Below, piece by piece: positions 1 to 64,000 of a stretch of 64,000 nucleotides of DNA. Position numbers and translations under genes: made by a program. The notes below the pieces were generated by a model that did no database searches, was not told the DNA's origin, and worked only from the letters and a program-made list of their open reading frames with translations. Source of the stretch: Bacteroidia bacterium (lineage in GTDB: Bacteria > Bacteroidota > Bacteroidia > CAIKAF01); assembly GCA_030427255.1 (NCBI GenBank), contig JAUHWY010000003.1, positions 1-64,000 on the forward strand. Reading direction: 5' to 3'. Each line of letters opens with the position of its first letter. The first letter of the stretch is position 1.

Positions 1-72
1 AACCGGGGTGCCGGATTCCCATTCTTGGAGAATCTTTACAATTTGAGTTGGGGAAAACTTGCTCTTTTTCAT
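1..72 (-). CDS. IS3-family transposase OrfA, N-terminal 24 codons (partial, continues outside window)
   Basis: MKKSKFSPTQIVKILQEWESGTPV on the minus strand; not in the supplied ORF list because it runs off the window. Confidence 0.75.
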   Translation of the reverse strand, partial: MKKSKFSPTQIVKILQEWESGTPV

Positions 73-127
73 AGACAGTCAAATTTAATTCTAGTTTTGG
101 ACTGTCCGGTTTTGGGGGAAGCTTACA
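1..127 (-). mobile_element. Left end of an IS3-family insertion sequence (terminal inverted repeat plus start of transposase OrfA), truncated by window edge
   Basis: Minus strand reads TGTAAGCTTCCCCCAAAACCGGACAGTC... (IS3-like end, TG terminus at 127) followed by ATG at 72: MKKSKFSPTQIVKILQEWESGTPV, the typical IS3 OrfA/HTH N-terminus. Confidence 0.8.
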
Positions 128-329
128 GATATACTTTGGATCTAGTATCTATCTTTAATGATGTTTCAACACATCGCAAAACGCTACTTTTACCAAATCT
201 TCTTGGCCCAATTATGGCAACGGAATTTCCGTTATTTGCTAATGAAATTAGCTGTTTCAATACCGTTTCTCTTCCAAATAGTTCAGAAGGATTAGTTATG
301 ACTGTTTTTGATGAAAAAGCATTTGCCAT
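128..329 (-). pseudogene. AAA/STAND-type ATPase (PF01637-like), disrupted after ~67 codons by the IS3-family element
   Basis: GRETVLKQLISLANNGNSVAIIGPRRFGKSSVLRCVE contains a Walker A (GPRRFGKSS); reading frame ends in a stop codon supplied by the IS end. ATG lies 1 nt after the stop of the upstream 1307-aa ATPase gene. Confidence 0.75.
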
Positions 330-330
330 C

Positions 331-3300
331 CTATTCGACTAATGTTGTTAAAATTAAATTAATATCAGGATGGTGATTTGCCCACCATCTTCTAAATAAA
401 TCCACGCTTAAATTATAAACAGGTATCCCTTCATCTTCTTGTTGGATTATGATTTTCTTTTCTTTTAATAGGTTTATTGCGTCAGCAAGCATGGGCCTGA
501 AAGCACTAATTTTCGTGTCAGACCAAAGTTTTTGTAGTTCATTAAAACCAACGCCTCTTGGGTCTGTTACTCTATTTTTATTAAAGTGTACAATGCTTGA
601 AATCAATACAGCCACTTCTTTAGGGTCAGTTGGACTAAACTGATTGTTTTGAAAAATATTCTCAGGCAATTTCTTAACTAATGATTTCGATGAAGAAGGG
701 TTTTCTCCGATTAATATTTTGATTACTTTTTCAACTTCAGGAAAACCTATTACCCTGCGTTTATTCTCTGATGCATAATAGCCACAATATTTGCAAATTA
801 TCTGTATAAAGTAAGGTACTCTACCAGATAAGAATTTTATGTGTTCTATTGCTTCTGGAGTAAAGGAAAGTTTATCATCAATAACTTCAATAAGTTCTTC
901 TGCCGCTTCTTCATTTATATCATTTATTTGCTCCTCAATTGCATTAACGAGTTGTCCTGTGATTCCATATCTCTCATCTCGAATGAGTGTTTTTATATCA
1001 TACGTCCCTGCAAATACGAAGCTAGCTAATTCATTAAGTGAGAATTGTCTAAGATTATGTAAAAAAGCTGAATTTATTGTGCCGTCGTCTATTAATGTTT
1101 TGATGAAGGAAAACTCGTCAATAAAAAAGATTGGGTATACATCTATATCATTTAAATATTCAAGAATAAGTTTAAAGTCCTTAGCCCTAACATTTTCTCC
1201 TATTTTTAAGCCAGTTATATCCAATTTATATTTATTTGCATATTTTTCAAGCTCTTCGAAAGTCTGTTGATATAAAATATAATTCCAAAAGTCTGAGGCT
1301 CGTTTAAAACTTGCTGCTTCTGATAAGTCCCAACTAAATGTTAAGACTAATATTTCTTTTCCTTTTTTTGTAAATGTATCACCTTCAATATATTTCTTTA
1401 AGTATTCTAGTATTGAACTTTTTCCAGTCCTTGTTAAGCCATACAATATGTACGGCTTATCTTTTTCGACAGATAAATAATGTTGTGCTAAATCTGCAAT
1501 TAACTTTTTTCGACCCTTGAATAATTGTTCAGAAGGTATTGGCCCATCCCTCCAAGGGATATCTTCATAAGTTAGAACAGACTGTGGTTCTTCTTCGATA
1601 GTAAACTCAAAATGAGAAGCAGATAAAGTTTTCTTTTGATAGACAGGTGAAATATCAATCTTGATTTCAACAGCTTTAGAATCTTTTAATAGATTTGGAG
1701 CGATGACGAAGTTGGTTTCAATTTTTCCACCAGAAGGTATTTCAATTTCACTACTATACGGGATATCAATACTTTCTTCGTAAATAGTTGACTCACAATG
1801 AATATTTAGTGCAAATCCTTCAGCAGTTGCCTCACCATTATTCTTAATAATTATTGGTGCAGTGATTTCATCATTACTTACTATGTAGTAAGGGGGGTCA
1901 ATACTTATTTCAAGTTGCGGATATGATTGAGTTACTTTTTCTTCAAGTAATGAATCAATTTCTTTTTTCCATTTGGATAACAATCCGAAAAAGAATGTCC
2001 TTCCATAGAATGTGGTGTTATCATTAATAAAACGAAGTTGCTTTTCTATAATTGACCTTGATTGAATAAGAATATTAAGTCTTTCTCTTTCACCTCTATT
2101 AAGGTATGGCTTTAATAATTCAATTATTTTATCAATTTCATTTTTAACTTCTATATCAGTTGAACTGAGGAATTTATTAAATCCTTTTATTGCAGACCAT
2201 TCATTAACTAACTGTGGTACATTATGAGGTTCAATTTCTATGATAAATACATTATTCAGGCTCTCTACAAAGTTCTTTACAGAATGCCGTCTGTTTAGAA
2301 AAATATTTTTTAAGAATTCGCCTGGCTTCAGTTCAATGTTAATACTACTTTCTTCATTTTGGTTTATAAGAGTATATATTTCCTTGGTTCTGGATGAACT
2401 AGAAAAATCTCCATACAATACCTTAATGCCATTTGGATGGTAGTTAAGGTTATTCCAAGCATTTATACTAGAGGCTCCGCAATCTACAATTACCTTGTAA
2501 GCAATTGATTCTATTTCTTTATTTCTTGTTTTTATACAGTCTTTGAATACAGTTGCAAAATTTCCTTTAAAAAGTTCATTAAAGTCAATATCACTATCTT
2601 TTTCAATGTGATAAACGGCTAATCTTAATTTTAAATAATTTGCCAAAATTGTTACTAATAATTTTGAATCAATATTCGAAAGAAGGTTTAAAGATTCAAT
2701 ATAATAACTGCAAGCACTGTCGCTGCGTCTAATAAGATTAAGAACTGTTTCACTTTTTGAGATTATTGAATTTTTAAACTGTAGAAATAATGAATTGCCT
2801 TTTAACATTGAATAATAAGCAACTGACTCTAAATAATCCTGCAAATCATAACTACCAATATTTAATTCGCTAAAGGCTTTAGCTGCTTCTAAATAGAGAG
2901 GATATCTTTCAGACATGTCAACTCCACGAGTATTTTTGGCTTCTTCAAGTATGGCCTTTGCCACAAATGCAGTAGGCTTACCACCATTACGTATAATATC
3001 TGGATGAGTGTATTTATGTTCTTTAATATCAAGGTCAATCATTTTACTAATGGCAGTGGTGTCATCATCTGTTTCAATTAGCAAATGTTCATCGGCTTCC
3101 TTATTTGTTGGTTGCTCAACCCTAACAGTCTTTCCTTCAAATTGCTTTAAAAGGTTTACAGCGAAATTGTTATTGGGGTTTAAACCTAGAGCTTTCTTAA
3201 CAGAAGATAGCGCTAATGCCTGCTTATCGATATTTTGTGCTTGAAGCCTCGCCAATTCAGTATATAAATGACTTAGATTATTAGCTGGTGATTTGATTAA

Positions 3301-4254
3301 CTCATTAAATCTAATTAACTCCTGATAAGAATTTTCAGATAAAGCAGGATTGTTGAGTGAAGAATAAATCTGTGCTTTCTTTAACAGTAGACTACTTCTG
3401 TATTTATTATCAATTGTGCTTTGTTTTAACTCTTGATCTATTGAATTTAATGCATCTTCATATTCTTGTTGACGGATTAGGTCGTTTATTCTTTTTTCAA
3501 TTTGCTTAAATGCCTTTGTATTCTCTGAATTTTTAGGTGACTTAACATCTATTTTTTTAATCTCCTTTTGCCGCTCATTTTTATTTAAGGTTTTAAAAAA
3601 TCTAATAAGAATTCCAATTTCCGGATACTTTTTATCAATGTTAGTTCTAATAATATAAAGACATAAACTTGCTTTTTCAAAATCATCGATTTCAATATAC
3701 GTAACTAATTCATTCGCAAAAGCGGAGAGACTTTGTGGTTTTGCTATTGAATTACATATAGCAACTTTCCCAACTCTTGAATAGTAAACAACTACTACTG
3801 GGATTAATGATCCAATTTCGAATGCCTCAATTTCATTCTGTAAATCGGGTTGATATATCTTACTATTAGGAACTAAAATCTTACTATGGTCTTGGTTAGA
3901 GGCAACGCATGTGGAGCCCTTGACATCAATTATATTTGCATTTGGCTTTATGAATTCATCAACTCGGCCTAGTTTTTGTCTAAGGGATTTGGCAGCTTCA
4001 AGGATTTCGTTTTTCGGAGGCTTTTCTTCAATACTTGGTATTTTCTTTTCTTTTAATTCAGTATTTGTTTTTGAAATTACCTCCCATCCACCAATTAGTT
4101 TATCGAAAAATCTATTTTGATTGTTATCATTAGCTTGTAGTAAAACGAAATTTTCACCAATAGAAGTAACTATACCTTCTGGTTCTTTTCCAGTGGTTAA
4201 GTAAAGTTTTACTTTATCCCCAATTTTTATGTCTTGCTTAAATAAGTCAAACAT
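331..4254 (-). CDS. Large multidomain NTPase: N-terminal SH3/S1-like segments, TPR-like helical region, CARDB-like beta domain, C-terminal AAA ATPase and winged-helix-like tail
   Basis: ORF 1307 aa; Walker A YGLTRTGKSS, Walker B-like YPIFFIDEF; PPYYIVSNDEITAPIIIKNNGEATAEGFALNI resembles a CARDB-type domain. Confidence 0.7.
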   Translation of the reverse strand: MFDLFKQDIKIGDKVKLYLTTGKEPEGIVTSIGENFVLLQANDNNQNRFFDKLIGGWEVISKTNTELKEKKIPSIEEKPPKNEILEAAKSLRQKLGRVDEFIKPNANIIDVKGSTCVASNQDHSKILVPNSKIYQPDLQNEIEAFEIGSLIPVVVVYYSRVGKVAICNSIAKPQSLSAFANELVTYIEIDDFEKASLCLYIIRTNIDKKYPEIGILIRFFKTLNKNERQKEIKKIDVKSPKNSENTKAFKQIEKRINDLIRQQEYEDALNSIDQELKQSTIDNKYRSSLLLKKAQIYSSLNNPALSENSYQELIRFNELIKSPANNLSHLYTELARLQAQNIDKQALALSSVKKALGLNPNNNFAVNLLKQFEGKTVRVEQPTNKEADEHLLIETDDDTTAISKMIDLDIKEHKYTHPDIIRNGGKPTAFVAKAILEEAKNTRGVDMSERYPLYLEAAKAFSELNIGSYDLQDYLESVAYYSMLKGNSLFLQFKNSIISKSETVLNLIRRSDSACSYYIESLNLLSNIDSKLLVTILANYLKLRLAVYHIEKDSDIDFNELFKGNFATVFKDCIKTRNKEIESIAYKVIVDCGASSINAWNNLNYHPNGIKVLYGDFSSSSRTKEIYTLINQNEESSINIELKPGEFLKNIFLNRRHSVKNFVESLNNVFIIEIEPHNVPQLVNEWSAIKGFNKFLSSTDIEVKNEIDKIIELLKPYLNRGERERLNILIQSRSIIEKQLRFINDNTTFYGRTFFFGLLSKWKKEIDSLLEEKVTQSYPQLEISIDPPYYIVSNDEITAPIIIKNNGEATAEGFALNIHCESTIYEESIDIPYSSEIEIPSGGKIETNFVIAPNLLKDSKAVEIKIDISPVYQKKTLSASHFEFTIEEEPQSVLTYEDIPWRDGPIPSEQLFKGRKKLIADLAQHYLSVEKDKPYILYGLTRTGKSSILEYLKKYIEGDTFTKKGKEILVLTFSWDLSEAASFKRASDFWNYILYQQTFEELEKYANKYKLDITGLKIGENVRAKDFKLILEYLNDIDVYPIFFIDEFSFIKTLIDDGTINSAFLHNLRQFSLNELASFVFAGTYDIKTLIRDERYGITGQLVNAIEEQINDINEEAAEELIEVIDDKLSFTPEAIEHIKFLSGRVPYFIQIICKYCGYYASENKRRVIGFPEVEKVIKILIGENPSSSKSLVKKLPENIFQNNQFSPTDPKEVAVLISSIVHFNKNRVTDPRGVGFNELQKLWSDTKISAFRPMLADAINLLKEKKIIIQQEDEGIPVYNLSVDLFRRWWANHHPDINLILTTLVE

Positions 4255-4555
4255 TTATATATTATGATTTTTAGTTTTTATGATTAGGTACAAAACGGAT
4301 CTTATGGTTTGGCCTGTGTTTCGGATTGTGCAGTTTGGGTAAAACCAAATGTACCGTCTGTGCGGCTGGCTAAAAGATATTTTAAAAAATGCCAAGGGTG
4401 GGCTTTTACTTTCTTTTCTGTCAACTGTCCCAATAGCAAAACACGGTCAGTTTGAAAGTCTGTCTGATTGGTAGATATAGTCTGTATGTCAATTCCATTT
4501 ACGCTCATTGTTTCGTTTTGTAGTCTGTCTTTTTAGCATTGGTGGTAAAGATATC

Positions 4556-4664
4556 GGGTATGAAACGTAGGGCTTTTCGAAGCTCTTAACTGTCCGCTCG
4601 AAACTAAGCTTGATAAGTGCCCAAAACTTGCGGAAACCACTGTCTGCCCTATGGTTTTATACCC
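4556..4664. repeat. Nested imperfect inverted repeat at the 3' end of the DUF262 gene (attC-like geometry, unproven)
   Basis: Arms GGGTATGAAACGTAGGGC (4556-4573) and GCCCTATGGTTTTATACCC (4646-4664) are near-perfect inverted repeats; inner TTTCGA...TCGAAA pair. Confidence 0.6.
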
Positions 4665-6265
4665 ATTGGTGGCGGTAGTACCAAAGTCTTCATAGATTCA
4701 ACAATCAATTTACTTCTTTCATCAACAAAGCCATCATAATCGTCTATTTTCAATGATTCATATGTTGTTTCATTTATAAAATTCGACTTTAACACAGGCC
4801 AAAATGATTCTCCTAGATTGTTCTCCATTTCTTTAAAATACTCTGAAGGTTTTTTATCAAGAATCTCACGATTATCACCGAGGTTAAGCATGCAAATATT
4901 GGAGTGATAATTAATCTTTTTGTCGGAAACCCCTAATCTATTTAAAAATGCTTTTGGAAATATATGATGAAACTCAAGTCTATTAATATTAGCAAGTGAC
5001 TTGTAGGTATCAATTTTGTCACCATTTAAAAAGCTTAAAGGCTGATTATTTGCAAGTAGTAATGCATATGCTGTACTTGTGGCTTTATTTAATCGAAAAT
5101 AATCTTTGGCAAATCCTTCGAAGTTTACAACGGTTTCGATTGGGAACTCTTCTTTTTCCCTTAAAGCAAAAGCTCTTACGTCCTTTAGTGTACTAGTTAT
5201 TAGACCTGTATTTGCTGAACCATAATATTTACTAAAGGAGGATTTCCAAAACCAACTTTTTAATATTTGTTTTTCATTATATGTTGGTCTTGGGTTTAGG
5301 TTGAAAAATTCAACTAATAGAGTCAGTTGAAGTCCATAAGGTAGATTTTTAATGGATTTCAATGGAAGTTCTGTAGTAACGAAATCGACCGCTAGCGTAT
5401 ATGCTTCTTTTGTAGATTTAGCAGCTATTTTTAATTCATCAGGAGCTTTATCTCTTAGCTTATCAATACTTTCCTTGTGTATTCCAAGCCCTGCACAAGC
5501 TGAAATATTTCTTAAAATATGTTCATTTTGAATTAGTTCAAAATTCTTGTCTTCACACGCATTTTTTACTTCATCTATAGCATCACTTAAATCAAAACCA
5601 CCTTTCCAAGTTGCTGCACGCATTAAATCTACCATAGTCAATTGTCGCCCCGAACTATTAATTCTTTCGAAAATAGGAGCTACTTCATCCAATTCCATAT
5701 CTCCAATTGTTACTGACGCTAGCTTGTAATCTTTTATAGAATTAAGCAACTTAGTTGCATTATTTGTGTACTTCTCTTTTTTAGGACTTGCTTCAAATGC
5801 TTTACATTGGTTGAGAAAGCTCGAAGTGTCCATAAGTTTATTTAGAGGAAAGTAATTAAGTTTTTCTTCTCCTTTAGAGTGTACAAACTCTTCCTTTTCA
5901 ACATCAAAGGATACGTTCCATTCGCTGTTTACATTAGCACCATTCCAATATAATGTTCCACAGAGCGATGATAGTCTTTGCTGTCCATCGAGAAGATAAT
6001 TAAAAGGATAATCTTCTGATCTAAATTTTATATCAAGCTCTCCAATCTTATTTTCACTTGCTAATTCTTGCTTGGTATGCCAAAGCAGAATACTTCCAAT
6101 CGGATATCCACGATAAATACTATCTAGCAACTTTAATATATCTGTTTTCTTCCAAACGAATGGGCGTTGAAATTTGGGAAGTTTGATATCACCATCTTTT
6201 ACTCTTGTAACAAGCTCTTCAATTCTAAGAACTTCTGGTCTAGGGTCTATTTTTTTCTTTGACAT
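4649..6265 (-). CDS. DUF262/DUF1524-type protein (GmrSD/restriction-like, HNH-family C-terminus)
   Basis: 538 aa; N-terminal LLDGQQRLSSL (DUF262 DGQQR motif), FQRPFVWKKTDILKLLDSIYRGYPIGSILLW; C-terminal EFHHIFPKAFLNRLG...SNICML. Confidence 0.88.
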   Translation of the reverse strand: MSKKKIDPRPEVLRIEELVTRVKDGDIKLPKFQRPFVWKKTDILKLLDSIYRGYPIGSILLWHTKQELASENKIGELDIKFRSEDYPFNYLLDGQQRLSSLCGTLYWNGANVNSEWNVSFDVEKEEFVHSKGEEKLNYFPLNKLMDTSSFLNQCKAFEASPKKEKYTNNATKLLNSIKDYKLASVTIGDMELDEVAPIFERINSSGRQLTMVDLMRAATWKGGFDLSDAIDEVKNACEDKNFELIQNEHILRNISACAGLGIHKESIDKLRDKAPDELKIAAKSTKEAYTLAVDFVTTELPLKSIKNLPYGLQLTLLVEFFNLNPRPTYNEKQILKSWFWKSSFSKYYGSANTGLITSTLKDVRAFALREKEEFPIETVVNFEGFAKDYFRLNKATSTAYALLLANNQPLSFLNGDKIDTYKSLANINRLEFHHIFPKAFLNRLGVSDKKINYHSNICMLNLGDNREILDKKPSEYFKEMENNLGESFWPVLKSNFINETTYESLKIDDYDGFVDERSKLIVESMKTLVLPPPMGIKP

Positions 6266-6294
6266 AGTGTTTTGTTATTACCGCCAACTCGTTT

Positions 6295-6319
6295 ATAAAT
6301 GAGGCCAAACCTCATTTAT
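6295..6319 (-). repeat. Perfect 10-bp-stem hairpin upstream of the DUF262 gene
   Basis: ATAAATGAGG-CCAAA-CCTCATTTAT, about 30 nt upstream of the start codon. Confidence 0.7.
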
Positions 6320-6414
6320 CCACTCTCAATGGTAGGCTAAGTGATGGTTTTCCTCATTCGTTTATTCTTTGCTAATATAAGTTGTTTTCACAAATCATGG
6401 AACAGTGAACGGAC

Positions 6415-6579
6415 CTATTGAAGTAGCCGGTTGCTAACTTGCGTGTACATCTCTGTTGTCTTGCTGCTCTTATGCCCAAGCAACTCTTGAATGACTCGCA
6501 AATCGGCACCCGCCACAAGCAGTTGCGTTGAATAGCTGAGCCTCAGCAAATGAAGCGTAGCTTTCTTGCAGACTGCTGT
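6415..6579 (-). pseudogene. Tyrosine recombinase/integrase C-terminal remnant
   Basis: Minus-strand translation [54 protein letters not shown], matching the XerC/D-IntI-like [38 protein letters not shown] signature; in-frame stop immediately upstream, no N-terminus. Confidence 0.9.
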
Positions 6580-6605
6580 TTAGCCTAAGGTTTCACCCGC
6601 AACAC

Positions 6606-6629
6606 AGCCTACGGTTGAAACCGTGGGCT
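6606..6629. repeat. REP-like palindrome AGCCTACGGTT-GA-AACCGTGGGCT
   Basis: Near-perfect inverted repeat (one G:T-type mismatch) adjacent to the integrase remnant. Confidence 0.6.
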
Positions 6630-6656
6630 AGCAAAAATCTCCAAACGGAGCTTAAC

Positions 6657-6810
6657 GCGCCCCGGCGGAGGCCAATTAGCCTGCCGAAGTGGGGTGCTCA
6701 GCCGCCGCGGGGGCAAGAGCGACCACAGGAAGCTCCTTGCCCCCGCATAGCGGCGTAGCTACCCCACAAGGCAGCTAATGGCCGGAGACGGATAAGGCGC
6801 CCAAAAAAAA
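6657..6810 (-). repeat. GC-rich long-palindromic intergenic element, copy 1
   Basis: Minus strand TTTTTTTTGGGCGCCTTATCCGTCTCCGGCC...GGCCTCCGCCGGGGCGC; nested arms GTGGGG../..CCCCAC and GCGGGGGCAAG../..CTTGCCCCCGC; starts right after the stop of the 6822 gene. Confidence 0.75.
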
Positions 6811-6821
6811 CCAAAAAAATT

Positions 6822-7586
6822 CTACCAGGAACCGCCGGCACCGCCGCCGCCAAAGCTTCCTCCGCCAAAACCGCCGAAACCGCCGCCACCGCCAAAGCCG
6901 CCGCCGCCACTAAAGCCACCGCCGCTCCCAAAGGTGGTGCCCCAAAAAATGGGACCGCCGCCTCTAAAACCGCCGCCTTTGCCGCCGCCGCCCTTGTTCT
7001 TCCGGCCAAAAAAGAAGCCGCCAACCAAAAAGGCAATCACCAGCAACAAGAGCAATAAAGGCATGTACTTTTCGCGCTTTTCGGCCGCAGTAAGCTCGGA
7101 CTCGTACTCGCCGCGCGAAGCAGCCATGAGCGCATCAACCGCCTCATTAACCCCCTGGTAATACAGGCTTTCTTTAAAATTGGGCACGATGTGCCGCTCT
7201 ATAATCCGCTTTGCCAAGGCATCCGGAATGGCGCCCTCCAAGCCATAGCCGACCTGTATGCGCACTTCCCGGTCTTGCATGGCCGCATACAACAGCACGC
7301 CATTGTTTTTTTCGCCCGAGCCAATGCCCCAAGCCTCGGCAATGCGTAGACTATAATCAAAGGCATCTTCGCCCTCCAAACTATTGTCCAAAATCACCGC
7401 AATTTGGTTGGAGGTGCTGTCGTAAAACTGTACGAGCTTTTGCTCCAGGCTATTGACTTGATTTGAACTGAGTCGACCCGCAAAATCATAGACCAGTTGT
7501 TTCTCTTTCTTAGGTATTTGCTTGGCTTGTAGTCCGCCGGCAAAGGCCAATAGAAAGAAAAAACTTAGTAAGCGCCATTTAGTCAT
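6822..7586 (-). CDS. TPM domain (YgcG/psb32 family) secreted/membrane protein with glycine-rich C-terminus
   Basis: Signal peptide MTKWRLLSFFFLLAFAGGLQA; LVYDFAGRLSSNQVNSLEQKL..SNQIAVILDNSLEG..YGLEGAIPDALAKRII; start chosen at internal Met. Confidence 0.88.
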   Translation of the reverse strand: MTKWRLLSFFFLLAFAGGLQAKQIPKKEKQLVYDFAGRLSSNQVNSLEQKLVQFYDSTSNQIAVILDNSLEGEDAFDYSLRIAEAWGIGSGEKNNGVLLYAAMQDREVRIQVGYGLEGAIPDALAKRIIERHIVPNFKESLYYQGVNEAVDALMAASRGEYESELTAAEKREKYMPLLLLLLVIAFLVGGFFFGRKNKGGGGKGGGFRGGGPIFWGTTFGSGGGFSGGGGFGGGGGFGGFGGGSFGGGGAGGSW

Positions 7587-8034
7587 CGGAACCTCCTTCG
7601 GGTTTGCCGAACGAAAGATCATCGGAAAGTTCGTTGGGGTTGTTTTTGGTCTTGGGGAAATAGCTTTGAAGCTTTTCGCCCACGTCACGGATGGCCAGGC
7701 ACAAGCCTTCGGTATATTTTCCTTGCTTAAAATACTCCACCATCAAATCCTTCTCGGCTTGCCAAAAATTATCGCCCACTTTTTCGTGGATGCCTTTGTC
7801 GCCCACAATGGCCAATTTATGGTCCTTATAAGCTACAAAAATTAAAACGCCATTTCGGGCGTCGGTTTCGTGCATGCCCAATTTGCCAAACCAGTCTACG
7901 GCTTCTTGGTAGGCATCGCCGGAGCAGGTGGCTTCGAGGTGCACTCGGATTTCGCCATTGGTTTGGGCCTCAGCACTGCGGATGGCTTCAATAATGGTTT
8001 CTTGTTCTTGTTCGCTAAAAAAAGTTTCAGGCAT
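7579..8034 (-). CDS. TPM domain-containing protein (cytoplasmic paralogue)
   Basis: FSEQEQETIIEAIRSAEAQTNGEIRVHLE...RNGVLIFVAYKDHKLAIVGDKGIHEKVG. Confidence 0.88.
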   Translation of the reverse strand: MPETFFSEQEQETIIEAIRSAEAQTNGEIRVHLEATCSGDAYQEAVDWFGKLGMHETDARNGVLIFVAYKDHKLAIVGDKGIHEKVGDNFWQAEKDLMVEYFKQGKYTEGLCLAIRDVGEKLQSYFPKTKNNPNELSDDLSFGKPEGGSDD

Positions 8035-8036
8035 AA

Positions 8037-8633
8037 TTAAAACTCGAATTGTACTTCAGGAGCCACATCGGCGCCTTCGGTCATTTCGAAATATCCTTTT
8101 TCTTCAGCGCCCATCATCCCGGCAAATATATTGTTGGGGAAGCGCTTGATGTAGGTATTGTAATCTCCAACGATGTCGTTGAATTTTTTGCGCTCCACGG
8201 TTATGCGGTTTTCGGTTCCTTCCAACTGCACTTGCAAATCGCGAAAGGCCTCGGTGGCTCTAAGCTGTGGATACTGCTCGGCCACTACCATCAAGCGTCC
8301 CAAGGCTTGGGAAAGTTCCCCTTGTGAGGATTGGAAGGCTTTGATTTGATCCGGGCTCAATTTGCTGGCATCCACGGTCATTTGGGTGGCCTTGGCACGA
8401 GCTTCCACCACTTGGGTTAAGGTGGTTTTTTCAAAATCGGCAGCACCTTTAACGGTGTTCACCAAGTTGGGAATGAGGTCCATGCGGCGTTGGTACACAT
8501 TTTCTACTTGTGCCCAGGCTTTCTTGGTAGCCTCCTGCTTGGTTACGATGGTGTTGTATTTTCCGCAACCGGTCCAGCCCACAATAAGAACCAAAAGACC
8601 GCCTACTATAAGTACAATATGTGAAGTTTTCAT
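8037..8633 (-). CDS. lemA: LemA family protein
   Basis: KKAWAQVENVYQRRMDLIPNLVNTVKGAADFEKTTLTQVVEARAKA. Confidence 0.93.
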   Translation of the reverse strand: MKTSHIVLIVGGLLVLIVGWTGCGKYNTIVTKQEATKKAWAQVENVYQRRMDLIPNLVNTVKGAADFEKTTLTQVVEARAKATQMTVDASKLSPDQIKAFQSSQGELSQALGRLMVVAEQYPQLRATEAFRDLQVQLEGTENRITVERKKFNDIVGDYNTYIKRFPNNIFAGMMGAEEKGYFEMTEGADVAPEVQFEF

Positions 8634-8657
8634 AGTACAAATTTACAAAAAAGAGCC

Positions 8658-9905
8658 TCACCAAGAGATAATCACCTGTCCATTGCCACTTCTTTGGCCG
8701 GCTGTTGTGGATGTATTTGAAGTTTGGTAGCTGCCATGGCCTCCGGTGTAGGACGATCCGCCGCCTCCCCCTTGATGGGAAAAGCCACAAGCTCCGCCAT
8801 ACCAGCCACCGCCACCGCCGCCTACCCAGCCTACGGTCACTCCGCTGTTGGCATCGCCACCCAGACCAAAACTGCCATTTTGGCCTCCGGTACCGCCGGC
8901 GCTTTGGGTACCACCGGTCGATGTTCCATAATTGGTACAGCCTGCACTTCCTCCAGTTAGGCCGCCGCCATGGCCGCCCGTACAATTGCTGTTGTCGGTA
9001 GATCCCCCACCTCCACCGCCTACTACTACGCGGTGGTTTAGGGTTTGGCCTCCCAGCCTTACATCGGAGGCTCCCCCTCCACTTCCGGCTTCGGAGGCAC
9101 TGTTCCAAGAATAGCCGCGCCCGCCGCCGTTAAAAGCATTTTGACTGTAACTATTGGCAGGAACCGCAGGTCCTTGCTGACCCACATAAATGGATACCGT
9201 TTCTCCGGAGCTCACCGGAAAGGTAGCCTTGGCATAGCCTCCGAGACCTCCCTGATTGGTTCCGGACCAACCTTCGGCTCCCCAACATTCTACGGTAAGC
9301 GAACAAACGCCGGCGGGTACCGTCCAAGTTTGCACACTACCGGTGTAATTAAAGGTTTGCGACTGGTTTTGGCTTCCACATTGCAATACCGTTACGCTAA
9401 CGGTATCTGCGGTGCTGCATCCATTGGCATCGGTAACGGTCAAAACAGCTGCATAGGTCCCTGCATTGGACCAAGTTACGCTTGGGTTGGCCAAATTGGA
9501 AGAAGCCGGAGTTCCCGAAGCAAACTGCCACAAATAGGTCCAGCCTTGCTGGGTTTGGGTGGGCTGAAAAGAGATGCTTTGGTTCAAACCGGCCGAAGCA
9601 TTTCCGCCTTGAATGGCCACATTGGGAAAGCTGTTGCAATTGCATTCCAAGCTGCGCCATCCCGCCTGAAAATAAGATTCAACGCATTGGGTATTGGTAT
9701 TGTAAATAACCAAACCAACGGCAGGATTCGCAATGGAATTCCGTTGCGCCGTCGTTAACCTGGGCAACAAAAGCCCTTTGTCGGTAAAGTCTACTTCTAA
9801 TCCGGCCGAAGGATCGGGACTACCTCCTCCCGTGCCAATACGCACACCTTGCGCTTGTAGGGCATAGCCTGCGCATAAAACTAAGATAAAGGCGAGTTTT
9901 CTCAT
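8658..9905 (-). CDS. Secreted PKD-domain protein with C-terminal glycine-rich module
   Basis: MRKLAFILVLCAGYALQAQ signal; GLLLPRLTTAQR; PKD-like QPTQTQQGWTYLWQFASGTPASSNLANPSVTWSNAGTYAAVLTVTDANGCS; GGGGGGGSTDNSNCTGGHGGGLTGG. Confidence 0.78.
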   Translation of the reverse strand: MRKLAFILVLCAGYALQAQGVRIGTGGGSPDPSAGLEVDFTDKGLLLPRLTTAQRNSIANPAVGLVIYNTNTQCVESYFQAGWRSLECNCNSFPNVAIQGGNASAGLNQSISFQPTQTQQGWTYLWQFASGTPASSNLANPSVTWSNAGTYAAVLTVTDANGCSTADTVSVTVLQCGSQNQSQTFNYTGSVQTWTVPAGVCSLTVECWGAEGWSGTNQGGLGGYAKATFPVSSGETVSIYVGQQGPAVPANSYSQNAFNGGGRGYSWNSASEAGSGGGASDVRLGGQTLNHRVVVGGGGGGSTDNSNCTGGHGGGLTGGSAGCTNYGTSTGGTQSAGGTGGQNGSFGLGGDANSGVTVGWVGGGGGGWYGGACGFSHQGGGGGSSYTGGHGSYQTSNTSTTAGQRSGNGQVIISW

Positions 9906-9983
9906 TTGTGGCTGATTTTCAGGCAAGATAAATCAAATGGGAAAGCTATCCAAGTCTGTTTTTCTTCCACCAATAAGACCCCT

Positions 9984-9991
9984 TACCTTTG
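9984..9991 (+). promoter_or_regulatory. Bacteroidota-type -7 element TACCTTTG, 4 nt upstream of the 9996 ATG
   Basis: Match to TAnnTTTG consensus. Confidence 0.5.
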
Positions 9992-9995
9992 CCAC

Positions 9996-10721
9996 ATGAA
10001 CCTTCCCTTGGAACCTTATGTCCTGCACTGGAGCAGCGGAAAAGATGCCGCCATGGCCCTTCAAACACTTTTAGTTCAAGGCTTTCCACCTCCGGTATGC
10101 CTAATCACCACCTACCAGCAATCCACCCAACGTGTAAGTATACATGGCACTCGCCTGGACTTGGTAACACAACAGGCCCAACGCCTCGGCGTTCCCCTGC
10201 GCGCGGTAGAACTTCCGGACTTGCCCAACAACCAAGCCTACCAAAACCAAATGGACGTTCATTACCACGCTTTAGCTCAAGAAGGCATTAAGTCGGTGGT
10301 TTTTGGGGATATTTTTCTGGAAGAACTCAAGGCATTCCGCGAATCCCAATTGAAGCCGCATGGCCTGGACGCTGTTTTTCCGCTATGGAAACAAAACACC
10401 GCAACCCTAGCGCAAAATATAGGGCCGGGTGGAATTCGAGCAAAAATCAATTGCATCATGCGCAACCGCTTGCCCGAAATCTGCCTTGGCTTGGACCTGG
10501 AAGATGCCCTGCCCCATTTCCCGGCCGATGCAGACCCCTGCGGTGAAAACGGAGAGTTTCACAGCTTTGTATACGATATGCCGGCCTTCAGCTCCCCCAT
10601 TGCGATGGATTTGGGCCAAAAAGTTGAACGGGAGTACCCGGCACCCAACGCACATTCGGAGCCGGTGCGCATGCAATTCATAGACCTTTTGCCCATTAGC
10701 GCAAGCCGTGAGAATCCCTAA
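9996..10721 (+). CDS. Dph6-related ATP pyrophosphatase / diphthine--ammonia ligase-like protein
   Basis: VLHWSSGKDAAMALQTLL PP-loop; GDIFLEELKAFRE; GENGEFHSFVYDMPAF. Confidence 0.88.
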   Translation: MNLPLEPYVLHWSSGKDAAMALQTLLVQGFPPPVCLITTYQQSTQRVSIHGTRLDLVTQQAQRLGVPLRAVELPDLPNNQAYQNQMDVHYHALAQEGIKSVVFGDIFLEELKAFRESQLKPHGLDAVFPLWKQNTATLAQNIGPGGIRAKINCIMRNRLPEICLGLDLEDALPHFPADADPCGENGEFHSFVYDMPAFSSPIAMDLGQKVEREYPAPNAHSEPVRMQFIDLLPISASRENP

Positions 10722-10740
10722 CTTTGTAAAAAGTAAAAAA

Positions 10741-11193
10741 ATGAGCCTGGAAAACACCATAAATCAAGACATCAAAGAGGCCATGAAGGCCAAGGACAGC
10801 CAAAAACTTGCCGCCTTGCGTGCCGTGAAGTCGGCGATTTTGCTGGCCAAAACCGAAAAGGGCGGCGACCAAGGCCTGAGCAAGGAACAAGAAATGGCCC
10901 TGTTGCAACGCTTGGTGAAGCAACGCAAAGAATCTTATGAGCTTTACATAGCCCAAAACCGCGAAGATTTGGCGCAGGAAGAAAAGCAGCAAATGGAGGC
11001 CATTGAGGTTTATTTGCCCGCCCAACTTTCCGACGAGGCCCTCAAAACCGAACTTCAAGCCATTATTGAGGCCCTGGGAGCGACCGGCCCCGGCGACATG
11101 GGCAAGGTTATGGGTCAGGCCAACCAAAAGTTGAAAGGCCAAGCCGAAGGCGCACGCATCGCCCAAATGGTAAAGGAATTGTTGAATAGTTAG
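10741..11193 (+). CDS. GatB/YqeY domain-containing protein
   Basis: MSLENTINQDIKEAMKAKDSQKLAALRAVKSAILLAKTEKG. Confidence 0.93.
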   Translation: MSLENTINQDIKEAMKAKDSQKLAALRAVKSAILLAKTEKGGDQGLSKEQEMALLQRLVKQRKESYELYIAQNREDLAQEEKQQMEAIEVYLPAQLSDEALKTELQAIIEALGATGPGDMGKVMGQANQKLKGQAEGARIAQMVKELLNS

Positions 11194-11346
11194 GGGCTTG
11201 CCTGCGGCCGGGCTGTCCGTTCCAAGGCGCCCATCGCCCTGTGTTTTTTTGGGGACTGCTCGGGGGTTTGCTGCGCGCCACCTCCGACCAGTCTCCCAAC
11301 AAATACACAGCCCTCAGGTCGGCTTTCCTCTCCCATCCCTAAGCCA
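11194..11346 (+). repeat. GC-rich intergenic element, copy 2 (divergent)
   Basis: Starts right after the YqeY stop; contains GGGCTGTCCGTTCC, GGGGTTTGCTGCGCGCC and GGTCGGCTTTCCTCTCCCATCCCTAAGCC. Confidence 0.5.
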
Positions 11347-11362
11347 AAATCCTCTTAAATAA

Positions 11363-11893
11363 ATGCATTTTATGGATTCTTTACCCATCAAAAATAAAGT
11401 AGCCGAAAGCGGTATTCTAACCCTTGACCTCGAACAATGGGTTCCTGTGCCTCAAGTGAAGGCATTGGATATGGCCGAACTCTTGGAGCAAGGACTTCTG
11501 CTCCGAGAAAGCTCCTTTAAAGAAAAACTAGCCCAAGTAGATTGGAAAAGCTACGAAGGGAGCGAGGTTGCCATGTATTGCTCCACCGATGCCATTGTTC
11601 CCCAATGGAGCTGGATGTGGATGGTACGCGATGCGCAAGCCGCCGGAATTTCCGCCCACATGGCGCATCCTAAAGAACTGTACACCCGACTTTTCCTTGA
11701 GGCTTTAAGCACCAAGGTTGCACAAGAAGATGCCCAACTCCAAAAAGCACGGGTGGTGGTAAAAGGTTGTGGAAGCGGAATAGTTCCCACAGAAGCTTAT
11801 GCCGCTTTGGTAAACCTCCTGGCGCCCAAGGTAAAAAGTCTTATGTATGGCGAACCCTGTTCTACGGTTCCGGTGCTTAAAAACAAAGCTTAG
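11363..11893 (+). CDS. DUF2480 family protein
   Basis: ORF 176 aa; DSLPIKNKVAESGILTLDLEQWVPVPQVKALDMAELLEQGLLLRE. Confidence 0.8.
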   Translation: MHFMDSLPIKNKVAESGILTLDLEQWVPVPQVKALDMAELLEQGLLLRESSFKEKLAQVDWKSYEGSEVAMYCSTDAIVPQWSWMWMVRDAQAAGISAHMAHPKELYTRLFLEALSTKVAQEDAQLQKARVVVKGCGSGIVPTEAYAALVNLLAPKVKSLMYGEPCSTVPVLKNKA

Positions 11894-13080
11894 GGCTTGG
11901 CCAAACACTTACCCCGCTGACCGTTCAAATGCCACAGCAGTACCTCCGATGCTATGGGCAACTGAAGGTCTTGCCGGGCTTGCACCTCATAGGTTCCCAA
12001 ACTTCGGCCGCTTAGGTCAAACAATTGCAATTGGCCTTTTTGTAGGCTGTGCAGATGCCAAAAAGAACCCTTGGCCCCACAACGAAGGGCCGCCTCAGCC
12101 TTTTGCTCTGAATTCAAGGACAAACCGGGAGACACATAAGGCGCCAAAGAAAAAGCGTACAACCTGGGCGGCAAATTGAGTGTGCCCACCGCTTCGCTTC
12201 CCATAATCAGCTGATGCGCTTGGGTAAAAACCACCGATTCCAATTGCCCCATATCGAATACCGTTCCCAAATCCAAACGCCTCCAATTGCCTTGCCAGGG
12301 AAATTTGGCGCCAAAATCGAAGCCAAGCACCAAAAAAGGACTGAAAAGGGGCGGCGCATACCCAACCAAAACCAGCAGGCTGTCTCCCCAAACGTCCATA
12401 CCGGTGGCTTGGCCCTGCAGTTCGGTGGAGTCCACCGGAAAAAGCGCATATTGCCCCGGAATGGCCGGCAAACGATACCAGCGCGCCTTGGATGAATTTC
12501 GATTCTTGGTCAACAGCAATAAAGAATCTCTAAAAAAGGCCATGGATTCGCAATCCCTGTCGTGGGCATTGGGATCGCTTACGGGGCCTTGTTGATCGGC
12601 ATAGGAAAAAGCTATGGTGTCCACCGTAAGTACCTGACCTTGGCAAAGCTCCTGCAAAGGAATGCGAAGCACCGCCAGGCTGTCCCTTTGCCCGTTGTTG
12701 TTGCCAAAATCTCCTACAAACAAGTGGTTTGGACCCACACAAGCATCTTCCCAATCGATTTGCTGAACGGGAATGGGCAGGCTATCCAAAATCGATCCGG
12801 AAACAGCGTCCATACCCAAAAGCACCGGAGCCTGTCCCCCATCGTTGTGCCCCCAAAGTTTTTGGCAGGCAAAACCAAGCCCCGACAACTCACTCAGGGA
12901 ATTGGGCAATACCGCAAGAACGGCAGCTTGAGCTTGCGTAGGCGCATACTGGCAAGAACCATCGTTAACCATGGCCGCCGGATTGAAATTAATGGCCTGG
13001 GGGTCCGTACAACCGTTCCCTTGGGCGTTCACAAGTAGGGAACTACAGAAAATTCCAACAAAGAAAATCAAGCCTTTCAT
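11890..13080 (-). CDS. Secreted protein with probable T9SS-type C-terminal domain
   Basis: MKGLIFFVGIFCSSLLVNAQG signal; GCTDPQAINFNPAAMVNDGSCQY; C-terminus LQLFDLSGRSLGTYEVQ...GKCLAKP. Confidence 0.75.
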   Translation of the reverse strand: MKGLIFFVGIFCSSLLVNAQGNGCTDPQAINFNPAAMVNDGSCQYAPTQAQAAVLAVLPNSLSELSGLGFACQKLWGHNDGGQAPVLLGMDAVSGSILDSLPIPVQQIDWEDACVGPNHLFVGDFGNNNGQRDSLAVLRIPLQELCQGQVLTVDTIAFSYADQQGPVSDPNAHDRDCESMAFFRDSLLLLTKNRNSSKARWYRLPAIPGQYALFPVDSTELQGQATGMDVWGDSLLVLVGYAPPLFSPFLVLGFDFGAKFPWQGNWRRLDLGTVFDMGQLESVVFTQAHQLIMGSEAVGTLNLPPRLYAFSLAPYVSPGLSLNSEQKAEAALRCGAKGSFWHLHSLQKGQLQLFDLSGRSLGTYEVQARQDLQLPIASEVLLWHLNGQRGKCLAKP

Positions 13081-14606
13081 GAAGCTTCGTCTATTACAAT
13101 GCGTATGGTGGTTCCTTTGCCCGGCTCGGATTGACGCACGGCAATCTTTCCATTGTGGTAGGATTCCACAATGCGACGCGTTAGGGACAAACCAAGCCCC
13201 CAACCTCGCTTTTTGGTGGTGTAACCGGGCCTAAAAATGCTCTTCCAGCGTTTGCGGGGAATTCCGGAACCGCTGTCAAAAACATCCAAATACACCTTTC
13301 GGCCATGCTTTTGCGTACTTAGGTGAATCAGCCCTTCGCTTTTTATGGCGTCAATGCTGTTGCGAATGAGGTTTTCGAGCACCCATTCAAACAAAGGTCG
13401 ATTGAGTTTAACGGGCAATTCGTGGCCCGGTCCGTCGAACTTAATCACAATGCTGCTCCGCGTACGCACTTGCATGTAGCGGGCCACATCTTCTACCAAG
13501 GCATTCAAATCGGTCACTTTCAATACCGGCTCCGAACCAATTTTAGAAAAGCGATCGGCAACGGTTTGGAGCCGTTCCACATCCCTTTCCATTTCTTGAA
13601 TGGCCTCGGGATCCACTCCTCGGCTTTGCAACAAGGCCAACCAGCCCATCAGCGAGCTAAGGGGAGTGCCCAGTTGGTGCGCCGTTTCTTTACTCATGCC
13701 TACCCAAACCTGGTTTTGCTCGCCGCGTCGGGCCAGGCTAAACAACAAATAGGCCACGAATAAAAACATGCCTACAATCGCTAAAAAAATAAAAGGGAAA
13801 ATGCGCAAATTGGACAAAATCACACTATCCTCATAAAAAATAAGGTATTGCTGTCCATCGCCAAGCTCCACCTCCATTCGATTGAAGGTGCTCATGTAGA
13901 ACAACAAGCGTTTGGGGTTGTTTTGCAGACCTTCGGGCAGTTCCTCCAAATTACCTGCAGCCAGGAGCGTATCCATTTGTGGGGTAGTGAACACTACGGG
14001 AACAGAGGCGGCATTAATGACCGTTTCCGAAATAAAGCTCTCCAGCAAACCGTCTAGGGTAGCCCTCAATTCTTGATAAATGCGGCTATCGTCGTAATAC
14101 AGATATTGCTCTTGCACCTGTCCAAACACCTCATAAGAAACATCAATGGCCTCATTTTTTTCCTTAAGTCGTTTGAGCTCCATTTGCATAAAGCCGGAGT
14201 CTTGGCTTTGTGCTTCGGGGTAATTATTCACAAAAAGCACCTTATCCTCCCCATTGGCAATAATGACCGGAATATTGGTATTATTGGCCATGATTCTTGT
14301 TGGGAAATACAGGTTTTCGCCTTGGCTGTCTTCGGATTGGACAAAATAAAGACTGGCATCGGCCCAAAGGCGAATGTTTTTTCTATCCTCCGCTTCAAAG
14401 GCTTTAAACAAGCTTTTGGTTTTGCGCAGCAATTCGGCGCGGTTTTTTATGGCAGAGGCCCAAAGTTCTACCTTTTGTTGTTCTTCTTTGGCAATGAGTC
14501 CCACCAAATAGTTGGTGTAGAGCACCACAGCCACTACGATTACCCCGGCAGCAATGCCAAGCCACACTTTCCAGCGTTGCTTTCTCAAATATACCCGTGA
14601 GGCCAT
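13077..14606 (-). CDS. Membrane sensor histidine kinase
   Basis: VGMSKETAHQLGTPLSSLMGWLALL (H box), LIRNSIDAIKSEG (N box), DSGSGIPRKRWKSIF, GWGLGLSLTRRIVE. Confidence 0.93.
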   Translation of the reverse strand: MASRVYLRKQRWKVWLGIAAGVIVVAVVLYTNYLVGLIAKEEQQKVELWASAIKNRAELLRKTKSLFKAFEAEDRKNIRLWADASLYFVQSEDSQGENLYFPTRIMANNTNIPVIIANGEDKVLFVNNYPEAQSQDSGFMQMELKRLKEKNEAIDVSYEVFGQVQEQYLYYDDSRIYQELRATLDGLLESFISETVINAASVPVVFTTPQMDTLLAAGNLEELPEGLQNNPKRLLFYMSTFNRMEVELGDGQQYLIFYEDSVILSNLRIFPFIFLAIVGMFLFVAYLLFSLARRGEQNQVWVGMSKETAHQLGTPLSSLMGWLALLQSRGVDPEAIQEMERDVERLQTVADRFSKIGSEPVLKVTDLNALVEDVARYMQVRTRSSIVIKFDGPGHELPVKLNRPLFEWVLENLIRNSIDAIKSEGLIHLSTQKHGRKVYLDVFDSGSGIPRKRWKSIFRPGYTTKKRGWGLGLSLTRRIVESYHNGKIAVRQSEPGKGTTIRIVIDEAS

Positions 14607-14704
14607 ACCCTCAAAAGTAGCTAATCCCAGCCATTCACAGCCGCTTGTTCATAGTTTCCTGTTGGCATTTAAAGCCATTGCCTCTAAATCCTCAATTTTG
14701 CATT

Positions 14705-15586
14705 ATGGCAAAAAGTGAGGAAAAAAAATCACGGCGTAGGCTGCAATTGGCCCAAATTACGAGCGTTATTTCCGTCACTTTGGTCATGACCGTTCTTGGA
14801 GCCTTAGGTTTAACTTTCCTAATCTCCATGCGCCTGTCCGAATATGCCAAAGAGCAATTTTCGCTGCAGTTGGTGCTCAGTGAGGTAATGGCCGAAACCG
14901 ACGTGGCCCCTATGCAAAGCGGTTTAGAAAAACTGCCCTTTTCCCGTAAGGTCAATTACATCAGCAAGGAAATGGCCACCCAAGAGTACTTGGCCTACTA
15001 TCCCAACGATTTCATGGACGTGCTGGATTACAACCCCCTTCCTCGGGTATTCGAAGTCTATATTCAAGCAGAGTACGTGCACGAAGACTCCATTGCGTCC
15101 ATTGAGAAAAGCCTAAAAAGCAATTATCCCTTGCACATTACAGATATCGAGAAAGACCCTTTAGGAGTGCGCGAAACCAACCAAAACCTAAGGTTGATCG
15201 GGCTATTTATGGCCGGCCTCTTAAGTCTTCTAACCTTTATAATGCTGGTGCTCATTCACAATACCATACGACTTACCATTTACTCCAGAAGGTTTATCAT
15301 CCGAACCATGCAACTGGTAGGAGCCACCTCCAAGTTTATTCGACGGCCTTTTTTGCGGGCCGGATTCTGGCAAGGGTTCATTTCTGCCGTCTTGGCCTCC
15401 GGAATTACAGCCGCGGCAGCCTACCTGCTGCACAGAGAAGAGTCCGACCTCTTTCCCCGGCAATTCTTGGTTCAAACCTCCATCCTTCTGGCCTTGATTT
15501 TTATATTTAGCCTTTCGGTTACCTGGTTTTCCACCCTTTTGGCGGTTCGGAAATTTTTGAGGACTTCTACCAACCGTTTGTATTGA
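14705..15586 (+). CDS. ftsX: FtsX-like permease / cell division protein
   Basis: Four TM pattern; LVLSEVMAETDVAPMQSGLEK.., MQLVGATSKFIRRPFLRAGFWQGFISA. Confidence 0.88.
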   Translation: MAKSEEKKSRRRLQLAQITSVISVTLVMTVLGALGLTFLISMRLSEYAKEQFSLQLVLSEVMAETDVAPMQSGLEKLPFSRKVNYISKEMATQEYLAYYPNDFMDVLDYNPLPRVFEVYIQAEYVHEDSIASIEKSLKSNYPLHITDIEKDPLGVRETNQNLRLIGLFMAGLLSLLTFIMLVLIHNTIRLTIYSRRFIIRTMQLVGATSKFIRRPFLRAGFWQGFISAVLASGITAAAAYLLHREESDLFPRQFLVQTSILLALIFIFSLSVTWFSTLLAVRKFLRTSTNRLY

Positions 15587-15597
15587 TTCGGATTTCT

Positions 15598-15607
15598 TAC
15601 CTTTGAC
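15598..15607 (+). promoter_or_regulatory. Bacteroidota-type -7 element (TTACCTTTG) upstream of DUF3098 gene
   Basis: ggatttcTTACCTTTGac. Confidence 0.45.
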
Positions 15608-15623
15608 TTTTAAGTAGTCGCAC

Positions 15624-15893
15624 ATGAGTAAGCAACAACCAACGGAGCAACAACAAACAGGAGACAAAACCGGCTCAGGCTTGCATTTTCACCGCAACAA
15701 TTACCTGTTGTTTTTTGCAGGCATCCTTTTGCTTGTATTGGGCAATATTTTGCTCTCCGGCGGAGGTAGCGACGACCCGGAAGCATTCAATCCCGAAATT
15801 TTCAATAGCCAAAGGCTTGTTGTTGCCCCATTAACGCTTTTGGCAGGTTTTGTTACCATAGGCTTCTCCATTATGTGGCGCTTTAAAAAATAA
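15624..15893 (+). CDS. DUF3098 family membrane protein
   Basis: NNYLLFFAGILLLVLGNILLSGGGSDDPEAFNPEIFNSQRLVVAPLTLLAGFVTIGFSIM; between ftsX and uppP as usual in Bacteroidota. Confidence 0.88.
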   Translation: MSKQQPTEQQQTGDKTGSGLHFHRNNYLLFFAGILLLVLGNILLSGGGSDDPEAFNPEIFNSQRLVVAPLTLLAGFVTIGFSIMWRFKK

Positions 15894-15898
15894 AGGCT

Positions 15899-16705
15899 TT
15901 GGAGTGGTGGCAAGCTTTACTTCTGGCAATTATTGAAGGACTTACCGAATTTTTGCCCGTTTCCTCTACGGGCCACATGATTTTGGCCTCCTCCGCCATG
16001 GGCATTGCCTCCGACTCCTACGTAAAAATGTTTACCGTAGCCATTCAGTTTGGTGCCATTTTGTCGGTGGTTCTCCTCTATTACAAACGCTTCCTTAACC
16101 TCACCGACCTTCGCTTTTACCTGCATCTATTTATTGCCTTTTTGCCCGCTGTATTTTTCGGTCTTTTGCTTAAAGATTGGATCGATACTTTATTGGAAAA
16201 CCCAATGGTAGTGGCCATTAGTTTGCTCCTTGGTGGCATGGTCTTGGTTGGCATTGACCGCTGGTTTCGCCAAACCGCCACCGGCAGCGGCACCCAAACC
16301 TCACCGCTTAAAGCGCTAGTCATAGGCTGCTTTCAGGTCTTGGCCATGGTCCCCGGTGTCAGCCGTTCCGCAGCAACCATCATTGGAGGCATGACCCAAG
16401 GCCTAAACCGCACCCAAGCCGCCGAGTTCTCTTTCTTTCTGGCCGTGCCCACCATGCTTGGAGCTACCGTAAAAAGCATGTGGGATTTGTGGCAAACCGA
16501 ACCCGAGCTGTTTCATGCCGAAAACCTCAAACTTTTGGCCCTCGGAAATTTGGTGGCCTTCCTAGTAGCCTTGATGGCCATACGCGGCTTCATTACCTTT
16601 CTCACAAAAAGAGGCTTTGCCCTATTTGGTTGGTACCGCATTGTATTGGGCGGTGTCATTCTCGCGTTATACGCTGCGGGCTATCAGCTGGAAATGGTGG
16701 GCTAA
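15899..16705 (+). CDS. uppP: Undecaprenyl-diphosphatase (TTG start)
   Basis: IEGLTEFLPVSSTGHMIL; PGVSRSAATIIGGMTQGLNR. Confidence 0.95.
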   Translation: MEWWQALLLAIIEGLTEFLPVSSTGHMILASSAMGIASDSYVKMFTVAIQFGAILSVVLLYYKRFLNLTDLRFYLHLFIAFLPAVFFGLLLKDWIDTLLENPMVVAISLLLGGMVLVGIDRWFRQTATGSGTQTSPLKALVIGCFQVLAMVPGVSRSAATIIGGMTQGLNRTQAAEFSFFLAVPTMLGATVKSMWDLWQTEPELFHAENLKLLALGNLVAFLVALMAIRGFITFLTKRGFALFGWYRIVLGGVILALYAAGYQLEMVG

Positions 16706-16706
16706 G

Positions 16707-16858
16707 TTTTTTGGGCGGCTGTTCCGGCTGCCTGCTCCAAGTCCTCAACCCCATCCCAAGGCTAGCTAAGGCTACGGGTGCTTGCCAAAGGCGCCGCAGC
16801 CTCGCCTAAGCTTGCCTAGGGATGGTGTTTCCGGGCTTTCTGCGCCATCCGGGCCGCG
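16707..16858 (+). repeat. GC-rich long-palindromic intergenic element, copy 3
   Basis: TTTTTTGGGCGGCTGTTCCGGCTGCC..CAAGTCCTC...CCGGGCTTTC..CCATCCGGGCCGCG directly after uppP stop; arms ACCCCATCCCAAGGCTAGCTAAGGC / GCCTAAGCTTGCCTAGGGATGGTG. Confidence 0.75.
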
Positions 16859-16966
16859 TGTTCCAATGAGCAGAGCTACAAAAACAAAAAATTACTAATT
16901 TTCCTGCCAAATACGCCTTACCCTTTATAAAGAAAGGCATGTTGCCAAACCTAGAAAAAATCAATC

Positions 16967-17413
16967 ATGGGCATATTAAAAGAATTCAAAGACTTTGCCG
17001 TAAAAGGCAATGTGGTTGACCTGGCCGTAGCTGTGGTAATCGGCGGCGCCTTTGGAAAAATTGTATCCTCCTTTGTGGCCGATATCATTATGCCACCCAT
17101 AGGCATCCTTTTGGGCGGGGTAAATTTTGCTGATTTGGCCTATACACTCAAGGAATCCATTCCGGCACAAGTGGACGATGCAGGCACCGTACTGGTGGAG
17201 GCTGTTCCTGCGGTAACCATCAACTACGGCAATTTCATTCAAGTAATTATCAACTTCCTCATTATTGCCTTTACCGTGTTTATGGTCATAAAAGCCATAA
17301 ATGCCGCTAAAAAGAAAAAAGAAGAGGCTCCGGCCCCACCACCGGCTCCACCTGCACCAACCGAAGACCAAAAGCTGTTGGCTGAAATTCGCGATTTGCT
17401 TAAAAACAAATAA
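16967..17413 (+). CDS. mscL: Large-conductance mechanosensitive channel
   Basis: [40 protein letters not shown]. Confidence 0.96.
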
Positions 17414-17510
17414 GCTGCAAGGCATTTCGGTAGGGCTGCAAGCGCCGGGCAAAGGCATACCTGCCATGTCCGGCACAGAGCAACAGCAGCAAGAGCGCCA
17501 ATAAATTCCT

Positions 17511-17518
17511 TACCTTTC
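17511..17518 (+). promoter_or_regulatory. Bacteroidota-type -7-like element TACCTTTC 4 nt upstream of ATG
   Basis: TTCCTTACCTTTCGGACATG. Confidence 0.4.
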
Positions 17519-17522
17519 GGAC

Positions 17523-18218
17523 ATGAATCAATCCAGGTTCGCAGTCATTGGCTTGGGTCAATTTGGAACTTCCATTGCGCGAGAATTATCGGCACGTGGT
17601 GCAGAAGTATTGGCCATAGACAACAACGAATTTCATATAGAAGCCGTGAGCGGCGAAATTGCCTATGGTGTTACCATGGATGCAACAGACGCCAAAGCCC
17701 TAAAAGCACAAAACATTCAGGATATGGACGCTGTAATAGTGGCCATTGGAGAAGATTTTGATGCCTTACTGTTGTGCGTAGTATTGCTCATGGAAATGGG
17801 AGTTCCCAGAATTATTGCTCGGGCCGAAGGCCGACATCAACGCATGATTTTGGAAAAGATTGGAGTAAAGGAAATCTTGTCGCCCGAAGATGAAATTGGT
17901 CGCCTAGTGGCAGAAAAGCTCATCAATCCAAACATTATTTCTTACATACCCTTGCCGGACGACCATGAAATTGTAGAAATCAAAACCCCTCCGGGAATTG
18001 CCAATCGCTCCTTAGGCGATATCAACCTCAGAAACCGCTATAGACTGAATCTCATTACCTTAAAGCGGGAAACCGTAGAGGAAAACAAGGGTGAGCTGGT
18101 AAGGGAGTCGCACATCATTGGGGTTCCAACCAGCGACACGGTAATTTTAGAAACAGATACCATTATTGTTTTTGGAACAACTCGTGATATTCAGCGTTTT
18201 ATTGAAATAAACCAATAG
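17523..18218 (+). CDS. TrkA/KtrA family potassium uptake regulatory protein
   Basis: FAVIGLGQFGTSIARELSARGAEVLAIDNN (Rossmann), RCK_C tail. Confidence 0.94.
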   Translation: MNQSRFAVIGLGQFGTSIARELSARGAEVLAIDNNEFHIEAVSGEIAYGVTMDATDAKALKAQNIQDMDAVIVAIGEDFDALLLCVVLLMEMGVPRIIARAEGRHQRMILEKIGVKEILSPEDEIGRLVAEKLINPNIISYIPLPDDHEIVEIKTPPGIANRSLGDINLRNRYRLNLITLKRETVEENKGELVRESHIIGVPTSDTVILETDTIIVFGTTRDIQRFIEINQ

Positions 18219-18313
18219 CAAGGATTCCCCTTGGGAGCCAAGTGCTATGGTCATCCGCAAAATAATGCGTAATTTTCGAGAGCAAATCACATGGTTTTTC
18301 TAACATATCCTTA

Positions 18314-20410
18314 ATGAATCAATTGAAAAAGGTCACTTTGGGAGTGGCCGCTTTTTTTGCCGGGCAATTATTGTATGCACAGCAACCGGTATCTTGCCTT
18401 ACCTCAGAAATGGTGCAAGAGTCCTTTCAAAACGAAGCCCAATTGCAGCAGTTTTTAGGTGACTTTAATCAGTGGGTGGCGCAGTATCAAAACAGCTTGC
18501 AACAATCTCCCGAAAATGGAAATTATATAGTGCCTGTGGTTGTGCATGTAATCCACGATTACGGACAGGAGAATATTTCGGACGCTCAAATTGCAGATGC
18601 GCTCCGCATATTAAACGAAGATTTTAACCGGCTCAATCCCGATTGGAATACGGTAGTTCCCTCCTTTCAATCCAGAGTTGCTGATGTGGGTTTTGAATTT
18701 CGTCTGGCTCAAATTGACCCAAATGGAGACTGCACCAACGGCATTACCCGAACAGCTTCTACTTGGACTTATGACGCCCGTGACGAAGCCAAAAGCTTAA
18801 GTGGCTGGCCAAGAAACCGCTATTACAACATTTGGGTGGTACACAATATTGGCGACAGTGGCCCCGGAATTATTGGCGGATATGCTTATTTGCCGGGTTC
18901 GGCACCCAGTGCCTCAGTCGATGGAATTATTCTTGACCACCGCTATACAGGCAGCATTGAAGCCTCCAACGGCTCAAATTTTGCCGCACGCGTTATTACC
19001 CATGAAACCGGTCACTTTTTTGGTCTTTTGCACCCATGGGGATTTAGCGCCTGCGGGTCGAGTTGCGGCGATGATTTTGTAGCCGACGTTCCAACCACCT
19101 CAGGAGCTTGCAACAATTGCGTACTCGGACAAAACACCTGCAATTCCCTAGACAATGTAGAGAACTTTATGGACTATGCCCTTTGTGCCAAAATGTTTAC
19201 CGACGGGCAAGCCACCCGGATGCAAGCCGCCATTAATAGTAGTGCCGGCCAACGAATAAGCTTATGGCAACCGGCCAATTTAACAGCCACAGGAACCACC
19301 AACAATTTTTCGCAAGATTGTGCCCCAAAGGTCGACTTTTATGTAGAACGCTTTAGTGCATGCAAAGGCACCGGTTTGCTTTTGCGCGACAATACCTGGA
19401 ATGCCACACCCACTTCTTGGAATTGGACCATAACCAACGGCACTACCACCTACAACAGCACCGACCAAGACCCTTACATTACTTTCGATGAAGCAGGTTC
19501 CTACACCGTAACCTTAACGGTAAGTGCTCCCGGAGGAAACGGCACATTAACACGGAATCGGGTTATAACCATATATGAGGATATGCCCGACAACCAAAAT
19601 TGGATTTATTACGACACCTTCGATGATCAACCCCTTAGCTCAGGGCGCTGGACAGCTCCCTATTCTGAGGATGAAACCTACGGATGGTCGGAGGAAAGTC
19701 AAGTCTATTACACTTGGCCGGCATCTGTTAAGCTGTCTTCGTTTAATTCTCCTCCGGGCAAACGCTATAGTTTGGTTAGTCCTGCTTATGACTTTTCTGC
19801 CATAAACGGAGAATTGCATGTTCGCTTTAAATATGCCTACGCCAAGCGGTCGTCCAACAGCAACGACGAACTCAATATTTATATATCCAGCAACTGTGGA
19901 CTTACCTGGACATTGCGCAGAACCATCGATGCCAATGAGCTGGCCAGCGCCGGAGTGACCAACCAAGCATTTACGCCGGCTTCTACCCAAGAATGGAAAA
20001 GCGATTCCATAACCGGAAATTTGTTAGCCCCTTGGGCCAACCGCAACAATGTAAGGGTGCGTTTTGAATTTGTAACCGGAGGCGGGAACAATTTTTATTT
20101 AGACGACATCAATATTTCAGGGCCCACCAGCATAGAAGAGGCCGGCAGTCCTGCGGATATTGATTGGGAGGTATTTCCCAACCCGGCTCAGCACGTCTTG
20201 GAAACCGGGTTTTATTTGACTCAGCCGGCAGATGTTGAGTTGCACATGCTCGATGTAACAGGCCGAAGCCTTTGGAGCAAAAACTTAGGAAATCAAACTG
20301 GGCAAGTAAATACCCAAATCAACAGGCCGAACGGCTTAAGCTCCGGCATGTATTTGCTGCAATTGCGCGCCGGCTCCAGAGTTTTTTATCAAAGAATTGT
20401 TTGGCAATAA
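18314..20410 (+). CDS. Secreted M43 (pappalysin-like) zinc metalloprotease with PKD domain and T9SS sorting domain
   Basis: HETGHFFGLLHPW zinc motif; PKD region; C-terminal FPNPAQHVLETGFYLTQPADVELHMLDVTGRSLWSK...GMYLLQL. Confidence 0.93.
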   Translation: MNQLKKVTLGVAAFFAGQLLYAQQPVSCLTSEMVQESFQNEAQLQQFLGDFNQWVAQYQNSLQQSPENGNYIVPVVVHVIHDYGQENISDAQIADALRILNEDFNRLNPDWNTVVPSFQSRVADVGFEFRLAQIDPNGDCTNGITRTASTWTYDARDEAKSLSGWPRNRYYNIWVVHNIGDSGPGIIGGYAYLPGSAPSASVDGIILDHRYTGSIEASNGSNFAARVITHETGHFFGLLHPWGFSACGSSCGDDFVADVPTTSGACNNCVLGQNTCNSLDNVENFMDYALCAKMFTDGQATRMQAAINSSAGQRISLWQPANLTATGTTNNFSQDCAPKVDFYVERFSACKGTGLLLRDNTWNATPTSWNWTITNGTTTYNSTDQDPYITFDEAGSYTVTLTVSAPGGNGTLTRNRVITIYEDMPDNQNWIYYDTFDDQPLSSGRWTAPYSEDETYGWSEESQVYYTWPASVKLSSFNSPPGKRYSLVSPAYDFSAINGELHVRFKYAYAKRSSNSNDELNIYISSNCGLTWTLRRTIDANELASAGVTNQAFTPASTQEWKSDSITGNLLAPWANRNNVRVRFEFVTGGGNNFYLDDINISGPTSIEEAGSPADIDWEVFPNPAQHVLETGFYLTQPADVELHMLDVTGRSLWSKNLGNQTGQVNTQINRPNGLSSGMYLLQLRAGSRVFYQRIVWQ

Positions 20411-20820
20411 TGACCGGAAAAATTGAGCACTTAGGCATAGCCGTAGCCAATTTAGACGAAGCCGAGACGCTCTACACGGCCCTTTTGGGTACTGCACCCT
20501 ACAAGCGCGAAGAAGTTGCCTCAGAAGGCGTTCGCACCTCCTTTTTCATGACCGGAACCAACAAAATAGAACTGTTGGAGGCCAGCCACCCGGATTCACC
20601 GATTCACAAATTTGTGGAGAAAAAAGGCCAAGGCATTCACCATGTTGCCTTTCATGTGGAGGATATTGTTTCGGAAATGAAGCGGCTTAAGGATGCCGGT
20701 TTTGTTTTGTTGCACGAAACACCCAAAAAGGGAGCCGATAACAAGCTTATTTGTTTTGTGCATCCCAAAACTACCGGCGGAGTATTGATAGAACTGTGCC
20801 AGGATGACCCTGAACGCTGA
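20410..20820 (+). CDS. mce: Methylmalonyl-CoA epimerase
   Basis: MTGKIEHLGIAVANLDEAETLYTALLG...GQGIHHVAFHVEDI...GGVLIELCQ. Confidence 0.92.
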   Translation: MTGKIEHLGIAVANLDEAETLYTALLGTAPYKREEVASEGVRTSFFMTGTNKIELLEASHPDSPIHKFVEKKGQGIHHVAFHVEDIVSEMKRLKDAGFVLLHETPKKGADNKLICFVHPKTTGGVLIELCQDDPER

Positions 20821-21478
20821 ATTAGAAGCACTGGGACTGTTGGCCTTAGCCATTGCCCCCTGCGTTGCACTAGCCGCATTCATCCATTTTAAAGATAAGC
20901 TGGACAGAGAGCCTTGGTACATGCTCGTTATCTCCTTTGCCCTAGGCGCTTTTTCGTCTGCGCCTGTTTTAGTGTTGGAATATGGAGTGCAACAAAACCA
21001 GTGGTTTACAACAACTTTGGGCTCAGCATTTTTAGGCATTGCGCTTATTGAGGAAGGTCTTAAGTATCTGGTATTGCTATGGTATGCCTATCCCAAAACA
21101 GTATTTGACGAACCCTACGACGGCATAACCTATGCAGTGATGGTATCTATGGGTTTTGCCACTTTTGAAAACATAGCCTATGCCTTAAGGTTTGGAACAG
21201 AAACTACGCTTCTTCGCATGTTTACGGCTGTTCCAGCTCATGCCACCTTTGCTGTTCTGATGGGTTTTTACCTGGGGCTGGCAAAATTTTCGAGGGTGCC
21301 TATGGTATATTTGATTTCGGCATTGGTAGCCCCTGTTCTACTCCACGGATTCTACAACTATTTTTTAATGGTCAAGTGGTTCGAAGGTGTGTATTGGGGC
21401 GCCTTTATAAGTTTGGCCTTAGGCGTAGGATTTTCTTGGCGGGCCATTAGAATCCATCAAAAAACAACCTATAAATAG
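20804..21478 (+). CDS. PrsW family intramembrane metalloprotease
   Basis: FKDKLDREPWYMLVISFALGAFSS; ALIEEGLKYLV; FATFENIAYAL; VPAHATFAVLMG. Confidence 0.92.
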   Translation: MTLNAELEALGLLALAIAPCVALAAFIHFKDKLDREPWYMLVISFALGAFSSAPVLVLEYGVQQNQWFTTTLGSAFLGIALIEEGLKYLVLLWYAYPKTVFDEPYDGITYAVMVSMGFATFENIAYALRFGTETTLLRMFTAVPAHATFAVLMGFYLGLAKFSRVPMVYLISALVAPVLLHGFYNYFLMVKWFEGVYWGAFISLALGVGFSWRAIRIHQKTTYK

Positions 21479-21479
21479 C

Positions 21480-22457
21480 TTAGGCTAGCAAGGTATGTTG
21501 CCCACAAAGCAGCAAGTCTAGCCAAGCTTTATGCCATAGACTTTCGGCATTGGCCATTCGAGTGCCCCCGCACCAAAATGCTTGCATTACTTCTTGGCGT
21601 TGTTTGCTCAATAGCGCTTGTATCTGCTGCTCCAAGCCTTGGTCCTCGCTCTGCTTTTCGAAGGCCTCAGCAGCACTAAGAAGCAACTCAAAACTTTGGG
21701 CATGGCTTTGCATAAGTTGTTCCTTAAGACGAGCAAAATCCGGCTTAACGGATGCTAAGGAGGCGCTGCATTCCAAAAAGCACCGCAACATGCCCAACCA
21801 GGAAGCGCGCATGCAAAAAGAAGCAAAACCATTGAACGCTAAATCACCTAAAGGCCAACCAGGTGCTTTTCTCACCCCAACATTAAAGAACTGTTTTTCG
21901 TTCACACGTACTTGCTTGGCCTCAACTTCCCAACTTGAGGTCAAACGAAGGCCGGCATAGGGCCAATGCGCACGTTTAACCAATTCATGATCAGGCAGTA
22001 CGACCGATGTAATGGCGCCATTGGGAAGGTAAGCATTGAGGGTAAAGGAACTTGCATGTGCGGCCCCGGTGCACCAAGGCCATTGGCCCGACAACAACCA
22101 GTCATTTCCGTCTTTTATTAAGCTTCCCGAAGGTCTCCCACTGCCTCCCAACCAAGCCGTGTTTGGGCCAAACACTTCGGAGGCAAGTTCCGCTGAAAAA
22201 TCGGGACCAAAATAATTGGTGCCACTGCCTAAGTTAATGAGCCAACCCAAACTGCCTTGGTGCGCGGCAGCCTGTTCTAAAATGCTAAGCCCTTGGGGAA
22301 GATTGCACTGAAGGCCTCCAAGCGATTCGGGCACCCAAATTTTCAAGAGTTTGTGATGGAACAAGCTTTCGGTCCAAAGTTCGGGGAGATCGGAACATGC
22401 GTAGGCCTGTTCCGGATTCGGAAAATGAGTCTGCCAAAAAGAGGAATCCCATGCCAT
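21480..22457 (-). CDS. Acyl-CoA dehydrogenase-like protein
   Basis: LLKIWVPESLGGLQCNLPQGLSILEQAAAHQGSLGWLINLGSG...DWLLSGQWPWCTGAAHA. Confidence 0.7.
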   Translation of the reverse strand: MAWDSSFWQTHFPNPEQAYACSDLPELWTESLFHHKLLKIWVPESLGGLQCNLPQGLSILEQAAAHQGSLGWLINLGSGTNYFGPDFSAELASEVFGPNTAWLGGSGRPSGSLIKDGNDWLLSGQWPWCTGAAHASSFTLNAYLPNGAITSVVLPDHELVKRAHWPYAGLRLTSSWEVEAKQVRVNEKQFFNVGVRKAPGWPLGDLAFNGFASFCMRASWLGMLRCFLECSASLASVKPDFARLKEQLMQSHAQSFELLLSAAEAFEKQSEDQGLEQQIQALLSKQRQEVMQAFWCGGTRMANAESLWHKAWLDLLLCGQHTLLA

Positions 22458-22511
22458 GATGTACAAAGAAAGTAAAAGAGAGGAAAGGAGAGGAATTAGG
22501 TATTTTGGAAA

Positions 22512-22659
22512 AGCGCCCCGGACCGCAGGGAAAGCCCGGAGTACAGAGAGCCATGGCCGGTGGTAAGGCGGCAGCGGAGCGCATGCGAGCTCGCCGGCTT
22601 GCCTACCGGCCAGGCTTTCTGTACGAGGACTTGAACTAAGGGCCGGAAATGGCGCCCTA
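22512..22659 (-). repeat. GC-rich long-palindromic intergenic element, copy 4
   Basis: Minus strand TTAGGGCGCCATTTCCGGCCC..CAAGTCCTCGTACAGAAAGCC...GGCTCTCTGTACTCCGGGCTTTCCCTGCGGTCCGGGGCGC; begins at the stop codon of the HAD gene. Confidence 0.8.
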
Positions 22660-23289
22660 ATCCAACAACCCTTCGCGCAAAAGCAACTCTTTTAGCGTAT
22701 CGCCCTTGGTTAAATCGAGGTGTAGCCCTTTGATACCCACGGCAGATGCTCCTTTAGCGTTTTCGGGTAGATCATCTACAAAGACGGTGGTGATGGGGTC
22801 TAGCTTTTGCTCGTCCAAAATGAGCTGATAGCCTTCCGGGTCGGGCTTTCGGTGGCCAATGAGGTGGCTGTAATAGGCTTTTTGAAACAGAGATTCAAAA
22901 TCGAGCTCGGGATGCAATTGCTGCACCATGCTGCGGTAGGTTTGGTAGTGCCAATCGTTGATATTGGACCATAAATACAAGCGGTATCGCTGCTTTAATT
23001 GACGCAAAAGCGGCAAGGTATCGGGCCAAATACCATCGAGTATGGAGTCCCAAGCGTGTCGAATTTGTTGTTCAGAAACCCCATTAGGCGCCATGGCCAG
23101 CATTTCATGGGCGAAGGCTTGTCCGTCGATTTGGCCTCTTTCGAATCGGTACAAGATATTGTTCGGTCCGGGTTCAAAAAATACATCTTTTAATCCATGC
23201 ATACCCAAGGCACGAAAATTGTTTCCGACCGCTTCATAATTGGTTTTGAGCAAAACGCCGCCCAAATCAAGAATCACATTTTGAATCAT
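22657..23289 (-). CDS. HAD family hydrolase (HAD-IA)
   Basis: MIQNVILDLGGVLLKTNYEAV; YLWSNIND; GHRKPDPEGYQLIL; VFVDDLPENAKGA. Confidence 0.92.
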   Translation of the reverse strand: MIQNVILDLGGVLLKTNYEAVGNNFRALGMHGLKDVFFEPGPNNILYRFERGQIDGQAFAHEMLAMAPNGVSEQQIRHAWDSILDGIWPDTLPLLRQLKQRYRLYLWSNINDWHYQTYRSMVQQLHPELDFESLFQKAYYSHLIGHRKPDPEGYQLILDEQKLDPITTVFVDDLPENAKGASAVGIKGLHLDLTKGDTLKELLLREGLLD

Positions 23290-23472
23290 GGCCCAAAAAT
23301 ACGCTTCCGATGTAAAGGAAATGTAAGAATAAGGGCAAGGATTAGCGTTAGCAGACCAGTGTGAAGCGCAAAGGCTTTGGCAAATTGGGGGGGAAAGCCT
23401 ACTTTTGCGCCCTTGTAGTTTTGGTTTTTTAACGCTTAAACTCAGAAAAAACATTCATTTAATGACATACGC

Positions 23473-25683
23473 ATGAAAGACCTGTTGCTTTATTTGGTGC
23501 CCGGCCTAGGCTTGATTGGCTTATTGGTAATGGCTGTAAAATACGCCTGGGTGAACCGGCAAGATGCCGGCGACGAAAACATGCAGCGGCTTGCCGGTTA
23601 TATAGCCAAAGGCGCCATTGCTTTTTTGCGCGCAGAATGGAAAATTCTAACCTACTTCGCCATCATTGCCGGCATTTTGTTGGCTTGGTCAGGCACCTTG
23701 GTAGAAAACTCAAGTCCCATTATTGCCGTTTCTTTTTTGATTGGCGCCGTATTTTCTGCCCTGGCAGGGTATATTGGCATGAAGGTGGCCACATTGGCCA
23801 ATGTGCGCACCACCCAAGCGGCACGAACCTCTTTGGCGCGTGCCCTTAAAGTGAGTTTTACCGGGGGTACGGTAATGGGTTTGGGCGTAGCCGGTCTTGC
23901 GGTTCTTGGCCTTGGAAGCCTTTTTATTGTTTTTTATCAGTTGTATGTGGTGGCCCAAGGCGGCAGCTCCAGTGGCTTAGAAATGGAGAAAGCCTTGGAA
24001 GTGTTGGCAGGCTTTTCTTTGGGTGCTGAATCCATTGCCCTGTTTGCCCGTGTTGGCGGCGGTATTTATACCAAAGCAGCAGATGTAGGGGCCGACTTGG
24101 TTGGAAAGGTAGAGGCAGGCATTCCTGAAGATGATGTGCGCAACCCCGCCACCATTGCCGATAATGTAGGCGACAACGTAGGCGATGTAGCCGGTATGGG
24201 TGCCGACTTGTTCGGTTCCTATGTAGCCACCATTTTGGCTACCATGGTTTTGGGGCGTGAAGTAGTGGTTTCCGATCAATTCGATGGTTTATCTCCGATT
24301 TTACTTCCTATGGTGATTGCCGGCATGGGCTTGATCTTTTCCATTTTGGGAACCATGATGGTTCGAGTGTCTAAAGAAACCGACAGTGTTCAAAAAGCAT
24401 TGAACATAGGAAACTGGGCATCCATCATTTTAACGGTAGTAGCCTCTTATTTCTTAATTAACTATTTAATGCCCGAAGGCACCATGAGCTTGCGCGGATT
24501 TGAGTTTACCCGCAATGGCGTATTCGGAGCCGTTGTGGTTGGATTGATTGTAGGGGCGCTTATGAGCATCATTACCGAGTTTTACACGGCCATGGGTCGA
24601 CGTCCGGTCATGAGCATTGTAAAACAATCGTCTACGGGCCATGCGACCAACATCATTGGAGGTTTGGCCGTAGGTATGGAGTCCACAGTAGTTCCCATTT
24701 TGGTATTGGCTGCGGGTATTTATGGTTCTTTTGAGTTGGCAGGCTTGTATGGAGTTGCGATTGCAGCTGCGGGCATGATGGCCACCACGGCCATGCAATT
24801 GGCCATTGACGCTTTTGGACCCATTGCCGATAACGCAGGGGGCATTGCCGAAATGAGTGGTTTGCCCAGCGAAGTGCGCGAGCGTACCGACAACTTGGAC
24901 GCTGTTGGAAACACCACGGCCGCCACCGGAAAAGGTTTTGCCATTGCCTCGGCTGCACTAACGGCTTTGGCATTGTTTGCGGCTTATGTAGGTATTGCAG
25001 GCATTGACTCCATAGACATTTACAAGGCGGATGTATTGGCCGGCTTGTTTGTAGGTGCCATGATTCCATTTATTTTCTCTGCCTTGGCTATTGCCGCCGT
25101 AGGTAGAGCTGCTATGGATATGGTGAACGAAGTGCGTCGCCAGTTTAAAGAGATTCCCGGTATTATGGAGCATAAAGCTACGCCGGAGTACGAGAAGTGT
25201 GTAGAAATCTCTACCCGCGCCAGCCTCCGTGAAATGGTGGCTCCAGGTGCCATTGCCTTGGTTGTACCCATTTTGGTAGGCTTTTTGTTTGGCCCCGAGG
25301 TGTTGGGCGGTTTGTTGGCCGGCGTAACCGTGAGCGGAGTGCTTATGGGTATGTTCCAAAACAATGCCGGAGGCGCTTGGGACAATGCCAAAAAGAGCTT
25401 TGAAAAAGGCGTAGACATTGATGGCGAAACCTATTATAAAGGCTCCGAGCCGCACAAGGCTGCCGTAACAGGTGACACGGTTGGAGACCCATTTAAGGAC
25501 ACCTCCGGCCCATCCATGAACATTTTGATTAAGCTAATGTCTATTGTTTCCTTGGTGATTGCCCCGCACATTCGAGTGGGCGAAGGACACAGCCACAGCG
25601 CTGCCCCTTCCGAAAGCCAAGAGATACACGCTCAGGTCCAAGAACAAGCGGTCGAAGCGCAGACCTACAGGATGAGCCATTGA
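23473..25683 (+). CDS. hppA: Membrane-bound ion-translocating pyrophosphatase
   Basis: [81 protein letters not shown]. Confidence 0.97.
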
Positions 25684-25696
25684 GTAAGAAAATCAT

Positions 25697-25731
25697 AAAA
25701 AAAGCCGCAGAATTTACTGCGGCTTTTTTTT
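25697..25731 (+). terminator. Rho-independent terminator downstream of hppA
   Basis: AAAAAAAGCCGCAG-AATTTA-CTGCGGCTTTTTTT. Confidence 0.88.
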
Positions 25732-25773
25732 ATGCTACTTTTGCAAACCCCAACTAAGGCCCCTTTTTCCAAT

Positions 25774-26724
25774 ATGCATATTTGTTCTGCTGCCGGTTAC
25801 ACTCCTTCTCGGGTTCTTGATAATGCCTTTTTTCAACAAGTGGCAGGTTTAGAGCCGGAATGGATTAAAGAACGCACAGGAATGGAAACCCGCCATATTG
25901 CAGCAGAAGGCGAAAACACCAATACCATGGGCATTAAAGCCGTGGAAGCCTTGCTCCCACAGCTGCCTTTTGATGCCGAGGAGATTGATTTAATTGTCGG
26001 GGCAAGTTATACGCCCTACGATACCATCTTTTCCCTGGCCCATGCCGTTCAACACCATTTGGACATTCCAGACATTCAGGTATTGAACGTATCTACCGCT
26101 TGTTCCTCCTTATTAAATGCCCTTGAAGTGGCAGAAGCTTACATGGCCATGGGTAAAAGCAAAAAAGCGCTTGTAGTATCTGCGGAACACAATACCGCCT
26201 ATGCGCATTTTCGCGATAAAGCCTCGGGACATTTGTGGGGCGACGGAGCAGTGGCCTTGGCCCTGTCATCAGAAGCCTTAACACCCAAAGACCATAAGGT
26301 GTTGTCCATAAAAACAGGTGGTGCCGCAACAGCAGGAAAAGCAAGCCAAGGGGTACTCTTAAGACCCTGGGATGGCGGCCTGTTCATGCCCAATGGAAGG
26401 GATGTATTCTTGCATGCCATTTCCTATATGAGCAGCATTAGCAAAGAAATATTGGACGATAACGGCTTCACAGTCGCTGACTTAACGGCCTTTATACCCC
26501 ACCAAGCCAACATGCGCATTAGCCGAAATGTAGCCAAAGAATTGGACTTACCCTTAGAAAAGTTGGTAAGCAATGTAGACCGACTTGGAAACACAGGAAA
26601 TGCAGGCTGTGGTATTGCTTATGCCAAAATTTGGGAATCCCTTCCCAAAGATGGTTTGGTGTTGATGTCTGTTTTTGGAGGTGGCTACTCTTACGGAGCC
26701 ATGCTGTGCAAAGTGGGAGCCTAA
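25774..26724 (+). CDS. 3-oxoacyl-ACP synthase III (FabH-like) family protein
   Basis: EWIKERTGMETRHIA; NVSTACSSLLNALEVA; IPHQANMRI; LGNTGNAG. Confidence 0.9.
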   Translation: MHICSAAGYTPSRVLDNAFFQQVAGLEPEWIKERTGMETRHIAAEGENTNTMGIKAVEALLPQLPFDAEEIDLIVGASYTPYDTIFSLAHAVQHHLDIPDIQVLNVSTACSSLLNALEVAEAYMAMGKSKKALVVSAEHNTAYAHFRDKASGHLWGDGAVALALSSEALTPKDHKVLSIKTGGAATAGKASQGVLLRPWDGGLFMPNGRDVFLHAISYMSSISKEILDDNGFTVADLTAFIPHQANMRISRNVAKELDLPLEKLVSNVDRLGNTGNAGCGIAYAKIWESLPKDGLVLMSVFGGGYSYGAMLCKVGA

Positions 26725-26730
26725 CTTTTG

Positions 26731-27189
26731 CTACTCTGTTTCGGAAAGCACCAGATCCATGTTTCCTTCGGAAATGCTAATGGAGTCTCCACCCAAATTA
26801 AATGCCGTTAAGCTAAAGGTAGCCTTCATGCTTCCGCGTGTGCCACCATCGGGCATAGTAAGTTCAGAAATAGTCATTTGTCCGGGACGAGTGGAACGCA
26901 CAAAAAAGCCCGTTGCCATATCCTCTCCAAATAAAAAGGAATTGTTGATGGAATCCAAGGCATACTCACCGGCGGGATCATAATTGCTTAGCGAAAAAGC
27001 CATGGGCCTAAAGGTTCTGCTTTCACCATTAATAATGAGCCGCCCGGAGTTTGCCACCAAAGCACGAGTAAACGAATCGCTTTCCCATAGTTGGCCATCT
27101 ACAATAGCTGTAATAGCGCTGCTTTCGTTATCGCAACTGCTGTGGAGACCCAAACCTAGGAGGCAAGCCATCAAAATCTTATTTCTCAT
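26731..27189 (-). CDS. Lipoprotein of unknown function (paralogue of 27259 gene)
   Basis: MRNKILMACLLGLGLHSSCDNESS lipobox; IVDGQLWESDSFTRALVANSGRLIINGES. Confidence 0.7.
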   Translation of the reverse strand: MRNKILMACLLGLGLHSSCDNESSAITAIVDGQLWESDSFTRALVANSGRLIINGESRTFRPMAFSLSNYDPAGEYALDSINNSFLFGEDMATGFFVRSTRPGQMTISELTMPDGGTRGSMKATFSLTAFNLGGDSISISEGNMDLVLSETE

Positions 27190-27199
27190 GCTTCTAAAA

Positions 27200-27241
27200 T
27201 AAAAAAACGGAGGAAGCCACACTAGACTTCCTCCGTTTTAT
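27200..27241. terminator. Terminator-like hairpin between the two lipoprotein genes
   Basis: AAAAAAACGGAGGAAG-CCACACTAGA-CTTCCTCCGTTTTA. Confidence 0.85.
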
Positions 27242-27258
27242 TTCAAACATAGATCGTG

Positions 27259-27732
27259 TTATTCTACATAACTAAGGTCAAACTTACCTTCGGTAATTTC
27301 TACCTCATCCTGCATGCCGGGGACTCTGGCAGTGAGGGCAAAGCTTCCTTTTACCGTACGGCTGGCGGCATTAAGGCTGCTAATGGTATAATTGCCGCTG
27401 CCGGGAAAACTGTTGTATGCCAAACCTATGCTATTGGTGTAGATGAAATTGTTGAAGTCATCATCAAAAGCAAACGTGCCAAGGGCCAAATGCTCTACAT
27501 CAATGGTTACGGTAGACCCCGAAGTAAAACCCTCTTCCATACCTGAAATGGTTAAGCCTGTTGAGGTATCCCCGGCCGCAAATAATGAAAGGTTGGAGGG
27601 ATTCCATAGCTTCCCATCCACTTTCATAGAAAAACTGGGGTTGGGGACCGGTTGATTGTCGTTGTTGTCCTCATCGTCCGAGCAGGCAACAAGCCCTGCC
27701 ATCAAAAGAATTAGCAAACTAAAGCGTTTCAT
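27259..27732 (-). CDS. Lipoprotein of unknown function
   Basis: MKRFSLLILLMAGLVACSDDEDNND lipobox; MKVDGKLWNPSNLSLFAAGDTSTGLTISG. Confidence 0.7.
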   Translation of the reverse strand: MKRFSLLILLMAGLVACSDDEDNNDNQPVPNPSFSMKVDGKLWNPSNLSLFAAGDTSTGLTISGMEEGFTSGSTVTIDVEHLALGTFAFDDDFNNFIYTNSIGLAYNSFPGSGNYTISSLNAASRTVKGSFALTARVPGMQDEVEITEGKFDLSYVE

Positions 27733-27860
27733 TGTTTTGTGTTTTGGCCTAGCTAAATCAAATGGAATGCCAAATTTTATCAAAACGCATGCAGAACATA
27801 CATTTTTTAAAAAAATAAAGCGAAATACCTTAAGCGCAGGTCAAAAACAAACCCGAAGCT

Positions 27861-29039
27861 TTATACAAAAGCATTAAAGCCCGTAACGTCAAGCCCGGTA
27901 ATCAACAAATGGATATCGTGGGTACCTTCGTAGGTTACCACCGATTCCAAATTCATCATATGGCGCATAATGCTGTACTCTCCGGTGATTCCCATACCCC
28001 CAAGAATTTGTCGGGCCTCGCGTGCCGTCTCTAAAGCCACCATTACATTGTTGCGCTTTGCCATAGAAATTTGCGCAGGTGTTGCCCTATTCTCGTTCTT
28101 CAACACACCCAAACGCCAAACCAAAAGCTGGCCTTTGGTGATTTCGGTAATCATTTCGGCAAGCTTCTTCTGTTGCAATTGAAAGGCGCCAATGGGCTTG
28201 CCAAATTGCTTGCGTTCTTGGCTATAACGCAAGGCCGTATCGTAGCAATCGAGCGCTGCACCCAAAGCTCCCCAAGCAATGCCATAGCGGGCACTGTTCA
28301 AACAAGAAAGAGGTCCTTTTAGTCCTTCTACACCGGGTAGGATATTGGACTTGGGAACTTTTACATTATCGAATACCAATTCGCCGGTAGCGGAAGCTCT
28401 CAAAGACCACTTTCCATGGGTTTCAGGGGTTGAAAAACCTTCCATGCCCCGCTCTACGATTAAGCCTTGGATTTTTCCGGCCTCATTCTTGGCCCATACC
28501 ACAGCAATGTCGCAAAAGGGTGCGTTTGAAATCCACATTTTAGATCCATTGAGCACCACATGGTCTCCGGCATCTTTAAAGTGGGTTGTCATGCTTCCGG
28601 GATCTGAGCCATGGTTGGGCTCGGTTAGGCCAAAGGCTCCCATAAAATCGCCCGTGGCCAATTTGGGCAAATACTTTTTCTTCTGCTCCTCAGAACCAAA
28701 GCTAAAAATAGGATACATGACCAAACTGGACTGAACCGATGCGGTAGAGCGTATGCCGGAATCTCCGCGCTCCAGCTCTTGCATAATGATTCCATAGGAA
28801 ATTTGATCCAGGCCTTGACCGCCATACTCGGCAGGAATATAGGGGCCAAAGGCGCCCACCTCTGCCAAACCTTTTAGGAGTTGCTTTGGAAAGCTTGCCT
28901 CTTGGGCATGCGTTTCAATAATGGGCGAAACTTCTTTTTTCACAAAGGACCGAACGGTATCTCGGATGAGTTTGTGCTCTTCGGTCAACAGTTCATCCAC
29001 TCCGTAATAATCGTGGTGCTGGTATTTGTCCTGGTACAT
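27861..29039 (-). CDS. Acyl-CoA dehydrogenase, glutaryl-CoA dehydrogenase-like
   Basis: GPYIPAEYGGQGLDQISYGIIMQELERGDSGIRSTASVQSSLVM; GAFGLTEPNHGSDPGSM; YEGTHDIHLLITG. Confidence 0.92.
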   Translation of the reverse strand: MYQDKYQHHDYYGVDELLTEEHKLIRDTVRSFVKKEVSPIIETHAQEASFPKQLLKGLAEVGAFGPYIPAEYGGQGLDQISYGIIMQELERGDSGIRSTASVQSSLVMYPIFSFGSEEQKKKYLPKLATGDFMGAFGLTEPNHGSDPGSMTTHFKDAGDHVVLNGSKMWISNAPFCDIAVVWAKNEAGKIQGLIVERGMEGFSTPETHGKWSLRASATGELVFDNVKVPKSNILPGVEGLKGPLSCLNSARYGIAWGALGAALDCYDTALRYSQERKQFGKPIGAFQLQQKKLAEMITEITKGQLLVWRLGVLKNENRATPAQISMAKRNNVMVALETAREARQILGGMGITGEYSIMRHMMNLESVVTYEGTHDIHLLITGLDVTGFNAFV

Positions 29040-29082
29040 GTGCTTGACTTTGACTATCTAATACAGAAATCCGCTGCTTTGT

Positions 29083-30132
29083 TTAAAGAATAAGCATGGC
29101 GTCGCCGTAGGTAAGAAAGCGATACTTTTCCTTAATGGCCGTTTTGTAAGCTTCATGGGTCAACTCTAAGCCCGCAAAGGCCGCCACCATCATGAACAAC
29201 GTAGACTCAGACCGGTGGAAATTGGTAAGCAGGCTGTCGGCCACGCTAAAATCGTAAGGCGGGAAAATGAACTTATTGGTCCAACCTTGATAGGTTTTAA
29301 GCAAGCCCTCGGTGGAAACAGAGGTCTCAATGGCGCGCATAACCGAAGTATCTACGGCGCAAACCCGGCCTTTGTTTCTGATCGATTGATTCACAATATC
29401 CACCGCCTGCTGGTTGACCATGCATTCCTCCGAATCCATTTTATGTTTGGTCAGGTCTTCTACTTCGACCGGTCTAAATGCTCCAAGGCCCAAATGCAGG
29501 GTTATTTCCGCAAAGTTTATGCCTTTAAGCTCCATACGCTTCATGAGCTCACGGCTTAAATGCAAACCGCCTACAGGGGCAGCCACAGCGCCTTCTACCT
29601 TGGCATAAATGGTTTGGTAACGTTCCCGGTCCTCCGCTTCGGTAGGTCGGTCAATATAGCGTGGCAGGGGCGTTTCGCCCAATTGCGCTAAAATATCTTT
29701 GAACTCATCGTGCGTTCCATCGAATAAAAACCGAAGGGTGCGACCTCTGCTGGTGGTATTGTCGATTACTTCGGCCACCAACATATCGTCTTCGCCGAAA
29801 TACAATTTATTTCCAATGCGGATTTTTCGGGCGGGATCAACCAATACATCCCACAATTTGCTTTCACGGTCGAGTTCGCGAAGCAAAAACACCTCAATTT
29901 GGGCTCCGGTTTTTTCTTTATTCCCATACAAACGGGCAGGAAACACGCGGGTATTGTTTAGAATCATGCAATCCCCTTCATCGAAATAGTCAACCAAATC
30001 TTTGACCAATTTATGCTCGATGGTTCCCTTGTCGCGGTGCACCACCATCATGCGTGCATCGTCGCGGTGGGGTGTGGGATGCTGGGCAAAAAGTTCAACG
30101 GGTTCTTTGTACCTGAATTGAGATAATTTCAT
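29083..30132 (-). CDS. queA: S-adenosylmethionine:tRNA ribosyltransferase-isomerase
   Basis: [73 protein letters not shown]. Confidence 0.96.
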
Positions 30133-30171
30133 GCGGCTTCCTGCTCTGTTTATTAGGCCGCCAAAGATAAG

Positions 30172-30201
30172 AAAAAGGAGCGTAGCTTAAGGCTCCTTTT
30201 T
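30172..30201 (-). terminator. Terminator hairpin overlapping the truB stop codon
   Basis: AAAAAGGAGC-GTAGCTTAAG-GCTCCTTTTT; truB stop (TTA on plus, 30187-30189) is in the loop. Confidence 0.75.
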
Positions 30202-30906
30202 GACCTCTGTTTTGGCTGTGGTTTCGGCATGGGCTAAAGCCTCTTTAAACCCTTCCATAGTCATGGCTTCTTTTAGCTGAAACTGCCCTACTGCTGTGCG
30301 CAGCAGGCCACTCATAAGCGCACCACAACCCAAATACTCTCCCATATCCCTAGCCAGCGACCGAATGTAGGTACCCTTGGAACAATGAATGTGCAGCTCC
30401 AGCTCCGGCCATTGGTAGCGGAGCAATTCCAAAGAATAAATCTCTATGGGCGCAGGACGCATTTCTACATGCTGTCCTTTACGAGCCAATTTGAACGCCC
30501 GCTTGCCATCGATTTTTTTGGCCGAAAACACGGGTGGCAGCTGCATTTGAACTCCGGTAAAATGCTCCAAAGCTTCCCAAAGCTTAGCTTCTTTAGGCGG
30601 CAACGCATCAAGCACCGGCTCCGGATCGGTCTCCAAATCGTCGCTGGGACTGGTTTGCCCTAAACGAAATGTGGCCCGATATTGCTTGTCTTGGGCCGTA
30701 AGCTCCATAGCTTTACGGGTTGCTTTTCCTGTGCAAATTACCATAAGCCCTTCAGCTAGAGGATCTAAGGTTCCGGCATGCCCCACCTTAATTTTGGGCG
30801 TTCCCGGCTCCTGAATGCGCTTGCGTACAAACTTCACCAAGCCAAAAGAGCTCATTTTTGGAGGTTTATGAAAGAGCAAGACCTCCCCTTCTCTAAAATG
30901 CCACAT
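30187..30906 (-). CDS. truB: tRNA pseudouridine(55) synthase
   Basis: FREGEVLLFHKPPKMSSFGLVKFVRKRI; VGHAGTLDPLAEGLMVICTGKATR; start at MWHFREG rather than the ORF-track N-terminus. Confidence 0.95.
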   Translation of the reverse strand: MWHFREGEVLLFHKPPKMSSFGLVKFVRKRIQEPGTPKIKVGHAGTLDPLAEGLMVICTGKATRKAMELTAQDKQYRATFRLGQTSPSDDLETDPEPVLDALPPKEAKLWEALEHFTGVQMQLPPVFSAKKIDGKRAFKLARKGQHVEMRPAPIEIYSLELLRYQWPELELHIHCSKGTYIRSLARDMGEYLGCGALMSGLLRTAVGQFQLKEAMTMEGFKEALAHAETTAKTEVKKEP

Positions 30907-30939
30907 GGGACAAAGATACGAGACCGAAGGCTTTTTTGA

Positions 30940-31355
30940 TTTTGGGCCCCGGGCGGGCTGCCTGCTGCAAATCCTCGCCCGGAGGCTAAGGGCTGCCGCA
31001 GCTCCGGGTGCCCCCGAAGTGTCGGGGGCATCCTCGCTTGCGGCATCCCTAAGCCTCCGTGCTGTGGGTTTTTCGCGGCATCCCTGGGCCTTGAGCCCCT
31101 CTTCCATGTTGGGAACAATACACCTTATAGAATTACGGGCTAGGGACCGCACGAAAACCCCTTGCAGGCGAAAGGTTGCAGACCCATGGGCCCCGGACGT
31201 GGAGCGCATGCGAACGCTCCGAGGCCCTTGGGGCTGCCCTTGAGCCAAAAGGAGTTGCAGTAAGGGCCCGGCGGGCCTCTTTTCATAGCTCCGGAAGAAC
31301 GAAAAACTCACTAAATAAGAGCCTTGCTAAGTGCTGCAATAAGGCCCGGGCCCTA
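30940..31355. repeat. Composite GC-rich palindromic intergenic region (probably two copies of the element family)
   Basis: Plus strand TTTTGGGCCCCGGGCGGGCTGCCTGCTGCAAATCCTCGCCC...; minus strand from lysC stop TAGGCTAGGGCCCGGGCCTTATTGCAGC; internal GTGCCCCCGAAGTGTCGGGGGCAT hairpin. Confidence 0.55.
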
Positions 31356-31357
31356 GC

Positions 31358-32653
31358 CTAAACCTCTTCTTCAAACAACAGGCGCCACGTATTCGCATTG
31401 CGCTGCTCCATGCGAAGTTGGCCCATGCCCCGCAGTTTTGGCTCCTGTTTTAAATCTCCTGCCTGATATACCGTTATGAGTATCATTGGTTTATGCATAG
31501 TAAAGTTCCAGCCTTTAGCCAGGGCCTGCTCTGCCAAGGAGTCGAGCCTGCGGCTTTCGCCCTCTACGCAAAGCTCTATTCTTAAGGCGCTGTTTTGCAC
31601 CATATGCACTTTAATCCTATGCTCATGAAGCAACTGTAAAGCTTCGCTAAGCAAACCTTCAGTAGCGAATCTAAAATCGTCTTGATACATGGTGAGCAAG
31701 GCTTGGCCGCGCTTAACGATATAGCAGGGCTTGGCCGGGGATTTGGTGCGTGTAGACACCCGGGTTCCCGGCGCCTCCGGCTCCACAAAAGACTTCACCT
31801 CCAAAGGAATACCCGCATCGTGGAGCGGCTGCAAGGTTTTGGGATGTATCACCGTAGCTCCAAAATAGGCCATTTCTATAGCGTCTTGATAAGAGAGCTC
31901 CGGCAGCAGCTCAGGCGCGTCGAATTCCTTGGGATCGCCATTAAGCACACCCTGCACGTCCTTCCAAATGGTCATGCATTTCGCTTCGAGGCAATAGCTC
32001 AAAATGGCAGCAGAATAATCCGAACCCTCCCTACCTAAGGTTGTTGTCTTTCCTTCTAAAGTAGCCCCAATGAAACCCTGGGTTAACACAAGGGGGGCCT
32101 TTGGACGGCTAAACAGGGGCGTTAAGTGCCGCCGCACCAAGTGTGCCGTACCGGACCAGTTCACCTTGGCTTCGCGCCATGTGGCGTCGGTGCGGATAAG
32201 CTGCCGAGCGTCGAACCAAGCTACAGGAATTTTATTCAACTCAAGCCAGTCTGCCAAAATTAAGGTAGAAACCTGCTCACCTAAGGAGACCACTTGGTCG
32301 TACAGAAAATCAAAATCCAACCGATCTCTTTGCTCCAACCAGTCCAAGGCTTCGGTGAGTAGGGTATCGATTTTTCGGAGCAATAGGTCCGGTTCGGGAA
32401 ACAAGCTAGTAACGATGTCGGCATGAAAATCATAGACTTGCCGCCAAGCCCTTTGGCAAGCAGGGTCTTTGGCATCCGAAAAACGAAGCAAGGCTTCCAA
32501 ACCATTGGTAGTTTTGCCCATGGCAGACACCACCAAAACCAAGTGATGGTGCTGCGGTCTTTGCTCCAACAAACCTAACACATTGCGCAGGGCCTCTGCA
32601 TTCCGGACCGAAGCCCCACCTAATTTGTAGACCAAAACCGGCATAGGTTTCAT
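31358..32653 (-). CDS. lysC: Aspartate kinase
   Basis: VYKLGGASVRNAEALRNV; VVSAMGKTTNGLEALL; TLGREGSDYSAAIL; DVQGVLNGDP. Confidence 0.94.
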   Translation of the reverse strand: MKPMPVLVYKLGGASVRNAEALRNVLGLLEQRPQHHHLVLVVSAMGKTTNGLEALLRFSDAKDPACQRAWRQVYDFHADIVTSLFPEPDLLLRKIDTLLTEALDWLEQRDRLDFDFLYDQVVSLGEQVSTLILADWLELNKIPVAWFDARQLIRTDATWREAKVNWSGTAHLVRRHLTPLFSRPKAPLVLTQGFIGATLEGKTTTLGREGSDYSAAILSYCLEAKCMTIWKDVQGVLNGDPKEFDAPELLPELSYQDAIEMAYFGATVIHPKTLQPLHDAGIPLEVKSFVEPEAPGTRVSTRTKSPAKPCYIVKRGQALLTMYQDDFRFATEGLLSEALQLLHEHRIKVHMVQNSALRIELCVEGESRRLDSLAEQALAKGWNFTMHKPMILITVYQAGDLKQEPKLRGMGQLRMEQRNANTWRLLFEEEV

Positions 32654-33117
32654 GGGAGCAGTTTTTGGGTTGAAATAGACATATTGATCCAAGTAGGGTC
32701 AGCGGATGCGCCCATTTTCGTGTAAAAATCTATGGCCGGTTGGTTCCAATCCAGCACCTGCCATTGCAAATAAGGCATGTGTTGTTCTTGGGCAAATTTC
32801 GCTGCTGTTCTAAACAGCTGAAGCGCCATACCACGGCCTCTAAATTCGGGGAGCACAAACACATCTTCTACGTAAAGCACAGGGCCGCGCCAAGTAGAGA
32901 ATCGACGATAGGCCAGCAGGAAGGCAGGAATTTCAGTTCCGGTATCCACCACCCAAGCCCAAAAAAAAGGAGGGTCAGAGAAGCCCCAGTCCTTTAGGGC
33001 TTGCACTTGCACCTCTACGGCATGAGGCTCTTTTTCGTAAATGGCCAATTGCTGAATGAGGTGCAACACATTTGGCATATCTTCCGGACCTGCTGCCCGA
33101 ACTTTCCAGTGCTCCAT
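32650..33117 (-). CDS. GNAT family N-acetyltransferase
   Basis: VRAAGPEDMPNVLHLIQQLAIYEKEP; YVEDVFVLPEFRGRGMALQLF; WNQPAIDFYTKMGA. Confidence 0.93.
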   Translation of the reverse strand: MEHWKVRAAGPEDMPNVLHLIQQLAIYEKEPHAVEVQVQALKDWGFSDPPFFWAWVVDTGTEIPAFLLAYRRFSTWRGPVLYVEDVFVLPEFRGRGMALQLFRTAAKFAQEQHMPYLQWQVLDWNQPAIDFYTKMGASADPTWINMSISTQKLLP

Positions 33118-33309
33118 AAAGTCAAAGATACATTGGCGAAGCCAAATCAAGGCAGCCGGACAGGCCTTTATACGCAAAGCGGCAGCATGGTATGGCGCAC
33201 CGTTGGGCGTCAATTGAGCAGCCAAAAGGGCAAGCCGTGTAAGATTTTTGTTTTTCTTTGCAGGAAATTCACACAGATTTAACCTACTGTCGAGAAACGC
33301 CAACCAGTC

Positions 33310-34344
33310 ATGGGACCGAACAAGTTTAGCCGGGAAGTCATTACCCTAACGGAATTTATCATTGCCCGTCAAAAGGATTTTCCCTTTGCAAAGGGAGACC
33401 TTACCTCCTTACTTAACGACATTGCCGTTGCGGCGAAAATTGTCACCAGAGAAGTAAGAAAAGCAGGCCTTGTGGACATTCTGGGAGAAGCGGGAGCGGA
33501 AAATATTCAAGGTGAGTCCCAAAAAAAGTTGGATGTATATGCCAACGAGCAGTTTATTTCGGCCCTTAGGCACGGGGGGGTGGCATGCGGTGTAGCCTCA
33601 GAAGAAAACGACGATTTCATAGGTTTTGATGAGCAATTTTACACCGGAACTACTTATGTGGTGGCCATGGATCCTTTGGACGGAAGCTCCAATATTGATG
33701 TAAATGTCTCCATAGGTACCATATTTTCCATTTACCGCACGCTGGAACCCAACCGCAGTGCCAGTTTGGAAGATTTCTTACAAGCAGGCACCGAGTTGGT
33801 GGCCGCAGGCTATGTTATTTACGGCTCTTCCACCATGTTGGTCTACACCACCGGTAGAGGCGTAAACGGCTTTACCTTAGACCCCTCGATTGGGGAGTTT
33901 TGCTTGAGTCATCCGGACATAAAAATGCCGGAAACCGGCAGCATATATTCTATAAACGAAGGCAATTATAAAGCGTTTAGCGAAGGGGTACAGCACTATT
34001 TAAACTGGTGCAAAGGCATAGGCGAGGACGCCCCTGAAAAACCTTTGACCGGTCGATATATAGGCAGTTTGGTGGCGGATTTTCACCGCAATCTCATCAA
34101 AGGAGGAATTTACATGTACCCGCCTACCAAATCGGCACCCAAAGGAAAGCTGCGTTTGCTGTACGAATGTGCCCCGCTGGCCTTTATTGTTGAACAAGCA
34201 GGAGGTATGGCCACCGATGGACACCGAAGAATTATGGAGTATACGCCCCGGGAGTTGCATCAACGGGTGCCCTATTTTGTAGGTTCCAAAAATTTGGTTG
34301 AGAAAGCCATGGAGTTCCTCAAGCAGGAAATCGAAGCAAGCTGA
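33310..34344 (+). CDS. fbp: Class I fructose-1,6-bisphosphatase
   Basis: [52 protein letters not shown]. Confidence 0.97.
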
Positions 34345-34475
34345 GCTTGGATAGCCCAAATTAAGCCGGCTGAGCGCTTCCCTCGAGAAATTTTTTCAGG
34401 CTCATATTCAGCGATTTAACAAAAAAGCTTTTTAATCTATAGTATATACTAATAAACAAGGGGTTGATCAAGCGC

Positions 34476-34506
34476 TTGCGCAAATAAACCCAGGGTGCTA
34501 TATTTG
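34476..34506 (+). promoter_or_regulatory. Predicted Bacteroidota promoter (TTG-N20-TATATTTG)
   Basis: TTG at 34476-34478, TATATTTG at 34499-34506. Confidence 0.55.
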
Positions 34507-34588
34507 TATTGCGAGCAAACATAAATAAGGGTTAAAGTCTTGGTGAAACCGACACGTTGTTGGACACCATCACTTAAATTCAGTTGTT

Positions 34589-35044
34589 ATGTTGTTATCT
34601 GTGTTTTCGTTTTTGTTGTGGTTTGGGCAAGCTCAAGCGTCCCTACCATCTGCCGAGCAGGAGTTAGCGCATCCGGAAAAGACCCGGATAGAATTTCACA
34701 TTGTATTTGGGAAGTACCGTCCGGAGATTGACGATTGCAAAGGCTTTGGCGTTTGCGATTTTCGCTTGGTTGTGGTTGGAGGCATCTCCGCTGATGAGCA
34801 AAATGCTTTGGCTACCGGCGAAGTAGATGGGAAAGGGAAACTGGTATTGAGTTTTGCACGTAGATCAGGACTTAGCGATTCGGCGTACCGAAAGTACTTT
34901 GCACGAGGTATTTTCTTAGTGGAAGCCGATTACCCGGTTTCAGAGAGCATCTGCAGCAAACTTGGCCTACGAAGAGGCTATGTAATAAAAGCCGGAAAAT
35001 ACCCGGTGAAAGAAGAAGGTAATTTGGTAAAGATAACCTTATGA
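34589..35044 (+). CDS. Hypothetical secreted protein
   Basis: ORF 151 aa, signal peptide MLLSVFSFLLWFGQAQA; promoter upstream; 4-nt overlap with next gene. Confidence 0.65.
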   Translation: MLLSVFSFLLWFGQAQASLPSAEQELAHPEKTRIEFHIVFGKYRPEIDDCKGFGVCDFRLVVVGGISADEQNALATGEVDGKGKLVLSFARRSGLSDSAYRKYFARGIFLVEADYPVSESICSKLGLRRGYVIKAGKYPVKEEGNLVKITL

Positions 35045-35604
35045 AACCCTGCATACGAGCAGCCCTCGGGCTGCTCGTTTCTTTGGTCCTTCTAGCCTCT
35101 TGCCAATCCATAATGGGTCGGATGGCAGGCATTACCAAGCCCAAAGAAATGAGCAAGTCTGAGCTATTGAGTTGCATAAATGCCTTGAATTGGCCCCAAG
35201 ACGAAGTACTTTACATGACCCAAAAGGGCTGGCATCGTTACTTCAGCACCGAAGGGTATCTTCCACAAGTATTTGTATTTCGACCCGACGGCTGGCTAAG
35301 CTTTAAACGGGGAGGCCAAAACTGCGACAAGTCTTTTATGGATTTTGTGCCAACCATAAACCAAGGCACACTTCCGGTACACCAAGATTCGATGCATATC
35401 AAGGACTGGTGGCCGGAGTGGAGAAGCTTAAAGGACAGTTCTGCTACAGCCCCACCAAACGATATTGTATTGGTAAGCTTTTGGGCAAATTTTGCACGGC
35501 CGGTCTCGGTCTGGACCGAAAGGGTAGACAGCATCTGCAAAGCAGATCAGTTGCCCCTTCGGTTTTACCGAGTCAATGCCGACCCTATAGGCTGGAAACC
35601 CTAA
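35041..35604 (+). CDS. Hypothetical lipoprotein
   Basis: MKPCIRAALGLLVSLVLLASCQS lipobox. Confidence 0.7.
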   Translation: MKPCIRAALGLLVSLVLLASCQSIMGRMAGITKPKEMSKSELLSCINALNWPQDEVLYMTQKGWHRYFSTEGYLPQVFVFRPDGWLSFKRGGQNCDKSFMDFVPTINQGTLPVHQDSMHIKDWWPEWRSLKDSSATAPPNDIVLVSFWANFARPVSVWTERVDSICKADQLPLRFYRVNADPIGWKP

Positions 35605-36503
35605 ACCTTGGGCTTTGGCCTCCTTGGAAGCCAAGTGAATGGTTTAGCTTATTGGCTCGAGCCACCGACAGCAGCAGCCAGGCAAAAACAAAGCACTTTT
35701 GGGTCCTGCATCCATCATTGCAATGGCAAAGCAGGCACCATTGGGAGCAATCGAACGAGGTGTTATGGGAGCTTCAACCCGGTTGGGAATTCCGGTACCG
35801 ACCAGAGGGGAGTATTCGCTCCTGGGAATGGCAAGTAGAACTTGAGCAACGGTTTAGAATACGCTGGATTCCTGACAGTTTAGTGGAAATAAACGAAGAC
35901 CATTGGCACTTGCAAGCACAATTGGACAAAAGTTTTGCTCATCAACAGCTGTTTTGGAGCCAGCAGGGGCGTCTAGAAAGCAAGGCGCTACCCGCAGCTT
36001 GGAAAGACGGAATGCATGGCCAAAGCGACCTAGAGTTTCCCTTCCCCTATGCCATGAATCCGGGCATATTCGCCTTCGACTCCGGAATTCGTTGGGAAGC
36101 TCCTCCCATGTGGGATTTGCGCTTGGGAATTAGCGGTGGAAAATTCAGTTGGATAAGCGACGCATCGCTGTGGACAAGATTTCCCGACGAAGATCAAATT
36201 TTTGGCATGGAAAGGCCGCAGCATTGGCGCTTTGACTATGGGTGTTCTGCACAAATACAGTGGCTTTGGGAGCCTAAGCCCTCTTGGAAAATCGAATTAA
36301 GGTCAAGGGCTTTTTACGGTTTTAATGAGGGTGCACAATGGAGTTTGGAAAGCGAAAAAAATCTGCAATGGAATCCTTGGCACCGTCTAGCCTTTGCTTG
36401 GGTAAGTCGCTGGCTATATCAGCCCTTGGTTTATCAGCACCACCAATGGATGATGGAATGGCGTTTGGGCTATATTTTGGGCAGCAAAGACAGCAGTCCT
36501 TGA
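35409..36503 (+). CDS. Tryptophan-rich, beta-barrel-like protein; true start uncertain (probably near 35600)
   Basis: Open frame to 36503 with alternating aromatic pattern (WDLRLGISGGKFSWISDASLW..., WRLGYILG); no ATG near the preceding stop, first ~65 codons overlap the upstream lipoprotein gene. Confidence 0.5.
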   Translation: MAGVEKLKGQFCYSPTKRYCIGKLLGKFCTAGLGLDRKGRQHLQSRSVAPSVLPSQCRPYRLETLNLGLWPPWKPSEWFSLLARATDSSSQAKTKHFWVLHPSLQWQSRHHWEQSNEVLWELQPGWEFRYRPEGSIRSWEWQVELEQRFRIRWIPDSLVEINEDHWHLQAQLDKSFAHQQLFWSQQGRLESKALPAAWKDGMHGQSDLEFPFPYAMNPGIFAFDSGIRWEAPPMWDLRLGISGGKFSWISDASLWTRFPDEDQIFGMERPQHWRFDYGCSAQIQWLWEPKPSWKIELRSRAFYGFNEGAQWSLESEKNLQWNPWHRLAFAWVSRWLYQPLVYQHHQWMMEWRLGYILGSKDSSP

Positions 36504-36573
36504 TAGAGAAAAGCCTTAAAGGCTCCCAAAAAAGCTTTTGCTTTCCTAGGCTTGTGTATTTTCGCAGCACATC

Positions 36574-39500
36574 ATGGAAAATTCGCTCGCTGCAATTACC
36601 GAAGCCTGGGGCCAGTGGCTCAGACAACAACTTCCGGCACAAACTTGGGCACAAAAAGGCGTACAGATTCAAATTAAAGGACACACCGGCAGCGCTTTGG
36701 CCTTTGCCATGGAAGCTGTGGCCGGTCAAAGCCAAAAGCCTCAGCTTATGGTTGCCCAAGACCGGGAAGAAGCCGCTTATTTGTTCAATGATTTGCAGGC
36801 TTTGGTGGGGAACCAAGCAGTCTTCTTTCCGGAAAGTTACCGAAGGGCCTACGATGTAGAAGAAACCGACAATGGCAACATCATGCTGCGCACAGAGGCC
36901 TTGAACCTCATTGGGCAGGGCAAAGCTTCTATAATGGTTAGCTATCCGGAGGCCCTATCCGAAAAAGTGCTTGCTCCTCAAACGCTCAAAAGCAGTCGAC
37001 ATACCCTAAGCCTGGGGGACCCCTTAGACATGGATTTTTTGACGGATTTGTTGATTGAATTTGATTTTGAGCGGGAGGATTTTGTTTATGAGCCCGGTCA
37101 ATTTGCGCTGCGGGGTGGACTTATGGACGTTTTCTCCTACGCCATGGACCAGCCTGTGCGCATTGAATTTGATGGGGACTCCATAGGAAGTTTACGGACC
37201 TTTGATCCGGAAAGCCAATTGTCGACAGGAAGTCTCAGTCAGGCAGATTTGGTTCCTAGCATAGAGCGCAAACTGGAACACGAGTCAAGGATTGGTCTGA
37301 TTGATTTTTTCCCTGTTGCTCCTTTGCTTTGGACCTTCTCAACGGAGGCCTTGGAAGAAAGGTTACAGAGCCGCTTTGCAGAGGCTCAAGACCGCTTTGA
37401 AACACTGGATGGCCCTGTAAAAAGACAACAGCCTGATCAGCTTTACCTAAGCGCGGAAGCATGGCGCCACTGCAGCCAAGATTTAGTAAAGCTGCACTTT
37501 GGGAAGGCCGAAAATCAAGGGGTATTGTTGGACTTAAATTGTAGACCTCCTGCCCAAATTCACAAAAATTTTGCTTTGTTGAAGGACCGCTGGGAATGGC
37601 TTAAAGAGCAAAACCAGCGTATCTTTTTAATGAGCGACCAAGAAAAGCAAAGAGGCCGCTTGTTTACCATTTTGGGCGAGCAGTTTCCCGAGTGGAACCC
37701 AAAGGAGCTAATAGACATAGTTTCGACCGGTATTCGGGGAGGCTTTGAAGCTCCGGATTTAGGATTGGCCATTTACACCGACCACGAAATCTTTGATAAG
37801 TACAGGAGATTTAAGCTAAAGGCTAGATTTAGCAAGGAGCAAGCCGTTTCTATTAAGGAGTTGGCCCAATTGCAACCGGGGGATTATGTAACCCATATTG
37901 ATCATGGTGTTTGCCAGTTTGCCGGTTTGGAGAAGCAAAGGATTGGTCAAAAAGTACAAGAGGTAATTAAGTTGGTCTTTAAGGACGGAGATTCCGTGTT
38001 TGTGAGCATACACAGCTTGCACCGCATTAGTCGTTACAGCGGCAAGGACGGAAAACAGCCAAGTTTGTCTAAGTTGGGCAGTCAGGCTTGGTCAAAATTA
38101 AAAGCCAAGGCAAAATCCAGGGTCAAAGAGCTGGCCTTTGACCTTTTAAAATTATATGCTCGGCGCAAGCAAGAAAAAGGCTTTGCTTTTGGTGCTGACA
38201 CTTACCTAATGCACGAATTGGAGGCCTCCTTTCCCTTTGAAGAAACACCGGATCAGGCCCAAGCCATTGCTGATGTAAAAGCAGACATGGAACGCCCCTA
38301 CCCTATGGATCGGCTGGTTTGCGGCGACGTAGGTTTTGGCAAAACCGAGGTAGCGCTCCGTGCGGCCTTTAAAGCGGTTTGTGACGGCAAACAAGTGGCC
38401 GTATTGGTTCCCACCACTATTTTGGCACTTCAGCATTTCAAGACCTTTAAAAAACGCATGGAAGGGCTTCCGGTATCTATTGACTACATTAATCGATTCC
38501 GAAGTACAGCCCAGCAAAAAGAAAGTTTGGCAGCCTTAGCCGATGGCCGTTTAGACATACTCATTGGCACCCATCGCATTATTGGCAAGGATGTAAAGTT
38601 CAAAGACTTGGGACTCCTGATTGTAGATGAGGAACAAAAGTTCGGTGTAAGCGCCAAAGAAAAACTCAAAACGCTACGGGTAAATGTAGACACGCTCACC
38701 ATGACCGCGACGCCCATTCCCCGGACCTTGCAATTCAGCTTACTTGGCGCACGTGACCTATCCGTTATACGTACTCCACCCCACAACCGTTACCCTGTCA
38801 TTACCGAAATCAAAGGTTTCAACGAAGCCTTTATTAGGGATGCCCTTTTGTATGAATTGGGAAGAAATGGGCAAGTCTTCTTTTTGCATAACCGGGTAAG
38901 CAACCTTCCCGAAATAGCCGGCATGCTTCAACGCTTGGTTCCCGATGCCAAAATCCGCTATGCCCATGGCCAAATGGACGGAAAGGAGCTAGAAGGCATA
39001 ATGCTCGATTTTATTGAGGGAGATTTTGACGTACTGGTTTCTACATCCATTATTGAAAACGGCTTGGACGTACCCAACGCCAATACCATGATTATTAATC
39101 AGGCACACACCCACGGCTTAAGTGATTTGCACCAAATGCGCGGGCGCGTTGGCAGAGGAAATCGAAAAGCCTTTTGCTACCTTATTACTCCTCCATTTTA
39201 CGGTCTTCCCCAAGAAAGCCGAAGACGTTTGCAAGCCTTGGTTGAATTTTCGGATTTGGGAAGTGGGTTTAACATTGCCATGAAAGACCTGGATATTCGC
39301 GGAGCCGGGGATTTACTGGGGGCAGAACAAAGTGGCTTTGTACACGAAATGGGCTACGAAACCTACCAGCGCATCTTAGCAGAGGCTGTTCAGGAGCTTA
39401 AGGAAGAGTCTTTTAAGGAGACCTTCAAGGAGGAACTAGAAAGCCAAGCCCACCAATGGGCTCAGGATTGTCAAATAGATACCGACATGGCGCTTTTGCT

Positions 39501-39936
39501 GCCCGATAGCTATGTAGACCAAATCGCTGAGCGTTTAGCTTTGTACAAGGAATTAGACAGTCTAGATTCCAGAATGGAGGTGGCCCGATTTGGACAAAAA
39601 TTAGAGGACCGTTTTGGCCCACTTCCTCCACAAGCCCGAGAACTTCTCAAGACCATTGAGTTAAGAATGAAGGCACGAAGCTTGGGAATTGAAAAACTAG
39701 TACTCAAGGGTGGACGCATGCTGTGCTATTTTCCGGGTCAAGACCGTACCGCATTTTACGAAAGTCAACTGTTTCAATCTTTGCTCAATCGACTGGCCGA
39801 ACTACGGAAAGTGCAAATGAACCAAAAAAACGACCGCCTTACCCTAAGTTTTCAGGCAGTAGACAGTGTTCAAAAAGCTTTGGCGCATTTGGAGGACTTA
39901 ATGCCCGGAGAGGCCGAATCCGATTCTGAGAACTAA
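36574..39936 (+). CDS. mfd: Transcription-repair coupling factor
   Basis: [84 protein letters not shown]. Confidence 0.97.
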   Translation: [1120 protein letters not shown]

Positions 39937-39988
39937 CCTTGGTCAATGCCCTATCTACTCGTATCTTCGTCCTTACAAGGCATATCCT

Positions 39989-40924
39989 ATGAATCCTTTT
40001 AAAATATTTTCGGTTTCCGAACACAGCGAAAAGCTCACCAAGGACATTGCCTCCACATTGCAGGTTACTCCCGGCGCTCTCTACAATACTAGGTTTAGTG
40101 ATGGCGAAGTATATGCTCGATTCGATGAAACGATTCGAGGTGAAACCGTGGTTCTGATTGCTCAAGTAGACTTGCCATACCATCATTTATTTGAGCTCTT
40201 TGTGGCTGCAGATGCCGCCAGACGGTCATCGGCAAAAGAAATTGTAGCGGTAATTCCCTACTTGCCCCACAGCAGACAAGAACGAAGAGATGGTGAACGA
40301 ACGGCTGTAACCTCTCGATTAATTGCAGATTTTATTGAGCACGCCGGCGCAACTCGTGTGCTTACGGTGGATATGCACACCCTTAGCATTGAAGGTTTTT
40401 TTAAACTACCCATCGACCACCTGCAAATGAGCTCGGTGTTTTTGGAGGATTTGCGCAGCCGTTATGCCAAAGACGACCTTTTGTTATGCAGTCCCGACTT
40501 TGGCGGACTCAAACGTATTAGAGCGTACAAACAAGCCTTGGACTGCGACATGGCAGTGATTCACAAAGAGCGCTTACGACCTAACCAAGTCGATAATATG
40601 GAGATTATCGGAAATGTAAAAGGTAGGGACGTAGTGCTTATTGATGACCTAATCGACACCGGAGGAACTTTAGTTAAGGCCGCTGAATTGTTGCTTCAAC
40701 AAGGTGCCAGATCAGTCTCGGCCTACTGTACACATGCCGTATTGAGCGGAGATGCACCAAAGCGCTTGTTGGCATCCCCGCTAAAAGAAGTCGTTTGGAC
40801 TAATACCATACCCAATCGTCCTACCGGAGCCAAGTTTCGAACCATCAATTGTGCGCCTCTTTTGGCACGCGCTTTAAAACAACTGCTCTCCAACCAAAGC
40901 ATCAAAGCCATTAACCAATTGTAA
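39989..40924 (+). CDS. prs: Ribose-phosphate pyrophosphokinase
   Basis: FSDGEVYARFDETIRGETVVLIAQ; YLPHSRQERRDGERTAVTSRL; DVVLIDDLIDTGGTL. Confidence 0.96.
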   Translation: MNPFKIFSVSEHSEKLTKDIASTLQVTPGALYNTRFSDGEVYARFDETIRGETVVLIAQVDLPYHHLFELFVAADAARRSSAKEIVAVIPYLPHSRQERRDGERTAVTSRLIADFIEHAGATRVLTVDMHTLSIEGFFKLPIDHLQMSSVFLEDLRSRYAKDDLLLCSPDFGGLKRIRAYKQALDCDMAVIHKERLRPNQVDNMEIIGNVKGRDVVLIDDLIDTGGTLVKAAELLLQQGARSVSAYCTHAVLSGDAPKRLLASPLKEVVWTNTIPNRPTGAKFRTINCAPLLARALKQLLSNQSIKAINQL

Positions 40925-40926
40925 CC

Positions 40927-42336
40927 TTGGGGCAGTTTCTATCCATAATCGATGTGTTTTGGTTGCTTGCTCTGCCCATTGGACTCAATGTTTGGGCGAG
41001 AGTGCAGGTCGAAAAAAACTTGGCTACCAAACCCCATTTCCGCTTTTTTCGTCAAGCCCTCAACTACCGACTGCTCATGGGTATGGCATTTATTGGCATT
41101 TACCTGTTTGTATATGGCGGGGGCGACACCATCAATTACTGGCTTGGCGGTAATGCCATGAAAAACCTATTGCTCCAAAGCCCGGGACGTTACTTGGAAA
41201 TGATGTATGGGGAACCTACTTGGGCCAAGTACTGGAATAATTTTAATGCCGATACGGGCTACCCACCCACCTGGCTTTATCGGAGATTAGAAAACGTGGT
41301 TGTGATTCGCTTTGCCTCTATTCCCTTGCTTTTTACCGGGGGTAGTTTGGTTGGTGGCACCATGGTTTTTGCCTTCTTTTCCTTTAAGGCCATTTGGAAG
41401 CTTTACGAAATGTTCATTTACTATTTCCCTAAACATGAGAAGGTGTTAAGTTGGTCTATTCTTTTCTTTCCTTCAGTAGCATTTTGGGGAACAGGCATTA
41501 TGAAGGATACACTAACCATGATTGGCATGGGGTATTTCTTGTACATATTTTACCGCCGGTTTGTACTTCGCAATATTTCCTTATTGCCATTTCTGTTTTG
41601 GCTGTTGGTCTATGGATACATTGTGTACATAGTTAAGCCCTATGTGCTTATTGCATCTGCACCGGCTTTGCTCATTTGGTTGAATATTGAAACCATTAGA
41701 CGCATCAAAAGTGTGCTTATTCGAGTGGTGGTGCTTCCTTTAGGCTTAATTACTACCATTTTACTTGGCATTGTTGCCTACCTAAACTCCGGAGAAGCCT
41801 TTGGCGAATATGCTCCCGATACCATTTTGGAAAGAGCCGCCATTACCCAACAAGATTTGGTACGCGAAGATGCCTATGGAGGAAACAGCTTTGATATTGG
41901 TGCCTTTGACCCCACCATTGGTGGTGTGCTTTCAAAAGCCCCTGTAGCCATTTCGGCAGGATTGTATCGTCCTTTTTTATGGGAATCCGGAAATATAGTT
42001 ATGCTTTTCTCAGGACTCGAAAACACCTTTCTGCTGTTGATTAGTCTTTTCTTATTAATCAAACTTTCACCTATTGGGGTTTTTCGTCGTATTCAGGCCT
42101 ATCCGCTCTTTTTCTTTTGCTTTATATTTTCTCTGTTGATGGCCTTTTCCATTGGCCTTACTACGGCCAATTTTGGAGCCTTGGTGCGCTACAAAATTCC
42201 TTTACTGCCTTTTTATGCATCCATGGTAATGCTCATGTATCGATTGGAGGGCAGTTATAAAGCCGAACAAAAAAAGGTGAAAGAAATCAAGGCAGAAGAA
42301 GCACGAAAGGCAGAAGAGGCTGAGGTTAAAGCTTAA
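40927..42336 (+). CDS. Multi-pass membrane protein of unknown function (TTG start)
   Basis: 469-aa ORF with many hydrophobic segments; KEIKAEEARKAEEAEVKA tail. Confidence 0.65.
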   Translation: MGQFLSIIDVFWLLALPIGLNVWARVQVEKNLATKPHFRFFRQALNYRLLMGMAFIGIYLFVYGGGDTINYWLGGNAMKNLLLQSPGRYLEMMYGEPTWAKYWNNFNADTGYPPTWLYRRLENVVVIRFASIPLLFTGGSLVGGTMVFAFFSFKAIWKLYEMFIYYFPKHEKVLSWSILFFPSVAFWGTGIMKDTLTMIGMGYFLYIFYRRFVLRNISLLPFLFWLLVYGYIVYIVKPYVLIASAPALLIWLNIETIRRIKSVLIRVVVLPLGLITTILLGIVAYLNSGEAFGEYAPDTILERAAITQQDLVREDAYGGNSFDIGAFDPTIGGVLSKAPVAISAGLYRPFLWESGNIVMLFSGLENTFLLLISLFLLIKLSPIGVFRRIQAYPLFFFCFIFSLLMAFSIGLTTANFGALVRYKIPLLPFYASMVMLMYRLEGSYKAEQKKVKEIKAEEARKAEEAEVKA

Positions 42337-42437
42337 ATTGCTAGGACATTCATCTTGCCCAAAAGGGCGATTTCTTAATTTCGGTTAAGGTGATTTATAT
42401 CATAAATTTTAAAATAAAAGATTCTCAACTTTGCCTA

Positions 42438-42833
42438 GTGAAACGGTTTATTGGAATAGCAATGTATGTTTTAGCCATCGGCTTTTGGCTTATTCATGCA
42501 TTTACTCCACACCATCACCATGGTTCATTTATTGCCATAGAGCAACAAGGGATTGACCACATCACCACTGCCGAACACAACCCGCTTCATGATTGGCTTG
42601 AGGTAGACTTAGGAAGCAACCACCTGAATCTTGGGCTTCGCAAATCAGCAGAGCATAATTTCTGCATCCCACCTTATTCACACTTCATAAGTATTAACGA
42701 GGCTACGCCTTCACTACTAAAAGTAGAAAAATCCTTTTCTCCCCGCTCGAGCCGCCCTGCCTTTGTAAAATCTAGGTTTAAGAACCCTCAACCTGGAAGA
42801 GTGCCCGTGGGGCACAGCCCTCCTTTGGTGTAA
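42438..42833 (+). CDS. Small His-rich protein upstream of metal-efflux genes (GTG start proposed)
   Basis: VKRFIGIAMYVLAIGFWLIHAFTPHHHHGSF; TCAACTTTG -7-like box just upstream. Confidence 0.6.
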   Translation: MKRFIGIAMYVLAIGFWLIHAFTPHHHHGSFIAIEQQGIDHITTAEHNPLHDWLEVDLGSNHLNLGLRKSAEHNFCIPPYSHFISINEATPSLLKVEKSFSPRSSRPAFVKSRFKNPQPGRVPVGHSPPLV

Positions 42834-42896
42834 TGCAACACTTTTTCTCTGCCTCTTTACAGAAGCAGGTTTTTGCCTTACAACCAAACTCTTAGT

Positions 42897-45800
42897 ATGT
42901 TTCTTAGTAAAATTATTGGATTCTCTATCCAACATAAATCATGGGTTGGATTTGCCATAGTCCTTTGGACCCTATGGGGTGCTTGGTCCCTATATCATTT
43001 ACCCATAGATGCTGTTCCCGATATAACCAATCACCAAGTTCAGCTGGTTACCACTGCTCCACATTTAAGTGCCGGAGAAATGGAGCTTATGGTAACCGAA
43101 CCTTTAGAACGTCGCTTTTTTCATTTGCAAGGCTTGGTGAACATGCGCTCCTTAAGCCGTTATGGCCTTTCTGTTATTACGCTGGTCATAGAGGAAGATA
43201 TGGATCCGTTCCATGCGCGCCAACTGGTGAGCGAAAGATTAAAGGGCATAGAAAACGAATTGTCTCCGGGGGTAAATCCTCCGGAAATGTTACCTATGAC
43301 CACCGGACTAGGGGAAATTGTTCAATACCGACTCAAACAGCAGCCCAACATAAGCCCCAAATATACCTTGCAAGAACTCCGGTTCCTTCAGGATTACCGG
43401 ATCAAACCCTTGCTGGCAGGGATTCCGGGTATTACAGAAATCAGCACCTTTGGGGGCTACGAACCGGGCTATACCTTTATTCCCGATCCACATAAGCTTC
43501 GTTCCGCAAATATGGACCTTTTGAGCTTAAAGCAACAGCTTCTAGGCTTCAACTTAATTGGTGGAGGAGGCTACCAAAACATTCAAGGAAAAAGTCAATA
43601 TTACCAACTTGATGGCAGGCTGAATGAAGCTCGGGGTCTGGAACAAATTTCCGTACAAAATCGGCAGGGAAAAACCTTTAGGCTATGGGAGCTTGGCCAT
43701 ATAGATAGTACGGCGGAGACCTTACGATTTGGAGCGCTTACCGCTGATGGCCAAGGAGAAGTAGTTGGCGGCATTGCTCTTCTTACCAAGGGAGCCAACG
43801 CTTTTCAAGTAAGTCAGCAGGTTTCCGAACGAATTGCAGAAATTCAAACCACCCTCCCAAAGGGACTCGAAATTCAAATCTACTTAGATCGTGCCAAACT
43901 TGTAGGGCGCACCATTCGCACGGTAAAGACCAACTTAATGGAAGGCGGACTGATTGTGCTGTTTGTACTCATTCTGTTTCTAGGGCACCTGCGCGCAGGC
44001 TTGGTGGTGGCTAGTGTTATTCCCTTATCCATGCTCTTTGCGGCAGGCCTAATGCGCACCTTTAACCTAAGTGGCAACCTTATGTCTTTGGGGGCTATTG
44101 ACTTTGGCCTTATGGTAGATGGCGCCGTTGTTTTGGTCGAAGGGGTATTGCACTCCCTACACCGTCAAGGCCTTCTTAAAAATTCAGCGGAGGTGTCAAA
44201 TAGGGTAAGCTTGTCCGTTTCTAAGCGCTTATTAAGCCCGGCCCTTTTTGGCCAACTTATCATTTTGGTGGTTTACATTCCGATTCTTTCTCTACAGGGG
44301 GTGGAAGGTAAAATGTTTAAACCCATGGCATTTACCGTCATATTTGCCATGACCGGTGCCATTCTATTATCTTTCACTTATGTGCCCGCCATGACTGCTG
44401 CCCTGGTTGCTCCCCGGCCCAAAAGTACAGGGCCCTGGGCCGATTGGCTCTTTAAAAACATCTCCAAAGGATATACCCGTGTGCTTCGCTTTTCGCTTCG
44501 AAAAGGAGCTATGGTGATTAGCCTGTCGTTGCTTTTACTGGGTGCTTCTATAGTTCTTTTCACCCAACAAGGCACCGAATTTATCCCAACCTTGGAAGAA
44601 GGAGATTTAGCTATGCAAATGACCGTACCTCCGGGTACACCTCTAGACACCATGGTGGCAAAAACTCAACGGGTAGAAAGCGCTTTGATTCAAAAATTTC
44701 CTGAAGTAAGGTCTGTGGTTTCCAAAATCGGCACCTCCGAAATTCCCACCGACCCTATGGGCTTAGAGGATGCAGACATCATGATTCTTTTAGAACCCAA
44801 GGAGCTTTGGACAACGGCCCAAAACCGAGAAGCCTTAGTAGACTCCATGAAATTCTATTTGCAAGGCATTCCTAACGCCTCTTTCGAATTCACACAACCT
44901 ATTGAACTAAGATTCAACGAACTGCTTAGCGGAGCCAAAAGTGATTTGGTGTTTAAGGTCTATGGCCCAAACAGGGACAGCTTGGTTGGCATTGGTAAAC
45001 GGATGGAGGTGATGGCAGAACAAACCAGAGGAGCCTCAGACATTAAACTAGATGTAACAGAAGGCCTACCTATGAAACAATGGAAACCTAACTATTCCCT
45101 TTGTCAAGCCCACGGAATTAGCCCGGATGAGTTGAACCAACTTTTGGAACTTGCCAGTTCAGGCACAAAGCTTTCGGACATCCGAAAAGATGGCGGTTTA
45201 AAAAGCTTTTCGTTAAGACTACCCCAAAGCTGGAGAGCACAAAAAGATGCTTGGCAATACCTTCAAATTCAAGCAAAGTCCGGCGAGCTGCTTCCGCTTG
45301 GTCTATTCCTTTCCGCGGAAACACGAACCGGGCCCGTACTCATAAGTCGTGAAAAAGGTCAGCGGTTTATTGCGTTAGGGATTAATGTTAGAAACCGCGA
45401 CATGGGTTCCTTGGTAGAAGAGTTGCAAACCAACCTAAAAATGCACCTGAATTTACCGCCTGGCTACACCCTTAGCGTTGGGGGAGATTTCGAAAACCTA
45501 AACAGGGCCAAAAAGCGCCTGCTCATTGCCCTTCCACTGGCCCTAGTGCTTATTGCCTTCTTGCTTCTTTTGGCATTAAAACAAGTACTAGACGCCGCAG
45601 GCGTGTTTTTAGCCATTCCGTTTTCTGCGATCGGGGGCATTTTTATGTTGTATGCATTTGGGCTACCCTTTAGCATATCGGCAGGCATTGGTTTCATAGC
45701 CCTTTTTGGCATTGCGGTGCTCAACGGCTTAGTTATGGTCAATGGCTATAAAAACAAACAGTTCGAGGGCCATTCTTACCTCACCGCCGTTTGGAAAGGA

Positions 45801-47171
45801 AGCCTAGAAAGGGTTCGGCCTGTGCTAATGACGGCTACGGTTGCCGCTCTTGGCTTCTTGCCTATGGCCTTTTCTACCGGCGATGGTGCCGAAGTTCAAA
45901 GGCCGCTAGCCCTAGTAGTAATTGGGGGCTTGGTTTCCTCTACTTTATTAACCTTAATTATTCTTCCCATTGTGTTTATTGAACGCTTCAAACGCTTTGG
46001 CAAAAACAAAGCACTAACCGGCCTAGCCCTTCTTTGCCTGTTTGGTACCGCTCAAGCGCAAGTGGGTCCCCAACAAGTTATGGATTTGGCTCAACAACAT
46101 GCCCCGGAGGTCCACGTTTGGGAAAAAGAACTCCAAGCCGCTGCTCCTTTGGCAAAGTTTCGTCCCAACCTGGGCAGCACCGACCTGCTGTACCAACGCG
46201 GACAAATCAATGGCCTTATGCAAGATTACTTCGTAACCCTTAGTCAAGACTTGGGAAACCCTGTTTCTTGGTTTACTCAAAAAGCCGAAGGCCAACGCTT
46301 TTTGGAACTGCAACAGGAAAAACTGAATCAAAGCATCCTTCAAAATCAATGGCTTGCCCTTTCTGCTTGGGTAGATTGGACGTATCAGACCCTGATAAAA
46401 CAGCTCATTGAGCAGGAATACGAACTCTTGTTGCAGGAAAAAAGCCTGCTCAAAATTCAAGAAGAAACAGGCCAGTCCGGAAAAGCCGCTTGGCTTCTTG
46501 CCGACCTGCAAGCCATGCGCCTGCAACAAGATATGGACGAGGCACAGCACAAAAAAGACCATGCATTCTTAATGCTAAAACACCTTTGTGGCGATAGCTT
46601 AAGGCCTGATGTGGATACCGCTGCTTATTGGGAAATCGGCTTTTTGGCCTCGCCGCAAAAGCCCAATCCCTCCCTTCTTGTGGCTCATGCAGAAACCCAA
46701 TGGGCTCAAGCGCAGTGGAAGCATGCCCAAAGCCGGCATTTGCCTCGTTTTCATGTCGGATATTTTACTCAACAACTCGAAGGCCAACCAGGATTTAACG
46801 GCTGGCAAGTGGGTGGCAGTTTCCCCTTGTTTTCAATGGCCCAATACGCCCAAACCCGGTCTTTAGCTCTAAATACCCGTGTTTACGAGGCCAAAAGCAT
46901 CCTGATTCAAAGCCAAAGTCAGGTCGCACTTAAACAAGCCCAAATGGAGCAACAACACCTGACTCAAAGGAAAGAAGAGCTGGAAGCGTATCTGCAAAAA
47001 AACTTGGAAGCACTGGCTGCTTTAAACCTCCAACTGAAACAAGGTGGCCTCCAAGGCCAAAGCCTTTACCTCCAAAGCCGTAGAGAGCTTCTAAAACTTC
47101 GTCAAGAATGGCTTGGCCTCCAACGTCAGCTTTGGTTTAATCTAATTGCTCAACAACAAAACAACATCTGA
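42897..47171 (+). CDS. CusA/CzcA-type heavy-metal RND efflux transporter fused to a C-terminal TolC-like outer-membrane factor domain
   Basis: RND motifs (AGEMELMVTEPLERRF; GAIDFGLMVDGAVVLVEGV; FGIAVLNGLVMVNGYKN), then LALLCLFGTAQAQVGPQQVMDLAQQHAPEV... TolC-like. Confidence 0.95.
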   Translation: MFLSKIIGFSIQHKSWVGFAIVLWTLWGAWSLYHLPIDAVPDITNHQVQLVTTAPHLSAGEMELMVTEPLERRFFHLQGLVNMRSLSRYGLSVITLVIEEDMDPFHARQLVSERLKGIENELSPGVNPPEMLPMTTGLGEIVQYRLKQQPNISPKYTLQELRFLQDYRIKPLLAGIPGITEISTFGGYEPGYTFIPDPHKLRSANMDLLSLKQQLLGFNLIGGGGYQNIQGKSQYYQLDGRLNEARGLEQISVQNRQGKTFRLWELGHIDSTAETLRFGALTADGQGEVVGGIALLTKGANAFQVSQQVSERIAEIQTTLPKGLEIQIYLDRAKLVGRTIRTVKTNLMEGGLIVLFVLILFLGHLRAGLVVASVIPLSMLFAAGLMRTFNLSGNLMSLGAIDFGLMVDGAVVLVEGVLHSLHRQGLLKNSAEVSNRVSLSVSKRLLSPALFGQLIILVVYIPILSLQGVEGKMFKPMAFTVIFAMTGAILLSFTYVPAMTAALVAPRPKSTGPWADWLFKNISKGYTRVLRFSLRKGAMVISLSLLLLGASIVLFTQQGTEFIPTLEEGDLAMQMTVPPGTPLDTMVAKTQRVESALIQKFPEVRSVVSKIGTSEIPTDPMGLEDADIMILLEPKELWTTAQNREALVDSMKFYLQGIPNASFEFTQPIELRFNELLSGAKSDLVFKVYGPNRDSLVGIGKRMEVMAEQTRGASDIKLDVTEGLPMKQWKPNYSLCQAHGISPDELNQLLELASSGTKLSDIRKDGGLKSFSLRLPQSWRAQKDAWQYLQIQAKSGELLPLGLFLSAETRTGPVLISREKGQRFIALGINVRNRDMGSLVEELQTNLKMHLNLPPGYTLSVGGDFENLNRAKKRLLIALPLALVLIAFLLLLALKQVLDAAGVFLAIPFSAIGGIFMLYAFGLPFSISAGIGFIALFGIAVLNGLVMVNGYKNKQFEGHSYLTAVWKGSLERVRPVLMTATVAALGFLPMAFSTGDGAEVQRPLALVVIGGLVSSTLLTLIILPIVFIERFKRFGKNKALTGLALLCLFGTAQAQVGPQQVMDLAQQHAPEVHVWEKELQAAAPLAKFRPNLGSTDLLYQRGQINGLMQDYFVTLSQDLGNPVSWFTQKAEGQRFLELQQEKLNQSILQNQWLALSAWVDWTYQTLIKQLIEQEYELLLQEKSLLKIQEETGQSGKAAWLLADLQAMRLQQDMDEAQHKKDHAFLMLKHLCGDSLRPDVDTAAYWEIGFLASPQKPNPSLLVAHAETQWAQAQWKHAQSRHLPRFHVGYFTQQLEGQPGFNGWQVGGSFPLFSMAQYAQTRSLALNTRVYEAKSILIQSQSQVALKQAQMEQQHLTQRKEELEAYLQKNLEALAALNLQLKQGGLQGQSLYLQSRRELLKLRQEWLGLQRQLWFNLIAQQQNNI

Positions 47172-48211
47172 TGAAAATCCTCTCTTTCAATATCTCGCTT
47201 AGCTTTTTTGGGCTGCTCTTTTTTGCCTCTTGCCATAGCAATCCGGAAAAAGACGCCGCCCTTAAACCTAACGACATGCGTCCTAGCAAAGACACCGTTC
47301 GGTTAATCATTAAACAAGAAAAGTACAGCTTCCAAGCGCAACTGGTTCCCGGTCCCAACGAAAGCTTTGAGCAATGGATTCCCATGCCGCTCTTTGTCCA
47401 AGAATGGTTGATTATGCCAGGAACCCTTGTTCAAAAAGGCCAACCCGTCGTGCGCATGCAGCACCCGGACTTGATGGCCGCCGGTCAATCCTTTATTGCT
47501 TTAACCCAAGAAGAGCAACAAAAAGAACAACGATGGAAACATTTAGAGGAAGCAGCACAAAAGGGTGCCTCCGGTCATGAACAAGCTGCCGCAGCCAAAA
47601 CCGATTGGGTTCGGTGCAAGGCCGAGCGGGAAGCCTTAGGAGCCAAGCTTATTTCACTTGGCTTGGACCCATTCAGCCCCGGCTTTAAACCTTCGGCCCA
47701 AATACAACTCCGAGCTCCCAAAAGCGGCTACCTATCGGAGGGGCTAGCCACCGAAGGGGCATTAGCGGGAACGGACACCAAGCTCTTTACCTTAATTGCC
47801 CAACAACCTAGTCAATTCCGAATTGAAACATTAAGCAAACCCGAAGGGCTTAGTCTAGGCGACACATTATTCGACCCGCAGAGCTCTCTTAGCTTACAGC
47901 TTACCCGGTGTTTACCCCCTCAGAATGCAGCCAATCCACTTTGGATATTATTTGCTGAATCCAACCGTCCCACCGGCATTGCTCCCTTTTCTTGGACCAC
48001 CCTGCATTGGCATGGAGAAGTGGACAGTGTTGGAGTCATTGCTCAACCCCAAGGTTTCAACCAGCGCAGCATTAAGCTGGTAAGTCCTGATGGCAAAACC
48101 ATAGAGGCCCAAACCCAAATCGATCCTATTGCCGGAGAATTGCTGTTGGACAAAACCTTTGTTGGATTCGCCGTGGCCACGGACAAAACGGAAACAGCTG
48201 ATGGCTTTTAA
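47171..48211 (+). CDS. Efflux RND transporter periplasmic adaptor (CusB/CzcB-like), lipoprotein
   Basis: SFFGLLFFASCHS lipobox; EWLIMPGTLVQKGQPVVRMQHPDLMAAGQSFIALTQEEQQ; LRAPKSGYLSEG. Confidence 0.9.
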   Translation: MKILSFNISLSFFGLLFFASCHSNPEKDAALKPNDMRPSKDTVRLIIKQEKYSFQAQLVPGPNESFEQWIPMPLFVQEWLIMPGTLVQKGQPVVRMQHPDLMAAGQSFIALTQEEQQKEQRWKHLEEAAQKGASGHEQAAAAKTDWVRCKAEREALGAKLISLGLDPFSPGFKPSAQIQLRAPKSGYLSEGLATEGALAGTDTKLFTLIAQQPSQFRIETLSKPEGLSLGDTLFDPQSSLSLQLTRCLPPQNAANPLWILFAESNRPTGIAPFSWTTLHWHGEVDSVGVIAQPQGFNQRSIKLVSPDGKTIEAQTQIDPIAGELLLDKTFVGFAVATDKTETADGF

Positions 48212-48212
48212 G

Positions 48213-48388
48213 TTTGGGCACCCAATCCTGCCCTCCTTGCAAGTCCTCGCAGGGCAAAAAAGGAGCGCTAGGCAGTGCAGGGGCTTACTGCGTGCCGCCG
48301 CTGCCTGCCAAGCGCTCCTAATTTGCCCTCCTCCAGGCTCCATGAGTCCTGACCGAAGCGTCAGGGCTTTCCACTCGGTCAGGGGCGC
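48213..48388 (+). repeat. GC-rich long-palindromic intergenic element, copy 6
   Basis: TTTGGGCACCCAATCCTGCCCTCCTTGCAAGTCCTCGCAGGGCAAAAAAGGAGCGC...GCGCTCCTAATTTGCCCTCC...CAGGGCTTTCCACTCGGTCAGGGGCGC, directly after adaptor stop. Confidence 0.85.
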
Positions 48389-48616
48389 AAAATTCTCCGG
48401 TATTGCGAGCTCCATAAAAAAGAAAACACCCTAAGCTTCATCAACCCAGTAAATTCCGTACCCACCAAAAGCCCTTCCCCCACCCAATGGCTCTACCAAC
48501 AAATAATCCTATTTTAGGTGATTAAAACCTAAACATCCCGGCCCATTACCTCATCCAAGCTTTTGCCGCAACTTTTCAACCTTAGGTTGATTTCCAATTT
48601 AAGTAATATTCCGGAA

Positions 48617-49186
48617 ATGACTGAAATTCTAGAACAATACATAATTGAACGCTTCAGAAAAAGGCCCGAAAACCTGGATAAGGTATTGCTAAACTTTGAG
48701 TTTAAAAAGGTTAAGCGGGGAACGCATCTGTTGACCCAAGGTGAAGTCTGCAAATACGTGTACTTTGTCCTTAAGGGCTGCATTCAAGTGTATATACTTG
48801 ACAAAAACGGCAACGAAGCTACCCGGTCCTTCTATTTTGAAAACGGCTGGGTTACCGACATTTTTGGATTCAAAAATCAAAGGCCCTCCACAGAGTTTAT
48901 CAAATGCATTGAACCTTGCGAATTGTTGCGCATACACTTTCATGCATTTCAAGCCATGTGTAAGGAAGTTCCCCAATTCGATGCCTTGTATAAGGAAATC
49001 CTGGAAGCCTCCTACAATACTACAGTTTATAGGGTAAACACCTTAACATCCCTCAATGCGCTTGAACGGGTGCAATGGCTCATGGAAACCAAGCCCCTCA
49101 TTATGACCCGACTTTCCAGCAAGCTTATTGCCTCCTATTTAGGCATTTCCCCGGAAACCCTTACCCGCCTAAAATCCAAACTCTAA
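48617..49186 (+). CDS. Crp/Fnr family transcriptional regulator
   Basis: FKKVKRGTHLLTQGEVCKYVYFVLKGCIQVYI; C-terminal SSKLIASYLGISPETLTRLKSKL HTH. Confidence 0.93.
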   Translation: MTEILEQYIIERFRKRPENLDKVLLNFEFKKVKRGTHLLTQGEVCKYVYFVLKGCIQVYILDKNGNEATRSFYFENGWVTDIFGFKNQRPSTEFIKCIEPCELLRIHFHAFQAMCKEVPQFDALYKEILEASYNTTVYRVNTLTSLNALERVQWLMETKPLIMTRLSSKLIASYLGISPETLTRLKSKL

Positions 49187-49260
49187 AATCTTGACAATTG
49201 TCAAGAGCCAAGCAGGCCCCATTTTGGAATTTTGTTCCACAAACATCAAAATTCAACAAA

Positions 49261-49608
49261 ATGAAAGAGTACTTATTATTGTTTTGGAACGAATCAGGCG
49301 ACGATCAATACCAAATCGATCCTGAGAAAATGAATGATGGAATGAAGGCTTGGCAAGCATGGATTGGAAATATTGCCCTGCAAGGAAAGCTGGTTTCCAC
49401 AAAGCCCGTCCATTGGGATGGCATTCAAATCGGGCATGAAACCAGAAAGGACAGTCCGGTAATTGCAGATAAAATTATGGTTACCGGCTACTTGATTTGC
49501 AAAACAGACCAAGTGGATGAAGTGGTAGAATGGGCAAAAACCTGCCCCATACTCCGCAGTCCAACAGGCTTTACGGAAATCAGAGAAATTGCCCCCTTCG
49601 AAATGTAA
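49261..49608 (+). CDS. YCII-related domain protein
   Basis: MKEYLLLFWNESGDDQYQIDPEKMNDGMKAWQAWIGNIALQGKLVS...ADEVVEWAKTCPILRSPTGFTEIREI-type C-terminus. Confidence 0.88.
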   Translation: MKEYLLLFWNESGDDQYQIDPEKMNDGMKAWQAWIGNIALQGKLVSTKPVHWDGIQIGHETRKDSPVIADKIMVTGYLICKTDQVDEVVEWAKTCPILRSPTGFTEIREIAPFEM

Positions 49609-49639
49609 GAAGAGGCAATAGCCATCAGCTTGGGTAGGG

Positions 49640-49786
49640 TTTGGGCGCCATATCCTGCCCTCTTTGCAAGTCCTCGTAGGGCAAAAAAGGAGCCCTAGGC
49701 AGTGCATGGGCTTACTGCGTGCCGCCGCTGCCTGCCAAGCGCTCCTAATTTGCCCTCCTCCGGGCTTTCCACTCGGTCAGGGGCGC
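49640..49786 (+). repeat. GC-rich long-palindromic intergenic element, copy 7 (near-identical to copy 6)
   Basis: TTTGGGCGCCATATCCTGCCCTCTTTGCAAGTCCTCGTAGGGCAAAAAAGGAGCCCTAGGCAGTGCATGGGCTTACTGCGTGCCGCCGCTGCCTGCCAAGCGCTCCTAATTTGCCCTCCTCCGGGCTTTCCACTCGGTCAGGGGCGC. Confidence 0.9.
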
Positions 49787-49803
49787 TAGATTCTTCAAAA
49801 AAA

Positions 49804-49979
49804 TAGCCCCCCGGCCAAACGAAGGACCCTTTGAAGGCGAAGGAGGAGCCGCCCTTAGCCGAGGAGGTGTAGCTTTGCGGAACCACCGCAGGCTTAGGAC
49901 GGCAATCCTAAGCCGAGAAGGACCGCAGTCAGGGCCGGATAGCATACTAAAACACAAATTGGAACCGGGGCCCAAAAAA
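49804..49979 (-). repeat. GC-rich long-palindromic intergenic element, copy 8, convergent to copy 7
   Basis: Minus strand TTTTTTGGGCCCCGG...TATCCGGCCCTGACTGCGGTCC..GGCTTAGGATTGCCGTCCTAAGCC...GGCCGGGGGGC. Confidence 0.65.
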
Positions 49980-50034
49980 TAAAATCCCCTGGGAATCAAC
50001 AGATAAAAATTGAAAAGGGAAGCCTTAGGATGCC

Positions 50035-50748
50035 TTAGCCTTCGTTGGTGACCAGTGTGCCTACTTGTTCGCCGTCCACCAGTCGGAGCAGTTCGCCGGG
50101 CTGGTTGATGTTGAAAACCACAATGGGGAGGCGGTTTTCGTTGCAGAGGGTAAAGGCCGTCATGTCCATTACGTTGAGGCCTTTGCGGTAGACTTCGTCG
50201 AAGCTGATGGTTTCGTAGCGTGTGGCGCTTGGATCTTTTTCGGGGTCTGCGCTGTAAATGCCGTCAACTCGGGTTCCTTTGAGGATTACGTCGGCTTCGA
50301 TTTCGATGGCGCGAAGGCTTGCGGCTGTGTCTGTAGTGAAGTAAGGGTTGCCGGTGCCTGCGCCAAAAATTACCACGCGACCCTTTTCCAGGTGGCGAAT
50401 GGCGCGGCGACGGATAAAGGGTTCGCCAATTTCTTTCATTTCTATGGCGGTTTGCAGCCGGGTGTGAATGCCGATATTTTCTAGTGCGGACTGGAGTGCC
50501 ATGCCGTTCATTACGGTGGCCAACATGCCCATGTAATCGCCTTGCACCCGGTCATAGCCACCTTCTACGGCATTGATGCCGCGGTAGATGTTACCACCGC
50601 CGATTACGACCGCTACTTGAGCGCCTCTCTCCAATACGGCTTTGATTTGTCCGGCATAATGGCTCAACATGGCCGGATCGATTCCGAATTGGCGTTCACC
50701 CATAAGCGACTCTCCGCTGAGTTTGAGTAAAATGCGTGTATATTTCAT
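50035..50748 (-). CDS. pyrH: UMP kinase
   Basis: [59 protein letters not shown]. Confidence 0.97.
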
Positions 50749-50774
50749 GGCAATTGCTTCAAAAAGGGTAAAAA

Positions 50775-50802
50775 AAAAGGAGAAACCTAAGTTTCTCCTT
50801 TT
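50775..50802 (-). terminator. Terminator-like hairpin after tsf
   Basis: AAAAGGAGAAAC-CTAA-GTTTCTCCTTTT. Confidence 0.8.
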
Positions 50803-50805
50803 CTA

Positions 50806-51645
50806 TTATTGCAATGCGTAACGCCGGAAAGCAGTTACGGTAAGCTCCTTGTCTGCGGACTGCAAATACTGCAGTACGCTCATTTTTCCGTCCTTAATAA
50901 AGGCTTGCTGCAGGAGGGTGTTTTCTTTGAAAAATTTCTCCAACTTGCCTTTGGCAATCATATCGATTTTGTCGGCAGGCTTTCCTTCTTGGAGCAGCTG
51001 CTCTTTGGCAATTTCGATTTCCTTTTCGATGGTGTCTTGAGAAACATCGTCTTTATCCAAAGCTACGGGCGCCATGGCAGCGGCTTGCATGGCCACATCT
51101 TTTGCGATGGTTTCTACATCACTAACATCGGATTTATTGAGCGCTACAATGGTGGCTACACGGTTGCCCGGGTGGTTGTATCCAACCACAAAAGCACCTT
51201 CAATAAATTCGCAATTGCCTACTTCGATTTTTTCTCCAATTTTGCCAACCATGTCGGTTATGTGTTCCCCGATGGTACGGCCATCTAATGAAGCTTGAAG
51301 CAAAGCTTCGGGAGAATTGATTTGGTTATCGAGGGCAATTTTAGCGATGGTGTTTCCAAAGGAAACAAAATCCTCGTTTTTGGCAACGAAGTCGGTTTCG
51401 CAATTAAGGGCAAGCAAAATGGCTTGTCCTTTATCGTTGGTGTGCGCTACAACATATCCTTCGCTTGCTGAGCGATCGGAGCGGTTAGCGGCGACCTTTT
51501 GGCCTTTTTTACGAAGGATTTCTACTGCTTTTTCGAAATCCCCTTCCGCTTCGGTAAGGGCTTTCTTGCAGTCCATCATACCCGCGCCGGTTTGTTTGCG
51601 GAGATTATTTACTTCAGCAGCTGTAATTTTTACCGTTTCAGACAC
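50806..51645 (-). CDS. tsf: Elongation factor Ts
   Basis: ITAAEVNNLRKQTGAGMMDCKKALTEAEGDFEKAVEILRKKG. Confidence 0.97.
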   Translation of the reverse strand: MSETVKITAAEVNNLRKQTGAGMMDCKKALTEAEGDFEKAVEILRKKGQKVAANRSDRSASEGYVVAHTNDKGQAILLALNCETDFVAKNEDFVSFGNTIAKIALDNQINSPEALLQASLDGRTIGEHITDMVGKIGEKIEVGNCEFIEGAFVVGYNHPGNRVATIVALNKSDVSDVETIAKDVAMQAAAMAPVALDKDDVSQDTIEKEIEIAKEQLLQEGKPADKIDMIAKGKLEKFFKENTLLQQAFIKDGKMSVLQYLQSADKELTVTAFRRYALQ

Positions 51646-51662
51646 CTTGGTATGGGTTTAAA

Positions 51663-52553
51663 TTAATTAGACTCTTCGTCGGAAGCTTTGCTGTCGTCGC
51701 CTTCGGAATCGGCTTCGGCAGTAACAGTTTCCTTAGTTTCTTTGGCTTCGCTTTTTGCTTCGGCTTTAGGTTCTGCTTTGGCTTCGGACTTAGCTTCAGC
51801 TTTTGCTTCACCTTTGGCTTCCTTAGCATCCTCTTCTTTAGGCGCAGCAGGCTTGTTTTTGTCTTGCTTGCGTTCTTCCAAACCTTCGTTAATGGCTTGG
51901 CTAATCACCTCCAGGATTAAGGCAACGCTATCGGAAGCGTCGTCGTTGGCCGGAATCGGGAAATCGATTTCGTTGGGATTGGAATTGGTATCCACGATTC
52001 CAAAGGTGGGGATATTGAGCCTTTTGGCTTCTGCCACGGCGATGTGCTCACGCTTGATGTCCACAATGAACATGGCAGCGGGAAGGCGGTTCAGATCGGC
52101 AATAGCTCCAAAGTCTTTTTCCAATTTAGCTTTGGTACGTGAAATGACCAAGCGCTCTTTTTTAGACAAGGTTTCGGCAGTGCCGTCCTTGAGCATGCTT
52201 TCGAGCTGGGTCATTTTTTTCACCGTTTTGCGGATGGTCACAAAGTTGGTGAGCATACCACCGGGCCAACGTTCAGTAACGTAAGGCATTTGGCAGTTAC
52301 GCGCTTTTTCGGCGATAATCTCTTTGGCCTGCTTTTTGGTACCAACAAACAAAACCTTTTTGCCGGAGCGTGCAATTTGACGAAGGGCTTTTGAGGCGTC
52401 TTCGAGTTTAGCAGAGGTTTTGTTTAAGTCAATAATATGGATGCCATTCTTCTCCATGAAGATGTATGGAGCCATTTGAGGGTTCCATTTACGGCGAAGG
52501 TGTCCAAAGTGAACACCGGCATCCAGCAATTGTTGTACAGAAACTTTTGACAT
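51663..52553 (-). CDS. rpsB: 30S ribosomal protein S2 with low-complexity C-terminal extension
   Basis: QLLDAGVHFGHLRRKWNPQMAPYIFMEKNGIHIIDL; C-term AEAKSEAKAEPKAEAKSEAKETKE. Confidence 0.97.
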   Translation of the reverse strand: MSKVSVQQLLDAGVHFGHLRRKWNPQMAPYIFMEKNGIHIIDLNKTSAKLEDASKALRQIARSGKKVLFVGTKKQAKEIIAEKARNCQMPYVTERWPGGMLTNFVTIRKTVKKMTQLESMLKDGTAETLSKKERLVISRTKAKLEKDFGAIADLNRLPAAMFIVDIKREHIAVAEAKRLNIPTFGIVDTNSNPNEIDFPIPANDDASDSVALILEVISQAINEGLEERKQDKNKPAAPKEEDAKEAKGEAKAEAKSEAKAEPKAEAKSEAKETKETVTAEADSEGDDSKASDEESN

Positions 52554-52574
52554 AAGAATGAGTGCAGCTTGAGA

Positions 52575-52967
52575 TTAACGCTTGGAGAATTGGAAGCGAC
52601 GACGGGCCTTTTTGCGACCGAACTTTTTACGTTCTACCATACGGGGGTCGCGGGTAAGGAGTCCATGCGTACGCAATTGAGGGCGAATTTCTTCGTCTTC
52701 GGACACGAGCACTTTAGAGATGGCCAAACGTACGGCCTCGGCCTGTCCGTTGATACCACCGCCATGCACGTTGATATTTATATCGAATTGAGAAAAATCC
52801 TGCTCAGTAACCTCAAAAGGCTGCGTGATTTTGTATTGCAGAATAGAGGTTGGGAAATAGGCTTTGTAATCGCGCTTATTTACAGTGATTTTGCCTGAGC
52901 CTCCTTTTTTGAGGTAAACACGTGCCACGGAGCATTTCCTGCGGCCGGTCATGTTGATCACTTCCAT
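52575..52967 (-). CDS. rpsI: 30S ribosomal protein S9
   Basis: GRRKCSVARVYLKKGGSGKITVNKRDYKAYFP; DPRMVERKKFGRKKARRRFQFSKR. Confidence 0.97.
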   Translation of the reverse strand: MEVINMTGRRKCSVARVYLKKGGSGKITVNKRDYKAYFPTSILQYKITQPFEVTEQDFSQFDININVHGGGINGQAEAVRLAISKVLVSEDEEIRPQLRTHGLLTRDPRMVERKKFGRKKARRRFQFSKR

Positions 52968-52968
52968 A

Positions 52969-53424
52969 TTACTTTATTGCGTTGAGGTCAATCGTTTTGG
53001 GTTGTTGAGCTTCGTGCGGATGCTCCGTGCCGGCATATACCTTAAGGTTGCCCATAAGCGCGCGACCGAGACGGTTCTTTGGCAACATGCCACGCACCGC
53101 ATTTTCCAAAGGAAATTCGGGACGCTTGTCGAGCATGCGTGAAAACTCCAACTCACGCTGCCCACCGGGGTATCCGGTATGCTTGCGGTAAGTCTTTACC
53201 TGAGCTTTTATGCCTGTTAGTCGAACTTTGTCGGCGTTAATTACAATTACATTATCTCCACAGTCGCTGTGGGGAGTGAATCCGGGTTTGTGCTTGCCGC
53301 GCAGCATCATGGCGATGCGTGCTGCCAAACGTCCCAGTACTTGATTTTCGGCGTCTACTATGATCCACTCTTTTTGAGCGGTCGCGGCGTTCACCGAAAT
53401 TGTTTTGTAGCTATTTGTTTCCAC
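52969..53424 (-). CDS. rplM: 50S ribosomal protein L13
   Basis: WIIVDAENQVLGRLAARIAMMLRGKHKPGFTPHSDCGDNVIVINA. Confidence 0.97.
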   Translation of the reverse strand: METNSYKTISVNAATAQKEWIIVDAENQVLGRLAARIAMMLRGKHKPGFTPHSDCGDNVIVINADKVRLTGIKAQVKTYRKHTGYPGGQRELEFSRMLDKRPEFPLENAVRGMLPKNRLGRALMGNLKVYAGTEHPHEAQQPKTIDLNAIK

Positions 53425-53519
53425 TATACTATCGTTAGCCTATTCTCCGTAAAATGGGCTGCGAAAATAAGGACTATTTTTCATCCCACCAATATTTCAA
53501 CAAAGCAATATTGAAAAAC

Positions 53520-54839
53520 TTAAGGTTCATATCCTAAATAAACCAAGCAAGCTCCCCCATCTACAGGTTTATCCAGCCATGATTTTCGTATGCCCGGAAT
53601 CCAAACTACCTCTCCTCCAAGCCGCCATACCGCTTGGTTCCTTTTTCGTTCTCCTCTTAATCCCGCCTCGTTCAACACGTCGCTTACTTTTTTTCGTCCG
53701 TTTCGAATGGCAATTTTATCGCCGCTCCTCCAAAGCCCATATTCCAAACCGTTATTTTCCCAGCCGGGAGGAAGCGAAAACATCCGCAAACTTGGTTCTT
53801 GGCTTCCCTCCGGGTCCAAAATATAGCCCGGAGGAAGTGCTGTATGCACATCTTCCTCGGAGTTAAATCTCCAATCGGACAAAAGCTCTTTGGCTCGTTC
53901 TTGTAAAATTAAGGCATGCTTTTCGGCAATCAATTCAAACTCCGGGCTTAGCAGTCTTTTTCCCGGTGCTGCCCCTATCAATTCCCAAGCCAAACGACCT
54001 TGGGCCTCAGTAAACCCATAAGGCTCCAACAACCAGCTCAGCACGTGTTCGTCTACACCGGCGGCTGCCATTTCTAAAAAAAGCATTCGATAGTCTCCGG
54101 TCTCCGGATCCTGATGCATCAGTCGGTTTCTCCTCTCGTGCAGCCATTGTTTTTGAATGTTCAAGCTGGTTTCCAATTTGGAAAGGCTCCGTTCAAAACT
54201 TTGCGGCCAAGCCGGATTCAATGATTTGAGTATGGGCAATAGCTTATGGCGCACCAGGTTGCGCTTGTACTTAAGTTCGGTATTGCTTTTGTCTTCCCTC
54301 CATGCCAGCTGCTTTTGGCGGGCAAATTGCTCAATCTCCTCTGCGGTAGCAAAGCGCAAAGGACGAATTTTATGGCCATCTCTGGCCGGAATTCCTTTTA
54401 GACCGGAAAGACCTGTGCCGCGGGAAAGGTTCAGCCATAAGGTTTCGAGGGCATCGTCTAAATGATGGCCTGTAGCCAGCCATTGGGCTCCCTTTTCTTT
54501 CCTTAGCTGCTCAAAGGCAGCGTAACGAAGTTGACGGGCTTTAAGCTGCACCCCATGCTTTTGCCCACCTAAATCGGCTTGAACGACCTTAAGTTCCAAA
54601 CCCAAAGTTGCACAGACCTCACCCACCAAAGCCTCGTCCTTTAATGAATCTTCCCCCCTCAAATGGTATTGCACATGCACCGGCCATAAGATATGTCCAT
54701 TTTGATGCAAGAGCTGCAGCAATACCATGGAATCCACCCCACCACTTACGCCCACGACAAAAGCTTGAGGCGACTCAGGGAGAAGCTCCGCCAAATAGGC
54801 CTTAAATCGCTCCTCGAAGCCTTGGTCTTTAGCTTTCAT
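53520..54839 (-). CDS. tilS: tRNA(Ile)-lysidine synthetase
   Basis: VVGVSGGVDSMVLLQLLHQNG; GHHLDDALETLWLNLSRGTGLSGLKGI; KYKRNLVRHKLLPIL. Confidence 0.95.
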   Translation of the reverse strand: MKAKDQGFEERFKAYLAELLPESPQAFVVGVSGGVDSMVLLQLLHQNGHILWPVHVQYHLRGEDSLKDEALVGEVCATLGLELKVVQADLGGQKHGVQLKARQLRYAAFEQLRKEKGAQWLATGHHLDDALETLWLNLSRGTGLSGLKGIPARDGHKIRPLRFATAEEIEQFARQKQLAWREDKSNTELKYKRNLVRHKLLPILKSLNPAWPQSFERSLSKLETSLNIQKQWLHERRNRLMHQDPETGDYRMLFLEMAAAGVDEHVLSWLLEPYGFTEAQGRLAWELIGAAPGKRLLSPEFELIAEKHALILQERAKELLSDWRFNSEEDVHTALPPGYILDPEGSQEPSLRMFSLPPGWENNGLEYGLWRSGDKIAIRNGRKKVSDVLNEAGLRGERKRNQAVWRLGGEVVWIPGIRKSWLDKPVDGGACLVYLGYEP

Positions 54840-56136
54840 CGTTGGTCCATTTAAGCCACTCCCGCAAACGAGCTGTTTTCCAACCTAATTCTTCCCATTC
54901 TTGTTCCGGATCGCACTTTCGGGTCAAGGCGCTGCCTACCCATAGGCGGGCTCCTTCATCCGGATTTACCAATAGACTTCGAATCAACACATTAAAATCA
55001 CCGCCCAAACCGGGAATCCAGTACCCTGCAGAGCCCGAAAAAGCACCTCTAGGCTCTTCTTCGGCCTCCGCAATGCATTGCATGGCGCGCAATTTAGGCG
55101 CTCCGGTCATGCTGCCCATAGGAAACATAGCCGCTAAAACTTCGTGCCAAGCCAGCCGGGGTTTGGGCTTAGCCACAAGCGTAGAAATCATCTGATGCAC
55201 CCCGGGAAAAGGTACGGTTTGACACAAGTGTTTTAGCTTGACTGTACCTTTTTGTGCAATTTGGCTCAAATCGTGGCGAACCAAGTCTACAATCATAATG
55301 TTTTCGCTGCGTTCTTTAGCGTTTTCTTGCAAGCGAAAGGCCGCCGCCCGGTCCTCTTGTGGGTCTTCAGCCCTAGGAGCCGTTCCTTTCATAGGTTGAC
55401 TGAACCATTGCCCATCGCGAAAGCAGGCAAAACGTTCAGGACTTACCGACACCACTGTTTCTTGTGGCGTTCGCAAAAATGCCGAAAAGGGCATCGGTTG
55501 CCGAGCGGTCCAATCCAGCCAAAAAGCCGGCCAATTGGTGTCCAAGGGTAAGTTTAACTGCAGCTTATTGCAAAAATTCACCTCATAAATTTCCCCTAAA
55601 TCCATTAACCGCAGCAAAGAAGCTGCCTTCTTTAAGTACTCGGGTTTATTGAATTTCCATTGGGCTCGGATTGGCGAATGAGGTTTAAAGCCTACCGATA
55701 CCTCGTCCGCGCCACCGGACCGTATCCAAGTTTCCAACCAAGGCAATGTAGGCCCGGCATGGTGCAATTGCCCGTGCAATGCATATAGGACATGCGCCGG
55801 TCTAAAAAAATACCCGGCTTTACCGTTTGGTGAGGGCAATTTGTGCTGCCAGTGAGCAAAACCTGCCTCGTAACAAAAGTGACCTACCCAAAACTGATCG
55901 CTTGGCATGGGAGCAAAACCCGCCATACCTTGAGCCAAAGAGGGACTTCGCACCTCTATAGGCTCCCAGGCCAAAAGCCAATCTACCAAAGGAGGCATAA
56001 AGGGACTTTCTGCTCGAGGGTCACTAAAGCCTTGGCTACTAAAGGCGGCCAAGATCGGTTCCTTGGACAAACGGGCAAACAATTGCCGAAACCAAGTGGC
56101 ATTCTTTTCGGCAGGAATGGGATAGACTTGAGTCAT
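54829..56136 (-). CDS. pabB: Chorismate-binding enzyme, aminodeoxychorismate synthase component I-like
   Basis: MDLGEIYEVNFCNKLQL; VSPERFACFRDGQWFSQPMKGTAPRAEDPQEDRAAAF; NIMIVDLVRHDLSQIA; MFPMGSMTGAPKLRAM. Confidence 0.9.
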   Translation of the reverse strand: MTQVYPIPAEKNATWFRQLFARLSKEPILAAFSSQGFSDPRAESPFMPPLVDWLLAWEPIEVRSPSLAQGMAGFAPMPSDQFWVGHFCYEAGFAHWQHKLPSPNGKAGYFFRPAHVLYALHGQLHHAGPTLPWLETWIRSGGADEVSVGFKPHSPIRAQWKFNKPEYLKKAASLLRLMDLGEIYEVNFCNKLQLNLPLDTNWPAFWLDWTARQPMPFSAFLRTPQETVVSVSPERFACFRDGQWFSQPMKGTAPRAEDPQEDRAAAFRLQENAKERSENIMIVDLVRHDLSQIAQKGTVKLKHLCQTVPFPGVHQMISTLVAKPKPRLAWHEVLAAMFPMGSMTGAPKLRAMQCIAEAEEEPRGAFSGSAGYWIPGLGGDFNVLIRSLLVNPDEGARLWVGSALTRKCDPEQEWEELGWKTARLREWLKWTNDES

Positions 56137-56813
56137 GGTTGAGTCAAAGCCTGTTCAAAATAGTGGGCCACCGGCAAGGCGTCGTCGTAATGGGCCAAGC
56201 TCCATTCCAACAAATCGTCCTTGAGCAAGGGCATAGCATCCTCGTATTTTGCCATGTAGTAAAACTGCTTGTTGTACATCAAGGGCTGTAACTCTGCTGC
56301 TGCCTTATGTTGAGACTCGCTCAACCGCTTGTTTTTATCGCCTTGTATTCCTCCATACCGTTTACGAAACGCTTCGTCGGATATGGCTTTTTCGAACTTG
56401 GCAGGATCGGCAGCCATGTAATCTCGAATGCGTTTTAATTCGGTTTTATCCGGAGCGTAGGCCCCTCCGGCGAACATAATGGCTTCCGGCGAAAATTGGA
56501 AATAGAGCCCCAGGCGTCCGGCCGCATCTTTTTTGCCATTGACGGAAATAGCGGCTGCCATGTGCAATTTATAAGGCTCCTTGTTTTTGCTGAACCGAAT
56601 ATCTCTGTTGATACGAAACAAGCAAGAAGCAGCCGGTTGAACCAACCGAGCATCGCGCTTTCCCAATTCATCTATTAAGGCTTGGGTAAAGGCCAAGAAA
56701 GGCTTGCGAACTTGATCTTGGTATATATGCCGGTTCGCATCAAACCATGCCTTATGGTTGTTCGGAGCAAGCTCCATAAAAAAGTCCAAAAATGCTTCCG
56801 AAAACCAAGCCAT
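56133..56813 (-). CDS. DUF2461 domain-containing protein
   Basis: LAPNNHKAWFDANRHIYQDQVRKPFLAFTQALIDELGKRD; FRINRDIRFSKNKEPYKLHM. Confidence 0.93.
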   Translation of the reverse strand: MAWFSEAFLDFFMELAPNNHKAWFDANRHIYQDQVRKPFLAFTQALIDELGKRDARLVQPAASCLFRINRDIRFSKNKEPYKLHMAAAISVNGKKDAAGRLGLYFQFSPEAIMFAGGAYAPDKTELKRIRDYMAADPAKFEKAISDEAFRKRYGGIQGDKNKRLSESQHKAAAELQPLMYNKQFYYMAKYEDAMPLLKDDLLEWSLAHYDDALPVAHYFEQALTQP

Positions 56814-56822
56814 GGTATTGAA

Positions 56823-58436
56823 TTATTGGGGTGAAACTCTTTGCTTGTAGGAAGCCAACCAAGCCTCCATTTTTTCCTTTCCTTGGTCCGGGGCAAAAGG
56901 CGCCGTGGGGGTTAAGGAAGTTTGTCCGGGCACTTCTTCGATATGCAGGGTTTGGGTTGGGAATGCAAAACGGATGCCCAAATATTCTGCCAACCGCATA
57001 ATTTCCAAAATCATTTGTTGCCGAATTTTCAGCTCTTCGGACCAAGTAGGCACATCAAAAAATACATAAAACAACACATCAATGCTGTGTGCACCCATAT
57101 TGTTCACGTGGATTTCATAGGTATCCTTCCACGTTTGCGGATGGTTCAAAACAATGTCCTTTAATCCCTCCACAAACACCTCCAACACATGAGGAGCCGT
57201 ATCGTAGGTGACCGCAATATGTGTATTGAACCTGCGGTAGTTGCGCATGCCCATATTGTTCACAATCATATCGGCTACCTTGCCGTTGGGTACATAGGTA
57301 ACCGAATTGGCGAAGGTGCGCACACGGGTACTTCTAAAACCAACCTCTTCTACCGTACCATCGAGGCCATCGGCTTGAATCCAATCGCCTACCTGAAAAG
57401 GCTTATCTATGAAAATCATGAGGCTGCCGAACATATTTTTTATGGTATCTTGAGCAGCCAAAGCAAAGGCCAAACCACCGATAGATACGCCGGCAACCAG
57501 CGCCGTAACGTTAAAATCTAAGCTGGAAAGCACCCAAACAATGCCAATAATAACCACCACTACCTTGGCCATTTTACGCACCAAGGGCACCAATTGATCG
57601 TCGAGGGTAGTCTCTGTTTTCTCGGCCCTGCGCTCCATAAAAATGGATACCACATCTACAATGCGGTACAAAGTCAAGGTTAAGAAAATGGGTTCAGCTA
57701 CATGAAAGCCGGTAAATAGAATTTGAGAAACCGTGACCTGCAATTGCAATACCGGAATAAAAAACTCCAATACTTGCAGCAACAAAAAATAGCTAAAGGG
57801 AATAGCGGCTTTATGCACAGCCACGCGCACTGGTCTTGGCACTACCGGACTCTTGATAAGTATCCGCACCAAACGCTCCAGCACAAAGGTGAACAGCTTA
57901 TGCAGCAAAAAGGCCAAAAGCAAGAGCACCGCAATACCAATCCACTGCCAGGCTTTTAAGCCCAAAAAAGAACCGGTTTGATCGCCGGGCATCCAGTTCA
58001 TTAAGGCATCTGTACCAAAAGGAAACACCGCACTATGGATGGAAGGGATGGCCTGCTGGGCAGACTTGCTGTACACCCATTGGCTCCCTTCTTTCACCAA
58101 AAAAACCTCAGGATAGGTTTTATGCAGCACATATTTGTGCTTTCCGCTAAGACTGTCAACGTAATCTGCGGCATTGGGAATCTCTTCCATATTTAGGAAA
58201 AGACCCCTGGAATCAAAAATCTGTTTGAGTTGAATGGCTAAACGTTCGGCCTCTTTTGGCGATTTGCCGGGAAACAGGTCATGCACCCTGCTTGGTTGGT
58301 AATGGTCTTCGCTCAGCGCATAAAAGTGCAGATACACGGCATGCTGAGGATTCGCCTGATTTAAGGGATACTCCTGCGCCTTTAAACCAACCGAACAAAG
58401 CAATACCAACAAGAAAATACCACACAAGCTTCTCAT
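56823..58436 (-). CDS. MscS family mechanosensitive ion channel
   Basis: Signal MRSLCGIFLLVLLCSVGLKAQ; VAGVSIGGLAFALAAQDTIKNMFGSLMIFIDKPFQVGDWIQADGLDGTVEEVGFRSTRVRTF. Confidence 0.94.
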   Translation of the reverse strand: MRSLCGIFLLVLLCSVGLKAQEYPLNQANPQHAVYLHFYALSEDHYQPSRVHDLFPGKSPKEAERLAIQLKQIFDSRGLFLNMEEIPNAADYVDSLSGKHKYVLHKTYPEVFLVKEGSQWVYSKSAQQAIPSIHSAVFPFGTDALMNWMPGDQTGSFLGLKAWQWIGIAVLLLLAFLLHKLFTFVLERLVRILIKSPVVPRPVRVAVHKAAIPFSYFLLLQVLEFFIPVLQLQVTVSQILFTGFHVAEPIFLTLTLYRIVDVVSIFMERRAEKTETTLDDQLVPLVRKMAKVVVVIIGIVWVLSSLDFNVTALVAGVSIGGLAFALAAQDTIKNMFGSLMIFIDKPFQVGDWIQADGLDGTVEEVGFRSTRVRTFANSVTYVPNGKVADMIVNNMGMRNYRRFNTHIAVTYDTAPHVLEVFVEGLKDIVLNHPQTWKDTYEIHVNNMGAHSIDVLFYVFFDVPTWSEELKIRQQMILEIMRLAEYLGIRFAFPTQTLHIEEVPGQTSLTPTAPFAPDQGKEKMEAWLASYKQRVSPQ

Positions 58437-58484
58437 AGCACAAATATACTCAGCCACCCCTCCCAACCCAAATGCCCTTTCATT

Positions 58485-58640
58485 GAGAGACGAGAGGCAT
58501 CCCGTCTTTACTTCATCATTCAGAGACGGGAAATGTCCCGTCTTTACCTCATCATTCATCATTCATCATTGAGAGACGGGAGGCATCCCGTCTTTACATA
58601 ATCATTCATCATTGAGAGACGGGAGGCATCCCGTCTTTAC
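58485..58640. repeat. Cluster of short palindromic repeats GAGAGACGGGAGGCATCCCGTCTTTAC, copies 1-4
   Basis: Copies at 58485-58511, 58521-58547, 58571-58597, 58614-58640 separated by ATCATTCATC-type low-complexity DNA. Confidence 0.92.
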
Positions 58641-58691
58641 ATAATCATTCACCATTCATCATTTAACCTTTCCTTTTTGATTCGGTATTCT

Positions 58692-58844
58692 TCCGCCCCT
58701 GATGGAAGCAGGTAGCTGACGCGGCTCCGGCCCCGGTATGCGGCCAGGCGAGGAGGCTGAGGAACGAAGACCCCGGAGCGGCCGCAGACCGTGGGCCGGA
58801 GACGTGGCACTACCGCAGACAGCAGGATAAGGCGGCCAAAAAAA
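58692..58844 (-). repeat. GC-rich long-palindromic intergenic element, copy 9
   Basis: Minus strand TTTTTTTGGCCGCCTTATCCTGC..CTGCGGTAGTG..ACGTCTCCGGCCC...GGGGCCGGAGCCGCGTCAGCTACC..ATCAGGGGCGG. Confidence 0.65.
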
Positions 58845-58845
58845 T

Positions 58846-59070
58846 GAGACGCAAGATGTTGCGTCTTTACCATATCATTGATCCTTTATCATTCATCACC
58901 CATCATTCATCATTCATCATTGAGAGACGGGAGATATCCCGTCTTTACATCATCCTTGAGAGGCGGGAGGCATCCCGTCTTTACCTCATCCTTGAGAGAC
59001 GGGAGGCATCCCGTCTTTACATAATCATTCATCATTCATCATTGAGAGACGGGAGATATCCCGTCTTTAC
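58846..59070. repeat. Second block of short palindromic repeats, copies 5-9
   Basis: Copies at 58846-58870 (GAGACGCAAGATGTTGCGTCTTTAC variant), 58922-58948, 58958-58984, 58994-59020, 59044-59070. Confidence 0.92.
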
Positions 59071-59123
59071 ATCATTCACCATTCCTCATTCCCCTCCTCC
59101 CTCCCGCCTCCTTAATTTTCCTT

Positions 59124-59131
59124 ACATTTGG
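59124..59131 (+). promoter_or_regulatory. Bacteroidota-type -7 element TACATTTG
   Basis: CCTTACATTTGGAAT 24 nt upstream of proposed ATG 59156. Confidence 0.5.
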
Positions 59132-59155
59132 AATCCGAATACCACCCGTATAGGC

Positions 59156-59917
59156 ATGGATATGGAAATTAAAAAAGAGGGAAAATTTGAGTTTGTAGAA
59201 GTTGGTCAAGGCCCCGTCATGATTATCCTTCACGGCCTTTTTGGTGCACTCAGCAATTTCCGTGAAGTCGTCGGCCATTTTAGCCAAAACTACACCACCG
59301 TAATTCCCCTAATGCCCATCTACCAGCTCCCGTTGCTGGACACCAACGTTAAACGCCTCACGCGTCATATCGAAGATTTTATCAAGCACAAGGGCTACGA
59401 AAAAGTTACTTTGCTTGGCAACAGCCTCGGTGGACATGTAGGCCTCATTTACACGGCCCAGCAGCCTGAAATGGTGGAACACCTTATCCTCACCGGTTCC
59501 TCCGGGCTTTACGAAAACGCTTTTGGCGGCTCCTATCCCCGAAAATCCGACTACGATTTCATCAAAAGCAGGGTAGAATACACCTTTTACGATCCCAATA
59601 CGGCCACCAAGGCTTTGGTCGACGAAGTGTTTGAGATTGTGAACAATAAGGCCAAAGCCATTCGCATCATTTCCTTGGCCAAGAGCGCCATTCGCCACAA
59701 TATGGCTTCGGAATTGCCCAACATGAACGTGCCGGTGTGCCTCATTTGGGGGAAAAACGACACCATTACTCCGCCCGAAGTGGCCGAAGAATTTCATAAA
59801 CTTTTGCCGGACAGCAACCTGTTTTGGATTGACCAATGCGGCCATGCCCCTATGATGGAGCGCCCGCACGATTTCAACAACACCCTTCAATCTTGGCTTG
59901 AAAGCCGAAAAGGCTAA
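59156..59917 (+). CDS. Alpha/beta hydrolase
   Basis: MDMEIKKEGKFEFVEVGQGPVMIILHGLFGALSNF; LLGNSLGGHVGLIYT; CGHAPMMERP; ORF-track N-terminus (repeat-derived) rejected. Confidence 0.92.
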   Translation: MDMEIKKEGKFEFVEVGQGPVMIILHGLFGALSNFREVVGHFSQNYTTVIPLMPIYQLPLLDTNVKRLTRHIEDFIKHKGYEKVTLLGNSLGGHVGLIYTAQQPEMVEHLILTGSSGLYENAFGGSYPRKSDYDFIKSRVEYTFYDPNTATKALVDEVFEIVNNKAKAIRIISLAKSAIRHNMASELPNMNVPVCLIWGKNDTITPPEVAEEFHKLLPDSNLFWIDQCGHAPMMERPHDFNNTLQSWLESRKG

Positions 59918-59920
59918 ATC

Positions 59921-60514
59921 ATGCCCACTATGGAATTTATATGCAGCTCGGCGAAGCCAAGCCAATGCCCCGAAACGCAGGACCCCGAATTTGCCTTCCT
60001 TGGGCGGTCCAACGTAGGCAAAAGCAGCCTGCTCAACCTATTGGCCGGAAATAAAAAACTGGCCAAAACCTCCGGAACTCCCGGCAAGACCCAACTAATC
60101 AATCACTTTAAATCAAGCGAAGGCTTCTACATAGCCGATTTACCCGGCTATGGCTACGCCAAAGTGAGCAAAGTGCAGCGCGCCGACTTCAAAAAATTGA
60201 TTTACGGATATTTGGAGCAGCGCAGCAACCTCAGCTGCGCTATGGTACTCATTGACAGCCGCTTGCCTTTGCAAAACGCCGACCGCGACATGCTGGCCTG
60301 GCTGGGCGAGCGCGGCATCCCCTGCGCCATCGTTTACACCAAAGCCGACAAAAGCCCCAAAGGCGCCCTGGACAAGCAATTGGCTCAAATCCGCAAATCC
60401 CTATTGCAAGACTGGACCCAACTTCCCCCTGAATTCATTAGCTCGAGCGTAGACCGGCGCGGCGGCGAAGAGCTTTGGGCTTGGATGCGGGAAATCAGCC
60501 AATCGCTAGATTAA
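59921..60514 (+). CDS. engB: Ribosome biogenesis GTP-binding protein YihA/EngB
   Basis: AFLGRSNVGKSSLLNLLAG; TPGKTQLINHF; DLPGYGYAKVSK; YTKADKSPKG. Confidence 0.96.
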   Translation: MPTMEFICSSAKPSQCPETQDPEFAFLGRSNVGKSSLLNLLAGNKKLAKTSGTPGKTQLINHFKSSEGFYIADLPGYGYAKVSKVQRADFKKLIYGYLEQRSNLSCAMVLIDSRLPLQNADRDMLAWLGERGIPCAIVYTKADKSPKGALDKQLAQIRKSLLQDWTQLPPEFISSSVDRRGGEELWAWMREISQSLD

Positions 60515-60519
60515 TTTTT

Positions 60520-60678
60520 GCCGCCTGCCGGGCCTTCGGCTTTACTCCACGGTCTTGGGAGCTAGGTCTCCTGCCCTTCGCCGGGGCTTGCTGCGCTCCG
60601 CCGCGGCTCAGGGCGGCGGCCTAAGCTCCCAAGCCCGCGGCGGTACCGCCTCAGTCCCTGGCGGAGTGCATCGCCCAA
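60520..60678 (+). repeat. GC-rich long-palindromic intergenic element, copy 10 (~159 bp)
   Basis: GCCGCCTGCCGGGCCTTCGGCTTTACTCCACGGTCTTGGGAGC...GCTCCCAAGCCCGCGGCGGTACCGCCTCAGTCCCTGGCGGAGTGCATCGCCCAA; directly after engB stop. Confidence 0.95.
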
Positions 60679-60941
60679 ATTAAAGTTACCCCCTCGGAAA
60701 AAAGCTCTCCTAGGGCTCTAGGGCAAGATTGCCCAAGAAAAGATGGCGTCAAGAGGCTAAATAGGAAAGCGTCAAAAAACTCCACAATGGCTTGGGAAAA
60801 CAACAAAGGGCTTGAAAAGGACCTGAGCAAAAAAACTAGCTCCATTGCTTATGATGTGAAAGCCCCTGAAAAAATTTTGGGACAAGCTTCCTTAAATTCT
60901 CTTTTTTGTTAATTTTGGGATAAACGCACCAAAACTCGAAA

Positions 60942-62345
60942 ATGGTTTTCAGCAAAGAAATTCTTAGGCGTAGAATAAGGAGCGATAACCCTTGGTGGTC
61001 CAGTGCTAAAATTCCCTTTTACAGGGAATACCGGAAAAGAAAATATTACCCCGGCTTTTTTGATTTAGTCTCTCAAGCCTTTCCTCACCGAGCCGTGGTA
61101 TTGATGGGGCCTAGGCGCGTCGGCAAGACGGTGCTCATGTTCCAAGCCATTCAGGATTTAATGGATTCGGGAATAGACCCGCAACGCATCTTTTTCTTCA
61201 GTTTGGATGCCCCCATCTACACCAACCTCCCATTGGATCAATTAATCGAAGAAGGCCTCAACATTCATAATCTGGAAGTAGAGCATTGCTTCTTCTTTTT
61301 TGATGAAATACAATACCTTAAAGATTGGGAAATCCATTTAAAAGTTTTAGTTGACAGAAACCGCAACAGCAAATTCATTGCTAGCGGCAGTGCTGCTGCG
61401 GCTTTAAGAATGAAAAGCATAGAAAGTGGTGCCGGCAGGTTTACCGATTATTTTCTACCTCCACTTACCTTCTCTGAATTCATCGATTTAAATGGCTACA
61501 ACAGCCTACTCACCGAAACGGTGATTGATTACAAGGGACCACAAAAATTTTACACCTGCAACAACATTGAATTATTCAATAAACACTTTATAAATTACAT
61601 AAATTTTGGCGGATTCCCTGAAATCGCATTGAACTCCGAATTAGTCCGGAACCCCGAACAAGTCATTCAAAAAGACATTACCGATAAGGTAATTATGAAA
61701 GACTTACCCGGACTCTTTGGAATAGAAAACACGCTGGAACTTCAGCAATTTTTCAATGTCTTGGCCTACCGGACCGGTGAAATCCTTGACTACCAAAAAG
61801 TTTCTAAAGAAACCAAAACCGACAACAAAACCATAAAAAAGTACATTACCTACCTCGAAGCTGCATTTTTAATTAAGGTTTTACACCGTGTAGACATAAC
61901 GGCAAAGCGCTTTAAAAATATTACTCAATTTAAAGTGTACCTAACCAACCCCAGTTTGTATACCGGATTGTTTGGACGAGTAGAACAGGAGGATGAGCGA
62001 TTCCCCCACTTGGTAGAAACCTCGGTATATGCACAATACCTGCACCGAGGACATGAATTTTTGAGATATGCACAATGGAAACAGGGAAAGGAAGAAGGCG
62101 AAGTGGATATTATCCAATTAAGTAAACACTTTCAGAAAGTACATTGGGCCCTGGAAGTGAAATGGTCCGATAAGCCCAAGGCAAACAAGCTCAAACAGTT
62201 CATGCATAAAAACAAACTAAGCAAAGGAGTGATTACCAGCAAAACCTTATTCCAAAACCATGAGGACCTGCTCATAGTCCCTACAAGTATTTATGCTTAT
62301 GTGTTGGGAAAAAACGCCCTTTCCACTGTTCATGAACAGGGCTAA
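60942..62345 (+). CDS. AAA+ ATPase with DUF4143-type C-terminus
   Basis: AVVLMGPRRVGKTVLMFQAI; CFFFFDEIQYLKDWEIHLKVLVDRN; FIASGSAAAALR; EGEVDIIQL..HWALEVKWSDKP. Confidence 0.93.
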   Translation: MVFSKEILRRRIRSDNPWWSSAKIPFYREYRKRKYYPGFFDLVSQAFPHRAVVLMGPRRVGKTVLMFQAIQDLMDSGIDPQRIFFFSLDAPIYTNLPLDQLIEEGLNIHNLEVEHCFFFFDEIQYLKDWEIHLKVLVDRNRNSKFIASGSAAAALRMKSIESGAGRFTDYFLPPLTFSEFIDLNGYNSLLTETVIDYKGPQKFYTCNNIELFNKHFINYINFGGFPEIALNSELVRNPEQVIQKDITDKVIMKDLPGLFGIENTLELQQFFNVLAYRTGEILDYQKVSKETKTDNKTIKKYITYLEAAFLIKVLHRVDITAKRFKNITQFKVYLTNPSLYTGLFGRVEQEDERFPHLVETSVYAQYLHRGHEFLRYAQWKQGKEEGEVDIIQLSKHFQKVHWALEVKWSDKPKANKLKQFMHKNKLSKGVITSKTLFQNHEDLLIVPTSIYAYVLGKNALSTVHEQG

Positions 62346-62393
62346 AGGCTCAGCCATTACTTAGGAAAAAAATCAAAGGGGCCTGCAGTTTTG

Positions 62394-62552
62394 GCCGCCT
62401 GCCGGGCCTTCGGCTTTACTCCACGGGCTTGGGAGCCAGGCCGCCTACCCTTCGCCGGGGCTTGCTGCGCGCCGCCGCGGCTCAGGGCGGCGGCCTAAGC
62501 TCCCAAGCCCGCGGCGGTACCGCCTCAGTCCCTGGCGGAGTGCATCGCCCAA
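62394..62552 (+). repeat. GC-rich long-palindromic intergenic element, copy 11, direct repeat of copy 10
   Basis: Same 159-bp length and about six differences from 60520-60678 by eye. Confidence 0.95.
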
Positions 62553-62688
62553 CCTAAGGACCTTCAAAACAAAAGAGCAAAATAGTAAATCAAAATATTG
62601 CGCCCCAATTCCAAAAATAGTAAATAGCCAGAGCGTCATTCCCATATTTTTCTTATGTTTAATAGCATCAAATGATAGTATCAAATAA

Positions 62689-63657
62689 GTGAACCCTCCG
62701 TATCAAATCACCCCGGAAATACTAAAACGGATTACTTCTATTTCAGAAAAAATAGGGCAGATTCATGCAAATCTTCTGGATAAACCATCACCAAAGCTGC
62801 GCAAGGAAAACAAAATCAAAACCATTCATGCTTCCCTAGGCATAGAGGGCAATACGCTCACTGAGGAGCAAATCACAGCATTAATCGAAAACAAGCGAAT
62901 AATTGGGCCGAAAAAAGACGTGAATGAGGTCTTGAACGCCATTCAAGTGTATAACCAATTGGCTTTATTCAATCCCAACTCGGTCAAGTCCTTTCTAAGT
63001 GCGCACAAGATGCTTATGAATGGTCTCATTCCTGACCCCGGGAAATTTCGAAATAAAGGGGTTGGCATTATGGCAGGAAATAAATTGGCGCATATGGCCC
63101 CACCAGCCGAAAATGTACCCTACTTAATGAACGATTTGTTTGCTTATGTAAAATCATCCAAGGAGATTCCGCTAATTAAGAGTTGTGTGTTTCATTACGA
63201 AATGGAGTTTATTCACCCATTCACCGATGGGAACGGCAGAATGGGCCGTTTATGGCAAACGCGCATTTTAATGCATGAATACCCTGTGTTTGAGTTCATC
63301 CCATTTGAAAACATAATCCAAAAAACACAAACGCTCTATTATCAGGCACTCTCAAAAAGCGACAAGGCCGGAAACTCAAGCCCTTTTATTGAATACATGC
63401 TTGGGGTTATCGATGAGGCACTCAACGAAATCCTTGATTTTAAACATAGGACAATGAGCGCTAAGGATCGTTTGGCCTACTTTTTCGAAATAGCCGAAGT
63501 CGAATTCAGCCGGAAAGCGTATATGAACGTATTTAAAAATATTTCTTCGGCAACCGCCAGTCGTGACTTAAAACAAGGCCTTGAGCTCGGCTTGTTTGAA
63601 AAGCAGGGCGACAAAACCAAAACCATTTACAGAAAAAAAGCCCACCACAGCCAATAA
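62689..63657 (+). CDS. Fic family protein (GTG start)
   Basis: HPFTDGNGRMGR Fic motif; N-terminal SLGIEGNTLTEEQ inhibitory-helix-like motif. Confidence 0.94.
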   Translation: MNPPYQITPEILKRITSISEKIGQIHANLLDKPSPKLRKENKIKTIHASLGIEGNTLTEEQITALIENKRIIGPKKDVNEVLNAIQVYNQLALFNPNSVKSFLSAHKMLMNGLIPDPGKFRNKGVGIMAGNKLAHMAPPAENVPYLMNDLFAYVKSSKEIPLIKSCVFHYEMEFIHPFTDGNGRMGRLWQTRILMHEYPVFEFIPFENIIQKTQTLYYQALSKSDKAGNSSPFIEYMLGVIDEALNEILDFKHRTMSAKDRLAYFFEIAEVEFSRKAYMNVFKNISSATASRDLKQGLELGLFEKQGDKTKTIYRKKAHHSQ

Positions 63658-63855
63658 ACATCAAAGGTTGGAACCAATAATACCAATGATACTGCGTTAT
63701 CTATTGGTTTGGACATGGTTGGTGAATATGAAATTTCCTCAACAGAATTTTCCTTGGAACAATCCCTCATCAACCCTTTCTTTCTACCCTAAGAGATTTG
63801 CCCATTTCATTCAAGTCCTTTAAAAACGGCCAATTTGTTGAATATAAAGCTGCAT

Positions 63856-64000
63856 ATGCCCATAAAAAACCTTTCCACCTCCCGAACCTTAAGCTCCAAT
63901 TGGAATATTATTGGATGGCTTGGCTTGGCATTAATAAGTTGCTTCGGGGAAGAAGACCCTGTTAAATCCGGACAAATCAAGAAGCCCAAGAAACCAAAAC
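63856..64000 (+). CDS. Lipoprotein N-terminus (partial, runs off window)
   Basis: MPIKNLSTSRTLSSNWNIIGWLGLALISCFGEEDPVKSGQIKKPKKPK; lipobox LISC. Confidence 0.55.
   Translation, partial: MPIKNLSTSRTLSSNWNIIGWLGLALISCFGEEDPVKSGQIKKPKKPK

Follow-up and report, generated by a model that had tools for sequence, protein, structure and literature searches.

Flavo-1 (Rfam RF01705) is an abundant predicted RNA family of no known function, which Weinberg et al. (2010, PMC2864571) listed among the probable RNAs without a cis-regulatory role and whose hits in a transcriptome study lay independently of sense or antisense direction and in many cases outside the transcribed DNA (PMC9723704). Dispersed intergenic palindromes are also known as REP/BIME elements together with RAYT genes (PMC2817692, PMC3733652), and a literature search on intergenic palindromes in Bacteroidetes found general REP work only. 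Another related arrangement is the composite transposon or gene flanked by insertion sequences, which the present locus resembles in that two direct copies flank one gene.

The DNA analysed here (the window) consists of the first 64,000 nucleotides (bases 1-64000) of the 209,597-bp contig C5, which belongs to a 3.2 Mb genome designated as G000. Three same-orientation copies of one repeat subtype (R type), designated as R1, R2, and R3, are located near the engB gene of this contig in the following setting:

59921 to 60514, forward strand: engB/ysxC GTPase gene (TIGR03598)
60515 to 60683, forward strand: hairpin element R1, copy 10 of the earlier note (direct-repeat comparison, folding, covariance model)
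60942 to 62345, forward strand: AAA_14/DUF4143 ATPase gene, 467 aa (ORF, domain search, PADLOC PDC-S01)
62389 to 62557, forward strand: hairpin element R2, copy 11 of the earlier note (direct-repeat comparison, covariance model)
62689 to 63657, forward strand: Fic-domain gene of the R2-R3 interval (ORF, domain and PADLOC matches)
contig C5 65360 to 65524, same orientation, 1.4 kb beyond the window end: hairpin element R3

The gene order is engB, R1, ATPase, R2, then the Fic, M23, and DUF1801-like genes that occupy the interval up to R3 beyond the window, and after R3 an M28-like peptidase gene; the gene boundaries were taken from open reading frames with no gene finder, and the names M28, M23, and DUF1801 for the genes beyond the window are tentative, being based on weak similarity. 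R1 starts directly after the engB stop codon, and the same is true in G004, the closest relative of G000 (MAG Flavobacteriales M30B58, JAGYKD010000001.1), which is about 88% identical to it in aligned DNA. The ATPase contains the AAA_14 (E 5e-30) and DUF4143 (E 5e-20) domains and matches the PADLOC phage-defence-candidate model PDC-S01 (E 2e-52), while its GEVDII..ALEVKW segment resembles, judging from the residues, a PD-(D/E)XK motif.

R1 and R2 are direct repeats of 169 bp with a spacing of 1874 and 95% identity (94.7% ungapped), a similarity far beyond chance, and their edges are the limit of the homology, the flanking DNA being unrelated. The description of near-identical repeats of equal orientation around a single ATPase gene, given in the earlier note, was therefore borne out. 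Its statement that the two copies are closer to each other than to the rest of the family is true inside the window but fails genome-wide, as R3 is 97.0% identical to R1 against 94.7% for R1 and R2, and the two copies do flank the gene but belong to a row of three with R3 rather than forming a private pair. The R type was found in two genomes only, with 7 copies in G000 and 3 in G004, and is lacking in four more distant members of the genus. The assemblies are draft or metagenome, in which near-identical repeats are prone to misassembly, but the distinct flanks of R1, R2, and R3 and the recurrence of R1 and R2 in G004 stand against this concern. A further R-type pair on contig C5 (182937 and 184490) is different in kind, since the similarity extends beyond the copies by about 50-80 bp on both sides and thereby suggests a segmental duplication. 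Each R copy is one long imperfect palindrome, which folds with about -91 kcal/mol on either strand and a z of about -4 (R1, -91.5 kcal/mol, z -4.2).

The bracketing repeats are ordinary copies of a dispersed hairpin-forming DNA element present at least 150 times in each of G000 and G004, a family of imperfect palindromes of about 165 bp with a nearly invariant apical loop. A covariance model built from 65 siblings, with the R copies left out, recovered R1, R2, and R3 with E 2.6e-13, 2.1e-12, and 2.3e-13, respectively, the E-values of such a home-made model being rough. The family numbers at least 150 copies each in G000 and in G004 and 110-134 in the genomes G001, G002, G003, and G005 (127 long hairpins in G001 and 134 in G005). 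In the window the model detected 12 members, about one copy per 5 kb, which besides R1 and R2 are the following:

6645 to 6810, reverse strand: weak family member (covariance model E 3e-4)
11186 to 11357, forward strand: family member (covariance model)
16706 to 16869, forward strand: family member (covariance model)
22501 to 22665, reverse strand: family member (covariance model)
30936 to 31102, forward strand: family member (covariance model)
31125 to 31289, reverse strand: family member, inverted neighbour of the preceding one (covariance model)
48208 to 48367, forward strand: family member D2a, near-identical to D2b (repeat comparison, covariance model)
49635 to 49798, forward strand: family member D2b (covariance model), inside whose 3' end, at 49767, the G004 synteny resumes
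49794 to 49956, reverse strand: family member abutting D2b (covariance model), within a G004-aligned block
58681 to 58845, reverse strand: family member of another subtype, upstream of the abhydrolase-engB pair (model E 8e-8)

Where copies are so closely spaced, two of them can be expected to bracket a gene, and the bracket around the ATPase is in itself ordinary: the family copies at 58681, 60510, 62384, 65355, and 67820 form a 9-kb run, each interval of which holds one to three genes. The D2a/D2b pair brackets Crp-like and YCII-like genes, and the 58681 hairpin has an array of GAGACGGGAGGCATCCCGTCTTTAC-type repeats on both its sides (window 58480-59075), where a G004 synteny break is located. 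The apical part GGGGCTTGCTGCGCKCCGCC gave 48 matches in G000, 35 in G004, and none in the control, and the loop variant TTGCTGCGCKCC gave 29-39 matches in each of these two genomes and at most two in any other of the 293 class genomes; such near-invariance of the loop may imply a binding partner. Gene orientations around 75 elements were distributed as 22/21/17/15 with no consistent direction, and the reading as a cis-regulatory leader or terminator was rejected.

The same distribution agrees with the transcriptome observation on Flavo-1 cited above, and the family shares with Flavo-1 this indifference to the direction of transcripts or genes as well as the character of a hairpin that is dispersed across the Bacteroidota and has paired motifs of the GGAAAGCCC/GGGCTTTCC type. 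Of 149 class genomes, 56 contain the flanking motif GGGCTTTCCGCT..CAATC, for which the control gave hardly any matches. The Flavo-1 model, whose gathering cut-off is 42 bits, scored 63.8, 34.7, 34.2, and 33.7 bits at motif sites in other families, with one class-wide locus above the cut-off and the others at 25-35 bits, and 24.5 bits at a G000 sibling. In the opposite direction, the family model reports Flavo-1 sites, mostly weakly (L217 with 41.6 bits, L212 with E 0.006). The present elements differ from Flavo-1 in being longer and GC-richer, in siblings that score below the cut-off, and in many loops of the TTGCTGCGCKCC sequence, which is almost restricted to G000 and G004 within the sampled genomes of the class. 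Identity of R1 and R2 with an Rfam structured RNA was rejected, there being no match above chance. Because the Flavo-1 model gave no match for R1 or R2 at E up to 1, and none for R1 at E up to 10, the family is Flavo-1-like and is not filed as Flavo-1.

The likeness to REP/BIME elements lies in the dispersed intergenic palindromes and in three Y1_Tnp (RAYT-like) genes of G000 (C44:3900, C7:20020, and C51:21024); however, the surroundings of the RAYT genes that were read carry REPs of about 20 bp, such as GCTCCGTAGGAGC and CGACCCCGAAGGGGTCG, and not long hairpins. No Y1_Tnp match was obtained in G001 or G005 although both are rich in the long hairpins, and on these two grounds RAYT-driven spread of the family was rejected.

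RNAalifold recovered only 5 pairs from the 65-sibling alignment, because the stem sequences differ and gaps break the register, and pairing was consequently tested on orthologous pairs. In 29 orthologous sibling pairs of G000 and G004 the double changes were compensatory in 47 cases and incompatible in 8; thus the pairing of the hairpin is retained, either through selection or through repair templated by the hairpin, and the compensatory changes might come partly from such repair and not from selection. In the alignment of R copies 10 cells had a change on each side, compared with 4.0 in shuffles, and the covariation exceeded both shuffles and slides.

Most elements are stable in place. By their flanks, a G000 counterpart could be assigned to 31 of the 34 core-loop elements of G004, and all 12 G000 elements between 66 and 180 kb of the contig have one at the matching place in G004. 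One subtype includes several G000 copies with no matched G004 counterpart, and a G000 hairpin in an expanded CATTCATCATT-type array (C14:66374-66665) corresponds to an empty site in G004 (C1:1081458-1081469), so some copying to new places happens, and the same process could have made R1, R2, and R3.

At the engB site G004 carries engB, R1, ATPase, and R2 at the same place, with 94% amino acid identity of the ATPase and 86.9% DNA identity of its segment, similar to the 87-90% of the surroundings; the G004 R1 is without the hairpin tip and the G004 R2 carries a 228-bp insert. Since R1 and R2 occupy matching places, they predate the split of G000 and G004. In G001 and G002, the two further genomes whose engB surroundings were read, rpe-like and sigma-factor genes follow engB directly with no adjacent ATPase. 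Outside G000 and G004, homologues of the ATPase were found at 15 named genome loci with 68-78% amino acid identity (Reichenbachiella, Marinoscillum, Fulvivirga, Cryomorphaceae, and others) and at 5 loci with 42-46% in class genomes, and in none of these 20 loci is there an R copy or an engB or M28 neighbour.

These observations bear on the composite mobile unit or captured gene proposed in the earlier note, in which R1 and R2 would be mobile ends moving the ATPase as a block. Such a unit would fit the two near-identical same-orientation copies around one accessory-type gene, the lack of the R type in the four more distant genus members together with the ATPase-free engB surroundings in two of them, and the ATTAA present on both sides of R1. 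However, ATTAA is found at R1 only and not at R2, at R3, or around the whole block, and no duplication is common to the outer ends of R1 and R2, so that the suggested check for target-site duplications outside the repeats returned nothing consistent. Unlike a composite transposon, the copies contain no transposase, and open reading frames and domain search revealed none inside or between R1 and R2, while the site is common to two species, a third copy lies beyond, the ATPase exists at 20 other loci without R, and the hairpin family is dense everywhere. A mobile composite unit is accordingly very improbable, and the comparison of genomes speaks for an ATPase that is probably not mobile with the hairpins; the simplest reading is that the common ancestor of G000 and G004 acquired the gene next to engB and that it has remained there.

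The adjacent R2-R3 interval is more variable. G000 has Fic, M23, and DUF1801-like genes there, whereas G004 has none of them at the corresponding place and only a Fic homologue (63% amino acid identity) elsewhere in its genome, and the interval was not detected by DNA in the four other genus members. Gain or loss between hairpins is plausible here, and it can be supposed more broadly that direct hairpins make the locus prone to recombination, the stretch from engB to M28 being a small variable spot of defence-like genes. The PDC-S01 match of the ATPase and the match of the Fic protein to the PADLOC SoFic model (E 3.7e-44) are in line with this, as are the capacity of near-identical local copies to recombine and a G000-only segment that ends at D2b (42327-49767 of the window, about 7 kb replaced by 347 bp in G004, with the right edge inside D2b). 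Nevertheless, the Fic protein is far below the NCBIfam SoFic equivalog cut-off (52.7 against 550 bits), and the DNA beyond the last hairpin of the engB site is different and unrelated in G004, with the result that a clean R2 x R3 deletion of the Fic interval in G004 is not demonstrable. Also, synteny junctions lie within 250 bp of an element in 5 of 20 cases against 39% of intergenic positions (by a crude ORF mask), and hairpins as rearrangement hotspots were rejected for this lack of enrichment. In another region, C5:120857-130471 of G000, 9.6 kb are missing from G004, and the right edge is 41 bp from a hairpin. The loss of the ATPase by recombination between its repeats, suggested in the earlier note, is possible, but no instance was seen for this gene, and none of the relatives compared showed an allele with a single repeat and without the ATPase. 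A recombination-prone locus is thus a possible but rather doubtful account.

Same-direction hairpins between small groups of accessory genes may also recall integron cassettes with attC-type hairpins. The attC consensus is RYYYAAC, which is matched by the GCCCAAC end of R2 but not by R1 and R3, both ending in GCCCAAA; moreover, the family occurs in both orientations among housekeeping genes with no orientation bias, and an integron-like origin is extremely improbable.

Under plain inheritance, each copy should be most like its namesake in the other species, R1 like R1 and R2 like R2. Instead, in the tree the G004 R1 and R2 cluster apart from R1, R2, and R3 of G000 (supports 0.94 and 0.88), and 6 sites group the copies by genome, 1 by position, and 0 otherwise, although with a sample of 7 and 3 R copies the 6:1 sites and supports below 0.95 are suggestive and not proof. 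In the same tree the R copy at C46 pairs across species with that at 632 kb of G004. At C14:59 kb the right flank of a hairpin is orthologous and its G000 interior matches a G000 copy 7.4 kb away and not the G004 counterpart. The grouping by genome and not by position at the engB locus argues for homogenisation rather than plain inheritance, and we infer that R1, R2, and R3 were made near-identical by a homogenisation of recent date inside the genome, for which ectopic gene conversion is the most likely mechanism and recent local copying a rival one.

Alternatively, the hairpin may be spreading actively, in which case the three copies would have been inserted separately in recent times instead of being old copies that were converted. 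The homology that ends at the element edges and the empty G004 site of one sibling would agree with this, and so would a short insert of another kind of repeat, bounded by GGAGACNGTTGATGCG..CGCATCAACNGTCTCC and containing small CCTGACCGNAGCGTCAGG palindromes, which is found in four R copies:

G000 C14:198-516: R copy with second-repeat insert
G000 C46:4629-5054: R copy with second-repeat insert
G004 C1:314796-315205: R copy with second-repeat insert
G004 C1:632165-632485: R copy with second-repeat insert

The insert point is position 52 in three copies, which represent two non-orthologous sites, as if it had been copied along, and position 36 in one. Despite this, recent insertion is unlikely, as R1 and R2 are older than the split, the two genomes have most elements at matching positions, and no consistent target-site duplication exists.

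Old dispersed Flavo-1-like hairpins, dense enough to bracket the ATPase and made alike by conversion, are therefore in our estimation the probable explanation as a whole. R1, R2, and R3 would be neighbouring copies of an old element that fills the intergenic regions of the genus, and the ATPase would stand between two of them owing to the family density and not to carriage by them; its arrival next to engB would precede the divergence of G000 and G004, and both hairpins would have been inherited with it since. Ectopic conversion among copies separated by a few kb, perhaps aided by an occasional local copying event, would have kept the three copies alike, each hairpin retaining its base pairing. 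More speculatively, and with little probability, a host protein might recognise the elements as DNA or RNA hairpins, with active copying and homogenisation of the family, and the direct copies might serve as exchange points that swap small defence-gene modules (ATPase, Fic) between housekeeping genes.

For an RNA family as abundant and as obscure in function as Flavo-1, the pair of G000 and G004 allows Flavo-1-like hairpins to be tracked site by site: they are mostly in place with their pairing kept, many have one loop sequence, and they appear to swap interiors. Stable sites, kept pairing, a conserved loop, the lack of gene orientation, and the swapping of interiors together favour a DNA-level repeat maintained by its hairpin structure over a cis-regulatory RNA, and the hairpins of these two genomes offer a clear system in which the binding partner of the loop can be sought.
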